Positions 1-64,000 of a DNA stretch of 64,000 nt are shown here, one piece after another. Within the stretch, counting starts at the first letter, position 1; every line of letters begins with the position of its first letter. This DNA comes from Actinomyces sp. zg-332. GTDB lineage: Bacteria; Actinomycetota; Actinomycetes; Actinomycetales; Actinomycetaceae. The notes under the pieces were generated by a model. The model was not told the origin of the DNA. It did no database searches and saw nothing but the letters and a program-made list of their open reading frames with translations. The translations under genes were made by a program, and so were the position numbers. The stretch covers positions 992,001-1,056,000 of the forward strand of contig NZ_CP064951.1 in NCBI RefSeq assembly GCF_011751945.2, in the 5' to 3' direction.

Positions 1-266
1 TCGCTATAGTGTGAAGATGAATCTATTTCATTTTCATCATAATTTTCGTCTTGACCTATTTCGTCAAATAGATCAGCTAACAAGTCAATTGGAATCTCAA
101 CACCGTGTTCAAGATATAAAGAATCATCGTAGACAAAAAATGCATTTAGTAACTCATCTTCTGCTTCTAGAATTTCATCATCACTACTATCTTCGTTAGA
201 AGCGATGGCATAGTGTTTCTCAAAAGCTTCTAAAAGCTCATCAAGTGCAATACGTGATTTTGTCAT
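1..266 (-). CDS. small acidic protein of unknown function, cut by the window edge
   Basis: The reading frame begins with an ATG at 266, read leftwards, and is still open at base 1, giving 88 codons. An AAGGATC ribosome binding site lies just upstream. The start of the protein reads MTKSRIALDELLEAFEKHY and the rest is strongly acidic, with runs such as NEDSSDDEILEAEDELL. It resembles the short acidic primosomal-type hypothetical proteins of actinobacteria (R-I-P/A-L-x-x-L at the start, then an acidic helix), but I cannot confirm the family and assign no function. No membrane segment or signal peptide is seen. The C-terminus is missing from the window. Confidence 0.7.
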   Translation of the reverse strand, partial: MTKSRIALDELLEAFEKHYAIASNEDSSDDEILEAEDELLNAFFVYDDSLYLEHGVEIPIDLLADLFDEIGQDENYDENEIDSSSHYS

Positions 267-330
267 TTAAAGATCCTTCTTAATATCGCAGGTTTTACTA
301 ACAAAGTTACCATATTTAATCTCTTAAAGG

Positions 331-789
331 CTATTTTAAACCTAGAGCTTTTTTAATATCTGGTTCAAAAAAGTTAGGGCCTTTCAAAACTTTTCCATCT
401 TCACGATAAATTGGTTTTCCGTCTTCACCTAATTTAGACATATTAGATGCTTGTACTTCTTTTAATACAGCTTCTAAGTCAATCCCGCATTCTAGTGACA
501 TACCGTAAATCACGTACACTAAATCAGCTAATGCGTCTGCTGTTTCGACTATATCTCTGTTATTTTGGTCGTTTTCTAGAATATCTTCATAAGATTTACG
601 TGCAATTTCACCAGCCTTTTGTCCATAAACAGCTTCAACTAGTTCACTAAACTCCTCTGCAATAAGTCCCATACGCATATTTAAACGTTCAGTTTCTAGT
701 GTAGGAGAACCATCATACACTGGAAGTTTATATGTTTCGTGAAATTGTTTAACTAAATCTAGTGGTTTAGCACTGTCTGGAATATTCAT
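331..789 (-). CDS. MazG-like nucleotide pyrophosphohydrolase (PRA-PH/HisE superfamily)
   Basis: This 152-residue protein belongs to the all-alpha NTP pyrophosphohydrolase group, which hydrolyses nucleoside triphosphates or phosphoribosyl-ATP to monophosphate and PPi in the cytoplasm. The metal-binding ExxE pattern is visible at residues 45-49 (EEFSE), followed by E-x6-D at 82-89 (ETADALAD), the usual two-helix arrangement. The C-terminal stretch NMSKLGEDGKPIYREDGKVLKG is typical of the single-domain cyanophage/actinobacterial MazG-like proteins. The start is an ATG preceded by GGAGCG. Its substrate cannot be told from sequence; house-cleaning of non-canonical nucleotides is the common role. 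No his genes are nearby, so a histidine role is unlikely. Confidence 0.85.
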   Translation of the reverse strand: MNIPDSAKPLDLVKQFHETYKLPVYDGSPTLETERLNMRMGLIAEEFSELVEAVYGQKAGEIARKSYEDILENDQNNRDIVETADALADLVYVIYGMSLECGIDLEAVLKEVQASNMSKLGEDGKPIYREDGKVLKGPNFFEPDIKKALGLK

Positions 790-956
790 TTACGCTCCAA
801 ATATAAAATCAATAATTATCACAATTTTATCATTCTTATTTTAAAACTATTAGTCTTTAATAAATAACATTTTCTAAACTATTTATACTGTATTTATTTT
901 ATCTAGACTATGATTATATATGTAACTTTTAATATATTTTGATTATTGAGGTAAAA

Positions 957-1271
957 ATGGATAACGCACAAAAAGAAAATAAGAATGATAGAAGAAGAAA
1001 TGTAATACCTGAATTGCCTTTTCTAAAAGAAGAAGATCACCCTGAAACTATATCAATTGCTACTCCATATATACGTGCTTACCATAATGCTGTAACTTCC
1101 CAAGGAATAAATGTTGCTGGTTCTATTGGAATGTTTAATGGTGCTTTCAGAGAGTTGTTCTTCGTGCTTAGTCACTTTGAAGAACGCATAAATGATCTTG
1201 AAGAATATTGTTTAAAACAAAAAGAAATCGTGGACCGATTGCAGGAAAAACTTGATAACTTTAAAGCATAG
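957..1271 (+). CDS. hypothetical coiled-coil protein
   Basis: This 104-residue protein starts at the ATG at 957, which has a GAGG site 6 nt upstream; a longer start at 939 lacks one. The N-terminus is charged and disordered-looking. The middle (ATPYIRAYHNAVTSQGINVAG and following) is probably helical. The last 40 residues (EERINDLEEYCLKQKEIVDR and onward) form a heptad-like coiled coil. There is no signal peptide or membrane segment. I do not recognise the family. It stands alone, with about 170 bp of AT-rich sequence before it and a tRNA gene after it. Confidence 0.75.
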   Translation: MDNAQKENKNDRRRNVIPELPFLKEEDHPETISIATPYIRAYHNAVTSQGINVAGSIGMFNGAFRELFFVLSHFEERINDLEEYCLKQKEIVDRLQEKLDNFKA

Positions 1272-1356
1272 ATAAAAAATTAGTTTAGAAAATAAATAAA
1301 ATATAATTATAATTTGAATTAGATTAAAAATAACTGCTATACTTTTGAAGTTGCAA

Positions 1357-1442
1357 GTCCGGGTGGCGGAATGGTAGACGCGCTAGCTTGAGGTGCTAGT
1401 GACCGCTTTTAGGTCGTGGGGGTTCAAGTCCCCTCTCGGACA
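1357..1442 (+). tRNA. tRNA-Leu (anticodon GAG)
   Basis: The acceptor arms are GTCCGGG (1357-1363) and CTCGGAC (1435-1441), with one G-T pair and discriminator A at 1442. The anticodon stem CTAGC/GCTAG (1383-1387 with 1395-1399) encloses the loop TTGAGGT, giving anticodon GAG at 1390-1392. A long variable arm (GACCGCTTTTAGGTC region) marks it as a class II leucine tRNA, and the T-loop GGTTCAAGTCCCC is intact. CCA is not encoded. It reads CUC and CUU codons. Confidence 0.96.
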
Positions 1443-1478
1443 CTATATCTGAAATTTGTATAAATGGGTGGATAAACA

Positions 1479-1940
1479 ATGTTACATATTATTTTTTTTG
1501 AGCCAGAAATCCCTGGAAATAGTGGAAATGCTATCCGTTTATCTGCTTGTACTAATTCAATGCTACATTTAGTAGAGCCTTTATCTTTTGATATGGACAG
1601 TGCTAAAGTCAAAAGAGCTGGTCTAGACTACCATGATATGGCACACGTAAAAGTTCATCCTAATCTTGAAGATGCTTTGAATGACATATCTGGAAATATT
1701 TATGCTTTTACAGGTCACTCGAATGAATTTTTCACAGATGTAAAATACAAAGATGGTGATGGCTTACTATTTGGTAGAGAATCTAATGGCTTACCTGAAG
1801 AAGTTTTAAATAACCCTCGTATAGCTAAAAAATTACGTATACCAATGATGCCTAATAACCGTTCTTTAAACCTTGCTGTTTCAGCTTCTATTGCAGTTTA
1901 TGAAGCTTGGCGTCAAATGGGATTTTGTGACGCTGTTTAG
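1479..1940 (+). CDS. trmL: tRNA (cytidine(34)-2'-O)-methyltransferase TrmL
   Basis: A 153-residue SPOUT-family RNA methyltransferase of the TrmL/YibK type, which methylates the 2'-O of the wobble nucleotide of leucine tRNAs using SAM. The family signature is clear: EPEIPGNSGNAIRLSA near residues 8-23 and the knotted C-terminal SAM-binding part with NNRSLNLAVSASIAVYEAW near residues 126-144. Length is normal for this single-domain family. The start ATG follows a GGGTGG site. It lies 37 bp downstream of a tRNA-Leu gene; TrmL acts on tRNA-Leu isoacceptors (CAA and UAA in E. coli), so the neighbourhood is suggestive but the GAG tRNA is not a known substrate. Confidence 0.93.
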   Translation: MLHIIFFEPEIPGNSGNAIRLSACTNSMLHLVEPLSFDMDSAKVKRAGLDYHDMAHVKVHPNLEDALNDISGNIYAFTGHSNEFFTDVKYKDGDGLLFGRESNGLPEEVLNNPRIAKKLRIPMMPNNRSLNLAVSASIAVYEAWRQMGFCDAV

Positions 1941-2003
1941 CTTTTATAAAATTCCACGGTTTGTCAAAGAATAAGTAATTTCGACTATTTTTACAGCTTA
2001 TCC

Positions 2004-3032
2004 TTACCATATACCTAAAAATCGCTGAGAGGCTAAGCTGGTAACTGCAACCATAATCCAACATACCAAACCTAAGAATATAGGTTTGTAACCGGATTTA
2101 AGTAAGCTTGAAATATTAGTATTCAGACCTATTGCACTCATCGCTAATACAATCAAAAACTTACTTATTTCTTTAGCGACATCAAAAACTTGCGCACTCA
2201 TTCCAAAATAAGAACTTACTGTTGTAAAAATACTCGCAAGTAAGAAGTAAACAATAAACATTGGGAAAGATTTTTTAAAGCTAAAAGATGAATTATTTTC
2301 AGACTTAGAAAGAATAAGAGATAAAGCAAAAGTTATCGGAATAATTGCTAAAGTCCTAGTTAATTTCACAGTCACAGCTTTATCTAATGTTTGTGATCCT
2401 AAATGGTGCAAACTATCCCAAGTACTAGCAGTAGCTGTCACAGAAGAAGTATCATTTACAGCAGTCCCTGCAAAAATAGCGAAAGGATCAGGATTTAGCG
2501 TATCAAATCCTATGAGCATCCCTAAGTTCGGGAAAATGAGTGCAGCTAAAACGTTAAATAAGAAAATAACTGATATCGAATGAGCTATTTGAGTGTCATC
2601 AGCTTTTATAACAGGAGCAGTAGCCGCTATAGCTGAGCCCCCACATATACTCGACCCAACACCTATCAGAATAGCTAAATTCCTTGATACATTCATCACT
2701 TTATAAAGGACAAACGCAGTCAGCAAAGCACCAGAAATAGTAAAAATTATAATCGGTAAAGATTGTTTGCCAACTTTTAATATAACGTTAAGGTTTAAGC
2801 CAAATCCTAATAAAATAACAGCCCATTGCAAAACTACTTTTGAAGTAAAAGTTATACCGTATCTTAGCGATAAAAAGAAAAACTTATCTTTTAGCACAGA
2901 TGATATTGATATACCAATAAGGATAGCGAAAACAGGAGCACCTATAATCGGAAATAATTTTCCTAAAAACAAACTAGGTATAGCGATAAGTAGGCACACG
3001 CTAATACCTTTAATTTTAGCCATTATCTGCAC
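2004..3032 (-). CDS. YeiH-family putative sulfate/anion exporter
   Basis: A 342-residue integral membrane protein of the PF03601 family (conserved hypothetical 698, annotated as putative sulfate exporter). About ten hydrophobic segments span the whole length. Family landmarks are visible: the glycine-rich GFGLNLN segment, [18 protein letters not shown] in the middle, and [17 protein letters not shown] in the next loop, both parts of the inverted repeat pore. The start is a GTG at 3032; an ATG three codons later (3023) is an equally good start, as neither has a strong ribosome binding site. It stands alone between trmL (convergent) and pepA (divergent). The transported ion is not certain for this family. 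Confidence 0.85.
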
Positions 3033-3345
3033 GTAAATCTCACTATAATCATTGGTTTCTTACGGTTTAAACACTGCTTTGTGTTCACTGTTAGTTTTAG
3101 TCAAGCAAACTACCTTATGAATTCTACGCCGTGAGAAAAATAAAGTAAAGTTCAAGTTTCGCTAAGGAAATATGCTAAAAGTAAAAATGGTGAGTATCAA
3201 TACGTATTTATCAACGTAATATTTGCCATTACTTAGGGAGTTTTAATACTTATTTTATAAAAATTAGCTAATCTTTATGCATTTTAAAGATGTTAGTAGA
3301 ATGTTGACACTAAAAAATATTTTATATCAGGTATATCATTGTGTT
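3033..3345. other. intergenic region between the YeiH exporter and pepA
   Basis: About 310 bp without a credible gene, holding the divergent promoters. On the pepA side there is a TATCAT hexamer at 3334-3339, 6 nt before the pepA ATG. A perfect TTGACA at 3304-3309 is present but is 24 bp from that hexamer, too far for a standard promoter. I see no structured RNA here. Confidence 0.5.
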
Positions 3346-4806
3346 ATGAGCGAAATTAAAATTTATACTAAAGATGCATCTAAACTAGATGTAGACGTGC
3401 TTGTTTTAGCAGTAGCTAAAGCAGATAAAACACCAGTTATTTTAGCTGAGTGTCTCCCATCAAAGTTCAAGAAAGAGTGTGAAAGTACTCTAAAGATTCT
3501 TGGTTCAGATGGTTCGAAAGAAAAAATTGCAAAGGTCGTTAGTGCTGGCAACGTTAAAGCAAAAGTTGTTGCTTTTGTAGGAGTTGATTCCAATAAGCCT
3601 AGCGTTGAAGATTTGCGTCGTACAGTTGGAGCATTGACTCGCTCACTTGACGGTGCAAAAACTGTAGCTATTGATTTCCCACATTCAAACCCTGAAGAAC
3701 TTGAAGCAATAGTACAAGGTGCTTTGTGTGGAGATTATAGATTTGAATACTATAAAGAAGATCCACGTACAAAAATTGAAGAAATATACGTTGTTACTTC
3801 TCTAAAAGAAAAAACAGTAAAAGAGAATATAAAGCGTGCTGAAATTTTATCTGAAGCTATCTCAAATGTACGTGATATGGGTAATGAAACTCCTAACTTC
3901 TTGTATCCAGAAAGTTTCGCTGAAGAAGTACAAGACTATGCTAAGGGTACAAAAGTAAAGATTGAAGTTTGGGACGAACACAAACTTCTAGAGGAAAAAT
4001 GTGGTGGAATGCTAGGCGTAGGTCAAGGTTCAGCTCGTCCTCCACGTCTAATCAAAATGACTTATACACCAAGCAAAGCAAAGAAACATATTGCTTTAGT
4101 TGGTAAGGGCATTACTTTCGACTCAGGCGGTTTGTCACTAAAGCCTTCTGCTTCAATGGAAGAAATGAAGTCAGACATGCTAGGTGCTGCAACAGTTGCT
4201 CATACAATTTTGGCGTGTGCAAAGCTAGAACTACCTATCAAGATTACAGCATGGCTATGTTGTGCTGAAAACATGCCAAGTGGTACTGCTCAGCGTCCAT
4301 CAGACGTAATTCGCATACGTAACGGTAAGACTGTTGAAGTTTTGAATACAGATGCTGAAGGTCGTTTGGTACTAGCTGATGGTTTGTCACTAGCTTGTGA
4401 AGAAAACCCAGATTGTGTCATCGATGTTGCTACCCTAACTGGAGCTCAGATTGTTGCTCTAGGATCAAAGTATGCTGGTGTAATGGGTAGTCCACAAATT
4501 CGTGATGAAATTGTAAATGCTACAGGCGTTTCTGGAGAACAGATGTGGCCAATGCCTCTACCAGAACAGCTACTAGAAGCAATGATGACTCCAATGGCAG
4601 ATATTGCTAATATCGGTGCTAGAGAAGGTGGAATGCTATCAGCTGGCTTGTTCTTACGTGAATTTGTTGGTCAGATTCCTTGGGCTCATATAGACATTGC
4701 TGGACTATCTTTCAACAATGGATCTGCTTGGGGATACACACCTAAGGGAGCTACAGGAGCTAGCCTTTCAACTCTAGTTGCTTATATCGAAAATCAAGCT
4801 AAGTAA
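3346..4806 (+). CDS. pepA: leucyl aminopeptidase (M17 family)
   Basis: A 486-residue cytosolic metallo-aminopeptidase that removes N-terminal residues from peptides. The C-terminal catalytic domain carries the M17 signature NTDAEGRLVLADGL and the Lys/Asp metal site VGKGITFDSGGLSLKP; ATLTGAQIVALG and the final GATG motif also fit. The N-terminal domain (first 160 residues) is the less conserved macro-like domain. I place the start at 3346 (MSEIKIYTK), because the longer frame from 3277 adds an unconserved extension. No Shine-Dalgarno is seen; a TATCAT hexamer ends 6 nt before this ATG, consistent with a leaderless mRNA. A strong terminator follows, so it is probably transcribed alone. Confidence 0.95.
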   Translation: MSEIKIYTKDASKLDVDVLVLAVAKADKTPVILAECLPSKFKKECESTLKILGSDGSKEKIAKVVSAGNVKAKVVAFVGVDSNKPSVEDLRRTVGALTRSLDGAKTVAIDFPHSNPEELEAIVQGALCGDYRFEYYKEDPRTKIEEIYVVTSLKEKTVKENIKRAEILSEAISNVRDMGNETPNFLYPESFAEEVQDYAKGTKVKIEVWDEHKLLEEKCGGMLGVGQGSARPPRLIKMTYTPSKAKKHIALVGKGITFDSGGLSLKPSASMEEMKSDMLGAATVAHTILACAKLELPIKITAWLCCAENMPSGTAQRPSDVIRIRNGKTVEVLNTDAEGRLVLADGLSLACEENPDCVIDVATLTGAQIVALGSKYAGVMGSPQIRDEIVNATGVSGEQMWPMPLPEQLLEAMMTPMADIANIGAREGGMLSAGLFLREFVGQIPWAHIDIAGLSFNNGSAWGYTPKGATGASLSTLVAYIENQAK

Positions 4807-4817
4807 GTTTGTATTTT

Positions 4818-4860
4818 ATATCGTGTGGGTATGCTTTGTTATACTCACACGATATTTTTA
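4818..4860 (+). terminator. rho-independent terminator after pepA
   Basis: A 15-bp stem, ATATCGTGTGGGTAT (4818-4832) with ATACTCACACGATAT (4841-4855), includes one G-T pair. It has an 8-nt loop and is followed by TTTTTA. Confidence 0.92.
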
Positions 4861-5170
4861 TTTATCGGCAATTAATTACATGCGACTATAAAACTATAAC
4901 GTTATGAAAAATATGCCATATTTGTACTATACTCACTTTCCCTTTAAAATATTTTAGTAAAACGGTAAATACTGATTGAAAATTCGACATCTGGGATATA
5001 TGAGAGTTAGTAAAATAGTTCCTCAATGTATTTTCTATATATTTTACTTTTATTACTTTATCTATTCTTTATAAGTAATTACCACAATCAATACATAGCT
5101 AATCTATAAAAAACATAATTTTAATGCGACAATTTTAAGTATCTGTAGTTTCAAATAGAAAGCATACAAA
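4861..5170. other. intergenic region upstream of lpdA
   Basis: About 310 bp of very AT-rich sequence that should contain the lpdA promoter. It has a short palindrome ATAACGTTAT near 4897 but no clear -35/-10 pair, riboswitch or small gene that I can support. Confidence 0.4.
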
Positions 5171-6535
5171 ATGTACGATGTAGTAATTTTGGGCGGTGGC
5201 TCAGCCGGATATTCTTGTGCTTTGAGAAGTGCTCAACTTGGCTTAAAAGTATGTTTAATAGAAGGAAATAAAGTCGGTGGCACTTGCCTACATAAAGGCT
5301 GTATACCAACTAAAGCTCTATTACACTGTGCTGAGATAGTTGACAATATAAACGAAAGTGAAAAGTACGGTATATTTTCATCCATTGAAAATATAGATAT
5401 GAAAAAAGTATCTGAATATAAAAATAGTGTTATTGAAAAGCTTTACAAAGGTCTACAAGGCTTAATAAAAGCTCGTAATGTAACTTATATAGAAGGCTTT
5501 GGAAAGTTACATAGTAAAAACTCTGTAATTGTAAATGGAGAAATAATCGAAGGTAAGAATATAGTCATAGCCACGGGTTCTACTACTCGCACTCTACCTA
5601 CTCTACCTATTGATGGAAGAATAATAACTTCTGATGAAGCCTTACAACTAGAATTTATACCAAAATCAGCAATTATTTTAGGTGGCGGAGTAATCGGTGT
5701 AGAATTCGCATCTGTTTGGAATTCGCTAGGATCTGAAGTAACCATTATTGAAGGTTTAAATCATCTTGCCCCTAATGAAGACGAAAGCATATCAAAATCA
5801 CTGGAAAAAGCTTATAAAAAACGCAATATAAATTTCAAACTCGGCACACGTTTTGCAAAAGCCACTCAAACTACAGATAGCGTAATCGTTGAAACTGAAA
5901 ACGGTGACAAATTCGAGGCTGAAGTATTACTTGTAGCAATTGGTCGCCGTCCAGTAACCGAAAATATAGGATTAGAAGAAAACGGTATAACAATAGACCG
6001 TGGTTTTGTTCAAACAAATGCGCGTCTACACACAGGCATTGGAAATATATATGCTTGTGGTGACATTGTATTTGGTCTACAACTAGCACATAGAGGCTTT
6101 GCTCACGGTATCTTTATTGCCGAAGAAATTGCTGGTCTATCACCAGAACTAATATCTGACAGCAATATTCCTAAAGTTACATACTGTAATCCAGAAATAG
6201 CTTCAGTAGGTTTAACTCAAAAACAAGCTGAAGAAAAACTAGGAAAAGATAACGTAGAAATCGTAGAGTACAATCTTGCTGGTAATGGTAAGAGCCAGAT
6301 TCTAAACACTACAGGTTTCATCAAATTAGTACGTGAAAAGAATGGACCTATTTGTGGTTTCCATGCAATTGGAGAACGCATGGGTGAATTAGTAAACGAA
6401 GGTGAACTAATAGTTAATTGGCAAGCCTATCCTGAAGATGTAGCAAATCTTATACATGCACATCCAACTCAAAATGAAGCTATTGGCGAAGCTGCAATGG
6501 CTTTGGCTGGAAAACCTTTGCATGCACATAACTAA
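5171..6535 (+). CDS. lpdA: dihydrolipoyl dehydrogenase (E3)
   Basis: A 454-residue flavoprotein disulfide reductase that reoxidises dihydrolipoyl groups of 2-oxoacid dehydrogenase complexes, passing electrons through FAD to NAD. The FAD-binding GGGSAGYSCA lies at residues 8-17, and the redox-active disulfide is Cys39/Cys44 in GGTCLHKGC. The NAD-binding fold AIILGGGVIGVEFAS is near residue 165, and the C-terminal catalytic HAHPTQNEAIGEA carries the His-Glu pair. Length is normal. The E2 gene follows after 12 bp with its own AGGAGG-like site, so the two form an operon. No E1 gene is present in the window. Confidence 0.96.
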   Translation: MYDVVILGGGSAGYSCALRSAQLGLKVCLIEGNKVGGTCLHKGCIPTKALLHCAEIVDNINESEKYGIFSSIENIDMKKVSEYKNSVIEKLYKGLQGLIKARNVTYIEGFGKLHSKNSVIVNGEIIEGKNIVIATGSTTRTLPTLPIDGRIITSDEALQLEFIPKSAIILGGGVIGVEFASVWNSLGSEVTIIEGLNHLAPNEDESISKSLEKAYKKRNINFKLGTRFAKATQTTDSVIVETENGDKFEAEVLLVAIGRRPVTENIGLEENGITIDRGFVQTNARLHTGIGNIYACGDIVFGLQLAHRGFAHGIFIAEEIAGLSPELISDSNIPKVTYCNPEIASVGLTQKQAEEKLGKDNVEIVEYNLAGNGKSQILNTTGFIKLVREKNGPICGFHAIGERMGELVNEGELIVNWQAYPEDVANLIHAHPTQNEAIGEAAMALAGKPLHAHN

Positions 6536-6547
6536 AGGAGGAACATT

Positions 6548-7993
6548 ATGTCTGAATCAGTAAAAATGCCAGCTCTTGGCGAATCGGTAACTGAAGGTAC
6601 CGTATCACGTTGGTTAAAGCAAGTAGGTGACTTTGTAGAAGCAGATGAAGCTTTGCTCGAAGTATCAACTGACAAAGTAGACTCAGAAGTTCCTTCCCCT
6701 ATTTCAGGTGTCGTTACTGAAATTCTCGTGCCTGAAGATGATACAGTTGATGTAGGTACAGTGTTATGTATTATTGGCGAAAGTAGTGAATTACCTACTT
6801 CTTCTACCCCTGTCTCTTCAGATTCTGAATCTATAACATCTACAGTGCAAGAAACAACTGTTCCAGCTCCAGAAGTAGTTCTTGAAGAAGTATCTCGTGT
6901 TGAACAAGCTCAGCCAAATCCTCCTGTAATAGAAGAATTGACTCCTCCGAAAGTAGATATTCCTGAAGTGAGCGTAACATCTACTTCTGTAAGTGAAGTA
7001 CCTACCACACCTTCAGTAGTAGATAATCCAACTCCGCTTCAAACAGATTCAGCTTCACTACAGCAAGTAAATTCTTCAGCCTACGTCACACCAATTGTAC
7101 GTAAGCTAGCCAAAGACAACGACATTGATTTGTCCGTAATCAAAGGTAGCGGAATTGGTGGAAGAATACGTCGCCAAGATGTTCAAGAGGCAATAGAAGC
7201 AAAGAAGAAAGCAGCTGAAGAAGCCCTTACAGCTTCTTCAAAATCTACTTCGGCTTCAACTGTGGTAACTAATGAGCAAGCAGAACAGCTACGTGGAAAA
7301 ACTGTAAAAATGTCTAGGCTACGTCAAGTTATTTCTCGTAGAATGATAGAGTCTATACAAACTTCAGCACAGCTAACTTCAGTAGTAGAAGTAGACTGTT
7401 CAAATATATGGGCTTTACGTCAAAAACATAAGAATGAATTTTTAGCCACAGAAGGAATAAAACTAACTTTTCTTCCTTTCTTTGTCAAAATTGCAGCTGC
7501 AGCTTTGCGTAACCATCCAAAGTTAAATGCAACAATTACTGGTGATGAAATTGTATATCATGATCATGAGCACATTGGTATTGCAGTTGACACACCTAGA
7601 GGACTACTAGTACCTGTAATTAGGAACGCAAATGATTTATCTACGACTGGAGTTGCAAAATCTATTGCAGATATTGCTAGCCGTGCTCGTAGTAATGAAT
7701 TAACACCAAATGAGCTATCTGGTTCGACTTTCACAATAACAAATACAGGATCTGGCGGAACTATAATCGATACCCCAATTATCAATCAACCAGAAGTAGC
7801 TATACTAGCTATTCCAAAGATTGTTCGTCGTCCGGTGGTATTAAAAGACGAATATGGTAATGAAACTATTGGTATTAGACCGATGGTTAATCTATGTTTG
7901 AGTTATGATCATCGTTTAGTTGACGGTGCTGATGCAGCTCGTTATTTAAACGAAGTTAAGGTAGCTATTGAAGAAGGAAATATTACCTTATAA
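6548..7993 (+). CDS. sucB: 2-oxoacid dehydrogenase E2 (dihydrolipoyl succinyl/acyltransferase)
   Basis: A 481-residue E2 core protein. A single lipoyl domain (residues 1-77) has the lipoylated lysine 43 in STDKVDSE. A long Pro/Ser/Thr/Val/Glu-rich linker follows (about 80-175), then the E1/E3-binding domain (about 178-215, VTPIVRKLAKDNDIDLSVIK), a second flexible linker, and the CoA-dependent acyltransferase domain (about 250-481) with the catalytic DHRLVDGADAARYL. In actinobacteria this protein is usually annotated as 2-oxoglutarate dehydrogenase E2 but serves the pyruvate complex as well, so the acyl specificity is uncertain. It has a strong AAAGGAGGAAC ribosome binding site and is co-transcribed with lpdA. 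Confidence 0.94.
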   Translation: MSESVKMPALGESVTEGTVSRWLKQVGDFVEADEALLEVSTDKVDSEVPSPISGVVTEILVPEDDTVDVGTVLCIIGESSELPTSSTPVSSDSESITSTVQETTVPAPEVVLEEVSRVEQAQPNPPVIEELTPPKVDIPEVSVTSTSVSEVPTTPSVVDNPTPLQTDSASLQQVNSSAYVTPIVRKLAKDNDIDLSVIKGSGIGGRIRRQDVQEAIEAKKKAAEEALTASSKSTSASTVVTNEQAEQLRGKTVKMSRLRQVISRRMIESIQTSAQLTSVVEVDCSNIWALRQKHKNEFLATEGIKLTFLPFFVKIAAAALRNHPKLNATITGDEIVYHDHEHIGIAVDTPRGLLVPVIRNANDLSTTGVAKSIADIASRARSNELTPNELSGSTFTITNTGSGGTIIDTPIINQPEVAILAIPKIVRRPVVLKDEYGNETIGIRPMVNLCLSYDHRLVDGADAARYLNEVKVAIEEGNITL

Positions 7994-8006
7994 ATAAATT
8001 TTGATT

Positions 8007-8050
8007 AAGTAAGTGGTGATTTCATAAAGACTTCACCACTTACTTGTCTT
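8007..8050 (+). terminator. terminator after the lpdA-sucB operon
   Basis: Stem AAGTAAGTGGTGA (8007-8019) with TCACCACTTACTT (8033-8045), a 13-bp perfect match, loop of 13 nt. The trailing sequence GTCTT is a weak U-tract, so termination efficiency is uncertain. Confidence 0.75.
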
Positions 8051-8205
8051 AATACGTCTAAAGCATTATCAAGGTTTATGCGCCATATTTTCTTATCCAA
8101 AGTAATAAATGCGTCTATTCATGTACTAGAACTTTCAAGGAAAATTTTATTACAAATACGCATAGTTTAAAAACCATAAAACAGTAGTATTTTGCTATTT
8201 TAGAG

Positions 8206-9906
8206 TCACTTTTCAGCAAATACCCACCGACTTATATCAAAATCTTTTTCTAATATCTTTGTCATACCCAAGTTAGTTTTTATAGTACTAGCAGTTAGTA
8301 TTTGGGGCTCACTTTCCTTATATTGCCCATTTTTCGTGAATTCTATTTTTTCAACAGTTACATCAGCCTGTATAAGCATTTCACTGTAGTTTTTCTCTAC
8401 TTCAAGTATATTATTCACTATATATTTCAAATGTAAAATTCTTATTTTTTCATCTATCAGCCTATGCAGATTTTCCTTAATTTTATTTATCTCGTTTGAA
8501 ATATCAGGTATTTTTTCCAAAGAATTAATATCTCTTGTCTTGTATAAGTTAGATTCAGTATTTAATAGTTTTTGTATTTTGTTTTTTATTTTATTTTTAT
8601 AGTTACTGTTGCTGATAGCATTCCCAATAAATTTATATGAGTTTTTATTAATTTTGACGTTGTCCACGCTTTTATGTTTTAGGGATTTTATAAGTTTATT
8701 CTCTGCTGTTGTATTCCTTTTATCCTTATATGAAGAAATACCACTTTTCATCCTCGTAGCACTAATATTATTACTAGTTTTGTCTTTTCCTAATACAGAG
8801 TTATAACTATGAGTTTGGTTTCCAAAAGCATATAAATAAATATAGATAAAACAAAATACACTCATTATAGAAAAACTAAAAGTAACCATAACAATAGTCT
8901 TGAGTATTTTATTTATATCCCTAGATTTACTTGTTTCTTCAGGAAATAACTCTTCGTAGCTAACTTTTTTCAAGGCATTTTCACTTATATTTTCCCTATC
9001 AACACTAAAACTCATACTTTTATTACTTTTATGATTACTAGTGCTTTCATATTTGCCACTTATGTCACTTATACTGCTTTGTTTTATAAGGTTTGGTTCA
9101 AAACTTTCTTGTGGCATATTATTATGACTTTTTATAAGCTCACCAGCATCGTTTGTATAATGACTTCCATAACTAGCATTAAAAGTGTGATTAGTTTCAT
9201 TTTCTAGATTTTGTCCCTTAGTAGCTGAGTAAATATTTTTCCAATCATTATTAGAAGTAACACTTATATTTTGTTCTATAATTCCGCTGTCGTTTCTTTT
9301 GATTTTCGGCACTTTATTATCTTGCAATAAGACAGCACTTTTGACTTCTAAATCGCTTAGTATTTCTTTTAAATCATTTATATCTTTCAAAATATATGAG
9401 CTATACTCACTTTTACTAAGATTGCTTTTCGTAGCACTTTCATTCCCTAAAATAAACCCAGCAATTATTGGATGTACATCGTTAGAAACTAATATATTTT
9501 CTGAGTTTAAGTTATTGTGATAAAGTCCCACTTTATGTATATTCTCAACAATATCTATAAGGCGTAAAGAAAAATTTCTTATTTGTTCGTAAGAGCTAAA
9601 CGTAGTTTCACATAATGCGGCAAAGTCAAAATGTTCATAAACTATGAGCAACTGATTATCATTTAATACTTGAAAATCAACTATTCTAGGCATAGCTTCA
9701 AAAATACTACACTTATCGTAAAGTTTGCTCCAATTTGTGTAGTTTATTAATTCCTTTTCTGATGAATAACATATTATTTGCCCTTCATAACTGTTACCAT
9801 TCTTGTCTTTTAGTAACCATATTGGGCTTCCTTCCAATATACGTGCAACTTTGATGATTTCGTAGTCTTCATTTTCCATAAAAACACTATCGCATTTTAT
9901 TCGCAC
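8206..9906 (-). CDS. membrane-anchored pseudokinase-like protein
   Basis: This 566-residue protein starts like a Ser/Thr protein kinase but lacks its catalytic residues. The catalytic loop HRDLKPEN is replaced by HNNLNSEN (130-137), the DFG motif by IIAGFIL (147-153), and the ATP-binding lysine position (around EGQIICYSS, 41-49) has Gln. The kinase-like part ends near residue 185. A Ser/Asn/Lys-rich linker leads to one transmembrane helix near residues 340-362, then about 200 residues outside the membrane with coiled-coil tendency. The GTG start at 9906 has TATACT ending 6 nt upstream (leaderless); an ATG at 9879 is the alternative. It is divergent from an MFS gene with matched promoter geometry. 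I do not recognise the outer domain. Confidence 0.8.
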   Translation of the reverse strand: MRIKCDSVFMENEDYEIIKVARILEGSPIWLLKDKNGNSYEGQIICYSSEKELINYTNWSKLYDKCSIFEAMPRIVDFQVLNDNQLLIVYEHFDFAALCETTFSSYEQIRNFSLRLIDIVENIHKVGLYHNNLNSENILVSNDVHPIIAGFILGNESATKSNLSKSEYSSYILKDINDLKEILSDLEVKSAVLLQDNKVPKIKRNDSGIIEQNISVTSNNDWKNIYSATKGQNLENETNHTFNASYGSHYTNDAGELIKSHNNMPQESFEPNLIKQSSISDISGKYESTSNHKSNKSMSFSVDRENISENALKKVSYEELFPEETSKSRDINKILKTIVMVTFSFSIMSVFCFIYIYLYAFGNQTHSYNSVLGKDKTSNNISATRMKSGISSYKDKRNTTAENKLIKSLKHKSVDNVKINKNSYKFIGNAISNSNYKNKIKNKIQKLLNTESNLYKTRDINSLEKIPDISNEINKIKENLHRLIDEKIRILHLKYIVNNILEVEKNYSEMLIQADVTVEKIEFTKNGQYKESEPQILTASTIKTNLGMTKILEKDFDISRWVFAEK

Positions 9907-9956
9907 GAATATAGTATAATTTTCTATATTGTGGATAACTAAAATATTATAGTAAT
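9907..9956. promoter_or_regulatory. divergent promoters for two leaderless genes
   Basis: In the 50 bp between the two GTG starts, TATTAT (9945-9950) ends 6 nt before the rightward GTG at 9957, and TATACT (minus strand, 9918-9913) ends 6 nt before the leftward GTG at 9906. Both fit the TANNNT -10 element of actinobacterial promoters, with the transcript starting at the start codon. No -35 consensus is clear. Confidence 0.65.
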
Positions 9957-11198
9957 GTGAGAAAAATGTTAGAACGTATAAAAGAGTATAGAAACTTGTT
10001 TTCTATTATCTCACCTATAAATATGTTCCTAATATTACTGGCAAAACTACCTTATACTATGTTTCCTTTAGGTATTCTTATCTGCGTAAGGTATGCTACC
10101 GATTCTATAGTAATTGCTGGTTTTTCTACTGCTTGTTTGAGTTTTGCTTCTGCTTTTTCTAGTTTGCTGATAAGTAAGTATTGTGACATTTTTGGAGCTA
10201 GAAAAATAATTTCTTTCATTCTACCTATCACTGTTATATCGCTTTTTTCTCTAACAGTAGTTTTAGCAAGTAATTATCCTAGTTACATAATTTATATAAA
10301 TTGTATTTTAATCGGCGCCAGCATGATTCCTATAGGGTCTATAACGCGTTCTATCTGGATTAGAAATTCTGTCAGTTACGAGAATATACAATTAGCTTTA
10401 TCTTATGAATCAAGTACTGATGAACTATTATATGTATTAGGTCCAACTTTAGTAGGAATAATCAGCTCTTTTTTCGGCGAATTTGTACTTTTAGTGACAA
10501 TGGCTACATTAGTAATGGTCTTCAATACAGTTTTTATATTAAGTCTCCTTAGAAAAGTTGATTATAAAACTAATACTAAAACACAATTGAAAGATAAGAA
10601 CAACATATCCATTTTTAAGACTTTAAAAGCAGTATATATGCCTATATTTTCCATCGCTTCAATAGGTATTTTCTTTGGTGCGATGCAAGTAAGCATTACT
10701 GAAATAGCAAATGTATATGGATCTTCTTCTTACGCAGGTCTAAGCTATGCGACTATAGGTATTTCTTCTAGCATAGCAGCAATGCTTTTAGTAGCTTTAC
10801 CCGTAACACTACCATTATGGGATAGACAAATTTTATTTTCCATTTTCCTATTCTTATCCACACTACCTTGTCTGTTTATTACTTCCCTTCCCTGGGTAAC
10901 TGTATTTTTATTCATATTAGGTACTTTTATTGGTCCGTGTTTAGTAACTATTTTTTCTATAGGTGAATTACTTTCAAAACAGGTTTCCTTACAAATAGCT
11001 ATGGCTGCTATATGCTCATCAATAATTGTTGGAAATGCTATAGGCTCTTCTATTGCAGGACAGATTGCTTCTATATATAACGGCAACACATCTTTGGTTA
11101 TTTGTTTATTATCTTGCGTAATTTGTATAGCTATGGGATTAATGATTAAAATCAAAATGACAAAACGTGATTCGATTACTTGTACTTGTAATAAGTAA
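9957..11198 (+). CDS. MFS transporter
   Basis: A 413-residue major facilitator superfamily protein with about 12 hydrophobic helices in two halves, separated by a charged cytoplasmic loop (KVDYKTNTKTQLKDKNN, about residues 197-213). The loop SKYCDIFGARKIISF after helix 2 is the family's motif A region (canonically GxLaDrxGrrxxl). The substrate cannot be told; many similar actinobacterial proteins are annotated as drug exporters. The start is GTG at 9957 (leaderless by its -10 spacing) or ATG at 9966. It is divergent from the pseudokinase gene. No partner gene follows. Confidence 0.85.
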   Translation: MRKMLERIKEYRNLFSIISPINMFLILLAKLPYTMFPLGILICVRYATDSIVIAGFSTACLSFASAFSSLLISKYCDIFGARKIISFILPITVISLFSLTVVLASNYPSYIIYINCILIGASMIPIGSITRSIWIRNSVSYENIQLALSYESSTDELLYVLGPTLVGIISSFFGEFVLLVTMATLVMVFNTVFILSLLRKVDYKTNTKTQLKDKNNISIFKTLKAVYMPIFSIASIGIFFGAMQVSITEIANVYGSSSYAGLSYATIGISSSIAAMLLVALPVTLPLWDRQILFSIFLFLSTLPCLFITSLPWVTVFLFILGTFIGPCLVTIFSIGELLSKQVSLQIAMAAICSSIIVGNAIGSSIAGQIASIYNGNTSLVICLLSCVICIAMGLMIKIKMTKRDSITCTCNK

Positions 11199-11446
11199 TC
11201 TGTTTTATATAAAAAATGTTACTCTTACTTTATGAGCGCTTTCTCTAACTATTTTGTAAAAACTTTATATAAGGCTGTATAAGATAGTATGTAAAATACT
11301 AGTAAAGTAAACTTTTATCAAGCTACTTATTTGAAAACTATTTTTTAATCGTTACTTATTTTTATAAACTTTTGAGAGTTTATTTGCTAAAATATTTATC
11401 TATGTAATGCAAAGAATATTTATTCTTTTAGACGGAGTGGATTATT

Positions 11447-12154
11447 TTGGCAAATAAAAACGTTACTACAGAAAATGCCCCAAAGAAACGACGTTTCTAC
11501 CATAATATAAAAGATTCTTATAATGTTGGTCGTAGGTCTTATCCTGCACTTGCTTGGATACTATTGAGTGTATTTATAGCAACAATAGCTGTATTCTTGT
11601 TAATAGGCTACGCTATAAACTATTTCTACTACATGCTATTTTTAGGAATCTTAACCTCTATTCTTGTAGTACTTTCCACTCTTTCATTTATAGTACGTAA
11701 AGCAATGTACAAACAAATAGACGGACATCTGGGTGCTGTATCTGCAGTCCTTTCACAGGTAAAACGTGGCTGGATTATAGATGAACAACCAGTGGCTTTC
11801 AACAAAAACCAAGACCTTGTCTGGCGTGCAGTTGGCCGTAACGGAATTATCTTAATTAGTGAAGGACCTTCAACTCGCGTACGTCCTTTACTAGATGACG
11901 AAGCCAAAAAGTATACCCGTGTAGTGCCTAATGTACCTATTCACAAAGTCCAAGTTGGTAATGAAGAAAATCAAATTCCTCTATCAAAATTACTATCAAC
12001 TATACGTAAGCTAAAGGGTCAAACAAAACTTACAAGTAGAGAAATTCCAGCAGTTGCAAAACGTTTATCAGCTTTGCAAGCACAAAAAGGTATGCCTATG
12101 CCTAAAGGAATTGACCCAATGAAAATGAAGAATATGAAGAGACAAATTCGTTAA
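11447..12154 (+). CDS. DUF4191 membrane protein
   Basis: A 235-residue protein of the actinobacterial DUF4191 family, function unknown. Two adjacent transmembrane helices (about residues 34-56 and 59-82: ILLSVFIATIAVFLLIGYAI and the next) follow a basic N-terminus. The rest is cytoplasmic and contains the conserved part from GHLGAVSAVLSQVKRGWIID through VGRNGIILISEGP. The C-terminal tail is basic (KGIDPMKMKNMKRQIR). The start is a TTG at 11447 with GGAGTGG upstream. In many actinobacteria this gene lies directly before glnA, as here, but the link is not explained. Confidence 0.88.
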   Translation: MANKNVTTENAPKKRRFYHNIKDSYNVGRRSYPALAWILLSVFIATIAVFLLIGYAINYFYYMLFLGILTSILVVLSTLSFIVRKAMYKQIDGHLGAVSAVLSQVKRGWIIDEQPVAFNKNQDLVWRAVGRNGIILISEGPSTRVRPLLDDEAKKYTRVVPNVPIHKVQVGNEENQIPLSKLLSTIRKLKGQTKLTSREIPAVAKRLSALQAQKGMPMPKGIDPMKMKNMKRQIR

Positions 12155-12187
12155 AAATAGCCCTGTGTAAAAGCACAGGGCTATTTT
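12154..12187 (+). terminator. terminator between the DUF4191 gene and glnA
   Basis: A perfect 14-bp stem, AAAATAGCCCTGTG with CACAGGGCTATTTT, and a 6-nt loop, starting at the stop codon of the DUF4191 gene. The A/T ends of the stem allow it to work in both directions, but the genes on both sides are rightward. Confidence 0.93.
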
Positions 12188-12234
12188 GATTGAGGACGGA
12201 AATAATAAAGGTACATTAGGAAGGGTGTATTGAA

Positions 12235-13659
12235 ATGTTCAAAACAGTAGAAGAAACAATAGACTATATAAAAAGTGAAGAAATAGAAAATATTGACGTA
12301 CGTTTTTGTGATCTTCCCGGAGTAATGCAGCACTTTACAATTCCCGTCAATGCTTTTAACGAAGATATCCTAACTGAAGGCCTCATGTTTGATGGTTCTT
12401 CAATACGCGGTTTCTCTGAAATACACAAATCTGATATGAAACTACTACCAGATTTATCTACAGCCTATGTTGATCCTTTTAGACATGCAAAAACTCTAAT
12501 AATGAATTTTGCTGTGGTCGACCCATTCACTAATGAACCTTTTAGCCGTGATCCACGACAGATTGCTGCTAAAGCTGAAAATTATTTACGTTCAACCGGT
12601 ATTGCTGACACATGCTATATAGGTGCTGAAGCTGAATTTTACTTATTCGACGAAATACGCTACAAAACTACACCTGAGGAAACTTTCTTCAAAATTGATT
12701 CTCAAGAAGCTGCTTGGAATAGTGCTAGTGAAGAAGAGGGTGGAAACCTAGGATACAAGATTCCTTTCAAAGCTGGTTACTTCCCAGTTTCTCCAACCGA
12801 TCAGTCAGCTGATATTCGTGATGCAATGAGTAAAATTTGTCAGGAAGTCGGCTTGGAAATTGAACGTTCTCATCACGAAGTTGGAAATGCTGGGCAACAA
12901 GAAATAAACTATCGTTTCAATAGCTTACTAAGTGCAGCTGACGACATGATGAAGTTTAAATATGTAATTCAAAACACAGCTTTTGAATTTGGTAAGACTG
13001 CTACTTTCATGCCTAAACCACTTTGGAAAGACAACGGTTCAGGTATGCACTGCCACTTCTCACTTTGGAAAGATGGAACACCTTTATTCCACGATGAAAC
13101 TGGTTATGGTGGCTTATCAGATACAGCTCGCTGGTTTATTGGTGGTTTATTAAAGCACGCACAATCACTACTTGCTTTTACTAACCCATCTGTTAACTCA
13201 TATCGCCGTTTAGTACCTGGGTTTGAAGCTCCAATAAACCTAGTTTATTCTGCTCGCAACCGTTCTGCTTGTATACGTATTCCAATCGTTGGTTCTTCAC
13301 CAAAAGCAAAACGTGTTGAATATCGTGTACCAGATCCTACAGCTAACCCATACTTAGCTTTTGCAGCTTGCTTGATGGCTGGAATTGATGGTATCAAGAA
13401 CCGTATTGAACCTTCAGCTCCTATCGATAAAGACTTGTACGAATTGCCACCAGAAGAATATGATGATATTGAAAAACTATCTTCATCACTAGAACAAGCT
13501 TTACATAATCTTGAAGAGGATTACGAATACTTGATGGAAGGCGACGTATTCACACAAGATTTAATTGATACTTGGATTGACTATAAGTATCACAATGAAA
13601 TCTTGCCTATGCTTGAACGCCCTCACCCATACGAGTACGAGTTGTACTACAATATGTAA
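12235..13659 (+). CDS. glnA: glutamine synthetase, type I
   Basis: A 474-residue type I glutamine synthetase, which makes glutamine from glutamate, ammonia and ATP as a cytosolic dodecamer. Family motifs include FDGSSIRGF (about residue 55), the metal-site region [10 protein letters not shown], the ATP-binding [22 protein letters not shown] (about 255-275), NRSACIRIP and the C-terminal DLYELPPEE. The tyrosine in LYELPPEE matches the adenylylation site of the I-beta subtype, so control by a GlnE-type adenylyltransferase is likely. Start and AGGAAGGGTG ribosome binding site are clear. Terminators lie on both sides, so it is monocistronic. Confidence 0.97.
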
Positions 13660-13674
13660 ACTCAAATAAAATTA

Positions 13675-13714
13675 GATTGTTGTTGAAGAATAATAACTTC
13701 AGCAACAATCTTTT
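13675..13714 (+). terminator. terminator after glnA
   Basis: Stem GATTGTTGTTGAAG (13675-13688) with CTTCAGCAACAATC (13697-13710) including one G-T pair, 8-nt loop, then TTTT. Confidence 0.92.
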
Positions 13715-13768
13715 AATATCATCTATAAAACCATTTGCAAACTAAATACACTAAGCAAAAAAACTAAA

Positions 13769-14341
13769 ATGGAACTCTTAAAAGAATATATAAGAAAACA
13801 AGGTATAGTTGAAAAAGATAATATTTTAAAAGTAGATAGTTTTCTAAATCACCAAATAGATATAAATCTACTAAATAAAATAGGTGAAGAGTTTAAAAAA
13901 CGTTTCACTAGCGAAACTATTACAAAAATCTTAACTATTGAAAGCTCAGGAATAGCCATTGCAAGCATAACAGCACAATACTTCAACGTTCCTGTAGTTT
14001 TCGCTAAAAAATCTACTTCTAAAACACTAAATACTGATGTATATGTAACAAAAGTTCACTCCTACACACACAATAAAGACTATGAAGTTTTAGTGTCTAA
14101 AAAGTATATATCGTCTAATGATAATGTGCTTATAATAGATGATTTTCTAGCAAATGGAAAAGCCTTACTAGGTCTAATAGATATTTGCAGACAAGCTAAT
14201 GCTAATATTGCAGGTAGTGGAATTGTGATAGAAAAAAGCTTCCAAAAAGGTGCAAATTTAATACGAGAAACAGGTATAAAACTAGAATCTCTAGCAAAAC
14301 TTTCAAAAATCACCACCAATGGCATAGAGTTTGTTAATTAG
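13769..14341 (+). CDS. xpt: xanthine phosphoribosyltransferase
   Basis: A 190-residue purine-salvage enzyme that converts xanthine and PRPP to XMP. The PRPP-binding motif is VLIIDDFLANGKALLGL (about residues 125-141). The N-terminal MELLKEYIRKQGIVEKDNILKVDSFLNHQID follows the Bacillus-type Xpt pattern closely, as does KVHSYTHNKDYEVLVS in the flexible loop. Length matches the family (about 190). No purine riboswitch is visible in the short region between the glnA terminator and the start, and no strong Shine-Dalgarno is seen. It stands alone. Confidence 0.94.
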   Translation: MELLKEYIRKQGIVEKDNILKVDSFLNHQIDINLLNKIGEEFKKRFTSETITKILTIESSGIAIASITAQYFNVPVVFAKKSTSKTLNTDVYVTKVHSYTHNKDYEVLVSKKYISSNDNVLIIDDFLANGKALLGLIDICRQANANIAGSGIVIEKSFQKGANLIRETGIKLESLAKLSKITTNGIEFVN

Positions 14342-14375
14342 TATCATTTAACAATTTATGCAATATTACGCATAA

Positions 14376-14424
14376 TAATAGGGTTTATAGACCTCGAAAC
14401 CTTGAAAATCCATAAACCCTATTA
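14376..14424. terminator. shared terminator between xpt and the amidase gene
   Basis: A 13-bp perfect stem, TAATAGGGTTTAT (14376-14388) with ATAAACCCTATTA (14412-14424), lies between two convergent genes. The loop is 23 nt and there is no long U-tract, so it may work less well than its neighbours. Confidence 0.75.
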
Positions 14425-14444
14425 CTCAAATAGCATCAAAGTTA

Positions 14445-15995
14445 CTATTTACCATATTTTTTAGGTATTACTCTACCATTTGCCATTTGCTCAAATGCAT
14501 ATCCAAAGCAGAATAACTCTTTTTCTTCACTCTCGCCCACAACAAATGTTGTACCTTGAGGAATACCCTTTTCATCTTTGCCAAAAGGAATGCTCATATA
14601 AGGATATCCTGCTACAGCTGGTAGTATTACGCTCTCATTATTAAAGAATACAAAAGCATCTAAATCATAGCGTTCACGCAAAGAATCTAGGCGGTTTTTA
14701 GCGAGTATAACCTGTCTTGATACTCCCCTAACGTTATTTTCTTTAATCTCATTTGAAGTTTCTAAAAGAATTTGACCGTACCTTGCCCTGCGTGAAAGAT
14801 CAGCTCTATTGTAATCAATCAATTCTTGTAAATTCTTTAAAGGCAAATTATATTTTTTAGCGAAATTAGCAAAGTCAAATTTAAAGTCATTATTTATAAT
14901 GTCTAAATAATTAATACCGTTTTCATCAAACCTTACTTTTACTACCTCAGCCCCAGCTTTTTCAAGAATAGATATGAGTTCATTTGTCTTAGAATTTTGT
15001 GTCTGAACTATCCCTATACGCTTACCTTTTATATAATTTTTATCCAATTTAGCTATATCTAAACAAAGTTTTTTATCATCAACAATTGAATTATAAGCTT
15101 GAAGAGCATCAGTTACATTACGAGCAATAGGTCCTAAGCTATCTAAAGTTGAAGAAAGTGGGAAAACTCCTTCTCGTGAAATACTATCTCTAGAAGATTT
15201 CATACCTACAACTGATTGTATGGAAGCTGGAGCAATAATTGAACCAGTCGTTTCTGTCCCTATTGAAAATACTCCAATATTAGTAGCTATGCTCACTGCA
15301 CTTCCAGTACTAGATCCTGAAGGCGATAGTTCCAATGGTGCAAAAGGATTCCTAGTCTGTCCTACTTTAGAACTATATCCACTTGGAGTTTTATAATCCA
15401 TAAAGTGAGCGAGTTCAGACAAATTCACTTTAGCTAATATTAAAACATTAGCGTTTCGTAAATTCTTAACTACTTGAGCATCGTCATTAGGAACGAAATC
15501 TTTGAACGCATAAGTACCAGCACTAGTTGGCATATCAACAGTATTAATATTGTCTTTCAAAGTCACTGGTAGACCATATAAAGGCGAGTTGGCTTCATTT
15601 TTGTGTAAATCAAAGTTCTGAGCCTGTTTTACAGCCTCAGGATTGACTTCAGCAATCGCATTCAAACCGTATTCTTTCTGATCTATTTCCTTAATACGAT
15701 TCAAGTAAAATACTGTAATTTCAGTGTAAGATAGTTCTCCTGATTGCACGCTTTTTTGAATTTCTTCTATCGTGCGTTCTAAGATTAAATGTTTTTTAGA
15801 TTTGATAGATTCGATGTCAAAACCTTTAATCTGGGCATTTATAACATCTCTAACTTTTTTCTGATTATATTGAATAGCTTCTTGTGGAGATTCTTTAAAA
15901 ATACGCTTTATATACCTAGAAATAATTACAAATCCACTACTAACAAAAATGAAAGCTGTTACAAATAGAGCCAAAAGTTTTTTAATATTATTCAT
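14445..15995 (-). CDS. membrane-anchored amidase (amidase signature family)
   Basis: A 516-residue amidase-signature enzyme. The Ser-cisSer-Lys triad is present: Lys in LPVTLKDNINT (about residue 146), Ser in the GSSTGSAVSIA segment (about 232) and the nucleophile loop TETTGSI (about 252). An N-terminal basic stretch and hydrophobic helix (residues 5-27, LLALFVTAFIFVSSGFVII) with no signal-peptidase or lipobox site suggest that the enzyme is held at the outer face of the membrane. The substrate is unknown; family members act on peptide amides, carbamates or Glu-tRNA, but the anchor argues against a GatA role. Start ATG at 15995. It is divergent from metK across about 280 bp. Confidence 0.88.
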   Translation of the reverse strand: MNNIKKLLALFVTAFIFVSSGFVIISRYIKRIFKESPQEAIQYNQKKVRDVINAQIKGFDIESIKSKKHLILERTIEEIQKSVQSGELSYTEITVFYLNRIKEIDQKEYGLNAIAEVNPEAVKQAQNFDLHKNEANSPLYGLPVTLKDNINTVDMPTSAGTYAFKDFVPNDDAQVVKNLRNANVLILAKVNLSELAHFMDYKTPSGYSSKVGQTRNPFAPLELSPSGSSTGSAVSIATNIGVFSIGTETTGSIIAPASIQSVVGMKSSRDSISREGVFPLSSTLDSLGPIARNVTDALQAYNSIVDDKKLCLDIAKLDKNYIKGKRIGIVQTQNSKTNELISILEKAGAEVVKVRFDENGINYLDIINNDFKFDFANFAKKYNLPLKNLQELIDYNRADLSRRARYGQILLETSNEIKENNVRGVSRQVILAKNRLDSLRERYDLDAFVFFNNESVILPAVAGYPYMSIPFGKDEKGIPQGTTFVVGESEEKELFCFGYAFEQMANGRVIPKKYGK

Positions 15996-16272
15996 ACGTC
16001 CTACTCTTGAATTATCTATACACTAAAAATCTAAATCACATTACCAACATTATAAACGTAATTATTTTCTTATACATGATTTTAGAACTTTATTATTTTA
16101 TTTATTTTAAATTTTATTTACACTTATGTTACTAGCGCTAATGATATACTTTTACTCTCAATAGACTACTAAAAAATTACTTGTAATTAAATATTTTTAA
16201 AAAGTACATTAACAAATTATAAAAAATTTAATATTATTAACTAACGTAAATAAATTATTCGATGGAGAAAAA

Positions 16273-17427
16273 ATGCTTAAAACATTCTTGACAGCTGAAA
16301 GCGTATGTATGGGACACCCTGATAAACTCTGTGATTTTATATCAGATTCTGTATTAGACGAATGTTTAAGCAAGGATAAGTATTCGCGTGTAGCATGTGA
16401 AGTAATGGCAACTAAAGGCAATATATTCGTTGCTGGAGAAATAACTTGCTCTGCTGAAGTAGATATTCAAAGCATAACTGAAAATGCTTTAAAAACAGTG
16501 GGCTACAATCCGCAAGACTTCAAAATCTTTGTTTATGTACATCAGCAAAGTAAAGACATCGCTCACGGTGTAGATAATGCGTTAGAATATCGCAATGGTG
16601 ACGATTCCCCTTATTCATCTCTTGGAGCTGGTGATCAAGGTAGCGTATACGGTTATGCAACTAACGAAACCACTCAACTACTTCCTCTTGCCCTAGTACT
16701 TTCACACAAACTATGTGAAAACATTGATATTGCAAGAAAAAGTGGAGTTATTTCTGGACTTCTACCTGATGGTAAAGCTCAAGTAAGCGTTGAATACGAA
16801 GATGGAAAGCCAAAGAAAATAAAAACTGTAGTACTGTCCGTACAGCATGAAGCCTCTAAAGACTTAGATACTTTACGTAAAGAAATTGCTAACAAAGTAC
16901 TACCAGTTGTTTTTGAAGAATTCCCACTCGATGAAGATACTGATATATTCATCAATCCAGCTGGGCAGTTCGTAGAAGGAGGCCCTGCAGCTGATACTGG
17001 TTTGACTGGTAGAAAGTTGATGGTTGATACTTATGGAGGTCTTGGCCCACATGGTGGTGGAGCTTTTAGTGGCAAAGATGCAACAAAAGTTGATCGTAGC
17101 GCTGCTTATATGGCTCGTCACATTGCAAAGACTATTGTAGAGGCAAAATTGGCTGAACGCTGTGAAGTATGTTTATCCTATGCTATTGGTAAAGCTAGCC
17201 CTGTTGCTGTAAATGTAAAAACTTTCAATACAAGCACGCATAGTGAACAAGATTTAAGCGAAGCAGTGCAAAAAGTCTTTGATTTGCGACCTGGAGCTAT
17301 AATTGAGTACTTAGATTTGCTTTTGCCTATCTATAGTCAAACATCAGCTTATGGACACTTTAGTAAAACTAGCTTTAGCTGGGAAAAGACGCATAAAGCC
17401 AAAGAGCTAGTTGACTTACTCAAGTAG
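16273..17427 (+). CDS. metK: S-adenosylmethionine synthetase
   Basis: A 384-residue methionine adenosyltransferase, making SAM from methionine and ATP. Signature segments are in place: GHPDKLCDFISDSVLDE (residues 14-30), the ATP-binding GAGDQGSVYGYATNET (about 116-131) and the P-loop-like GGGAFSGKDATKVDRSAAYM (about 259-278). Length is normal and no residue of the signatures is lost. The ATG has a GATGGAGAAA ribosome binding site. No SAM riboswitch is visible in the AT-rich upstream region. A terminator follows, so it is monocistronic. Confidence 0.97.
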   Translation: MLKTFLTAESVCMGHPDKLCDFISDSVLDECLSKDKYSRVACEVMATKGNIFVAGEITCSAEVDIQSITENALKTVGYNPQDFKIFVYVHQQSKDIAHGVDNALEYRNGDDSPYSSLGAGDQGSVYGYATNETTQLLPLALVLSHKLCENIDIARKSGVISGLLPDGKAQVSVEYEDGKPKKIKTVVLSVQHEASKDLDTLRKEIANKVLPVVFEEFPLDEDTDIFINPAGQFVEGGPAADTGLTGRKLMVDTYGGLGPHGGGAFSGKDATKVDRSAAYMARHIAKTIVEAKLAERCEVCLSYAIGKASPVAVNVKTFNTSTHSEQDLSEAVQKVFDLRPGAIIEYLDLLLPIYSQTSAYGHFSKTSFSWEKTHKAKELVDLLK

Positions 17428-17444
17428 TTATTTCTAAAGCATTT

Positions 17445-17500
17445 AAAGCTGTAGTATCACTTCTAAACATTATTGAATGTAGGTACTACAGTTTTGTTTT
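17445..17500 (+). terminator. terminator after metK
   Basis: Stem AAAGCTGTAGTATC (17445-17458) with GGTACTACAGTTTT (17482-17495), with G-T pairs, followed by GTTTT. The loop is 23 nt. Confidence 0.8.
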
Positions 17501-17740
17501 ATATAACACACAAAATACGCAGATAAATACAAATAGCTTATAAATAAACTAAACAACAAATAAGATGAAAATCCCTGAACGTACAAGATAAAAGCTTATT
17601 CCCCCCCTATGGAGCCTACGCACCACTCATCCGCGTAAATAGAACAAATAAAGCTATATTTACGCTCATATTCCTAAGCAATAGTTCTATATAAAATACA
17701 TCACAATAATATTTACCTTATATAACTAGTTAAACAATAA
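17501..17740. other. unassigned intergenic region with nested inverted repeats
   Basis: Between the metK and aspA terminators there is no credible protein gene. The middle (about 17575-17640) is richer in G+C than other gaps, with a run of seven C at 17611-17617. Two nested inverted repeats follow: GCGTAAATA (17633-17641) with TATTTACGC (17657-17665), and outside it ATAGAAC (17639-17645) with GTTCTAT (17694-17700). The two pairings overlap and so are alternative. A small RNA is possible but I recognise no family. Confidence 0.4.
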
Positions 17741-17768
17741 TGGGTGAAGTCACAATAAACCTCACCCA
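17741..17768 (-). terminator. terminator after aspA
   Basis: Read on the minus strand, TGGGTGAGG pairs with CTTCACCCA (one G-T pair), loop about 10 nt, followed by TTATTGTTT. It lies just after the aspA stop codon. Confidence 0.8.
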
Positions 17769-17789
17769 CTAAAGTTTCATACCTATATG

Positions 17790-19226
17790 TTAAAAAATAG
17801 TCTTTTGACCCTTCTCAAAATATTCACCTTTGTATTTTGGCGCAATTAGATTTTCTACACTCAAAATTTCATTTAATTTGTCCTCAGGTAAAATATTTTC
17901 TTCCAAAACAATTTCGCGAACACTCTTACCTGTGCGAGCAGCAATCTTGCCAATCTCATCCCCCTTATGATGTCCTATTACATCATTTAGATAAGTCACA
18001 AGACCGATAGAATTCATGACATAGTCGTAACATACTTTTTCATTTGCGCTAATACCGTCTACACAACGTGTACGCAATACATCACAAGCATTCATTAGCA
18101 AAGTAATGGACTCAAACATTGACTGGGCAAGACATGGCTCCATAACATTTAGTTGTAGCTGTCCTGCTTCAGCAGCTAGAGTAACACAAACGTCATTACC
18201 CATTACTTTGAAAGCAACTTGATTTACCACTTCAGGTATAACTGGGTTAACCTTTGCAGGCATGATGGAAGAACCAGCTTGCATTTCAGGAAGCTTAATT
18301 TCAGCTAGACCAGCTCTAGGCCCTGAGGATAATAGACGCAAATCGTTACAAATCTTACTTAGTTTTACAGCTAGACGTTTCAAACTTGCGTGGACAAAAA
18401 CGTATGCACCGTTATCTGAAGTTGCTTCAACCAAGTTTTCAGCTAAAGAAACATCGTATCCTGTAACTTCAGCTAAACGCTCAACTGCACGCTTTGCATA
18501 TCCGTCAGGGGTATTTACACCTGTACCAATAGCAGTAGCGCCAAGGTTTACTTCTAGTAGCAATTGGCTTGAGGTACGCAAAGTTTTAATTTCTTCACGC
18601 AAATTTACAGAAAAACCTTTAAACTCGCTTCCAAGTGTCATAGGAACAGCATCTTGGAGCTGAGTACGTCCCATTTTAATAACGTCTTTGAACTCGTCCC
18701 CTTTTTTGCTAAAACTATTTGCTAGCATATCAACATGTTCAACTAATTCAGCAACCATTTCATATGTAGCAATTCTAAACCCTGAAGGATAAGCATCATT
18801 AGTGGACTGAGATTTATTAACGTGATCGTTAGGATTAATTACTTCATAATCCCCTTTGTCTTTTCCAACATATTCAAGTGCTAAATTTGCAACAACCTCG
18901 TTAGTATTCATATTGACTGAAGTACCAGCACCGCCTTGAAATACATCAATTGGGAATTGGTCTAAACAACGATCATTTTCAATAATCTCGTCACAAGCAT
19001 GAACTATTGCTTCAGTAACGTCATCAGCTAAAACTCGCAAATCATTATTAGCTAAAGCACACGCTTTCTTAATCTTAGCCATGGCTTTAATAAAAACTGG
19101 AACATTATTTATTGTGCGGTCACTTATAGTAAAATTCTCAATCGCTCTTTGTGTGTTTATACCATAATAAGCGTCATTGCTTATATTTTTTTCACCCAAA
19201 AGATCTTTTTCGATTCTATATTGCAT
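17790..19226 (-). CDS. aspA: aspartate ammonia-lyase
   Basis: A 478-residue member of the fumarase/aspartase superfamily that deaminates aspartate to fumarate and ammonia. The signature loop [15 protein letters not shown] (about residue 317) has the catalytic serine. The N-terminus [32 protein letters not shown] and the [17 protein letters not shown] segment fit aspartase rather than fumarase. Length agrees with AspA (about 470-478). The ATG has an AGAGGTAAAA site. With glnA and mdh also in the window, it links aspartate nitrogen to the TCA cycle, but it is not in an operon with them. Confidence 0.93.
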
Positions 19227-19276
19227 TTTTACCTCTTGGCTAGTTCTTTTACAAATTGTATTTTACAGATATATAA

Positions 19277-20272
19277 TTATCCGTTTTCTAAATTTACGTA
19301 TCCGGCTTCACTCTCATCAATATCAGCTTTTATGCCTTTATTGTAAGCAACTCTACCTACAACTAAAGTATAAATCCAAAGAGCAGTAACTGATACTATT
19401 CCTATAAAAATTTTAATCCACGTTTGCAAATTCGATCCGGTAATATATCCCTCTATTAATCCAGCAAACAATAATATAAATACTAACCCTAAACCTATAA
19501 TTACTGTTGATCTTCCTTGTTTAGCAATCGACACTTTTCTAGACTCGTTAGTAGGAACAACTAAAGCCCAAAAGAGCTTTATACCAGCACCGCACGCTAT
19601 AAATATAGCTGTTAATTCAAGTAAACCATGCGGAAGAATAAATTTAAAGAATACAAATATGTCATTGTAAGTATAGACAACTGCAGCACTTATACCAATA
19701 GCAACAGCATTTTGATATAGCCTATACAAGGGCATAAAACCTGTTATACCAAAAGCTACCATATTAGCCGCTATATAAGCGTTGTTCACCCAAACTTGTG
19801 TAGTGAAATCTGAAGCACCATAATTTGTGTAGTATTTCACAAAATCTTCAGTAGCATATTTACGTAAGTCATCAGCACTTCCCAAGGCACTTAAAACATC
19901 TGGAGAATGCAGTATCCATACATATTGGACAAGAGCTATTAGAATAAAAACTACTGCACAAGCAGCCGTCCATTTTCTACACTCGTACAAACAAGCAGGT
20001 AATGAGTGAGTAAAAAACTCCGCTATCCCCTTCATATTCCCTTTTCTAGAAGAAGTCATACGAGTATTAGCTTTAGCAACTATTCTAGATAGAAATAAAA
20101 TTAGTTCTTTATCTTTGAAAGTTGATTGTATATATGACAAATGAGCAGACGAAATATGATAAAGTGAGATTAGCTCGTCACATTGATGACCAGTCAACCT
20201 GCGCTTATCAACCAAAAATTCGAGTCGACTCCACGTTTTTTCGTGGCGTGCTACAAATACATCTATATCCAC
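19277..20272 (-). CDS. SpoIIM-family stage II sporulation protein M-like membrane protein
   Basis: A 331-residue membrane protein of the SpoIIM family as found widely in actinobacteria that do not make endospores, where its function is unknown. The first 100 residues are cytoplasmic and start with MDIDVFVARHEKTWSRLEFL, the usual actinobacterial beginning. About six hydrophobic segments follow (from AVVFILIALVQYVWIL on). The HGLLELTAIFIACGAGIKL segment is the family core. The GTG start at 20272 lies only 18 bp from the divergent RDD gene; this SpoIIM-RDD pairing is conserved in actinobacteria and suggests a shared membrane task. Confidence 0.87.
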   Translation of the reverse strand: MDIDVFVARHEKTWSRLEFLVDKRRLTGHQCDELISLYHISSAHLSYIQSTFKDKELILFLSRIVAKANTRMTSSRKGNMKGIAEFFTHSLPACLYECRKWTAACAVVFILIALVQYVWILHSPDVLSALGSADDLRKYATEDFVKYYTNYGASDFTTQVWVNNAYIAANMVAFGITGFMPLYRLYQNAVAIGISAAVVYTYNDIFVFFKFILPHGLLELTAIFIACGAGIKLFWALVVPTNESRKVSIAKQGRSTVIIGLGLVFILLFAGLIEGYITGSNLQTWIKIFIGIVSVTALWIYTLVVGRVAYNKGIKADIDESEAGYVNLENG

Positions 20273-20290
20273 ATATATTAAAGTGCCATT

Positions 20291-21091
20291 ATGAAAGAAA
20301 AAAATCTACTCTTAACACACGAAAATAGTGAAAATGTTATCACTAGTGAAGGGGTAATTTTAAAAACTGAACCTCTTCCCTTGCCTAATCGTATATTAGC
20401 CTTCATAATTGACTCTTTTTTCAATGTCGTAATATTTATTATGCTCATATTAACTTTGTTCAATTATGCTGATATTTTCATAATAAATGCCAACGCTGTT
20501 CAAACAGTATATATCATCTCAATAGCCATCGTTTTCTTTGTAATACCTATACTTATTGAAACTATTACTTGTGGATATAGCATTGGAAAATATATTATTG
20601 GAGCCAGAGTAGTGCGTGAAGATGGCGGCGCTATAAGTTTCAGGCACGTTTTTACAAGACACTTAGTAGGTGTTGTAGAAGTTTATGGTTCTTCTGGAAT
20701 TATTTCCATTACTAGTATAGCTGTAGCCCAAAAAGGTAAACGTCTAGGAGATTATTTAGCTGGAACCTATTTAGCTAAAAATCCTTCTTACATTTCACAT
20801 TTGCCATTAATCATGCCAAAGGAGTTTGAAGACTGGGCTAATCAAGTAAATATTTCGCGTATTCCTGACTCACTAATGTTAGAAGCAAAGTCTTTTATAA
20901 ATAGAACAAATAGTTTATCGCCTCATATTAGGCAAAATTTTGCTAACAACATTTCTAATACTTTATTAAAATATGTAGACCTTATCCCTGGAGAAAATTT
21001 TGATAAAGAACGATTTATAGCTGCTGTTTTAGTGGTTAAAAGAGACGACGAATTCCGCAAAATATTGTTAAACAGAAAACATACTAACTAA
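20291..21091 (+). CDS. RDD-family membrane protein
   Basis: A 266-residue protein with an N-terminal RDD domain. The defining Arg and Asp residues are seen in LPNRILAFIIDSFFNVV (about residues 34-50) and in GKRLGDYLAGTYL (about 149-161). Four hydrophobic segments lie within the first 150 residues, then a soluble helical C-terminal part. Some RDD proteins exchange ions, but the role of this actinobacterial version is unknown. No Shine-Dalgarno is seen; TAAAGT (20279-20284) ends 6 nt before the ATG, so the transcript is probably leaderless. The 3' end overlaps the convergent DUF3499 gene by 4 bp. Confidence 0.87.
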   Translation: MKEKNLLLTHENSENVITSEGVILKTEPLPLPNRILAFIIDSFFNVVIFIMLILTLFNYADIFIINANAVQTVYIISIAIVFFVIPILIETITCGYSIGKYIIGARVVREDGGAISFRHVFTRHLVGVVEVYGSSGIISITSIAVAQKGKRLGDYLAGTYLAKNPSYISHLPLIMPKEFEDWANQVNISRIPDSLMLEAKSFINRTNSLSPHIRQNFANNISNTLLKYVDLIPGENFDKERFIAAVLVVKRDDEFRKILLNRKHTN

Positions 21092-21453
21092 TAATTAGTG
21101 TTTTTATATTCACGAATATTAGCAACTTTATCCGCTGAATTTTTGATATTTGGTGGTAAATACTGTGGCAAATGTATATTCTTCTTGGAAGCGCTAATAA
21201 TTAGTTCAGCTAAATAATCCAATTCTTCATCGCTAGGTAGAGCATTAGAAAGTTGTGTCTGTACCCTAATGACTTGCCAACCAACAGGAGCTACAAAGCT
21301 TTTAGCATGATTTGCACACAAATCGTAGGCATCAGGTTCTGCCATCGGAGGCAAAGGTCCAATCACTATAGTAGAGTCTGCGTACATATAAGTAAAAGCA
21401 GCCTCTGCCTTGTTACTACAGCCTGGTTTCACACAAATTCTTTTAAAAGTCAC
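21088..21453 (-). CDS. DUF3499 zinc-ribbon-like protein
   Basis: A 121-residue protein of the actinobacterial DUF3499 family, function unknown. The family start is RICVKPGCSNKAEAAFTYMY, with Cys7 and Cys12, and the second pair is in AYDLCANHAKSFVAPVGWQV (Cys and His). These four residues look like a zinc site. The C-terminal part is charged and not conserved. The start is GTG at 21453, with TAAGAT 8 nt upstream on the minus strand and no Shine-Dalgarno. In many actinobacteria it is next to the metallopeptidase-like gene, which here is divergent. Confidence 0.85.
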   Translation of the reverse strand: MTFKRICVKPGCSNKAEAAFTYMYADSTIVIGPLPPMAEPDAYDLCANHAKSFVAPVGWQVIRVQTQLSNALPSDEELDYLAELIISASKKNIHLPQYLPPNIKNSADKVANIREYKNTNY

Positions 21454-21582
21454 TTAATAATCTTAACATATCTTTCTAAATAAAATTCAATAAAAATACT
21501 TTGAAAAAATTTAATAATTTTTACGCTACAAGTATAAAAATTTTGTAGAATAGTTTTACGTTAGGTTATTTCAAGGATTACA

Positions 21583-22026
21583 ATGCAAAATATATTTCGT
21601 TACGAAGATAACTTTTTACCGAATACAATTACTAAAAAATATAAAGATAAACATGGGCGTGGATTACGTGGTCTTTTAATCTCACCTAATGTTCCTGCAT
21701 ATAATTCTAAACAAGAACTTTTCGAAAGCCTAATAATTTTGACCTCACTAAAAGCACAACAAAAGTGGCCACAAACAGCTAATATAGAATTTTGTACCCA
21801 AAATGTACCTCCATCAGATCCAGCTCCTTGGGAAACAAAAGATGCTATTTTAGGTAGAACTTTCGATCAAGATTTGAAGCACAATCTGCCTGCTCGTATT
21901 GTTTTATATCGCTTACCAATACAATCTAGAGCTAAAACTAGAAAAGAATTGAAAACATTAATTGAAGATATTATTTGCCAACAATTAGCTTATATACTAA
22001 ATATTGAACCAGAAGAGGTACTATAA
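21583..22026 (+). CDS. actinobacterial metallopeptidase-family (PF06262-like) protein without HExxH
   Basis: This 147-residue protein matches the small actinobacterial proteins annotated as 'metallopeptidase family'. RGRGLRGLLISPNVPAYNSK-type sequence near residue 25, NVPPSDPAPWE (about 73-83) and ARIVLYRLPIQSRAKTRKEL (about 106-125) are the conserved blocks. Where true zincins of this family carry HExxH, the sequence is IICQQLAYILNIEPEEV, without zinc ligands. This loss is, as far as I recall, common to the actinobacterial branch, so peptidase activity should not be assumed. An AAGGATTAC ribosome binding site precedes the ATG. It is divergent from DUF3499. Confidence 0.8.
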   Translation: MQNIFRYEDNFLPNTITKKYKDKHGRGLRGLLISPNVPAYNSKQELFESLIILTSLKAQQKWPQTANIEFCTQNVPPSDPAPWETKDAILGRTFDQDLKHNLPARIVLYRLPIQSRAKTRKELKTLIEDIICQQLAYILNIEPEEVL

Positions 22027-22194
22027 ATTCTGTTATTTAGAAAGGGTGAACTGTAGCTTTACAGTATTTATCACTTAGGTATATGAAATTATAAATAGTA
22101 AATACTATAAACTACACAAAATCTAGTTCACTTACAAACACAATTAGTTTATATGTTATAAAGTTACCAGATAATAAAATTCGGTGTATTCAAA

Positions 22195-23481
22195 TTAGTA
22201 AAGGAAAGCTGATCCACTTACTTGCTGATATAGCCTTTTCACAGAATCGTCAGTCAAGCAAGCTAGTTGGTCAATAATTACCCTTTGTTTATCACCTTCT
22301 GTGCTCTTTTTTACCCATTCGTTTTTAAACATTGGTTGCAAGAATTTTATAGCATTACCATCTTCATTAAGAGCCTGAAATAAATCGAGTAATATTTTTT
22401 GTTGCCAAGTATATTCATCTTCTTTTTCTAAAGGAACCATAACGTTATAAGCTGCTATCCCTTTCAATACGGTAATCTCAGCTAAAGTTTCCTTTGATAC
22501 TTCTATTTTTCCACTATATCTACCGAAAATCTCTGCTTTATTTCTGTACTTTGTGTACTCACAAGCATCGGTACAAAAATGACTGATTAATTCACTTGTC
22601 ATATTTTTTAGTGCAGCTAAATCATTATAAGAGCCATCAAAGTTTTTAATCCAATACTCTTTCTTCATTAAGCGTTCAAGAGCCTTGGCTAATTCATCTT
22701 GAGTAGAGCTGGGATTGTAACGTTCTTGTATGCAGTCAAGCATATTTTGAACAGTAGCATCGTCTGATAGCTTTTCCAGCTGCGTGTATCCTGTTTTTAT
22801 CGAATCTTCTACGTCATGCACACAATAAGCAATATCGTCTGATAAATCCATTATTTGTGCTTCAACGCATTTCAATTTCTCAGGTTTATTTTTCCTAACC
22901 CATTTAAAAATTTTTTCATCGTCTTCATACACACCAAACTTTTTAGTCTGTACACCATTTTTATAAGGGGCTTCTTGCCTTTTCCAAGGATATTTACAAC
23001 TAGCATCCAACACAGCTCTAGTTAAATTTAAACCATAACTTTCGTTTTCAAATATTATTTTAGGCTCAAGTCTAACCAGCAATCTAAAAGTCTGAGCATT
23101 TCCTTCAAAACCACCAATATCTTTAGCCGCCTCATCTAGAGCTGTTTCACCATTATGCCCATAAGGAGGATGTCCAATATCATGAGCTAAGCACGCTGTG
23201 TCAACAATTTCAGGATTAGCACCCAGAAAAGTAGCCAATGCTCTACCAATTTGAGCTACCTCTAGTGAATGAGTAAGTCTTGTTCGAGTAAAATCATCAT
23301 ATAATGGATCAACTACTTGTGTTTTATCTCCCAGCCTACGCAAAGCATAAGAGTGTATTAGTCTTGCCCTGTCTCTTTCAAAATCTCCGCGTGAGGCACC
23401 ACGGTGTTCTTCATGTATGTACCTTTGACGGCAAGAAACATCGTATTCCCATTTTTCAGCGTTTTTTTCACTCATATTCAT
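22195..23481 (-). CDS. dgt: deoxyguanosinetriphosphate triphosphohydrolase-like protein
   Basis: A 428-residue HD-domain phosphohydrolase of the dGTPase-like family, which splits dNTPs to nucleoside and triphosphate and helps balance dNTP pools. Metal ligands are visible: His in TRLTHSLEVAQIGRAL and the HD pair in ACLAHDIGHPPYGHNGE; the third Asp is in MDLSDDIAYCVHDVEDS. Length is normal. Several starts are in frame (GTG 23484, ATG 23481, ATG 23475) and none has a Shine-Dalgarno, so the exact start is uncertain by three codons. The gene stands alone. It is the usual neighbour of primase genes in other actinobacteria, but not here. Confidence 0.9.
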   Translation of the reverse strand: MNMSEKNAEKWEYDVSCRQRYIHEEHRGASRGDFERDRARLIHSYALRRLGDKTQVVDPLYDDFTRTRLTHSLEVAQIGRALATFLGANPEIVDTACLAHDIGHPPYGHNGETALDEAAKDIGGFEGNAQTFRLLVRLEPKIIFENESYGLNLTRAVLDASCKYPWKRQEAPYKNGVQTKKFGVYEDDEKIFKWVRKNKPEKLKCVEAQIMDLSDDIAYCVHDVEDSIKTGYTQLEKLSDDATVQNMLDCIQERYNPSSTQDELAKALERLMKKEYWIKNFDGSYNDLAALKNMTSELISHFCTDACEYTKYRNKAEIFGRYSGKIEVSKETLAEITVLKGIAAYNVMVPLEKEDEYTWQQKILLDLFQALNEDGNAIKFLQPMFKNEWVKKSTEGDKQRVIIDQLACLTDDSVKRLYQQVSGSAFLY

Positions 23482-23576
23482 CACAAAATTAATATTAACG
23501 TATTAAAAGTAGAAAAAATACCATTCATAGTGATAAATTTTATATTAGTATACATAAAATCGTATTGGTGAGCTTT

Positions 23577-24818
23577 ATGAGTGACAAAGAAAATTATGCG
23601 AAAATCTCTTTAATACACAAGTGTGCTGATTCTAACTACGCTTGGTGGAATGACTGTGTTGTGTATGAGTTGCCATTTCCCGCTTCCAAAAATGATTTAG
23701 AGCTGTTTTCTTCTTCTTGCCACGACCTAGTACAACTGGGTATAAACACAGTTTTAGTACGTCCGTCTAAAATAGATTTTTCAGCTGATGAAAACTTCAT
23801 AAACAATTTTATAAACACTTTTCACAGAGTAGGTATAAAAGTAATTTTTCAACTTTCTGGGCCTGTACCTAACCTTAATAACAGATTCTCTTCACCTTTT
23901 ATTGATTTTGAAAAAGACTCTCATATTCTTATAAATCGCGCTGAAATTGCTATTAAAAATGAAGTCGATGGTATAGATCTCGGCTTAATTATCGAAGAGG
24001 ATATGGATAGTGAACTTTCAGTAAATAGCAAGCATTTTGTGAATATGATAAGTAATGTCAAAAAAATAATTGAAAGTACTGATAGACAAGTAATTATTAC
24101 TGCTAGTGGTAACGAAAGATACTTAAATAGCTTTAATTACTACCTTGAATCAAATGTTATACAGCATATGCGTACTGATGCTCTCGTGCACGCTCCTTTT
24201 AATGCAAAGGTGTTCTTAGAAAAAATTAATGAGAGTTATGCTTTATCTGATTCTTTCGACTACCACTGTGCTTGGAAATATAACTTGTCTAATTCTTTAC
24301 ATGAAAATTATCCTAGTGCATATTCTTGGTCTAAAACCACTGAAAACTTGGAGAACAGGATTAGTGCCTTACAACTTTTGTTCCTAGGATTACCAGGTTC
24401 CGTATATGTAAATTATTTCGATGAACTAGCATTGCCTGTTTCTTATAGAAAAACTGATTATGCAACAGCACTACCCATTGCTCAAAAAGCATTTGAGAAA
24501 CAACGCAAAGAAGAGTTTTCCCCTTGGAAGACTTATAAGGATGCTTTGCTTGCAAGAGCTCAGTACAATATGGGACTTGGCACTATAGCTAGTGTTAGTG
24601 GCTTTGAGTGGGCTAATGAAAATACTTTGGTGTTAGTATGTGAACATATTTATATTGTAGTTAATATGTCTGGTGAAGAAATTACAGTGCCTAAAGAATA
24701 CGAATTACTTGTTTCTAGTAAACCTGAAATAGTTTCCACCCATGATACAGAGCAAAACTGTCCAGAATGTAGCATACTTCCACCAGAAACAACAGCTTGG
24801 TTCAAAGTACAATCATAG
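23577..24818 (+). CDS. degenerate GH13 (alpha-amylase/alpha-glucosidase) family protein
   Basis: A 413-residue protein that keeps the outline of GH13 alpha-glucosidases but not the active site. WWNDCVVYELPFP corresponds to the family's WWrdavvYqvyprsF opening, LVQLGINTVLVRPSK to the second strand, and LFLGLPGSVYVNYFDELALP to the LPG-s-a-yl-y-GeElGLp strand. The nucleophile motif DGFRID reads DGIDLGLI, removing both Arg and the catalytic Asp, and no NHD motif remains. It is shorter than a full enzyme (about 550 residues). It is therefore probably not a hydrolase. The ATG at 23577 has a GGTGAG site; a GTG at 23568 lies 7 nt after TAAAAT and could be a leaderless start. Confidence 0.7.
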   Translation: MSDKENYAKISLIHKCADSNYAWWNDCVVYELPFPASKNDLELFSSSCHDLVQLGINTVLVRPSKIDFSADENFINNFINTFHRVGIKVIFQLSGPVPNLNNRFSSPFIDFEKDSHILINRAEIAIKNEVDGIDLGLIIEEDMDSELSVNSKHFVNMISNVKKIIESTDRQVIITASGNERYLNSFNYYLESNVIQHMRTDALVHAPFNAKVFLEKINESYALSDSFDYHCAWKYNLSNSLHENYPSAYSWSKTTENLENRISALQLLFLGLPGSVYVNYFDELALPVSYRKTDYATALPIAQKAFEKQRKEEFSPWKTYKDALLARAQYNMGLGTIASVSGFEWANENTLVLVCEHIYIVVNMSGEEITVPKEYELLVSSKPEIVSTHDTEQNCPECSILPPETTAWFKVQS

Positions 24819-24931
24819 AGCACCATACGTACAGTTTAAGTCTTCATTTGACTTAGAATGAATTTTCAGCATTAGCACTGCAATAAATATGTTAAATATA
24901 TTCAGTACTATTAAATTCATCTAAGGTAACG

Positions 24932-26029
24932 TCATTTTTTAACTATTGTTTCACACTTTGGTAAATTGTCAGTCTTTCCACTTTTAATTGAAGTAACTAC
25001 TTCTTTAGCTTGACCTAAGTCTCCAACAGGAATGAGTCTAACTCCGTCAACAGGCTTTTCTAAAGCTTCTTTACAGTTGTATTCTGGTAATAAGAACCAT
25101 TTAATATTTTGATGTTTAGTACCTAATATTTTGAAACGTACTCCCCCAATAGGACCTACAACACCATTTGGAGATATAGTTCCTGTACCAGCAATTTTAT
25201 TGTTACCTATGAAGTCTTCATTAGATAATATATTCATAATTGATAATGAGAACATCAAACCAGCTGAAGGTCCGCCAATATCTTTAATAGCAAACTTTAC
25301 TTTTTCTGGAAACTCATATTTAGCATCCAGATAAATTCCGAGTCTAGATCCTTTTGTACCGTTTACTGAGTCCACACTGGCAGGTAAAGTTTTTCCCTCT
25401 AAAGTAACAATTTCATTATTTCGTTTAACTTGCATTTTTATGGAAGTTCCTTTAGGGGTTTGAGCCAACAAATCGTAGAAATCCTTGCTATTTGTAGCTA
25501 AAACTTTCTTTTGTGAATTCTCAAGAGACAGTATTTTATCCCCTTTTTGTGCTTTACCATAGAAAGAAGAACTTTTGTCCACACCTGCAATATTTATATT
25601 AGCAACTGGAGGTTTACCAATCTGATTTAAGGCAGCCACTAAAGCATTTTGTTGTGATAAAGACATCTGGCTTTTATTAAAATTATCTATTTCTTCTCTA
25701 GTAACGTTACTCGGATATACTTCTTCTAAAGATTTTATTTCTTCTTCATCGTCAAAAAAAGCAGACAATAATCTAAGTCCTGATAGGTATCTACCTGGTC
25801 CGCCTTCTTGAGATACCGTTGTTAAATGTAACTGCCCAGAGTATGCTTTTCTATCCTTACCATCAATTCCAACTAGATAAGTACTCTGATCAATTTTACC
25901 CAAAACATCTAAAGTAGGACCTGGAGAGTAAATAATATATGAATAGTTGGAAAACAACCCTAACAATATTAAAAACGTAAGTAATAAAGCAAGTATTTTT
26001 TTAATATGCTTCTTTATATATTTACTCAT
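24932..26029 (-). CDS. PDZ and Lon-type (S16) membrane protease, YlbL family
   Basis: A 365-residue membrane-anchored protease. One N-terminal helix (residues 11-33) is followed by an extracytoplasmic region, a PDZ domain (about residues 150-220, ANINIAGVDKSSSFYGKAQK onward) and a C-terminal Lon proteolytic domain. The Ser/Lys dyad is present: Ser in GGPSAGLMFSLSIMNIL (about 255) and Lys in GPIGGVRFKILGTKHQN (about 302). This architecture is the YlbL/YlbL-like family of Gram-positives; targets are mostly unknown. The gene stands alone and is followed by no obvious partner. In actinobacteria it often sits beside the DUF2342 gene, which is divergent here. Confidence 0.92.
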   Translation of the reverse strand: MSKYIKKHIKKILALLLTFLILLGLFSNYSYIIYSPGPTLDVLGKIDQSTYLVGIDGKDRKAYSGQLHLTTVSQEGGPGRYLSGLRLLSAFFDDEEEIKSLEEVYPSNVTREEIDNFNKSQMSLSQQNALVAALNQIGKPPVANINIAGVDKSSSFYGKAQKGDKILSLENSQKKVLATNSKDFYDLLAQTPKGTSIKMQVKRNNEIVTLEGKTLPASVDSVNGTKGSRLGIYLDAKYEFPEKVKFAIKDIGGPSAGLMFSLSIMNILSNEDFIGNNKIAGTGTISPNGVVGPIGGVRFKILGTKHQNIKWFLLPEYNCKEALEKPVDGVRLIPVGDLGQAKEVVTSIKSGKTDNLPKCETIVKK

Positions 26030-26375
26030 ATCAATCCCAATATTTGATGCTTTTTAACCAGAATATAACTATATCACTTTTACAAAACTAAAATAAAATA
26101 AGAATTGTTATACAAATATTCTTTTATTAAGTTATAGAGTCAACATAAAAACTTTTAAACACACTACTGACACTCCTACTTTATATATTATCCCCTTTCT
26201 CGCTCCTAGTACTAACTCGTAATTAAATTTTATTCCAGAAAAAGTTAATAAAATATTAATAGAAATTTTTTAGTTCTCGTAAAGCTTAAAAATATGAATG
26301 ATGAAAACTAATATTATCTAAATATTAAAGTTAGAATATATAAAGAGAAACTATCATTGCATTACGGAGCTAAAT
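26030..26375. other. intergenic region between the PDZ-Lon and DUF2342 genes
   Basis: About 345 bp of very AT-rich sequence holding two divergent promoters. I see no structured RNA, repeat or small gene that can be supported. Confidence 0.4.
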
Positions 26376-27854
26376 ATGTCTGAAGAAAATATGAATGATG
26401 AAAAATGGAAAAAAATCTTAGAATCAATTTTCGGTGCTGATAAAGCTGATGAAATGTTTTCTCGCATGAAAAACTCAGGTTTTGATCCTGCTGAAATTGC
26501 AAACGTACCATTACCAAATTCTCCTTTTGAGCTAGATTTTTTGGTAAATCAAGTAAAAAATATGCTTTCTGATAGTAGCGGTCCTATTAACTGGAAAATG
26601 GCTCAAGAAGTAGCTCTAAAGGACTTAAAAAATACACAACCAGTTCTAACTCAAGCTTCAAATACAGTAAAAGAAAGCTTACGCGCGGCTGATTTATGGC
26701 TAGATAGTGTAACTTCTCTTCCTCCATCCCTTGCAAACTATCAAGCTTGGACCCAAAAAGAATGGGTAGAAAATACTCTAGAACATTGGAAGATTCTATT
26801 TGATCCTGTTGCTACAAACTACTCTAAAGCAATATCTACTAACCTCATGGGTCCTGAAAGTGAAGATAACGAAGGTACTGGATATATGTTCTTATCCCCT
26901 GATTCGTCATCTGAATTTTCATCGATAGAAGACTTGATGAAAAATAAAGAAAATTTGATGTTTAGTGGTTCACCTAAAGATGTAATGAATAAGATGTTTT
27001 CAACGCTATTCGGGTTCAAAGTTGGAGGAGCATTCTCAAAGATAGCTAAAAATGTATTTGGTAGTAATGATATTGGTTTACAGCTGACAACTAAACCTAC
27101 AACAGCGCTAGTGGTTGAAAATATAAAAGAATTCGCTGAGGAACTCAACGTACCTTTTGAGCTAGCAACACAGTATCTAGCAATTATAGAATGTGCTTAT
27201 GCGCGTTTATTTACTTCCGTGCCTTGGCTAGTGTCAAGTATAGAAAATGCTGTTGAAAAATATGCTTCACACATTCAGATTGATTTAGATAGTATTAGGT
27301 CAATGATGGAAGATATGGGACCTATATCTATTTCTTCAATGGAACCTGATTCCTTCCTACATTTTATGAAAATGGAATCAAGTCCAGAACAAAAACAAGC
27401 TCAAGAAAACCTAGAATTTTTATTAGCCATTACACAAGGTTGGGTTGAAGAAGTAACTACTAATGTCCTGCTAGTACATTTGCCTGAAGCTTTACCTTTG
27501 CGCGAAATGCTACAACGTCGAAGGGTTACTCAAGGACCTACAGAGTATGCTTTCAAACAATTGGTTGACATTGACTTATCTCCAAAGTTAATTCGAGAAG
27601 CACGCAATTTGTGGGCTTTTATACTAAAAGAAACCAGTATAGAAGAACGCGACCATTACTGGTCACATCCGGATATTGCTCCTAGAAATGAAGATTTAGA
27701 AGATGTAACTCGTTTCTTTGAGTATCGTCAAGCACAAGCTTTGCAAGATGAAAAAATAGACTCAGATTTACAAAAACTTTTAGATGGTACTCTAGGATAC
27801 ATTGATGGTTTAGATCCTAATCAAGACTCCGAAGGTGACCAAAAAATAAAGTAA
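26376..27854 (+). CDS. DUF2342/TIGR03624-type protein (putative zinc-dependent hydrolase family)
   Basis: A 492-residue soluble protein of the actinobacterial family annotated as 'zinc-dependent metalloprotease' or TIGR03624 putative hydrolase. The conserved start PINWKMAQEVALKDL (about residues 71-85), ADLWLDSVTSLP, the WTQKEWVENTLEHW block and YARLFTSVPWL (about 275-285) are present. No HExxH is found anywhere, and the family's usual His in the R-E-A-A-H-x-R-L-F segment is Tyr here (IECAYARLF). Catalysis is therefore doubtful. A GGAGC ribosome binding site is 7 nt before the ATG. It is divergent from the PDZ-Lon gene, an arrangement seen in other actinobacteria. Confidence 0.82.
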   Translation: MSEENMNDEKWKKILESIFGADKADEMFSRMKNSGFDPAEIANVPLPNSPFELDFLVNQVKNMLSDSSGPINWKMAQEVALKDLKNTQPVLTQASNTVKESLRAADLWLDSVTSLPPSLANYQAWTQKEWVENTLEHWKILFDPVATNYSKAISTNLMGPESEDNEGTGYMFLSPDSSSEFSSIEDLMKNKENLMFSGSPKDVMNKMFSTLFGFKVGGAFSKIAKNVFGSNDIGLQLTTKPTTALVVENIKEFAEELNVPFELATQYLAIIECAYARLFTSVPWLVSSIENAVEKYASHIQIDLDSIRSMMEDMGPISISSMEPDSFLHFMKMESSPEQKQAQENLEFLLAITQGWVEEVTTNVLLVHLPEALPLREMLQRRRVTQGPTEYAFKQLVDIDLSPKLIREARNLWAFILKETSIEERDHYWSHPDIAPRNEDLEDVTRFFEYRQAQALQDEKIDSDLQKLLDGTLGYIDGLDPNQDSEGDQKIK

Positions 27855-27873
27855 ATTGCGTTATATCTTTATT

Positions 27874-27914
27874 ATAAGGGTATGTGAGAATAACTCATCA
27901 TACCCTTATTTTTA
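27874..27914. terminator. bidirectional terminator between convergent genes
   Basis: ATAAGGGTATG (27874-27884) pairs perfectly with CATACCCTTAT (27899-27909), with an inner TGAG/CTCA pairing, followed by TTTTTA. It serves the DUF2342 gene and, on the other strand, the helicase gene. Confidence 0.9.
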
Positions 27915-27946
27915 TACATTCTATATAAATCCTAAGTGGCTACGAA

Positions 27947-29656
27947 TTATTTTATTCCTACAAACCACTTGCGAATAGTATCTATTCTTTCTTGTATTTC
28001 ATCTATGCTAGCTTGAGCTATTGCTGGGCCTCCACATTTATTGCGTAGCTTCATATGTACAACTGCATGAGTCTCATTTGATCTTCTAGCCCACATGGCA
28101 ACTAGCTGACTTAGTTCCTTACGTAAGTTTGCTCTCTTTTTATGGCTTGAAATTTGAGAGTTTTCCATTCGTTGCTCAGCTACTTTAGATTCACGTCGCA
28201 TAGCTTTTATTTGTTCGGCTTGTCTAGCTTTTAACAAGACAGAAACTTGCTCTGGATCTAATAGTCCTGGTATTCCAAGAAAATCTGCTTCTTCAGTAGA
28301 GCCAACATGGGCTTGCAAGCCAAACTGGCTACCATCAAAAAGAACGCTATTGAATTGTGCTTGACTATCTAATACTTCAAATTGCGATAGTAAATCATCA
28401 CTTGCTTTCTCGTTTGTATTAGCTCTTTCTAGTAAAAAGTCATCGAGTAAATCATCGTCTTGTTTAGGAACATTTAGTGCATGGTCTCGCTCTTGTTCCA
28501 TGTTAGAAGCTAAAACAAGTAAAGGGGTAACTGATGGTAAAAATATTGATGCAATTTCGCCTTTTTTCCTAGCTCTAACAAATCGACCAATTGCTTGAGC
28601 GAAAAATAATGGCGTGCATGCTGAAGTTGCATAAACACCTACACAGAGCCTAGGAACGTCCACTCCCTCTGAAACCATTCTAACAGCAACCATCCATTTA
28701 GAATTACCTTTAGAAAAATGCTCAATTTTATCACTAGCGTTATCATCATCAGATAAAACAACAGTAGGTTTTTCCCCAGTTATTTCACGTATCTGTTTAG
28801 CATAAGCTCGAGCCGCATTTTGGTTACTAGCAATTATCAAGCCACCAGCATCAGGAATTTGTCTGCGAACTTCATTCAATCGTAAGTCAGCAGCTGATAG
28901 TACATCTGGTATCCAGTTACCTTTAGGGTCTAAAGCTGTTTTCCACGCCTGCTTTTGAGCGTCTTTAGTACTTTCTTCTCCAAGACGCAAAAACATCTCT
29001 TCACCAGTTTTAGTGCGCCAATGCATATCCCCAGAGTATGACATAAAAATAACTGGACGTACTACTCCATCCCGCAAGGCATCACCGTAATTATAGCTAT
29101 AATCGCTTGTACTACGTTTTATTCCCTCTGTGTCCTCCACATACTGCACAAAAGGTATAGGTGTGTTATCTGATCTAAAAGGCGTACCTGTAAGGGACAA
29201 CCTACGCTCAGCTTTTTCGTATGCTATACCTATGCCATCTCCCCATGAAAGACTATCTCCCCCATGATGAATTTCATCCAAAATAACTAAGGTATTATGT
29301 GAATCAGTATATTTCTTATGAACAGCAGGATTTGAAGCAACTTGTGCATAAGTTACTACCATCCCTTGAAAAAAGTTCCCTAACTCAAATTGGTTATTAG
29401 AAAAATCAGGATCTACGTGTATTGAAAATTTTGCAGCAGCTTCCGCCCATTGATATTTCAAATGTTGCGTAGGACATACAACTACGACAGCATTTACAGT
29501 TCTATCATCTAATAATTTACGAGCAATACTTAAAGCAAAAGTAGTTTTTCCAGCCCCAGGAGTTGCAACAGCCATAAAATCTTTGGGAGCAAGTTTGAAA
29601 TACTTATCGAAAGCATTTTGTTGCCATGCACGTAATTTTCTCATTAATTTTCCCAT
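27947..29656 (-). CDS. superfamily 2 DEAD/DEAH-box helicase
   Basis: A 569-residue SF2 helicase. Motifs in order: Walker A ATPGAGKTT (about residue 32), motif Ia VVCPTQHLKYQW, DEIH box VILDEIHHGGDS (about 126), motif III LSLTGTPFRSD, motif V KWMVAVRMVSEGVDVPR (about 323-339) and motif VI QAIGRFVRARKKG (about 357). The C-terminal 150 residues are charged and partly coiled coil. It resembles the stand-alone actinobacterial helicases that are often encoded beside DUF3039, as here (69 bp apart). The nucleic acid substrate is unknown. ATG starts at 29656 and 29644 are both possible. Confidence 0.92.
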   Translation of the reverse strand: MGKLMRKLRAWQQNAFDKYFKLAPKDFMAVATPGAGKTTFALSIARKLLDDRTVNAVVVVCPTQHLKYQWAEAAAKFSIHVDPDFSNNQFELGNFFQGMVVTYAQVASNPAVHKKYTDSHNTLVILDEIHHGGDSLSWGDGIGIAYEKAERRLSLTGTPFRSDNTPIPFVQYVEDTEGIKRSTSDYSYNYGDALRDGVVRPVIFMSYSGDMHWRTKTGEEMFLRLGEESTKDAQKQAWKTALDPKGNWIPDVLSAADLRLNEVRRQIPDAGGLIIASNQNAARAYAKQIREITGEKPTVVLSDDDNASDKIEHFSKGNSKWMVAVRMVSEGVDVPRLCVGVYATSACTPLFFAQAIGRFVRARKKGEIASIFLPSVTPLLVLASNMEQERDHALNVPKQDDDLLDDFLLERANTNEKASDDLLSQFEVLDSQAQFNSVLFDGSQFGLQAHVGSTEEADFLGIPGLLDPEQVSVLLKARQAEQIKAMRRESKVAEQRMENSQISSHKKRANLRKELSQLVAMWARRSNETHAVVHMKLRNKCGGPAIAQASIDEIQERIDTIRKWFVGIK

Positions 29657-29724
29657 TAAAACGCAAAAATAAAATAAAGTTATAAGTTTAGAGAAATCTT
29701 ATAACTTTACACAGAAAATATTTG

Positions 29725-30009
29725 TTATTGCCCAAAAGGCCAATTTGGTTTTGAACCAAAATCTGAATACTTTGAATATAATTCTTTACATACTGGGCAA
29801 ATTGGAAAATTCTTAGGATTATATTTTGGTCTCCATACCTTACCGCATAGAGCTACTACAGTTGATCCTGGCAATACAGTTGCATCAATCTTCTTAGAAA
29901 CGTAGTGGGCAAAACGGTCACCCCTACCATCACCTTGGTCTAATTCTTCTTCAGTTTGTTCAATAACAGTTGTAGAACCAGAAGTTTCTTGTTCAAATTC
30001 AGCAAACAT
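29725..30009 (-). CDS. DUF3039 protein
   Basis: A 94-residue actinobacterial protein of unknown function. The N-terminal 30 residues are acidic. The conserved part is DGRGDRFAHYVSKKIDA (about 27-43) and the cysteine block CGKVWRPKYNP and CPVCKELY (about 60-85), which resembles a zinc ribbon. The ATG has a GAGGAAAT site. It is followed by the helicase gene in the same direction with 69 bp between, so the two may be co-transcribed. Confidence 0.87.
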   Translation of the reverse strand: MFAEFEQETSGSTTVIEQTEEELDQGDGRGDRFAHYVSKKIDATVLPGSTVVALCGKVWRPKYNPKNFPICPVCKELYSKYSDFGSKPNWPFGQ

Positions 30010-30051
30010 ATTTCCTCAATCTGTAAAACTATCTTTACTGATTATAACTTA

Positions 30052-30087
30052 TTTTTAGGGCAAGCGTAATAACACTTGCCCTAAAAA
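30052..30087 (-). terminator. terminator after the ABC exporter operon
   Basis: A perfect 13-bp stem, TTTTTAGGGCAAG with CTTGCCCTAAAAA, lies just past the permease stop codon. Its T-rich end serves the minus strand. Confidence 0.93.
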
Positions 30088-30090
30088 CGA

Positions 30091-31749
30091 TTACAGAACT
30101 TTAACCTTATGATCAGGCCAAGAAGCAATTTTTTCCATATACTTAGTTTTATTCTTGTCATATAGCTTAGAACTTACTATGTATCCGATATATGCAATAA
30201 CAATCGCATACACTAAACCAACTGCTAGTGCTATGACGTTTACGGAAGTAATTTCAAATGAAAAGCTATCAAAATATCCATATACTAATGCTGGTGGAGC
30301 CAAAAGCACTACTGTAGAAACCATAACAGCAAACTGAGTTAGCATTACCAATCCCATGTTTCCAGTACCTTTTTGTTCAAAAATTGAGGAGTTTGGTACC
30401 TGTATAGGATATAAAATTAGAGTTCCTAAACAAGAATTTACACTTATTGCTACCAAAAATACTATTAGAACAACTACCAAGTTATTCACTACCGCTTGTA
30501 TATTTGGTTCAAAATACAAATACACACAGCTTTGAATGAAAGTAATAACTAGAGTCAAGAAAAAGTAAGGAATTGGACGTACAAAGCGATCAGTTTTACC
30601 TTTTATACCAGTCATAACTTGAGTAGCAAAAGCCGTAGAATCCAAGCTAATATCTGCATGATAAGAGTAAGAAACTAGAAATACAGCAATCCAGCTTACA
30701 GTTAACACGCTTGAGGCGCTTATAAACTCTTTATATACACCCAAGATTGAAAGAATTGGGAATAGAAACATAAATATAAATGAACCGTTGTATCGCGGGT
30801 CTTTCTTCCAATAAATAGTAACTCTAGATAGCATTGCAGCTTTTTCGTCACTAAAACCAAATTTTTTAGCCACAGAGTAATACTTGGTAATCCTATTTAT
30901 ATCAACACTAACTTCTTTCTTAGATTTTTCTTTTCGTTTAGCTTTAGCTGGAGAAACAACCTTTTCATCCAAAGTATTCATAAACATCTTGCAATAGATA
31001 AAATCTAGTAAGATTAGGCTAACTAAAGCAATTGCTAATTGAATGAGAAAACTAGTATAGTCTCCCTCAAATAAGGCAAAAGGAAAAGCTAGAGAGCTGA
31101 CAACTGGAACCCATTGAATTACTTGAAGAAGAGTGATTAGGAAAGCAATACTTGTACCTTTGAATCCTCCAAATACAAAGTAAAAGTATGGTATAGCCAA
31201 GAATGCGAAAACAAGAATCTGCTTTTTGTTCTTTTTATCGCTATCGGTTTCAGATGACCCCATCAAAATCATGAATATTTTACTGCAGTATTGGAAAGCA
31301 ATTACGAATAAAATACTACCTATCAAGTAGCTTAGAGCTAGTATTGGAAAGTCTAGTCCCACTATTACAATAGCAAGCATTGATAAAGATACAAATATAC
31401 CTCGAATACCAACAAATTCAGCAATCATAATCTGTCTGGCAAATTTATGAGAAGGCGTTACAAGTAACCTAAATGCGCTAGGGGTTAGTCCAGACCCTCC
31501 AGTTGTAGAAAAACTGCCCACAAGCACCAAAATCAGAGCTAGAACCGTTGGAGCTAATATTGCCACAAGCCTATATACAGGAAGTTCAGCTTCGCTGAGG
31601 TTTGGCGCCAAAAATGCCATAGCATATATACCTATAAGTCCCATAATTACATATAGATAAAGGACTATAGTTCCCACTAATATAGCAGTACTTTTACGAG
31701 CATAGTTCTTGAATTGAGTATTTTTTAACTTTATTAGTGTTGTAACCAA
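30091..31749 (-). CDS. ABC transporter permease
   Basis: A 552-residue membrane protein with roughly 12 hydrophobic segments, the permease of the two-gene ABC exporter with the ATPase gene upstream. Its start (GTG or ATG-equivalent at 31749) overlaps the end of the ATPase gene by 16 bp, indicating translational coupling. A cytoplasmic basic loop near residues 265-285 (SPAKAKRKEKSKKEVSVD) splits the protein in two halves. The substrate is not indicated. The size fits ABC-2-type exporters of drugs or lipids in actinobacteria; I do not recognise a closer family. Confidence 0.85.
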   Translation of the reverse strand: MVTTLIKLKNTQFKNYARKSTAILVGTIVLYLYVIMGLIGIYAMAFLAPNLSEAELPVYRLVAILAPTVLALILVLVGSFSTTGGSGLTPSAFRLLVTPSHKFARQIMIAEFVGIRGIFVSLSMLAIVIVGLDFPILALSYLIGSILFVIAFQYCSKIFMILMGSSETDSDKKNKKQILVFAFLAIPYFYFVFGGFKGTSIAFLITLLQVIQWVPVVSSLAFPFALFEGDYTSFLIQLAIALVSLILLDFIYCKMFMNTLDEKVVSPAKAKRKEKSKKEVSVDINRITKYYSVAKKFGFSDEKAAMLSRVTIYWKKDPRYNGSFIFMFLFPILSILGVYKEFISASSVLTVSWIAVFLVSYSYHADISLDSTAFATQVMTGIKGKTDRFVRPIPYFFLTLVITFIQSCVYLYFEPNIQAVVNNLVVVLIVFLVAISVNSCLGTLILYPIQVPNSSIFEQKGTGNMGLVMLTQFAVMVSTVVLLAPPALVYGYFDSFSFEITSVNVIALAVGLVYAIVIAYIGYIVSSKLYDKNKTKYMEKIASWPDHKVKVL

Positions 31750-32612
31750 TTTAGTTCCTCTACTTCAATGCTAGAACCAACAGAATCAATGAAACGCTGT
31801 TCAAGGCTAATACCATCAGAGACTTCTTCAACTGAACCAGCTGTAATTACTTTACCTTTATTCATAATTGCAACGTGAGTACACAGTTGTTCAACAGTTG
31901 CCATTACGTGGCTTGAGAAAATAATAGTTCCTCCATTGTCAATATACTGTTTTAGAAGTAACTGAATTTTCTTAGCTGATACTGGGTCCACTGCTTCGAA
32001 AGGCTCATCCAAAATTAGTAAGCTAGGGGCATGAATCATCGCACAGGCTAAAGTAATTTTCTTGGTCATACCAGCAGAATAATCACTAACTAGCTTTTTA
32101 TTTTCTTTGTCTAGGTCTAGAATTTTCAAAAGTTCATTTGCACGCTCAACAATTTCATCTTTAGGTAATCCACGAAGCAAACCGTTATAAGTAAGCAATT
32201 CTAAACCAGTTAAACGGTCAAAAAGACGCATACCATCTGGCATTACACCAATTAAGTTACGAATTTCATCTTCATCAGTTGATAAATCTTTACCTTGAAT
32301 ATAAATTTCACCACTATTTGGTTTCAAAAGCCTTGCAATCATAGCAATTGTGGTAGTTTTACCAGCACCGTTGGGTCCAACAAGCCCATAAAAGCTTCCC
32401 TTAGGCACAACTAGGGAGACATTGTTTACAGCGTATGTACCTGAGAAATTTTTACTCAAGTTCTTTATGCATAAAGCACTGTTAGCAATAGTTTCTTCAG
32501 TAATGTTAAATTCAAAACTCTTTACATCACTTGATTGTAGACTACTGCGGCGTTGTTCGATTTCATTTTCAGAAATACTATCATTATTTGTTTTTTTCCA
32601 TACATCACTCAT
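31734..32612 (-). CDS. ABC transporter ATP-binding protein
   Basis: A 292-residue ATPase. Motifs: Walker A GLVGPNGAGKTTT (about residue 75), Q-loop region near GVMPDGMRLFDRL, signature SDYSAGMTKKI (about 180; SAGM instead of SGGQ, usual in exporters of this type), Walker B SLLILDEPFEAVDP (about 200) and the H-loop FSSHVMATVEQL. The start is placed at the ATG at 32612 (MSDVWKKTNN), because TATAGT with an extended TGG ends 6 nt upstream and no Shine-Dalgarno is present. A longer in-frame start, TTG at 32651, would put the 11-bp G tract inside the coding region and is less likely. Confidence 0.9.
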   Translation of the reverse strand: MSDVWKKTNNDSISENEIEQRRSSLQSSDVKSFEFNITEETIANSALCIKNLSKNFSGTYAVNNVSLVVPKGSFYGLVGPNGAGKTTTIAMIARLLKPNSGEIYIQGKDLSTDEDEIRNLIGVMPDGMRLFDRLTGLELLTYNGLLRGLPKDEIVERANELLKILDLDKENKKLVSDYSAGMTKKITLACAMIHAPSLLILDEPFEAVDPVSAKKIQLLLKQYIDNGGTIIFSSHVMATVEQLCTHVAIMNKGKVITAGSVEEVSDGISLEQRFIDSVGSSIEVEELNWLQH

Positions 32613-32652
32613 ATAAACACTATACCATAACAACGCCCCCCCCCCCGCCAAG
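32613..32652 (-). promoter_or_regulatory. ABC exporter promoter with an 11-bp G tract
   Basis: Read leftwards: TTGGCG (32651-32646), then a run of G (11 in all, 32646-32636), then TGG-TATAGT (-10 at 32624-32619), then 6 nt to the ATG at 32612. With this length the spacer between TTGGCG and TATAGT is 21 bp; a loss of 3-5 G would bring it to the usual 16-18 bp. Slippage could therefore alter transcription. Confidence 0.6.
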
Positions 32653-33103
32653 TTCTCTTAGTAGTTACAGGGTGTGAGAGTAGTTTTACATCACAGTTAT
32701 TCCTTTTACAATTCTTATATTTATGAGAATAAAATTGGTGAATAATTTAAAGTTTACTGCATCAAAACATGGAGGATTTACTTGCTTTGTGTTTATGGTA
32801 AGTAAATGCTGGAAATGAGTAGGGATATTCTATTTATAACCTATAACTTCTACTCATTACATTTTCTTATGCTATATATGTTTTATATTTAGCTACATCA
32901 TAATAAAATATGACGATAAAATCGTAAAATATCGCCAAGTAAAGTCGATATACAAGTAGTATTTGAGTTTTTTGCTTTCTCACAGCGTAAGAAATGCTTT
33001 TTAGATACGTAAACTTCAGTCCTAATCAAGTCAACAGTAGTAATCAAAGTAAACAATCGATTGAGTGAGCATTCAAAGTAGATTTATGCATTACCACTTT
33101 AAA
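32653..33103. other. intergenic region with two adjacent hairpins
   Basis: About 450 bp without a supported gene. It holds two neighbouring inverted repeats: ATTTACTT (32776-32783) with AAGTAAAT (32800-32807), and AATGAGTAG (32814-32822) with CTACTCATT (32850-32858). They are 6 bp apart, which may mean a structured RNA or a leftover regulatory leader. The HU gene ends on the right side, and the exporter promoter is on the left. Confidence 0.45.
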
Positions 33104-33150
33104 CAATAAAAGTGCTGCAAACTTCGTTCCTACGATATTCACAGCACTTA
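33104..33150 (-). terminator. terminator after the HU gene
   Basis: On the minus strand AAGTGCTG pairs with CAGCACTT (33149-33142 with 33117-33110), then TTATT. The loop is long (24 nt) but contains further weak pairing. Confidence 0.75.
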
Positions 33151-33163
33151 TTGAAAGTATAAA

Positions 33164-33442
33164 TTAGCTATTTGCAACAGCTTTCTTCAAAGTTAGACCA
33201 GCTGAAATTTTTACACCATAGCCTGCAGCAATCTGCATCTGTTCGCCTGTACGTGGGTTACGACCAACACGTGCAGCACGTTCAACGCGTTCTGCTGTCA
33301 AAATACCTGTCAAACGGATTGTTTCGCCTTTGCACAAAGCATCTGTCAAAACATCTGCAAAACCTGTCAAAGCGGCATCTGCCTGTGATTTTGTTAGGCC
33401 TGCACGTTCAGCAATTGCTGCAACTAGTTCTGAGCGGTTCAT
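33164..33442 (-). CDS. hup: HU-family DNA-binding protein
   Basis: A 92-residue histone-like protein that bends and compacts DNA. The fold pattern is NRSELVAAIAERAGLTKSQADAAL, then IRLTGILTAERVERAARVGRNPRTGEQM, where the DNA-intercalating R-N-P-R-T-G arm is intact. The usual G-F-G-x-F before that arm is replaced by G-I-L-T-A. There is no basic Lys/Ala-rich C-terminal tail of the mycobacterial HupB type. GAGAGGGAAAAA precedes the ATG. It stands alone with its own terminator. Confidence 0.94.
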   Translation of the reverse strand: MNRSELVAAIAERAGLTKSQADAALTGFADVLTDALCKGETIRLTGILTAERVERAARVGRNPRTGEQMQIAAGYGVKISAGLTLKKAVANS

Positions 33443-33586
33443 TTTTTCCCTCTCTATAAGTTATTCTTGAAACTTAGGTTACTAGAAAAAAGAGACTTAT
33501 TCCTAATAATCGGCGAAAACACGCCGAAATATTTTTAAATTTTATTATATTTATACGTTTAGTCGCCTAATTTTATTTATTTTTGA

Positions 33587-34444
33587 CTAATTAGTAACAA
33601 AAACTTTTCTAATTAGCCCATGCTTTGGTGCAAAAACCCAAGTCAATAAGAAGCAAAGTGTAGCTACTAGAACGATAGTAGCTCCTGTTGGAACTCCTAG
33701 CGACCAGGATAAATAAACACCTATGAAAGCTGAAACTATACCTATCATTGGAGATAAAATCATCATTACTGACATTTTATCCGTCAACAACCTAGCAGTA
33801 GCTGCTGGTGTTACTAGTAGCGCTAATACTAATACGTTTCCAATAGTTTGAATTGATATAACAACAGCGAAAGTAACCATTACATATAAGACAACATCTA
33901 GTACAAAAACTCTAATTCCTAGTATTTTAGCTGTTTCTCTGTCTAGGTTAACAGCTGTAAACTCTTTATGTAGTAAGAAGCAAACAAATAAAATTATTAG
34001 TCCAACTACGCTAGAGATATAAAGGTCTGAGTTAGATATACCAACAATTGAGCCGAATAAGAATTGCTGCAAGGAACCTGAGTACCCTGGGACTAAGGAA
34101 ATGACTAATATACCTAAAGCAAAAGCTCCAGCAAAGAAAACTCCAATTACAGAGTCTTCTTTCAGACGACGATTCTGAGTGAAAGTAGCTACAAGCACGG
34201 CTGTTACCACACCAGCAATTGCTCCACCTAACACTAAAGAACCCTGTAATAAGAAGGCAAAAGCTATACCAGGGAAAACGCTGTGTGCAACAGCATCACC
34301 GATAAAAGACATTCCTCGTAGAACAACATGGTTTCCGACAACACCACACACAACTGAAGCAATAACTGCAGCTAAGAGAGCTTTTGGTAGAAATGAAAGT
34401 ATAGGGTTACATAGGTCTTGTAAAAAGTCTATAAAAGAAATCAT
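33587..34444 (-). CDS. anchored repeat-type metal ABC transporter, permease subunit
   Basis: A 285-residue ZnuB/TroC-type membrane protein with eight or nine helices. Conserved segments include VVLRGMSFIGDAVAHSVFPGIA (about residues 43-64) and GNVLVLALLVTPAATARLLTD (about 205-225), typical of zinc/manganese permeases. It is the last gene of a five-gene cluster; its start shares one base with the stop of the ATPase gene. It matches the TIGR03770 type, found in actinobacteria with the surface proteins of the same cluster. Metal identity (Zn or Mn) is inferred from the family and the operator. Confidence 0.92.
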   Translation of the reverse strand: MISFIDFLQDLCNPILSFLPKALLAAVIASVVCGVVGNHVVLRGMSFIGDAVAHSVFPGIAFAFLLQGSLVLGGAIAGVVTAVLVATFTQNRRLKEDSVIGVFFAGAFALGILVISLVPGYSGSLQQFLFGSIVGISNSDLYISSVVGLIILFVCFLLHKEFTAVNLDRETAKILGIRVFVLDVVLYVMVTFAVVISIQTIGNVLVLALLVTPAATARLLTDKMSVMMILSPMIGIVSAFIGVYLSWSLGVPTGATIVLVATLCFLLTWVFAPKHGLIRKVFVTN

Positions 34445-35214
34445 TAGTGCACTCCCAAACTCTTTAGCATAGGTGATGAAGCATCAACATTAAACGTTTT
34501 CTCCCACAAAGCTGAATCCATAATATTTGTATCGTTTGAGTCAGCAAGAATGGTGGAGTTTAGTAAACACACACGTGAACTTGTATTTAAAGCTCCGTTT
34601 AAGTCGTGAGTTGTCATGATGACAGCTTTACCTTCTTTAGCTAAATCTGAGAACAAGTTTATAAGCAAATCTTGTGTAGGCATATCTAAACCGTTGAAAG
34701 GTTCATCTAGAATCAGTATTTCAGGGTCAACTGATAAAGCCCTGGCAACTAGTACTCGTTGGCGTTGTCCCCCTGATAACTCTCCCACAGGTCGTTTAGC
34801 TAAATCTTGCATACCTAACCTTTTAAGAGCTAGCAAAGATTGCTTGTAGTCTTCAATGCCTGGTCTTCTAAAATAGCCTAAAAGCCCAAATCTTCCTGAT
34901 ACAACTACGTCTTCAACGCTTATAGGATAATCCCACGCAAATTCATGTATCTGCGGAACATATCCGATTGCTACACTTTTTCTCTTAACATCTTTAGGTT
35001 TAATAATCTGACCGCTTTTAGGTTTTATAGCTCCTAAAATTGCTCGCAGAAATGTTGTTTTACCAGCACCATTAGGCCCGATTAGCGCTAGAAATTCTCC
35101 AGACCTTACTTGAAAGTTTACGTTCTCAAGAATTTTTCTACCTGATAGCTCAACATATAAGTTTTTCACTTCAAGTAAAGCTTTACTTTCCGCTTTTTCT
35201 ATTTCTTCTGACAT
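34444..35214 (-). CDS. anchored repeat-type metal ABC transporter, ATP-binding subunit
   Basis: A 256-residue ZnuC-type ATPase. Walker A LIGPNGAGKTTFL (about residue 42), signature VGELSGGQRQRVLVA (about 143), Walker B ILILDEPFNGLDMP (about 168) and the H-loop IMTTHDLNGAL (about 206) are intact. It belongs to the TIGR03771-like subunits. It overlaps the permease gene by one base, and the surface-protein gene ends 87 bp upstream. Confidence 0.93.
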   Translation of the reverse strand: MSEEIEKAESKALLEVKNLYVELSGRKILENVNFQVRSGEFLALIGPNGAGKTTFLRAILGAIKPKSGQIIKPKDVKRKSVAIGYVPQIHEFAWDYPISVEDVVVSGRFGLLGYFRRPGIEDYKQSLLALKRLGMQDLAKRPVGELSGGQRQRVLVARALSVDPEILILDEPFNGLDMPTQDLLINLFSDLAKEGKAVIMTTHDLNGALNTSSRVCLLNSTILADSNDTNIMDSALWEKTFNVDASSPMLKSLGVH

Positions 35215-35301
35215 AAGTATTCATTTCTATTTTTCAGCAATTTTGTTGTGTAAATAGCTAGTATTATTCCTTTAAAATGACATAGAGCATAGTAAATATA
35301 A

Positions 35302-36261
35302 CTACATATTTTCTATTTCTTCATAAGCAGCTTTTTTATGCTTTTTATTTCTTATAACAACAAAAGTAACTAACATTAATCCGAAAACAATTATACCAAT
35401 ACCACCATAGATAATAGGCATAAGAGTATCTATTTTTTCATCTTCAGTAGCATTTCTAACAACTTTTTCTTGTACTTGCTTTGAAAGATTATTCTTATTT
35501 GGATGAGCTTTCATTTTTAAAGCTTGATCAGCGTTTGTTTCACTACCAACAGCAAAACGCAAAGTTTCAACTACTTTTTGTACAGATCCGTCTTTCATCT
35601 GTGCTGATAACTCTAAGTTCACAAGATACACCCCAGGCTTAGTAAATACCCAGTTAGCATGGGTGTGAGTATTTAGATCCATCCAAATATCTTGTCCTTT
35701 TGAGTTAGCTGAATCCCACAAGACAGTTGGAGGTCCAAATGTTCCTGATTCTAAGAACATTGTCATTTGACCAGGGCCTTGCACATTCAATAAACGCAAA
35801 GTTGCACCTTTTGAAAAGTTATCTACGATTTCAGGACTTTGTGTGTTCCAGCCAGCCCACAATACGCCTTCTTTTTGAATCTGTGGAGATACATACACAT
35901 ATCCACCTGCAGCACCTTTGATAAAGGCAAATTCTTCTTTTTCAGGTAGTTTCTTCTTAGACTTATCATTTAGTCGCAGAACTGTTTTATCTAAATATCT
36001 CCACACTGATGGGGAGGAAGAATCATCACGCAGAAATAGTCCTAGTTTGTTATCAATAATTCTTGGGCCAATATCAATATGCCCATTTTCTATTTCTTTC
36101 ACATCTTTTACTAGAGCTTCATCATGTTCTACAGTTTGCTCTAAATTAGAATCTGTTGGTCGAACATCTTCTGCATTAGCTACTTGTAAATTTAAAAGCC
36201 CTACTCCTAAAAGAGATAGAAGAATTACTTTTGCTAGTGCCTTTTTCATCTTTTTCCCCAT
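35302..36261 (-). CDS. surface protein with one choice-of-anchor M domain
   Basis: A 319-residue secreted protein. The N-terminal signal peptide (KKALAKVILLSLLGVGLLN, cut near NAEDV) and the C-terminal transmembrane helix (about 282-304) followed by a basic tail (RNKKHKK) anchor it in the membrane. Between them lies one choice-of-anchor M / 'actinobacterial surface-anchored' domain (TIGR03769), whose core motif is THTHANWVFTKPGVY (about residue 205). It probably faces the cell wall and may bind metal or help the transporter, but no experiment on this family is known to me. Starts at 36261 or 36249 (which has GGGGAAAAAG) are possible. Confidence 0.88.
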   Translation of the reverse strand: MGKKMKKALAKVILLSLLGVGLLNLQVANAEDVRPTDSNLEQTVEHDEALVKDVKEIENGHIDIGPRIIDNKLGLFLRDDSSSPSVWRYLDKTVLRLNDKSKKKLPEKEEFAFIKGAAGGYVYVSPQIQKEGVLWAGWNTQSPEIVDNFSKGATLRLLNVQGPGQMTMFLESGTFGPPTVLWDSANSKGQDIWMDLNTHTHANWVFTKPGVYLVNLELSAQMKDGSVQKVVETLRFAVGSETNADQALKMKAHPNKNNLSKQVQEKVVRNATEDEKIDTLMPIIYGGIGIIVFGLMLVTFVVIRNKKHKKAAYEEIENM

Positions 36262-36270
36262 CTTTTATAC

Positions 36271-36286
36271 AATAATGATTACTATT
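36271..36286 (-). promoter_or_regulatory. possible internal Fur/Zur-like half site
   Basis: AATAATGATTACTATT lies across the 3' end of the binding-protein gene and the 20-bp gap to the next gene. It resembles a Fur-family half site, TAATCATTATT on the minus strand, but is not a good palindrome. It may be an internal operator or chance in AT-rich DNA. Confidence 0.25.
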
Positions 36287-37997
36287 TTAAACACTTTTTC
36301 ATAGATTTGATATTAGCATCCATCATTTGAATATAATTAGTTATATTATCCGTAAAAGTATCTGACCATATCGAACATACTTTAACTCCTTGTTCATCAG
36401 CAATTTGCTTCAAAACAGAAGATTTAGCGATAATATTTGGCTCTAAAAATACAGCTTTAACTTTCAAATTATGAATAGTTTCTGTAAGTTTTTTACGTTC
36501 AGCAACTGAAGGCTGAGTTGATGGATTAGGCGTTACAAAACCAGCCACTTTAACGCCGTAAGCTTTAGCAAAATATCCGAAAGAATCATGAGTTGTGACA
36601 AGTTGTCGATTTTCAATAGGTATTTGCTTGACTTCTTCTAGCAAACGGTGATGTAACTTATCTAATTTTTCCTTATATTCTGTGGCATTCTTATCATAAT
36701 TATTTTTATTTTTAGGATCTATCTCTGAAAGCTTTTCAGCAATCACATCTACATAGTATTTAACATTTTCAGCATTCAACCACAAATGTGGATCCAATTC
36801 ACCGTGAACATGCTTTCCTAGAACTGCCTGAGGTAACAAATATATACTTTCACCAGCTTTACCTAAGAATTTGTATTCAATCTCACTAGGAACTTGTGAA
36901 ATTGCTTTATTAGGAACCTCAATAATTACATCTTTAGCATCATAGTCTTGATGTAAATGTGCGTGTTCGCTGTCTTGTCCATGTACATGAGAATCTTCAT
37001 CATCGTGTCCGTGTTCATCATGATTATGTTCATCACCATTGGTGTTTACATCATGGTCGTGTTCATGCTCATGTTCATGGTTACTTTCATTGTGATTCGT
37101 CTGCGAGTCTTTCCCCTGTTCTTCTTCAACGTGAGAATGAGCCTGATCACCTTCTGCAACTGCTGCACTAAACTTTAACTTTTTATCTTTCAAATCTACA
37201 GTTATATCAGCATGATTTTTATCAAATACTTTTTTGCCTGGGAATTTCTTATGAGCATCTACTCCAACTGCAAAAGTAAAAGTAGATTCTTTAACATCCG
37301 TTACTTTATTAGTTTTGTTATCTTTATGCTTTGCAACAAAAGTAGCCTTATAAATACCTGGTTTAGTAAAAGCCCATGACATATGTGTGTGTGCATCTAT
37401 CGGCAATACAGCCTTAGTGCGACTATCTTTATTCGTTGAATCAAAGTAAATATTTGGTTCACCAAATGACTCTGTCAAATATCCAAACATTTTGCCAGGA
37501 CCTACAAGTTTTTTGAGACTAATCTCTACTTGTTGACTTCTAGTATCAGTATCTTTTTTACCTTCACCTTCAACTCTAAGCCCTAACCAAATTGTATCTA
37601 AAGCCCTATTTTCAACTAAGTTAATAGTCTTTATTCCTTTAGGTATAGCACTTTCTGCTAATGCAATATTTTGAACTTTTTTAGGCAAATTTGCATCTAG
37701 CATTTTGATAACCGCTTGTTCTTCTAGAGTCAGGTAGTTACTAAAAGCTATATCAGCATTAGCTACATCTCGTGTCTGCCTAAAAGTTGGTTCATATGAG
37801 TGTGGGTCTGCCCCATTAGGTACAAGAGCAGTAACATTTGCTTTATCCCTAGTAACGTTTTTTACGATATCAGCAATAATTGGTGTTGTAGCAACAACAT
37901 TTACTTTATCACTTTGATGTGATGTGGACGCACTTGCGCATCCGGATAGAAAAACACATAGAGCTGCAACACTAACTATAGTATTTTTAATTCTCAC
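36282..37997 (-). CDS. anchored repeat-type metal ABC transporter, substrate-binding lipoprotein
   Basis: A 571-residue lipoprotein (lipobox LSGCAS, Cys20) of the ZnuA class with an inserted domain (TIGR03772-like). The first 130 residues and the last 250 form the metal-binding ZnuA fold: PIIADIVKNVTRDKANVTALVPNGADPHSYEPT with His ligand, LDPHLWLNAENV, and VTTHDSFGYFAKAYGVKV. Between them is a choice-of-anchor M module (about 130-250, core AHTHMSWAFTKPGIY) and a long His/Asp/Glu-rich loop (about 275-350, such as HEHEHEHDHD). Such His-rich loops collect zinc. The insertion of the surface module inside the binding protein is the hallmark of this cluster. Confidence 0.92.
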   Translation of the reverse strand: MRIKNTIVSVAALCVFLSGCASASTSHQSDKVNVVATTPIIADIVKNVTRDKANVTALVPNGADPHSYEPTFRQTRDVANADIAFSNYLTLEEQAVIKMLDANLPKKVQNIALAESAIPKGIKTINLVENRALDTIWLGLRVEGEGKKDTDTRSQQVEISLKKLVGPGKMFGYLTESFGEPNIYFDSTNKDSRTKAVLPIDAHTHMSWAFTKPGIYKATFVAKHKDNKTNKVTDVKESTFTFAVGVDAHKKFPGKKVFDKNHADITVDLKDKKLKFSAAVAEGDQAHSHVEEEQGKDSQTNHNESNHEHEHEHDHDVNTNGDEHNHDEHGHDDEDSHVHGQDSEHAHLHQDYDAKDVIIEVPNKAISQVPSEIEYKFLGKAGESIYLLPQAVLGKHVHGELDPHLWLNAENVKYYVDVIAEKLSEIDPKNKNNYDKNATEYKEKLDKLHHRLLEEVKQIPIENRQLVTTHDSFGYFAKAYGVKVAGFVTPNPSTQPSVAERKKLTETIHNLKVKAVFLEPNIIAKSSVLKQIADEQGVKVCSIWSDTFTDNITNYIQMMDANIKSMKKCLK

Positions 37998-39663
37998 TCT
38001 TCGTCCTAAAACTATAGATTATGATTCCTGATGAAATAAGCAAAGCTAAAATCCCAACACCTGCTAGTGCATAGTAAATAGAATTTGATGACTGCTCACT
38101 AGTATATTCCTTGCCAGAAGCATTGAATTTAACTGCTTTTGCCTTTTTAGAAACTTCTTTTTCTTCTTTTTTATCTTTATCAGTTTTAGATGCTACTTTT
38201 CCATAAGATTGTGGCAAAGATGCAGAACATTCATTACCATTTTCATCTCGTCCAACTAACTCATTCCAAGCAACATTTGTTCTAGCAACTGTAGTCTGTG
38301 TGATAATTACTGAATATTGACCTGGTGCTGAGAAAAACCAGTTAGGGTGTGTATGAGAGTTTGCTGGTACTGTCCAAGATGATCCGCCACCAGCTCCTAG
38401 TAGCACTCTTCCTGATTGTCCGAAACTAGAACCTTCTACTAAGGCTACTCTTCCAGGACCTACATAATTCATCTGGAAGGTAACATTTCCTGTCGTGTTC
38501 TGTAGTAGTCCTGGATGTTGAGTATTTATACCTACCCAAGGAACTGATGCTTTTTGAGTCTGATCAATCATCCAAGCAGTTGCGCCTTTTTCACCAATAC
38601 TTGATAAACCAGCAGGTAAGGAAACTCTTGCAGCATCAGACAATGCAAATGTTCTAGAAGATGGATTTACCCATAAACCCTGATTATCGTCTTTTAGTAC
38701 ACCAGTGTATTCACCGTTTATTACTGCAGATCCTAAGTCAAAGTGTCCACTTGTAATTCCAGCGCTACTTCCAACATTAAACAATACTGTACTCGTGGTC
38801 TTAATTTTATCACCTGGTTTTGCTTGCCTGCGCTCTAGAACTGGTTTACAAGTTTTTCCAACAGGTTTATTCGAGTTTTCTTGTATTTTATTAGCTACAT
38901 TTGGACTAACACAGTAGTAGTTACCATCGTTAGCTAGTTTTTTCTCATAACCTTTCCTACAATCTGCTTTGGGAGCTTCTACAGGTGGTTTTGACTGATT
39001 TTTTGAGTCTACATCTATCCTGTAAGTTGCACTTCCAACATTGTAGTCTTTGCCATCTTTAGTAGATACTACATTTACTTTGAAAGTATATCTTCCTGCT
39101 TTAGTAAAAGTCCAAGTTACGTGTTTGTGTGTTGGAAATGGTTCTACGATTTGAGAACCATTTACTACTTCAATTCCTCCACCTGATAAGACAGGAGAAA
39201 CTGGATTATTTACAGTAGATTGATACATATAAACTTTGCCAGGACCTTGTACACTCTCAAAAGTAAATTTAGTAGACTGATATCCAATTTTAGCTACAGC
39301 TAGCGTATCCCATCCTGGCCATAGGATATCAGGATTATTACCTGATTGTGATAACACATATGCACTCGGTGCGCCTGGAAAATGTGCAGGTATCTGGGTG
39401 TAATAAGCTTTATCTGTAACTTCTAGCACTGTAGTATTAGGATCGCGTAAAACTTTTCTTCCCGTAATATCTTCTGATAAAAATAATTTTGGTTTTCCGT
39501 TAACTGGCTCTAGATGAAATAAATCGACATGATTACCACCTTTTGCTCCAATAATCACATCTTCAGCATAGGTAGGTGTAATACTACCAGCACTGACCAA
39601 CAAGAAAATCAAAAATAGTGTTATAGCTTTTACCCGATTGGATTTTCCAAATTTTGTTACCAC
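37987..39663 (-). CDS. surface protein with two choice-of-anchor M domains
   Basis: A 558-residue secreted, membrane-anchored protein (TIGR03773-like, ABC transporter-associated repeat protein). The signal peptide is residues 1-33 (cut near TYAED) and the C-terminal helix is YALAGVGILALLISSGIIIY with a short basic tail. Two choice-of-anchor M modules have the cores THKHVTWTFTKAGRY (about residue 180) and SHTHPNWFFSAPGQY (about 420), separated by a cysteine-containing linker (CRKGYEKKL, YYCVSPN, CKPVLERRQ). It is the first gene of the metal cluster, begins with a GTG and AAGG site, and overlaps the binding-protein gene by 11 bp. Confidence 0.9.
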   Translation of the reverse strand: MVTKFGKSNRVKAITLFLIFLLVSAGSITPTYAEDVIIGAKGGNHVDLFHLEPVNGKPKLFLSEDITGRKVLRDPNTTVLEVTDKAYYTQIPAHFPGAPSAYVLSQSGNNPDILWPGWDTLAVAKIGYQSTKFTFESVQGPGKVYMYQSTVNNPVSPVLSGGGIEVVNGSQIVEPFPTHKHVTWTFTKAGRYTFKVNVVSTKDGKDYNVGSATYRIDVDSKNQSKPPVEAPKADCRKGYEKKLANDGNYYCVSPNVANKIQENSNKPVGKTCKPVLERRQAKPGDKIKTTSTVLFNVGSSAGITSGHFDLGSAVINGEYTGVLKDDNQGLWVNPSSRTFALSDAARVSLPAGLSSIGEKGATAWMIDQTQKASVPWVGINTQHPGLLQNTTGNVTFQMNYVGPGRVALVEGSSFGQSGRVLLGAGGGSSWTVPANSHTHPNWFFSAPGQYSVIITQTTVARTNVAWNELVGRDENGNECSASLPQSYGKVASKTDKDKKEEKEVSKKAKAVKFNASGKEYTSEQSSNSIYYALAGVGILALLISSGIIIYSFRTKSEN

Positions 39664-39682
39664 TTCAAACCTTACTAATAAC

Positions 39683-39717
39683 GATTATCAATAAGAATAG
39701 TTTACTTATTGATAATC
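39683..39717 (-). promoter_or_regulatory. Fur/Zur-type operator upstream of the metal-transport cluster
   Basis: GATTATCAATAAG (39683-39695) and CTTATTGATAATC (39705-39717) form a perfect 13-bp inverted repeat with a 9-bp spacer, 20 bp upstream of the first gene. The half TGATAATCATTTTC on its right side (39710-39723) resembles Fur-family boxes. With the zinc-type transporter downstream, control by Zur is the most likely reading; no regulator gene is present in the window. Confidence 0.75.
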
Positions 39718-39827
39718 ATTTTCGCAAGAGGTAAAACACTCTATACTAAAACAAAAGTAAGAATCACATAAAGTATTAAAAACGGCTACAATAAACATTA
39801 ATAAACAAACGTAATAAGGAATAAAAA

Positions 39828-41513
39828 ATGACTAAAGCACCTAAAAACACAAAGCTAGACCAAATAGCTGAAGAATACGTTGACAATATAGCAAAGAATA
39901 ACCCTATTGAAGCAACATACTTAGGTATAAAAGGTTATGACCACTTGTGGCCAGATTTTAGTCCTAGCGGTTTAGAAAAAACAAATAAATTACATTTATA
40001 TACACTTGAAAAAGCAAAAAATGTAGAGTTAGAAAATGTAACAGACGAAATAACTCTAAAAGCAATGGAAGAGAGAATTTCCCTATACAACAAACTTTAT
40101 GTCACTGGAGAACAACATAGATCACTAAATAACATTGAGTCACCTCTTCAAGCAATAAGAGACATATTTGACTTGCAGTCTCAAGAAACACAAGAAGACT
40201 TTGAAAAAATCCTTACACGTTTACAAAACATAGACCAACCACTACAAGGATATATTGAAAGCTTACAATACGCTAAAAACAAAGAACACGTTAGCGCTAA
40301 ACGCCAAATAGAAGCTGTATGTAAGCAAATAGACAATCTAGCGTCTTCATCTTCCTCATTAGATTTACTTGAACAAACTTATTCAAAATTGCAAAACTGC
40401 GATTCTTCTTTCCAAAGCACACTTAAAGAAGCTATCCAAAACGCTAAATGTGAATTTAATAAGCTAAAAACTTATATGCAAGAAGAACTTATACCCCTCG
40501 CTCCGCAAGAGGACGCTGTCGGCTTAGAAAGATATAAACTACTATCTCAATATCATGTTGGTGCAGTTGTAGATCTTGATGAAACGTACGAGTGGGGACA
40601 AGAAGAACTAAATAATATAGATAAGCAGCAAAAAGAAATCGCCAAAGAACTCTACGGCGATAACGTCAGCGTAATGCAAGCACTAAACAACTTAAACAAT
40701 GAGCCACGCTATATTTTACACGGCACAAAAGCATTACAAGAATGGATGCAAAAGACTGCTGATGAAGCTATACAAAAGCTAAAAGGAACTCACTTTGATA
40801 TAGATCCGCGTATAGAGACCATTGAATGTTGCATTGCACCAAGCTCATCAGGTGGAATTTACTACACAGGACCATCAGAAGACTTCACCAGACCAGGACG
40901 TATGTGGTGGTCAGTTCCACAGGGAGAAGACAAATTTGTTACATGGCAAGAAAAAACAACTGTCTACCACGAAGGAGTACCTGGGCATCATCTACAAGTT
41001 GGTCAAACTATATGTCTAACAGAACAGCTAAACCGTTGGCGTCGACTAGCCTGCTGGATTAGCGGACACGGCGAAGGATGGGCATTATATTCCGAACAGC
41101 TCATGGATGAACTAGGATACTTAAACGATCCTGGTGAAAGAATGGGAATGTTAGATGCGCAACGACTACGTGCAAGTCGTGTAGTGCTTGATATTGGCGT
41201 ACATTTGAAGAAAAAAGCTCCAAGCCAGTATGGTGATAAACTTTGGGATAGTAATATTGCATGGCAGTTTTTGAAAGATAATGTTGCAATGAACGAAACT
41301 TTCTTACACTTTGAATGGGAACGTTACCTTGGCTGGGCTGGACAAGCGCCTTCTTACAAGATAGGTCAACGCCTATGGCTACAAGCACGTGAGGAATATT
41401 TGCGTACAGCAAGCGGTAAAGGAATGGAGCCAACTATGAAAGCTTTCCATAAAAAAGCACTAAATATTGGTTCTCTAAGCCTAGACATCATGAAAGAAGC
41501 ACTACAGAAATAA
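39828..41513 (+). CDS. DUF885 putative metallopeptidase
   Basis: A 561-residue soluble protein of the DUF885 family, related to gluzincin peptidases. The zinc motif is VYHEGVPGHHLQVG (about residue 379), where HE-x-x-x-H is a known variant of HExxH in this family, and a downstream Glu is in SGHGEGWALYSEQLMDELGYL (about 413-433). The first 330 residues are helical. It has no signal peptide, so it is cytoplasmic. AAGGAATAAAA precedes the ATG. It lies divergent from the metal cluster with 160 bp between. Substrates are unknown; peptide turnover is likely. Confidence 0.9.
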   Translation: MTKAPKNTKLDQIAEEYVDNIAKNNPIEATYLGIKGYDHLWPDFSPSGLEKTNKLHLYTLEKAKNVELENVTDEITLKAMEERISLYNKLYVTGEQHRSLNNIESPLQAIRDIFDLQSQETQEDFEKILTRLQNIDQPLQGYIESLQYAKNKEHVSAKRQIEAVCKQIDNLASSSSSLDLLEQTYSKLQNCDSSFQSTLKEAIQNAKCEFNKLKTYMQEELIPLAPQEDAVGLERYKLLSQYHVGAVVDLDETYEWGQEELNNIDKQQKEIAKELYGDNVSVMQALNNLNNEPRYILHGTKALQEWMQKTADEAIQKLKGTHFDIDPRIETIECCIAPSSSGGIYYTGPSEDFTRPGRMWWSVPQGEDKFVTWQEKTTVYHEGVPGHHLQVGQTICLTEQLNRWRRLACWISGHGEGWALYSEQLMDELGYLNDPGERMGMLDAQRLRASRVVLDIGVHLKKKAPSQYGDKLWDSNIAWQFLKDNVAMNETFLHFEWERYLGWAGQAPSYKIGQRLWLQAREEYLRTASGKGMEPTMKAFHKKALNIGSLSLDIMKEALQK

Positions 41514-41627
41514 AGTAATGGGGATAGAACTTACACTATCCCCTTCATATATGAACTTATAAGCTAGTTAGCAAATTCGTGCTACTGCAACGTCTATCTC
41601 AAACATAAATAACGCTAAAGGTAAAGA

Positions 41628-42383
41628 ATGGATTACAAATTAATTCTCGCTTCAGCTTCAACCTCTAGGTTGAAAGTACTAAAATCAGCTGGAATAACTG
41701 CAAAAGTTTTGGTAAGCAACACTGACGAAGAAAAAATACTATCCAGCATGCATACAGAAAAATTTTCACCTAAACTACAAGTTAGCACTCTGGCTCTGGC
41801 AAAAGCTCTTTCAATTGTAAAAGATATTTGCATAAATACTCGTGAAAAAACTACTTCTGAATATACTCATCATAAAGAGTTAGCACTAGTTGCTTGCGAC
41901 TCTATGCTCGAGTTTAACAACAAAATGCTAGGTAAACCAAAAGATAAGACAATAGCTATCCAAAGAGCAAAACAGATGAGAGGCAAAACAACAACTCTGC
42001 ATACAGGTCACGCATTGGTAAAGTTAGAACGAGAAATTTTATTAAATATGGATTTAGATACTTTATCTTTACCTAGTATTAGTAGTGAAACTGACGTACA
42101 AAACTTTTTAGAAACTCTTCCTTTAAAAATCGCTTTAAATTGCGACAGCACTAAAGTTACTTTTGCAATTACAAAAGATAAAGAAATCGAAAAGTACGTT
42201 GAAACAGGAGAACCTTTATATGTTGCTGGAGGTTTCACAATCGATGGTTATGGCAGTGCATTTATTGAGAGAATAGATGGAGATTACAATAACGTAATAG
42301 GTATAAGTCCTAGGGTTATAAGAAATTTATCAGCTGAGCTAGACATAGAGTATACTTCACTATGGGATGATATTCATAAGTAA
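41628..42383 (+). CDS. maf: Maf-family nucleotide pyrophosphatase
   Basis: A 251-residue house-cleaning NTP pyrophosphatase that hydrolyses dTTP/UTP or modified nucleotides. LILASASTSRLKVLKSAG (residues 5-22) is the family opening; CDSMLEFNNKMLGKPKDK (about 90-107) has the catalytic Asp and GKP; MRGKTTTLHTGHALV (about 119-133) and GYGSAFIERIDGDYNNVIG (about 205-223) are conserved. It is longer than E. coli Maf (about 195), with added residues near 30-90 and 140-175. GGTAAAGA precedes the ATG. Confidence 0.93.
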   Translation: MDYKLILASASTSRLKVLKSAGITAKVLVSNTDEEKILSSMHTEKFSPKLQVSTLALAKALSIVKDICINTREKTTSEYTHHKELALVACDSMLEFNNKMLGKPKDKTIAIQRAKQMRGKTTTLHTGHALVKLEREILLNMDLDTLSLPSISSETDVQNFLETLPLKIALNCDSTKVTFAITKDKEIEKYVETGEPLYVAGGFTIDGYGSAFIERIDGDYNNVIGISPRVIRNLSAELDIEYTSLWDDIHK

Positions 42384-42818
42384 CTTTATTTTTAGATAGT
42401 TTTATAAATAGGAATTAGATATCTTTATACAAGATTTAAATATTAACTACGTACAATAGAGCGTTTGCAATGTTACTAGTATAACGTTAACAGCACTATC
42501 TATATACATTTATAGCTACCAAACTACCATACTACTTATTAAGTTATAGTAACGAAAATACTATTTCTATTTAGGTACAAATATAATAAATCACAGTAAG
42601 AATAATATTTCTTATAAAATAATTACAATATTCCTAGTTTATAACTATTGTTATGCAATATCATAAAGATTACACATAAAGTCTTCAATGTATATAAAGA
42701 AAATAATATTTGTATAACTTTTGTCAAAATACTTTTTTAAATTTAAACAACTTCTATTAACTAGTTATAAACTCATTGAAAAGCTATTTCACATATCTAT
42801 AGAGTCTATAGGAACAAT
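42384..42818. other. long AT-rich intergenic region
   Basis: About 435 bp between the maf and DUF4097-like genes. I find no open frame, tRNA-like fold or clear terminator. It is one of the most AT-rich stretches in the window and should include the promoter for the following gene. Confidence 0.4.
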
Positions 42819-43412
42819 ATGAAAGAATCATTTATAAAAACAATAAATGTAAGAGTAATTTTAAAAAGTGGAGAAAAGTTTTCAATTCAGTATAACAAGT
42901 GTGACAATAAAGCTTTCAAAGTAAGTATTACAGATCAAAATATAAAAATTACACAAATAAATAACAATCCTCAATCTTTTTATTTTAATTTACTAGGTAT
43001 ACCACAAATTACTGTAACACTACCTAAAAATACTGATTTAATTGATGTTAAGGCTCAATACAAAGAAGTTATATTAAAAGATTTAAAATGTAATTCCTTA
43101 TATGTAAATATGCATAATGGCAAAGTACAAGCACAAAATATAAAAGCAGAAAATATCCTTTTACAAACTACTAACGGCGTAGCTTTAGCCAGAAATATAA
43201 GTGTTTCCAATTTGTGTCATTTAAATACTAAAAATGGAATTAGTGTATTAGAAACTTTCTTACGCAGTAAAGACGGATATGAAGTTAATTGTATAAATGG
43301 CAAAATATATGCACATGGACATTACAGAGACAGTATTTATTCAAAAAATGGTGTCCCAACTTATATCGTACATTGTGAAAAAGGAAAAGCTATACTAAAA
43401 GAAACCCGATAG
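42819..43412 (+). CDS. DUF4097-like beta-strand repeat protein
   Basis: A 197-residue protein built from short strands with repeated N-G turns: LYVNMHNGKVQAQNIKAENI, LLQTTNGVALARNISVSNL, HLNTKNGISVL, VNCINGKIYAHG and IYSKNGVPTYIV. This pattern is that of the DUF4097 / adhesin-like right-handed beta-solenoid proteins. There is no signal peptide or membrane segment, so it seems to be cytoplasmic, unlike many of its relatives. An AGGAACA site precedes the ATG. No neighbour suggests its job. Confidence 0.7.
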   Translation: MKESFIKTINVRVILKSGEKFSIQYNKCDNKAFKVSITDQNIKITQINNNPQSFYFNLLGIPQITVTLPKNTDLIDVKAQYKEVILKDLKCNSLYVNMHNGKVQAQNIKAENILLQTTNGVALARNISVSNLCHLNTKNGISVLETFLRSKDGYEVNCINGKIYAHGHYRDSIYSKNGVPTYIVHCEKGKAILKETR

Positions 43413-43664
43413 ATTAGGTATTAATAATTTGCATTATAAGAGTTTAAGACAAGTACTATAGGTAAAAAATATTACAGAAATATAAAAATACTTTATACAA
43501 CAAAAGAAGTCACAATAAGTATATTCTTTACTTTCGATATAAATAGCTTATTCCACTGTATTATTTACCCAGTAAGTATAATTTTAAAATAACTAAGTCA
43601 CTTTATAAAATACACTATTGACTAAGTAATTATTATGCTCGTTTAATAGTATCTTTTTATAAAT

Positions 43665-44009
43665 TTATAGTCCATGTTCAGCTCTATACTCTTCATTTTG
43701 AGGAGGCAGCTTAGCTATCATTTCATCATCAAAATCATAAGCACCTACGCTTGATGCCCCACCTGGAGAGCCGATTTCTTTAAAGAAATCAGTGTTAGCC
43801 CTATAGTAATCAGCCCATTCTTCAGGCAAATCGTCTTCATAAAAAATTGCTTCTGTAGGACATACAGGCTCGCACGCACCACAGTCAACGCATTCCTCTG
43901 GGTGTATATATAAAGTACGTTCCCCTTCATAAATACAGTCAACTGGACACTCATCTACGCATGCACGATCTTTTACATCTACACATGGTTGAGCAATAAC
44001 GTATGTCAT
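43665..44009 (-). CDS. fdxA: ferredoxin, 3Fe-4S/4Fe-4S type
   Basis: A 114-residue 7Fe ferredoxin of the actinobacterial FdxA type. The N-terminal cluster region is [21 protein letters not shown] and the second is [16 protein letters not shown]. The spacing of the first block (C-x7-C-x3-C-x3-C) fits a 3Fe-4S site plus one ligand of the second. The C-terminal tail [16 protein letters not shown] is usual for the family. It carries electrons to P450s or oxidoreductases in the cytoplasm. GGGAAGTAG precedes the ATG. It is divergent from a small SH3-like gene, with 40 bp between. Confidence 0.95.
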
Positions 44010-44049
44010 CTACTTCCCTTTTCTATATACTATTTGTTAATCTTTTCGT

Positions 44050-44304
44050 ATGAATAGTTTAAACCCAAATGAAAAAGAATCAAACACTAATTTACCATGG
44101 ATGTCTTGGGAAATAGGAGATCGTGTTGTATTACGTAGAAGAGAAGCTGATGGATTTTATGATGCTTTAGGCTATTTGATAGAAAAATCTCCTCACTATG
44201 TAGTGATAGAAACTAGAAAAGGTAAAGTAAGAGTTCCATCAGAAAAAATGGTAACTGGCAAAAAAGTTCCACCTCCACCTATAGTAAAACCTAAAGATAA
44301 ATAA
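44050..44304 (+). CDS. stand-alone SH3-like protein (DUF6725-like; N-terminal domain of Rv0428c-type GNAT proteins)
   Basis: An 84-residue protein. IGDRVVLRRREADGFYDALGYLIEKSPHYVVIETRKGKVRVPSEKM describes a small beta barrel, and the end VTGKKVPPPPIVKPK has the K-[KR]-V-P-P-P motif. In other actinobacteria this sequence precedes a GNAT acetyltransferase domain next to fdxA; here it is alone, and no acetyltransferase follows. I do not know its function. No Shine-Dalgarno is visible; TAATCT (44038-44043) ends 6 nt before the ATG, so it is probably leaderless. Confidence 0.78.
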   Translation: MNSLNPNEKESNTNLPWMSWEIGDRVVLRRREADGFYDALGYLIEKSPHYVVIETRKGKVRVPSEKMVTGKKVPPPPIVKPKDK

Positions 44305-44604
44305 AGAATTACGTAAGACGGTTGTTTTCTTATTTAGCTATATCTTATAGAAACCTATTTACTAGTATTTAACTTGTAGAAGTAAATAAATTTTTTAGTT
44401 ATCTCTTGTGTAAAAAGAGCAGTCATAGTTTCAGCATAGTAGAGAAAACTTATCCTCTAATCTTGTGTCTTATAAACTAGGTTATAAACAGCACAAATAA
44501 GCTTAGATACTTACTCGCAGAATTTTGAAACAAATTGTCCTCATATACGTAGTACCTTGGTAAGTTAAAGGCATACTTCAAAAGCTAGCGCTAATAAAAC
44601 AAAG
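44305..44604. other. intergenic region between convergent small SH3-like and VanW genes
   Basis: About 300 bp without a supported gene. Near 44583-44612 a weak stem between the repeated CTAGC/GCTAG words overlaps the VanW stop codon and may be a terminator for the minus strand. Nothing else is evident. Confidence 0.4.
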
Positions 44605-46341
44605 CTAGTTTTCAGGAGCTAGTTGTACTTCTTCCCTAGTTTCTTCTTCAGAAACTTTCTTTTCTTCTTTACCGCATTTTACGATATCTGATGGCTTATA
44701 TCTTGCAGTGTAAGTGTTCTGATCATGCTGTTTTCCATTTACGTATCTACCACGCCATACATCTACTGAGAACCCAGCTGACCCAACAGAATTACCTACA
44801 CAGTTAGAACTTTCAACCCTTCTGGTAGCAAACGATACAAAGCCATATTTCGAACCTGTAGTAGTCTTTACTTCATAGTACTTAGTAGACCAGAGTTTAA
44901 CATGTAAGTTCCAGCCCTCAACGTATGATTGCACTACTACACCATAAGGAGTATCATTCTTAAACTTTAGGTCTAAGCTACCTTCCCAATAAGCAGAGTC
45001 TCTACCTAAAGGATATTCACTGAAATACTCTGAGTGAGCCCTATGCTCAACATCTTGCATTCCACCCAAGAAAGCCGCATTGAAAATGGTGGTAGCAAGT
45101 TGACATAATCCGCCACCGTATGCCCAGCCATAAGAATTTCCTACGATAGCCAAACCTTTAACAAAACCATTAGCTGCTGTAACTGGAGTGAGCTTGTCAT
45201 TATAAGAGAAAGTTTCCCCCGGCTTTACCAAACTATTGTTTATCTTATTTGCTCCAACGATGAGATTTTGACGCTTCACTTCTCCCTTAATAGGGATAGT
45301 ATACTCACCAATTACCTCTTTAACTCCAAGATTTTGCGCAGCTTGAGTATCAAATTCAGGCTTTATATCAGTTATTGGTAAGTCGAATTCACGGTTTGAA
45401 AATTTTGAAGCATTTTTAACTATATTCTCAGCTAGAGCATTTGAATCAACGTTTTTACCAACTTGAGATGGAATAATCTTAGGAGCATTATTTTCGATAA
45501 TAACCTTTGCATCCTGCTGTTTTGATACAGTAGCACCTAGTTGACTAAAAATCTTTTCACTGACAAAGTCACCGTTTATTTCTAGCAACAGCTTAGAATC
45601 TTTAGGAGTAAATTTGGCAGATTCTGCTAGTATTTCTGGAGAGATTTCAGCATTACTATCGCCTACTTTTAAAGTCATAGCTGAAGCTACTAGAGGCTTA
45701 GCAACTTCTTCAAAAGTTTTTTTCGCTTCTTTATCATCAATATTTGGATTGATTTTCTTAGAATTCAGTTTTATCTCTTTAGCAACAAACCACTGCTTTG
45801 CTAAAGAGTTATAAAAATGTTTTTCGTCAAATCCTTCTCCTATCGATGACGGCGTTAATACTGGGTTTGTACCTTCATAATGAATTGTCGCATCTACAGG
45901 AGCTTTTCCTAGTTCTTGCTGTAGTTTGAAGATTCTGTCTTTATTAGCTTTTTCATTAACCTTCGTAACTACAAGACTTGCATTTGGATTACCTTTTATA
46001 CGCTCATATATTTTAATAGGATTTAGAGTAAAATACGTAATATTTTTTATAGTTTTTTCATAGTCAGGTTTTATAGATAAATCTGCAGGTAAAACACTTA
46101 CAACCTTGTCTTTAAGATTTAGAACTAAAGGTTTCTTTATATCTTCAGAAAGCTTATTTTCTAAGAACTTTACTGCTTCTTTATCACTCTTTCCAGATAA
46201 GTCGATATTAGCAATCTTAGTTCCATTAGAAACAGCATAGCTATAGGTATATCCGACTAACACATACGCTAAGAATAAAAATATAGCAACAAGTATTCCT
46301 GCAAGTGTTACAAGAAACTTTTTATTCTTCAACTTATCCAT
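44605..46341 (-). CDS. VanW-family membrane-anchored cell-wall protein
   Basis: A 578-residue protein with one N-terminal helix (about residues 11-33) and a large extracytoplasmic part. Two putative peptidoglycan-binding (PF12229-like) modules lie near residues 40-330; SGKSDKEAVKFLENKLS and following show the pattern. The VanW domain (about 355-500) has PGETFSYNDKLTPVTAANGF, GGGLCQLATTIFNAAF and HRAHSEYFSEYPLGRDSAYW. The start is the ATG at 46341 with AGGATG just upstream; the longer frame to 46404 would overlap typA. It is probably co-transcribed with typA, 28 bp upstream. Its biochemical role is unknown. Confidence 0.9.
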   Translation of the reverse strand: MDKLKNKKFLVTLAGILVAIFLFLAYVLVGYTYSYAVSNGTKIANIDLSGKSDKEAVKFLENKLSEDIKKPLVLNLKDKVVSVLPADLSIKPDYEKTIKNITYFTLNPIKIYERIKGNPNASLVVTKVNEKANKDRIFKLQQELGKAPVDATIHYEGTNPVLTPSSIGEGFDEKHFYNSLAKQWFVAKEIKLNSKKINPNIDDKEAKKTFEEVAKPLVASAMTLKVGDSNAEISPEILAESAKFTPKDSKLLLEINGDFVSEKIFSQLGATVSKQQDAKVIIENNAPKIIPSQVGKNVDSNALAENIVKNASKFSNREFDLPITDIKPEFDTQAAQNLGVKEVIGEYTIPIKGEVKRQNLIVGANKINNSLVKPGETFSYNDKLTPVTAANGFVKGLAIVGNSYGWAYGGGLCQLATTIFNAAFLGGMQDVEHRAHSEYFSEYPLGRDSAYWEGSLDLKFKNDTPYGVVVQSYVEGWNLHVKLWSTKYYEVKTTTGSKYGFVSFATRRVESSNCVGNSVGSAGFSVDVWRGRYVNGKQHDQNTYTARYKPSDIVKCGKEEKKVSEEETREEVQLAPEN

Positions 46342-46369
46342 ATTCATCCTATTACAGAGCTGGTAAAAG

Positions 46370-48289
46370 CTATTTTTTCTCTTCTCTTCTAGCTTTTGCT
46401 GCAATCTTAAAACGCTCTTGAGCTTGTAAGATTACTTTTCTTATCCTAATTGATTCAGGTGTAACTTCTACACATTCGTCACTTGCTGCCAACTCAAGAG
46501 ACTCTTCTAGAGTCAATTTACGAGGAGGAACTAAGTTTTCAAATGTATCAGCAGAAGCGGCACGCATATTAGTCTGCTTTTTCTCACGTGTGATGTTGAC
46601 ATCCATATCTTCACCACGAGGATTTTCACCTACGACTTGACCTTCATACACTTGTGAACCCGCTTCAACAATAAACGATCCACGTTCTTGTAAGTTAATC
46701 ATAGCGTAAGGAGTAGCTTGTCCTGGACGGTCAGCCACGAGAGAACCTGTTGACCTGTCTTGAATAGTTCCACACCATGGCTCATATCCACAAGAGATGG
46801 ATGAAGCAATACCTGTGCCTCTTGTCTCTGTCAAGAAACGAGTCCTAAACCCTATCAAGCCACGGGCTGGAATGACAAATTCTAGTCTTATCCAACCAGT
46901 TCCGTGGTTAGACATGCTTTCCATTCTTCCCTTGCGCACAGCCATTAGCTGAGTAACTGCCCCCAAGTGTTCCTCAGGAATATCAATAGTCATGTGTTCC
47001 ATTGGTTCACATTTTTTACCATCAATTTCTTTGGTAACAACTTGTGGCTTACCTACTGTAAGTTCAAATCCTTCACGTCTCATTTGTTCTACTAGAATCG
47101 CTAAAGCTAATTCGCCACGACCTTGTACTTCCCAAGCATCTGGACGATCTGTAGGTAAAACTCTCAAAGAAACGTTACCAATTAGTTCTCTATCTAGCCT
47201 ATCTTTTACCTGACGAGCTGTTACTTTAGCACCTTTACACTGTCCTGCTAAAGGTGAAGTGTTTATACCTATGGTCATTGAAATAGCAGGATCATCAACC
47301 TTGATTAGAGGAAGTGGACGTGGATCATCCACGTCAACTAGTGACTCTCCAATAGTAATATCTTCAATACCAGCAACAGCAACAATATCGCCAGCTTTTG
47401 CCTCTAGAGCTGGAACACGCTCAAGAGCTTTTGTCATCAAAAGTTCAGAAATTCTCACATTTTGTGTAGTGTTATCATGCTTAGCCCATGCAACTGTCTG
47501 CCCTTTTTTAATAACACCATTATGCACGCGCAGCAAAGCTAGACGTCCCAAAAATGGTGAAGCATCTAGGTTAGTTACGTGTGCTTGTAAAGGAGCATTT
47601 TCATCGTAAGTTGGACCAGGAATTCTAGTTAGTATAGTCTCAAACATTGCTTCCAAGTCACCATCTGGAAGTTGACCATCAGCTGGTTGTGTTAGTGATG
47701 ATTTTCCAGCTTTTGCACTAGCATACACAATTGGAACATCCAATAGTGCATCCAAATCTAAGTCATATCCTTCATCGACAAGATCTTGAGCCAAAGATAG
47801 CAATAAGTCAGTCGTTTCCTCAACAACTTCACTGATACGGCTATCTGGCCTATCAACTTTATTTACTACTACAACTACAGGTAAGGTTGCAGCCAAAGCC
47901 TTACGTAACACAAAACGAGTCTGAGGCAGTGGTCCTTCTGAAGCGTCAACAAGTAATACAACACCATCTACCATTGATAAGCCACGTTCGACTTCCCCAC
48001 CAAAATCAGCGTGGCCTGGAGTGTCGATAACATTGATTGTGACTTTTTCTAATTCTAGTTTCTTAGCCGATACGCCCGAATACTCTATCGCTGTGTTTTT
48101 AGCAAGAATGGTAATACCTTTTTCTCGTTCAAGATCACCACTATCCATAACGCGTTCACCTGTTGATTCAACAGTATCATGCTCAGAGAAAGCCCCTGAT
48201 TGCCAAAGCATTGCATCAACAAGAGTAGTTTTACCATGATCAACGTGTGCTACGATAGCAACATTTCGTATATCTTGACGAATCGCCAT
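46370..48289 (-). CDS. typA: ribosome-associated GTPase TypA/BipA
   Basis: A 639-residue translational GTPase of the TypA/BipA family, active in ribosome assembly and stress adaptation. G1 AHVDHGKTTLVDAML (residues 14-28), G2 REKGITI, G3 DTPGHADFG, G4 NKVDRP and G5 SAKAG are intact. Domains follow in the order G, II, III (EF-G-like), V and the BipA-specific C-terminal domain. Length is normal for actinobacteria. It is followed by the VanW gene and preceded by a 360-bp AT-rich gap. Confidence 0.97.
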   Translation of the reverse strand: MAIRQDIRNVAIVAHVDHGKTTLVDAMLWQSGAFSEHDTVESTGERVMDSGDLEREKGITILAKNTAIEYSGVSAKKLELEKVTINVIDTPGHADFGGEVERGLSMVDGVVLLVDASEGPLPQTRFVLRKALAATLPVVVVVNKVDRPDSRISEVVEETTDLLLSLAQDLVDEGYDLDLDALLDVPIVYASAKAGKSSLTQPADGQLPDGDLEAMFETILTRIPGPTYDENAPLQAHVTNLDASPFLGRLALLRVHNGVIKKGQTVAWAKHDNTTQNVRISELLMTKALERVPALEAKAGDIVAVAGIEDITIGESLVDVDDPRPLPLIKVDDPAISMTIGINTSPLAGQCKGAKVTARQVKDRLDRELIGNVSLRVLPTDRPDAWEVQGRGELALAILVEQMRREGFELTVGKPQVVTKEIDGKKCEPMEHMTIDIPEEHLGAVTQLMAVRKGRMESMSNHGTGWIRLEFVIPARGLIGFRTRFLTETRGTGIASSISCGYEPWCGTIQDRSTGSLVADRPGQATPYAMINLQERGSFIVEAGSQVYEGQVVGENPRGEDMDVNITREKKQTNMRAASADTFENLVPPRKLTLEESLELAASDECVEVTPESIRIRKVILQAQERFKIAAKARREEKK

Positions 48290-48652
48290 ATAAGTATTCT
48301 CATTTCTTTAATATAAAATCCTCTTAATAGGGTACACGTTTTTGGAAAATCTTGCACCAGAATTAAGGATTTTTTTATTTCAAAGTCATCATAAATATAC
48401 TGTTTATTTCATATAATTTAGATTTAGTAATTATTATTTTATAATAAATAACAAGTATTTATTACACTAAAATATCAGGATTATACGACTATTTATTATA
48501 ACAAAATAACAAGTTTTAATAAGGGTTCACTTTTATTTACTATTCTATTTTAAAGCTATATTAAATACTTATAGTTAGAGGGTTGTAGGAAATTGAAGGT
48601 TTGTTTTTTAATAATTTAGATACCTGTTCCTATTATTGCTACTAAAACAGTA
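48290..48652. other. intergenic region upstream of typA
   Basis: About 360 bp of very AT-rich sequence that should hold the typA promoter. I see no structure, repeat or small gene that I can support. Confidence 0.4.
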
Positions 48653-49153
48653 TTACTTTTCGTATATTCCTTTTATACTAGCTTGCTCAATTATGTGATT
48701 ATTCATTGCTTTATAGAGTTCATTCAAATAGAATCCATTTTCTAAGTGTAATTTTTTATCTAAAGCGAATACATGTAGTTCATATACATGTGCCTTATCG
48801 GGAGGAGCCATTCCCCCATAGTAACTAGCCTCATCTCTTGAGACATTACCACCCAATACGCTTACCCAACTATTAGCTCCTTGGATAAAATCTACAGAAG
48901 TACGGCTTTCATTTTCTTCAACATTGTCTTTGAGTAAATTTGCTCCTAACCAATGTATCCAGCTAAAACCTGTTACAGGATAAGCATCTTTATCTTCAAG
49001 AATAAAAGCAAACGAAACTGTATTCGTTGGAGGATTTTCAATTTTAAAAGGTAGTGAGTATATAGGAATATTGTTTTTATCAAAGTTCTCGCCATTTTTA
49101 CCAAATTTTTTATCAATTATTCCGTTGATAATTCCAGTACTTGAAATAATCAT
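48653..49153 (-). CDS. YbhB/YbcL-family (PEBP) protein
   Basis: A 166-residue protein of the phosphatidylethanolamine-binding (Raf kinase inhibitor-like) family. PEBP landmarks are FAFILEDKDAYPVTGFSWIHW (about residues 47-67, the D-x-D and H-W ligand pocket), YGGMAPPDKAHVYELHVFALD (about 117-137) and the C-terminal helix. The start is the ATG at 49153 with a perfect AGGAGG 6 nt upstream. Bacterial members bind small anionic ligands; function is mostly unknown. No signal peptide, so cytoplasmic. Confidence 0.9.
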   Translation of the reverse strand: MIISSTGIINGIIDKKFGKNGENFDKNNIPIYSLPFKIENPPTNTVSFAFILEDKDAYPVTGFSWIHWLGANLLKDNVEENESRTSVDFIQGANSWVSVLGGNVSRDEASYYGGMAPPDKAHVYELHVFALDKKLHLENGFYLNELYKAMNNHIIEQASIKGIYEK

Positions 49154-49248
49154 TTTCAACCTCCTTTTATTTCTTCTTAGTAATACACAATATTTAGATA
49201 TTCCAAAAGTTATAATTTAGATTATATTCTACAACATTTAATATAAAT

Positions 49249-49272
49249 CAAGGGGGCTGTATAGCCCCCTTG
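49249..49272 (-). terminator. terminator after the sugar ABC operon
   Basis: A perfect 10-bp stem, CAAGGGGGCT with AGCCCCCTTG, with a 4-nt loop, just after the last permease gene. It is followed on the minus strand by TTGATTTATATT, a weak U-tract. Confidence 0.85.
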
Positions 49273-49285
49273 AACATAAAGTTTT

Positions 49286-50137
49286 CTATCCTTTGACAGA
49301 GCCAGACATAAGCCCACCAACAAAGTATTTACCTAATAAGATATAAACAATTAGTGTTGGTAGTGAAGCTAGTAAAGCACCTGACATAGAAGCACCATAG
49401 TTACTTAGAATAGAACCATTAGCTAAGTTATTCAATGCCAAGGTTACAGGACCATTTACTGGCGTTGAGAAGAACAAAGCAAATAAGAAGTCATTCCATG
49501 CTGATGTAAACTGCCATATTATAACAACCACAAAAGATGGAATAGAGATAGGTAAAACAACTGACCAGTATGTACGTAGCATACCAGCACCGTCTACCCT
49601 AGCAGCCTCAATCAATTCATTTGGAACAGATTCATAGTAATTACGGAAAATCAAAGTAGTAATTGGAATACCGTAAACCACGTGAATCAAAATCAAAGTT
49701 GGGACACCAGTTGGCAAATTCAAACCTAAAACTAGTTTCATCAATGGCACCATTACTGCCTGATATGGGATAAACATACCGAATAGCAATAAAGTAAATA
49801 CTAAGTTAGCGTATGGGAAACGCCAACGTGACAAAACGAAACCATTGATTGAACCAAGCATAGATGAAATTAGTGCTGCTGGAATAACCATCTGCAATGT
49901 ACGTAGTATAGGAGCTGATAGTTGTTTCCATGCGAGTTCCCAGTTATCCAATACCCATGATTCAGGTAAATACCATGCATGTAATGGATTAGCTTCTGCA
50001 CCGTTTTTGAAAGAAGTAACAATCAAAACATAAACTGGTATAAAAATGAAAATAACAGACAACAGTAATAGTACGTAACGTATTGTACGTCCTATGCTAA
50101 ATCTTTCTTCAGTTTTTTTCTTAGTTACAGTACTCAT
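49286..50137 (-). CDS. carbohydrate ABC transporter permease (MalG type)
   Basis: A 283-residue inner-membrane permease with six helices. The EAA loop ELIEAARVDGAGMLRTYWSVVLPI (about residues 182-205) contacts the ATPase. The start is the ATG at 50137 (MSTVTKKKTEERF), with AAGGAAG upstream and 1 bp after the stop of the MalF-type gene, so translation is coupled. It ends with GKYFVGGLMSGSVKG, typical of the CUT1 family. No ATPase gene is in the operon; a shared MsiK-type ATPase elsewhere is likely. Confidence 0.93.
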   Translation of the reverse strand: MSTVTKKKTEERFSIGRTIRYVLLLLSVIFIFIPVYVLIVTSFKNGAEANPLHAWYLPESWVLDNWELAWKQLSAPILRTLQMVIPAALISSMLGSINGFVLSRWRFPYANLVFTLLLFGMFIPYQAVMVPLMKLVLGLNLPTGVPTLILIHVVYGIPITTLIFRNYYESVPNELIEAARVDGAGMLRTYWSVVLPISIPSFVVVIIWQFTSAWNDFLFALFFSTPVNGPVTLALNNLANGSILSNYGASMSGALLASLPTLIVYILLGKYFVGGLMSGSVKG

Positions 50138-50138
50138 G

Positions 50139-51038
50139 TTACTTCCTTCTCTGACGTGTATCATGAATCAAATATGGAATAACTAATACTGCAACGATTA
50201 CAAGTAGAATAGATCCAACTGCTGCAGAGTTAGCGTAGTCATAGGTTGTTTTGAATACGTACATATCAATTGCAGGAACTTTAGTCGAGTAAACTGACTG
50301 GTTAGCAATCGACATAATCAAGTCAAAAGATTTTAAAGACATGTGGCCAATAATAATTATTGCTGATAGAGCAACAGGTGATAACTGTGGGAATATTATA
50401 GATTTATATAGTTGCCACTCTGAAGCACCATCCACACGTGCAGCCTCACGTAACTCATCAGGGATACCACGGAATCCTGCTAAGAATAAAGCCATAATAT
50501 AACCCGATAGCTGCCAAATTGCTGGAATTGTGATAGCGACAATACCTACGCTAACATCTGACCACCAAGGATTTTGCAAAAAGTCCAATCCAACCATCTG
50601 GAATAAGCGGTTTAAACCAGTTGCAGTCTCACCTTCGATTGGAGACAACAGCCACTTCCATACCACACCAGAAGCCACAAAAGAAACAGCCATAGGGAAT
50701 AAGAAAATTGAACGGAAAATTCCTTCACCTTTAATCGGTTTATCAAGCAACCATGCCCAAACGAAGCCTATTAAAAGAGTTCCACATAGAAAAACAAGTG
50801 TGAATATTAGCAAATTACGTAGTGAGAAAAGAAAGGCATCAGATGATAGCAACTCTACATAATTTGAAAAGCCAGTATAATTCGTTGGTGCATTACCCGA
50901 AGATGTTGCAGCTGTATGAGCGTCTGTTAGTGATGTATTGAAGTTAACTATTATCAACCCATACACGAACACTCCTATCAATATTAATGATGGGAGGATA
51001 AGCAGAAAAGGTGGGCCCCACTTCTTTAAGTTACGCAT
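50139..51038 (-). CDS. carbohydrate ABC transporter permease (MalF type)
   Basis: A 299-residue CUT1 permease with six helices. Its EAA loop is ELREAARVDGASEWQLYKSIIFPQLS (about residues 199-224). The start is placed at the ATG at 51038 (MRNLKKWGPPF), preceded by TTAGGGG; the longer frame to 51083 has an unlikely N-terminus. It sits between the binding-protein gene and the MalG-type gene in one operon. Confidence 0.92.
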   Translation of the reverse strand: MRNLKKWGPPFLLILPSLILIGVFVYGLIIVNFNTSLTDAHTAATSSGNAPTNYTGFSNYVELLSSDAFLFSLRNLLIFTLVFLCGTLLIGFVWAWLLDKPIKGEGIFRSIFLFPMAVSFVASGVVWKWLLSPIEGETATGLNRLFQMVGLDFLQNPWWSDVSVGIVAITIPAIWQLSGYIMALFLAGFRGIPDELREAARVDGASEWQLYKSIIFPQLSPVALSAIIIIGHMSLKSFDLIMSIANQSVYSTKVPAIDMYVFKTTYDYANSAAVGSILLVIVAVLVIPYLIHDTRQRRK

Positions 51039-51124
51039 ATAACCCCTAATACAATTACTTAAGTTGGGGCACAGAACATACAATCATCTTCTGTGCCCCA
51101 ATAATAGATTCAGTCAGATAGAAA

Positions 51125-52396
51125 TTACTTCTTTAGTGACTTTGTAGCGTTTACTAGGTCTTTTTGTAGACCTTCAACGTCTTTGCCTTGTCCCTGTGTG
51201 AATTTGACAACTGCATCGTTGATTGCTGATGAAACAGCTAGTGGAGCAGCTGCACCATGAGCTAGTGAAGAAACAACAGTCTTGGACTTGAAGTCTTCCA
51301 TAGCTTTCTGCTGGTATTCTGGGAACTTAGTTGTATCAACATCTGTACGTGCTGGGATTGAGCCCTTGATTAGGTTGAACTGTGCCTGACCATCAGCTGA
51401 ACCAATAACTTCTAGCCATGCCTTTGCACCTTCTGGGTTCTTTGCACCCTTTGGTAATGTGAATGAGTCAGCTAGGAAGTCGAATACATCCTGTGTACCT
51501 GGTACAGGTGCCCACATCCAGTCCTTGTCCATTTCTTTCTTAGCAGCTGTGAATGCAGCAATTGCCCAGTCACCCATTACGTTGTAAGCTGCTTTACCGT
51601 CCATGACGAAGTTTAGTGTTGGTTCCCAGTCAGCTGATGAATCAGTCTGTGCCAATTCAACAATCTTCTGGAAGTGCTTTAGAGCCTTTGTAACTTCAGC
51701 ACCTGCCCAGTCAGTCTTTCCATCCCATAGACCGTTGTAGCCTTCTGCACCCAAATCAGCAATCAAAATTGTTTCTAGTAGCTGAGTCTGTGTCCAGTTC
51801 ATACCAAGTGTCAATGGAACTTTACCAGCAGCCTTGACTTTTTCCATGTCAGCAATCCAGTCATCAATTGTAGCTGGTACCTTTTTTGGATCAATTCCTG
51901 CTGATTTTAATACTTCTGGGTTGTACCATAGAACGTTTGCACGGTGAATATTTGATGGAATTGAATAAATCTTTCCGTCAACTGTTAGGCGTTCAATTAG
52001 TGACTGTGGGAATACTTCACGTAATTTGAACTTATCGTATAGAGCTGATACGTCTTCGATCTGTCCAGCTTTAATGTAGTCTGTCAACTCTGCACCAGCA
52101 TGTGCCTGGAATGTTTCTGGTGGGTTACCAGCATCCAAGTCTGCTTGTAGTTTCTGTTTAGCCTGTGAGCCACCGCCACCAGCAACAGCTGCGTCAACAA
52201 AATTAAAATCTTTTTTCTTCTCTTTGAAAATCTTCTGTAGAGCTTCGTAACCAGCTTTTTCTGAGCCTTGTGCCCACCAGCTAACTACCTGTACATCTTT
52301 TCCAGCGTCTTTGCTTTCAGATGTACCTGCGGAAGAACATCCTACTAAAGCCAAGCTCAATGCTACTGCACTTGCAATAATTGCACTACGGCGCAT
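51125..52396 (-). CDS. sugar ABC transporter substrate-binding lipoprotein
   Basis: A 423-residue extracytoplasmic binding protein of the CUT1 class. The lipobox LALVGC (Cys20) is followed by SSAGTSESKDAG. The mature part has the type 1 sugar-binding fold: VVSWWAQGSEKAGYEALQKIF at the start, VLWYNPEVLKSAGIDPKKVPAT and MGDWAIAAFTAAKKEM in the ligand cleft. It is encoded first in the operon with a GGAGAAAAAT site. The codon usage looks GC-richer than its neighbours, as in highly expressed genes. The sugar is unknown. Confidence 0.94.
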   Translation of the reverse strand: MRRSAIIASAVALSLALVGCSSAGTSESKDAGKDVQVVSWWAQGSEKAGYEALQKIFKEKKKDFNFVDAAVAGGGGSQAKQKLQADLDAGNPPETFQAHAGAELTDYIKAGQIEDVSALYDKFKLREVFPQSLIERLTVDGKIYSIPSNIHRANVLWYNPEVLKSAGIDPKKVPATIDDWIADMEKVKAAGKVPLTLGMNWTQTQLLETILIADLGAEGYNGLWDGKTDWAGAEVTKALKHFQKIVELAQTDSSADWEPTLNFVMDGKAAYNVMGDWAIAAFTAAKKEMDKDWMWAPVPGTQDVFDFLADSFTLPKGAKNPEGAKAWLEVIGSADGQAQFNLIKGSIPARTDVDTTKFPEYQQKAMEDFKSKTVVSSLAHGAAAPLAVSSAINDAVVKFTQGQGKDVEGLQKDLVNATKSLKK

Positions 52397-52752
52397 ATTT
52401 TTCTCCTGAACATCCTTGTCCGAGATGCTTATGCATCTGTAACTAATATGATTGTATTATCATTTTCTTGCTGACTTGTTAATATAAGCCAGCTGACTAT
52501 ACAATCTCATTGTACTTTATTAAATCAAAAAATCTACTTTATTAATACAATATATTTATAAAATTTTTCTACTTATAAACTCAATGTTTCACTTAATCTA
52601 CATCACATAAGTACTTTACTTCTACACATCTATTTACAAACCCTATATTTAGAACGTTTCTAACTTATTTTTTGTATTTAAACACATTTAAAACCTTTGA
52701 AATAAGTTTTGTAAAATTTTCATATACTTTCAGTATAAAAACAACTCAAGTG
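52397..52752. promoter_or_regulatory. upstream region of the sugar ABC operon
   Basis: About 355 bp. It includes a short hairpin AGATGC-TTAT-GCATCT (52423-52438) and a direct repeat of GCTGACT at 52470-52476 and 52492-52498, 22 bp (two helical turns) apart. These could be an operator for a sugar regulator. The rest is AT-rich and shows nothing. The mdh gene ends at the right edge. Confidence 0.4.
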
Positions 52753-53736
52753 TCATATCAATCCTAATTCTTTAACTATATTCCGTTCAGAGATTAATTC
52801 TAACTCAGTTCTACGAATCATTTTCCGCGAATACTCATCTACTTCTAACCCTTCTACAACCTTCATAACACTTTCATTATTTACAATCGGATAAGAGAAC
52901 ATTAAACCTGGCTCAATACCATATTCTCCTTCAGATATTTTACAGGCACTTACCCATGACTTATCTGATCCGAAAATCCAGTCACGCATTTGATCTAAAG
53001 CAGCAGAGGCTGCAGAAGCAGCGGAAGACAATCCACGCACCTTAATTATTTCACCTCCTCTATTAGCAACACTTGAAAGAAAAACATCTTCAACCCATTG
53101 CTTATCAGAAAGAATTTCCTTTATAGGGTTTCCATCAACAGTTGCTTTCGTAATATCAGGATACTGGGTAGACGAATGATTCCCCCAAATAGTAACTTTG
53201 TCTATAGATGCAGAAGGTGAACCACATTTTTCAGCCAAAAAAGCCACCGCCCTATTATGATCTAGTCTTGTCATCGCACTGAAATGAGAATCAGGAATAT
53301 CTGGAGCATTCATAGCGGTAATTAAAGCATTAGTATTCGCAGGATTTCCCACCACCAAGACCTTTACGTCATCAGCAGCTACTTCATTTAAAGCCCTACC
53401 TTGAGGAGCAAATATTTTTGCGTTAGCCGAAAGTAAGTCTGAACGTTCCATACCTTCCCTACGAGGCATTGCCCCCACTAAGAAAACAACATTTACATCT
53501 TCGAAAGCCTTATGTGCTTCAGTATAAATTTCTATATTATTCAACAGCGGAAAAGCACAATCAAATAGCTCCATTGCTATACCAGTTGCGCTTTGAATTC
53601 CTTGGGGGATTTCTAACAATCTCAAGTTAACTTTTTGATTAGGGAAAAGCTGGCCAGAAGCAATTCTAAATAGTAATGCATATCCTATTTGCCCACCAGC
53701 TCCAGAAACAGCAACATTAATTGGTTTTTGTAACAT
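52753..53736 (-). CDS. mdh: malate dehydrogenase
   Basis: A 327-residue NAD-dependent malate dehydrogenase of the actinobacterial/cytosolic type. The NAD-binding [15 protein letters not shown] (residues 11-25), the Arg-containing substrate loop [13 protein letters not shown] (about 94-106), [13 protein letters not shown] (about 160-172) and the catalytic His in [13 protein letters not shown] (about 184-196) are all present. A strong CAAGGAGGGCTT site precedes the ATG. It stands alone. With sucB and aspA it gives part of the TCA cycle. Confidence 0.96.
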
Positions 53737-53866
53737 AAGCCCTCCTTGAGGTAAAGTAAAACTTATTAATATGCTACATTACAAACAAATAAAAATAACA
53801 ATATTTGACTTATTCAATTTATATAATATAAAAGTTTTATAAAACGTATACCTAATAACGACTCAG

Positions 53867-54163
53867 TTACAAAATAGGCAAATCAGGAACCCAAAAAACT
53901 AACAAAGAAAAAGCTATAATTGCAGCACCTAAAGTAAACAAAAACAAAGAGTCAAAAAGCCTAGACTTTGCTTTAAAAATTTGTGAATGCCCAGTAGCTA
54001 TAACGAATATACCAAAAACCATGTTCACTATGCCTAAAGCAAACACCGCAATAAACGTTTTATCTAAAATAACCAATAACAGCACTACTAAAATACATAC
54101 AGCATCCAATAGCAATAATAGATACGGCATTGCAAAGAGCTTTCTTGTTTTTTCTTTACTCAT
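53867..54163 (-). CDS. small three-helix membrane protein
   Basis: A 98-residue protein with three hydrophobic segments: about 11-33, 37-58 (FIAVFALGIVNMVFGIFVIA) and 72-95. The N-terminus is basic (MSKEKTRK). I do not recognise the family. It is encoded after perM in the same direction with about 160 bp between, and a small membrane protein in that position is also seen next to perM in mycobacteria, but similarity cannot be shown here. A GAGAGAAAA site precedes the ATG. Confidence 0.75.
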   Translation of the reverse strand: MSKEKTRKLFAMPYLLLLLDAVCILVVLLLVILDKTFIAVFALGIVNMVFGIFVIATGHSQIFKAKSRLFDSLFLFTLGAAIIAFSLLVFWVPDLPIL

Positions 54164-54324
54164 TTTTCTCTCCGCTTCTTACACATATCAGTAGCATTAT
54201 TCAAGTATATTTTTACCATAATAGCACGTATCCAAGCTATAAGATTTAACTTACCTTCTAAAGAATGCAACTATACATATGACAAATTCACACTGCAGAA
54301 TATGAACAACATTATTTTGTATAG

Positions 54325-56127
54325 CTACCCGTCTTTAGATTCTTCTTGACTTTTTTCAGAAAGAACTTCAGTATCTACACCATTACGTGACCTTGCTAAT
54401 TTTTCTTCAGAGGAATATTCTTTAGATTCAACATCTATATAGGCATTTTCAACATCGGTCTTTTCTAACTCTGCCATAGGTTTTTTATCACCAGTAAATT
54501 TTGTATCAGAAGCATCTTGACTAGAATCATTATCAGAGTTGCTGTTACACTCTTTATTTGTATCAAAGTTTTTATCAGATGAGTCAATCTCATTTTCTTT
54601 AAGAACTTCGTTAACAATATCTCGAGCTATATCTTGAGTACTCTTATTAGAAATTTCATCGGTATCTTCATCCATCTCATTACAAGAATCTTCTGCAAAG
54701 TCAATTCCAACATCAAATCTTGTATGTTCCTCAGTAGTATTCGAGTCAGTTACTTGAGAATTTTCTTTATCCATATCTTCAGAAACAGAAGTATTTTTTT
54801 CTCTAAGATCAGTAAATGTACTGACTTTAAGCTTTGAACTCTTAGAAGTAAATATGCGTTTTTTAATCTCATACTTATTCAGTAAATAAATAATAATAAA
54901 AAATATTAGTTGTGTGAAAACAACTTGTATTGTTAATAACAAAGCAGATACAAATACCATAGGACCAAATAGAGTCAAATTTTTACCAGCCAATGATCCT
55001 GTTACTAAATAATAAAAGAAAACAATAGATATAAAAATAGTTACAAAATTATATAAGTGAGTTTTAAATATAGAAACGATATCAGTTGTAGAAAATTTCT
55101 TATAAACTCTTATACACACTATTAGTGAGATTGTTGGAACTATAAGAAAAACTAGCCATCCTAAGCTAAAAGTATCTATCCATGTCATTGCAGGAATATT
55201 TGGGAAAAGAATATGAGGCTTTTCAAATGTATTTATAACGGTTTCAGAGCTACCTAAGAAAACATATCCGCCACTGTAATAAGCTAATAACCAAAACATG
55301 ATAACTGGTATATAAGCTATCTGTATTAACAGCAAAATTACCCAGCCTATTGGGTCAGCGTGCAGAGAAGATATAACTAAATTAAATTGAGAATAATTAT
55401 AGAAAAATGACAAAGTGAATAAAAATAATGAATACAATAATATGTAAAGAATATTTTTTTTAGTCAAATAATTCGCAAATTCTATCCAATCACTTTTTAT
55501 AGGAATTTGATATATAAACAAATCGAAAGTTAGTTCACCCTCATTACGAGCTATTCCAAAACTAAAAATTTTTTTCTTAACAAGAATAATAACTAAAGCA
55601 AGTAATGAAAAAATTGAAGAAGCTAAGAATAACTTCCAAATACCAATTCCATGAGGTAATAATATTCCAAATAACACAACAGTACTAACGAAACCTAAGT
55701 TTATACCTAAACCTGCTTTAATGTTATTAAAGTTTATTCTTACTGAAAACCAAATTAAAATGACAAAAATTAAAAAAGTATATCCTAAAGGAAGTAACGA
55801 TAAATAACCAGCGCTAAATTTAATAGGTATTCCCAATGACAAAGCCCAAAATTGACTACCTAAGAGCATTGCATCAAACCAAGTCGTATCATTTAAAGCT
55901 GGATTATCAGTAGATGAGAAATAAGAAAGTAACGAAAAAAGAACAGGTATAATCCAAGAAAAAATTGCGACAAAGGAACCAACTATAATGGTACCAGCCC
56001 AGCCAGTAGGCATACTAATAAGTATCTCTGAAGTGTTATCTTGCTTTACAACACGAGTAATTGTTTTATCAGTATTAAATTTTTTGAAGTTACCGGAAAA
56101 AATTCTTTTATATATTTTGTTCATCAC
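54325..56127 (-). CDS. PerM-like (DUF6350) membrane protein with acidic C-terminal tail
   Basis: A 600-residue protein. The first 420 residues hold about ten hydrophobic helices and match the actinobacterial DUF6350 family, which includes mycobacterial PerM, a protein that stabilises the divisome. GWAGTIIVGSFVAIFSWIIP, SLLPLGYTFLIFVILIW and LGINLGFVSTVVLFGILLPHG are in the expected order. The last 170 residues are a hydrophilic, very acidic tail rich in Asp, Glu, Ser and Asn without recognisable domains. Starts at 56127 or 56124 are equal. The cell-division role is inferred from the family. Confidence 0.82.
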   Translation of the reverse strand: MMNKIYKRIFSGNFKKFNTDKTITRVVKQDNTSEILISMPTGWAGTIIVGSFVAIFSWIIPVLFSLLSYFSSTDNPALNDTTWFDAMLLGSQFWALSLGIPIKFSAGYLSLLPLGYTFLIFVILIWFSVRINFNNIKAGLGINLGFVSTVVLFGILLPHGIGIWKLFLASSIFSLLALVIILVKKKIFSFGIARNEGELTFDLFIYQIPIKSDWIEFANYLTKKNILYILLYSLFLFTLSFFYNYSQFNLVISSLHADPIGWVILLLIQIAYIPVIMFWLLAYYSGGYVFLGSSETVINTFEKPHILFPNIPAMTWIDTFSLGWLVFLIVPTISLIVCIRVYKKFSTTDIVSIFKTHLYNFVTIFISIVFFYYLVTGSLAGKNLTLFGPMVFVSALLLTIQVVFTQLIFFIIIYLLNKYEIKKRIFTSKSSKLKVSTFTDLREKNTSVSEDMDKENSQVTDSNTTEEHTRFDVGIDFAEDSCNEMDEDTDEISNKSTQDIARDIVNEVLKENEIDSSDKNFDTNKECNSNSDNDSSQDASDTKFTGDKKPMAELEKTDVENAYIDVESKEYSSEEKLARSRNGVDTEVLSEKSQEESKDG

Positions 56128-56435
56128 TATGTCAAATTACCTCAACCATTTAAGTATTATTACTTAAGTGTAAAAGTTTTTCCGATAAAAACAATACATA
56201 AACAAAATATATATTAATTCTGTAATTGAGAAGTACCAATAATTTGTAAAACTGTTATACAAATATCAAAAGTAAATTATTTCAAAATTCTTACTTATAT
56301 GGTGCGGCTATAACAAATATATTTACGATATGGGTGGTATTGTTCGTAAAATGTGTGTTAGGTGTATTAGAGGAGTTTTCCACAGAAAAAATTTTAAGCA
56401 TTGATTGAGTATTCAAACTATGATTGTTTTAATAC
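56128..56435. other. intergenic region upstream of perM and the AbiEi-like gene
   Basis: About 310 bp with divergent promoters. TATGAT at 56419-56424 lies 11 nt before the AbiEi-like ATG. No structured RNA is seen. Confidence 0.4.
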
Positions 56436-57035
56436 ATGCTAAACAAAGAAAGAAAACAGTTAATTTCGTTTTTAACATCTCCTGAAGTAGTTTTAAATAA
56501 TGGACCTTCAGATGTAATAAAAGTACCTAAAGAAGTATTTTTATTTGTACGAAATTTATACAACACTAAAATTGTAGAAGTATATAAAAATTACTATGTC
56601 AATCCAAAGTTTTGCAACACAGTTACTGATAGAGCTTGGGTAATTAAAAGACGTATTCCTGCACATATGGTAGCTTGTGTACAAACCGCAACTTGGATCT
56701 ATACTGGTAATAATTTTGAAAAATTAGTACTAAACCACAAAAAGATAACATGTATAACTGAAAATATATGTATAACCGATCATGGATTATTTAAAGAAGA
56801 TGTAATAGAAATAAATAACCTACTCATAACAAGTCCAGCTAGAACATTAATAGATATGATTAGATACGAAAAGAAACTCTCACCATATGATTTAAGTTTT
56901 TTCAAAAATTTGAGTGGTATTTATGAAATTACTTATGATTCGCTGATGAATTGTTTAGACAGAATGAGGGATTTCAAAAGAATTGATAGAGTTCATGATG
57001 TGTTATGTAGGTATGGGTTTTTACCAGAACTATAG
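56436..57035 (+). CDS. AbiEi-antitoxin-like protein
   Basis: A 199-residue protein resembling the actinobacterial 'type IV toxin-antitoxin AbiEi family antitoxin domain' proteins. The pattern is a helical start (ERKQLISFLTSP), a strand pair with VYKNYYVNPKF, the WVIKRRIPAHMVACVQTATWIYTG segment and the conserved LLITSPARTLIDMIRYE (about residues 128-144). No partner toxin (AbiEii-type nucleotidyltransferase) is encoded next to it; the rRNA operon follows on the other strand. In this family single antitoxin-like proteins are common and may be plain regulators. Confidence 0.7.
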   Translation: MLNKERKQLISFLTSPEVVLNNGPSDVIKVPKEVFLFVRNLYNTKIVEVYKNYYVNPKFCNTVTDRAWVIKRRIPAHMVACVQTATWIYTGNNFEKLVLNHKKITCITENICITDHGLFKEDVIEINNLLITSPARTLIDMIRYEKKLSPYDLSFFKNLSGIYEITYDSLMNCLDRMRDFKRIDRVHDVLCRYGFLPEL

Positions 57036-57480
57036 TTGAGCATGTCTAGTTTATAAGGCTGTGTGTTTTTGTGTGTGTTGGGAGTGAGTGGGAAAGAAGT
57101 ATGTTTATAAGAACAAAAAAAGGAAATAAGAGTAAATTTTTAGGCATGTAGTACTGTTATTGTTGTTTGTGTGTTGTTAGTAATAGTACTCCGGTCTTAG
57201 ACTTTTTTGTTAGAAAAAATGGTGTGGGAAATAAACGAAAGAGGATAGACTATAAAACACTTCCTTACAGTAAGTATGTTCTCTTATAACATAGCTACTA
57301 CTCGCCTATTACACAAAAAAAACAAGGGGGTGGGTAGTAAACAAATAATAAAAGAACACTAACCAAAGAAGAATAAGTGGAAAAATAATCTATAGAAAAT
57401 AAAAAATAAAAAAATATGTGTGTAAGAACAAAGAATAATACTAAACAAGAATCAAAGAATGTTTTTTGTGTTTAAAATAC
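57036..57480. other. intergenic region with G/T-rich and A-rich stretches before the rRNA operon end
   Basis: About 445 bp. Bases 57050-57100 are G/T-rich (GTGTGTTTTTGTGTGTGTTG), followed by A-rich sequence with GGGGGTGGG near 57328. No open frame of a credible gene is present. It lies past the rRNA terminator and the AbiEi-like gene. Confidence 0.4.
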
Positions 57481-57534
57481 TTTAGGGGCTAGGACAAGAA
57501 ACACTTTCTCATGTTTCCCTGTCCTAACCCCTAA
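57481..57534 (-). terminator. rRNA operon terminator
   Basis: A long stem, TTTAGGGGTTAGGACAGG and TTGTCCTAGCCCCTAAA on the minus strand, with one mismatch, extended by GAAAC/GTTTC, and then GTATTTT. It lies about 20 bp past the 5S gene. Confidence 0.93.
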
Positions 57535-57555
57535 ACAAAACAAACAGTTTTTTAT

Positions 57556-57671
57556 TGCGGCAGTGACTTACTCTCCCACACCCCCACGAGTGCAGTACCA
57601 TCAGCGCTGCAGGCCTTAGCTACCGGGTTCGGAATGGTACCGGGCGTAACTCCCACGCTATGACCACCGCA
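57556..57671 (-). rRNA. rrf: 5S ribosomal RNA
   Basis: The terminal stem GCGGTGGT with ACTGCCGC closes the molecule. Conserved inner parts include GGAGTTACGCCCGG, CCATTCCGAACCCGG and GGTACTGCACTCGTGGG. About 116 nt, on the same strand as 23S and 16S. Confidence 0.95.
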
Positions 57672-57793
57672 AAAACCTATCAAACCACACCCCGACGGGT
57701 TGGTCATGAACCATATAGTAAAACGCGAACACCAAAACACTTTGTCAGAAAAAATACATACAATCCCAAAAAAAAATTTTTTTGTTTACATGT

Positions 57794-62860
<5,067 letters not shown>

Positions 62861-63181
62861 AAAACCAAACAAAAAACAAATTCAGCCCTTGAACAAAAAG
62901 CCCAATAAAAGCAAAAAACAAAAAAACAACACCAAACACCCAAAAAAGAGCACTCAGCATCATCAAAAAAATAAATGGCATCACAAAAATAAAAGACACA
63001 CTGTTCAGTTCACAAACAACAAAACCCAAGAAAGCCCAAAACCCCCACCAAAAAAAAGCAGAAGCCCCGAAAACAAACCAGGAAAAACACAAACCCTGAC
63101 ACAAAAAGCATCAAAGCAACAGACAAAAACTATACACCCCCAACCACACACAACACAACACAACAAACACCCGGGCGTGTC
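62861..63181 (-). promoter_or_regulatory. 16S rRNA leader with boxA-like motifs
   Basis: The transcribed strand is G/T-rich. GTTGTTTGTGAACTGAACAG (63020-63001) is the conserved actinobacterial leader motif and shares 15 bases with the copy in the 16S-23S spacer. Closer to 16S, TGCTCTTTTTTG (62952-62941) matches the boxA consensus TGCTCTTTA. Both are expected in rRNA antitermination. The promoter itself was not located; it must lie upstream, beyond 63000. Confidence 0.7.
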
Positions 63182-63309
63182 ACACCAAACAACACCAAAC
63201 AACACCAAACAACACCAAACAACACCAAACAACACCAAACAACACCAAACAACACCAAACAACACCAAACAACACCAAACAACACCAAACAACACCAAAC
63301 AACACCAAA
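63182..63309. repeat. 10-bp tandem repeat in the rRNA leader, about 13 copies
   Basis: The unit AACACCAAAC (GTTTGGTGTT on the transcribed strand) is repeated in an unbroken run: eleven perfect copies at 63191-63300 with partial copies at each end. It lies 320-450 bp before the 16S 5' end. Single CACCAAAC words also occur nearby (about 62930 and 63170), so the run probably arose by expansion of a leader motif. Open frames through it are repeats of low complexity, not genes. Confidence 0.95.
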
Positions 63310-63390
63310 AAAAACCTTCCCCACCACATACAAACAAAACTAGAACATCAACAGAGTAAAATCAGAAAACAAAAACAAATACCCGATTAG

Positions 63391-64000
63391 GCTAAACTAC
63401 TGCTGGTGTTGGGTAAAGCTAGTAAAACTATTACTAGTACTGCTAATAAATACTAAGAGTTTTTGGGCAAGACTGGCTTTACTGATATTACTGACGCTCG
63501 AGGTAGGTTGCCTCTATTGGCGTGCTGTTTAAGTTGCACTTTAAACTACTCTCTCGTGGTTACAAGTGCTATGGCTAACCGTCACATTGATGAAACTGCT
63601 GTTACGCTCAAGTTATGCCAAAGCTAATGAGCATCTTACTGAAGCTTGCATAACTAATACTTTATGTAAACTTAGCTTTGATAATGGTAAAAGTGTGCTA
63701 ACATAAGCAATACTTTGGGCGGGTCAGCTTTGCTGATGTTGCTTATGATGACTATGAGTTGGCTGAGACTAAGACTAGGGCTGGCTACGTTACAAACTCG
63801 GTACCTAAATATCTGCCGAACTTCACGAAATACACTTATACTATCCAAAGACCACAAATAATACTAAGAAGCCTGTTGTCTGTTATTCTTCGTAAGCTAC
63901 CTGCTACTGGTGTTGATGAGGGATTGGTTACTGGTTTAGTAACATTGTTATTTGCTGGTTGTATCTTTGATCTTGTTAGCAGAAAAGGACGCAACAGTAG
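63391..64000 (+). pseudogene. decayed LPXTG surface protein with Cna-B-like domain
   Basis: Pieces of one surface protein can be read in three frames. Frame one (63391-63627) reads GKTGFTDITDARGRLPL and later MANRHIDETAVTLKL, broken by TAA at 63454 and ended by TAA at 63625. A second frame (from 63620) reads KANEHLTEACITNTLCK and onward, ended by TAA at 63704. A third (63702-63998) is open: it has FADVAYDDYELAETKTRAGY, a Cna-B/SpaA E-box, then the sortase motif KLPATG (63894-63911), a hydrophobic helix and a basic end RKGRN. The window ends before a stop codon. The upstream part is missing. It is probably the remnant of a sortase-assembled fimbrial or adhesive protein. Its codons (GCT, ACT, GGT rich) differ from neighbours. 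Confidence 0.85.

What the first reader, a model, noticed from the sequence alone, without database searches (positions are those of the whole stretch)
33587..39717. A metal-uptake cluster with four surface modules sharing an H-x-H-x2-W-x-F-[TS] motif
Three proteins (35302-36261, 36282-37997, 37987-39663) contain four copies of a module with the core [TS]-H-[TK]-H-x-x-W-x-F-[TS]. One is inserted in the binding protein itself, next to a His-rich loop. The family is named in databases (TIGR03769-TIGR03773, 'anchored repeat'), but I know of no biochemical role. The paired His residues in every copy could bind metal, so these surface proteins may collect zinc at the wall and hand it to the binding protein. 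This is the best candidate here for a poorly described system.
Basis: partly seen in the sequence, partly recalled or inferred. Interest (0 to 1): 0.75.

Follow-up and report, generated by a model that had tools for sequence, protein, structure and literature searches.

The report
Surface-protein-assisted zinc uptake operon
This is a zinc-uptake operon of a small actinobacterium, of a kind already studied in the diphtheria bacterium; what is new here is that the zinc-carrier protein contains a rearranged (circularly permuted) copy of the same surface module, which links surface capture and transport more tightly than was noted before.

Summary
Window 33587-39663 (- strand) is an operon of the "anchored repeat" metal ABC transporter (TIGR03770-03773): surface protein, substrate-binding protein (SBP), ZnuE-like protein, ATPase, permease. 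Four copies of the choice-of-anchor M module carry the HxH-x2-W-x-F motif. In 515 modules from 80 related loci, H/D of HxD are 99% and the H residues of HxH 94% conserved.

The system is not undescribed. Peng, Lyman and Schmitt (2025, PMC12445094) characterised the C. diphtheriae homologues: ZnuE, ZnuF and ZnuG bind zinc; ZnuE and its His residues are needed for growth in low zinc; ZnuF/ZnuG are dispensable and can sequester zinc.

My additions. (1) The SBP copy is a circular permutant of the module: motif order reversed in all 97 SBPs examined, rotated profile better than native in 80/80 tested, predicted strands matching one to one. The His-rich loop sits inside it. (2) A Zur-box-like palindrome precedes both this operon and the only other module-encoding gene in the genome; such sites abound in related loci. 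(3) Best model: zinc capture and hand-off, with ZnuE in line. The hand-off is inferred.

The parts
39676..39690 (-). Zur-box-like palindrome TAATAACGATTATCA (2 mismatches to TGAWAATNATTWTCA) upstream of the operon
   Evidence: weaker of two sites in the divergent promoter region
39710..39724 (-). Zur-box-like palindrome TGATAATCATTTTCG (1 mismatch) upstream of the operon
   Evidence: same kind of palindrome precedes the other module gene of the genome and is enriched in related loci
37987..39663 (-). ZnuF-like surface protein, 558 aa, signal peptide, two canonical modules, C-terminal TM helix; TIGR03773
   Evidence: E 1.1e-79, above cut-off; no LPXTG/LAXTG seen in the C-terminus
39520..39531 (-). 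HxD motif HVDL, module 1 of the ZnuF-like protein
39106..39129 (-). HxHxxWxF motif HKHVTWTF, module 1 of the ZnuF-like protein
38734..38745 (-). HxD motif HFDL, module 2 of the ZnuF-like protein
38332..38355 (-). HxHxxWxF motif HTHPNWFF, module 2 of the ZnuF-like protein
36282..37997 (-). ZnuA-like substrate-binding lipoprotein, 571 aa, with inserted circularly permuted module; TIGR03772
   Evidence: E 6.7e-181, above cut-off; host fold matches cluster A-I SBPs
37263..37595 (-). SBP module, first piece (residues 135-245) = C-terminal part of the canonical module, with HTHMSWAF at 37368-37391
36825..37262 (-). SBP module, second piece (residues 246-391) = N-terminal part of the canonical module, with HADI at 37203-37214; contains the His-rich loop
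36957..37142 (-). His-rich loop (residues 286-347) inside the permuted module; predicted disordered; absent or short in most relatives
   Evidence: (pLDDT<50, 285-345)
36786..36812 (-). Invariant HVHGELDPH segment (H396, H398, H404) joining the permuted module to the SBP metal site
35302..36261 (-). ZnuE-like membrane-anchored protein, 319 aa, one canonical module (HIDI 36070-36081; HTHANWVF 35644-35667), C-terminal TM helix
34444..35214 (-). ABC ATPase (ZnuC-like), TIGR03771
   Evidence: E 1.6e-92, above cut-off
33587..34444 (-). ABC permease (ZnuB-like), TIGR03770
   Evidence: E 6.4e-130, above cut-off

Best explanation
This is the anchored-repeat zinc ABC importer, a Znu system with gene order znuF-A-E-C-B, probably repressed by Zur when zinc is replete. 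Each module is a beta-sandwich whose HxD and HxH motifs, far apart in sequence, come together as a His3/Asp zinc site. Membrane-tethered modules (the ZnuF-like protein, and ZnuE) bind zinc outside the membrane. The SBP carries a circularly permuted copy of the module just before its own metal ligand H404. That copy, with its His-rich loop and the invariant HVH link, acts as a docking or entry site that passes zinc into the H66/H404/H470/D546 cleft, and the permease and ATPase import it. Shown by sequence: family, operon, motif conservation, permutation, promoter palindromes. Shown by others in C. diphtheriae: zinc binding, need for ZnuE and its His residues, surface localisation. Inferred: site geometry in this protein, direction of transfer, role of the permuted module, Zur control in this organism.
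For: Permease, ATPase, SBP and the 558 aa surface protein score above the curated TIGR03770-03773 cut-offs, and the 319 aa protein above that of the module NF038134. Of 63 fully covered relatives, 62 keep SBP, ZnuE-like protein, ATPase and permease, and 58 also have an upstream module protein. HxD/HxH conserved in 515 modules and in 97 SBPs. Permutation: profile rotated at ZnuE residue 130 gives a median of 75.6 bits against 42.5 for native order, best of ten cut points, 80/80 SBPs better, control SBPs below 0 bits; pairwise alignment score 371 against 94, 55/185 identical; predicted strands in one-to-one rotated order. Host fold matches PsaA/YfeA/AztC. Zur-box-like sites; a Fur-family regulator beside glyS and uppS. 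Published genetics and zinc binding in C. diphtheriae.
Against: In C. diphtheriae the znuA deletion has only a modest effect and znuF/znuG deletions none, and ZnuF/ZnuG reduce growth without the transporter, which fits storage or sequestration as well as delivery. His-to-Ala mutants still respond to zinc in thermal shift. I had no coordinates from the models, so site geometry was not measured here. Some SBPs lack H470 (4 of 77 have N). The Zur-box pattern is not enriched genome-wide in this AT-rich genome (7 sites against 8 for the reversed control); the argument is positional. The Fur-family regulator was not assigned to Zur by any curated model above cut-off.
Confidence: 0.72

Rival explanations
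1. The surface modules are mainly a zinc store or buffer on the cell surface, not a delivery chain; only ZnuE assists the transporter.
For: znuF/znuG deletions do not reduce growth in low zinc when the transporter is present, and their presence reduces growth when it is absent; the authors propose storage or sequestration among the options.
Against: The surface gene is operonic with the transporter here, module proteins sit upstream in 58 of 63 relatives, and the SBP itself contains the module motifs in 97 of 97, which points to a functional link. Loss of the C. diphtheriae znuF operon lengthened lag.
Confidence: 0.4
2. The HxD/HxH residues are a structural element (hydrogen-bond or structural zinc) that stabilises the sandwich; transported zinc binds elsewhere.
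For: His-to-Ala mutants of ZnuE and ZnuG are less stable and ZnuE still shifts with zinc. Glycine, Trp, Phe and Pro positions are about equally conserved, as expected of fold residues.
Against: His-to-Ala ZnuE fails to complement and His-to-Ala ZnuG loses its growth effect, though loss of stability could explain both. The other module gene of this genome keeps HxD/HxH but loses the Trp, so the His are kept when a fold residue changes.
Confidence: 0.2
3. The system imports another metal (manganese or iron) rather than zinc.
For: SBP fold matches Mn/Fe binders best (PsaA, MtsA, YfeA) and the NCBIfam runner-up models include Mn transporters.
Against: Third ligand is His (H470, zinc type) in most members; zinc-repressed expression and zinc phenotypes in C. 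diphtheriae; Zur-box-like sites; AztC is the best runner-up model.
Confidence: 0.08
4. The modules are adhesins (MSCRAMM-like sandwiches) that use metal only for folding.
For: Weak Foldseek matches include collagen- and fibrinogen-binding adhesin domains.
Against: No match with E below 0.001 and TM-scores are low; operon, promoter sites and published genetics all point to zinc.
Confidence: 0.05

Closest known systems
Corynebacterium diphtheriae ZnuAECB with ZnuF and ZnuG (DIP0438-0443; Peng et al. 2025, PMC12445094; 2019, PMC6711530)
   Same: Same A-E-C-B gene order, ZnuE with one module, ZnuF with two modules and no sortase signal, HxD/HxH motif, motif reversed in the SBP; zinc/Zur control there, Zur-box-like sites here
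   Different: Here the two-module protein leads a single operon; no ZnuG, DIP0444 or DIP0445 equivalent next to it; SBP has a long His-rich loop; the only sortase found is class E
NCBIfam TIGR03769-TIGR03773 and NF038134 (anchored repeat ABC system, choice-of-anchor M)
   Same: All five proteins are hit by these models
   Different: The 319 aa ZnuE-like protein is named only by its domain here; the canonical module profile matches the SBP copy in two pieces in swapped order
AztABCD of Paracoccus denitrificans and ZnuABC/AdcABC
   Same: Cluster A-I zinc SBP, permease and ATPase; a helper protein delivering zinc (AztD) is a functional parallel
   Different: No choice-of-anchor M module in those systems; AztD is an unrelated chaperone (from my own knowledge)
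Streptococcal polyhistidine triad (Pht) proteins with AdcAII
   Same: Surface zinc-binding proteins working with a zinc SBP; comparison made by Peng et al.
   Different: Different sequence motif (HxxHxH)
CmrA/CmrA2 surface proteins of C. diphtheriae
   Same: The 979 aa ORF elsewhere in this genome has two modules and a Zur-box-like site
   Different: No sortase signal seen here, whereas CmrA and CmrA2 have one

Membership tests
Anchored repeat-type ABC transporter (TIGR03770/03771/03772) | Permease, ATPase and SBP above the curated cut-offs | tested here: met
   432.7 vs 296.8, 309.3 vs 268.8 and 602.1 vs 350.45 bits
TIGR03773 transporter-associated surface protein | Whole protein above cut-off, encoded next to the transporter | tested here: met
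   558 aa protein 268.8 vs 190.3 bits; operon position
Choice-of-anchor M / HxD-HxH module | HxD followed by HxHxxWxF at about 130-150 residues, canonical order (ZnuE-like and ZnuF-like proteins) | tested here: met
   ZnuE-like: 61 and 199; ZnuF-like: 45/179 and 307/437
Choice-of-anchor M / HxD-HxH module | Same canonical order in the SBP copy | tested here: not met
   Order is reversed (203 then 262); it is a circular permutant, related but not canonical
Znu system of C. diphtheriae | A-E-C-B gene order with a single-module ZnuE | tested here: met
   Window order, motifs, compared with the paper
Znu system of C. diphtheriae | Zinc/Zur-regulated expression | tested here: inconclusive
   Zur-box-like palindromes in the promoter and in relatives, and a Fur-family regulator present; expression not measurable here
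Znu system of C. diphtheriae | Zinc binding and requirement for growth in low zinc | not testable with these tools
   Known for the homologues only
Cluster A-I zinc SBP (ZnuA/AztC) | Fold and His3/Asp ligands | tested here: met
   TM-score normalised by target mostly 0.81-0.87; H66, H404, H470, D546 in alignments
Sortase-anchored surface protein | LPXTG/LAXTG signal before the TM helix | tested here: not met
   C-terminus GKEYTSEQSSNSIYYALAGVGILALLISSGIIIYSFRTKSEN has none by inspection

The most novel reading that the evidence does not exclude
The permuted module in the SBP is a dedicated zinc docking and transfer site. It evolved once, from the junction of two tandem surface modules, pairs with the like module of ZnuE, and makes the surface-to-SBP transfer a homotypic relay found across Actinomycetota.
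Probability: 0.25. Interest if true: 0.6.

Novelty: new member of a known kind. Interest (0 to 1): 0.36.

Why it matters
How zinc crosses the Gram-positive surface is poorly understood. The permutation shows that the zinc carrier protein and the surface proteins share a module, and that in the carrier it sits beside the metal ligands. That gives a concrete, testable route for hand-off between ZnuE, the surface proteins and the SBP. The 413 relatives found in one scan of bacterial and archaeal genomes show that the system is widespread; the 80 best, which are all I saw named, are actinobacteria.

Tried and rejected
Undescribed system: rejected, published in 2019 and 2025. Chance motif: rejected. 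Sortase anchoring of these proteins: no signal found; only one sortase hit, class E. Solved relative of the module: none by sequence up to E=1, none by fold below E=0.001. Zur-like sites at C1:1474589 and C1:1063210: inside coding sequence, taken as chance. I could not measure atom distances because models are returned without coordinates. A literature search for a described permutation found none, in open-access papers only.
Full report
Observation. The ORFs at 35302-36261, 36282-37997 and 37987-39663 (- strand) exist and lie in one tight run with the ATPase (34444-35214) and permease (33587-34444); neighbouring genes overlap or are at most 87 bases apart. NCBIfam models for the anchored-repeat ABC system match: permease TIGR03770, ATPase TIGR03771, SBP TIGR03772 and surface protein TIGR03773 all above their curated cut-offs, and the choice-of-anchor M domain NF038134 in all three module proteins. 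Each module also has HxD[LI], 130-138 residues before HxH in the canonical copies.

Is it more than chance? In 515 modules found by profile in 80 related loci, the H and D of HxD are 99% conserved, both His of HxH 94%, and the Trp 98%. The profile was built from ZnuE relatives chosen by these motifs, but the modules were found by whole-profile score. In the 97 SBPs aligned (77 in A2 and 20 in A1, with the window protein in both), H203, H205, W208, F210, H262 and D264 are invariant. The A2 loci were recruited through the patterns HTH[ML]SW and HVHG, so invariance of those residues is inflated; H262 and D264 were not used for recruitment.

What is known. The system was reported as zinc- and Zur-regulated in C. 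diphtheriae in 2019 (PMC6711530), and its surface proteins were studied in 2025 (PMC12445094). There ZnuE, ZnuF and ZnuG showed zinc-dependent thermal shifts. ZnuE was critical for growth in low zinc, and its His-to-Ala form did not complement. znuF and znuG single deletions had no effect with the transporter present, and the two genes lowered growth when it was absent. The His-to-Ala ZnuE still shifted with zinc, so the authors call direct binding by the motif unproven. They noted that the motif in ZnuA is in reverse order, with a short interval. I found no mention of permutation in that paper or in the open-access papers searched.

New result 1: circular permutation. The NF038134 match in the SBP is split, profile 72-184 first and 24-74 second. 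I built a profile from 70 ZnuE relatives, leaving out the window's own protein, and rotated it. Native order gave a median best-domain score of 42.5 bits over 80 SBPs; rotation at ZnuE residue 130 gave 75.6, the highest of ten cut points, and the match was nearly always in one domain rather than two. In the window's own SBP the match stays in two pieces because of the His-rich loop, and several cut points score alike there; the peak at 130 comes from the relatives. The rotated profile scored higher in 80 of 80 SBPs, while ten control SBPs without the module scored below zero or not at all with both. A global alignment of the window's ZnuE module to the SBP module scored 371 rotated against 94 native, with 55 of 185 aligned residues identical; this score includes a bonus for agreement of predicted secondary structure, and the disordered loop was left out. 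AlphaFold2 models (mean pLDDT 87.4 and 81.6) give the strands in the same order after rotation: ZnuE 134-139, 149-161, 166-170, 179-183, 190-195, 199-201, 203-206, 210-222, 227-238 then 55-57, 60-69, 72-79, 86-89, 93-97, 102-104, 121-125 correspond to SBP 137-143, 156-165, 170-175, 181-186, 195-199, 202-205, 207-210, 214-226, 231-244 then 256-258, 262-268, 273-279, 349-352, 357-361, 366-368, 384-388. The insertion lies between the SBP ligands H66 and H404, directly before the invariant HVHGxxDPH segment. The rest of the protein is a cluster A-I SBP (TM-score normalised by target mostly 0.81-0.87 for PsaA, YfeA, AztC and others). The window SBP also has a 62-residue His-rich loop inside the module, predicted disordered (pLDDT below 50 at 285-345); over the aligned stretch it is 69 residues with 16 His, against a median of 8 residues and 1 His in the relatives of alignment A2. 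How the permutation arose is inference: taking a piece across the junction of two tandem modules, which the surface proteins contain, would produce exactly this order.

New result 2: regulation. Two Zur-box-like palindromes lie at 39676-39690 and 39710-39724, just upstream of the operon. With one mismatch allowed, the genome has seven such sites. One is this promoter; another (C1:1406435-1406449) lies 26 bases upstream of a probable ATG of the only other module gene in the genome, a 979 aa ORF with two modules; the longest reading of that ORF, from a TTG, would run over the site. The pattern as such is not enriched in this AT-rich genome (eight control sites), so the argument rests on position; a rough hand estimate of two of seven sites falling in two 200-base promoters is about one in a million, made after the fact. 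In 1.52 Mb of related, mostly GC-rich loci, the palindrome TGAWAATSATTWTCA with up to two mismatches occurs 69 times against 0.25 on average for four scrambled palindromes. A Fur-family protein next to glyS and uppS is the likely Zur, from recalled synteny with mycobacterial zur; no curated Zur model passes its cut-off.

Conserved partnership. Among 63 loci with enough flank, 62 have a ZnuE-like protein, ATPase and permease after the SBP, and 58 also have a module protein upstream. ZnuE is therefore a fixed component.

Mechanism. Best model: canonical modules at the surface (ZnuF-like) and at the membrane (ZnuE) bind zinc through HxD/HxH; the SBP's permuted module, the His-rich loop and the HVH link bring zinc to H66/H404/H470/D546; permease and ATPase import it. 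The order of transfer and the role of the permuted module are inference. The storage rival is strong for the ZnuF-like protein, given the C. diphtheriae genetics.

Verdict. A real and correctly located zinc-type uptake system, rightly read as metal uptake, but of a kind already described. The permutation, seen in every SBP examined, is the part worth passing on.

Noticed in passing
L128:3540-6479 (G000:C1:1403539-1406478): 979 aa surface-type ORF with two choice-of-anchor M modules (HIDA/HTHSYTTF and HLDL/HVHKATYF) that keep the His motifs but lose the Trp; has a Zur-box-like site and a C-terminal TM helix without a sortase signal.
   Followed up: partly
L133:4235-7921 (G000:C1:478234-481920): A second metal ABC transporter with two permeases, ATPase and a module-free SBP, closest to AztC/MntC models; also has DPH and SHDAF-type ligand motifs.
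   Followed up: partly
window 33164-33442 (-): HU-like nucleoid protein gene in the gap downstream of the operon.
   Followed up: partly
window 39828-41513 (+): DUF885 protein (likely metallopeptidase, with a VYHEGVPGHH stretch) divergently transcribed from the zinc operon and sharing its promoter region with the Zur-box-like sites.
   Followed up: no
window 30091-32651 (-): ABC exporter pair; the 552 aa membrane protein has no Pfam or NCBIfam match.
   Followed up: no
window 36282-37997, SBP residues 541 and 569: Two Cys invariant in all SBPs aligned, a probable disulfide in the C-terminal lobe.
   Followed up: no
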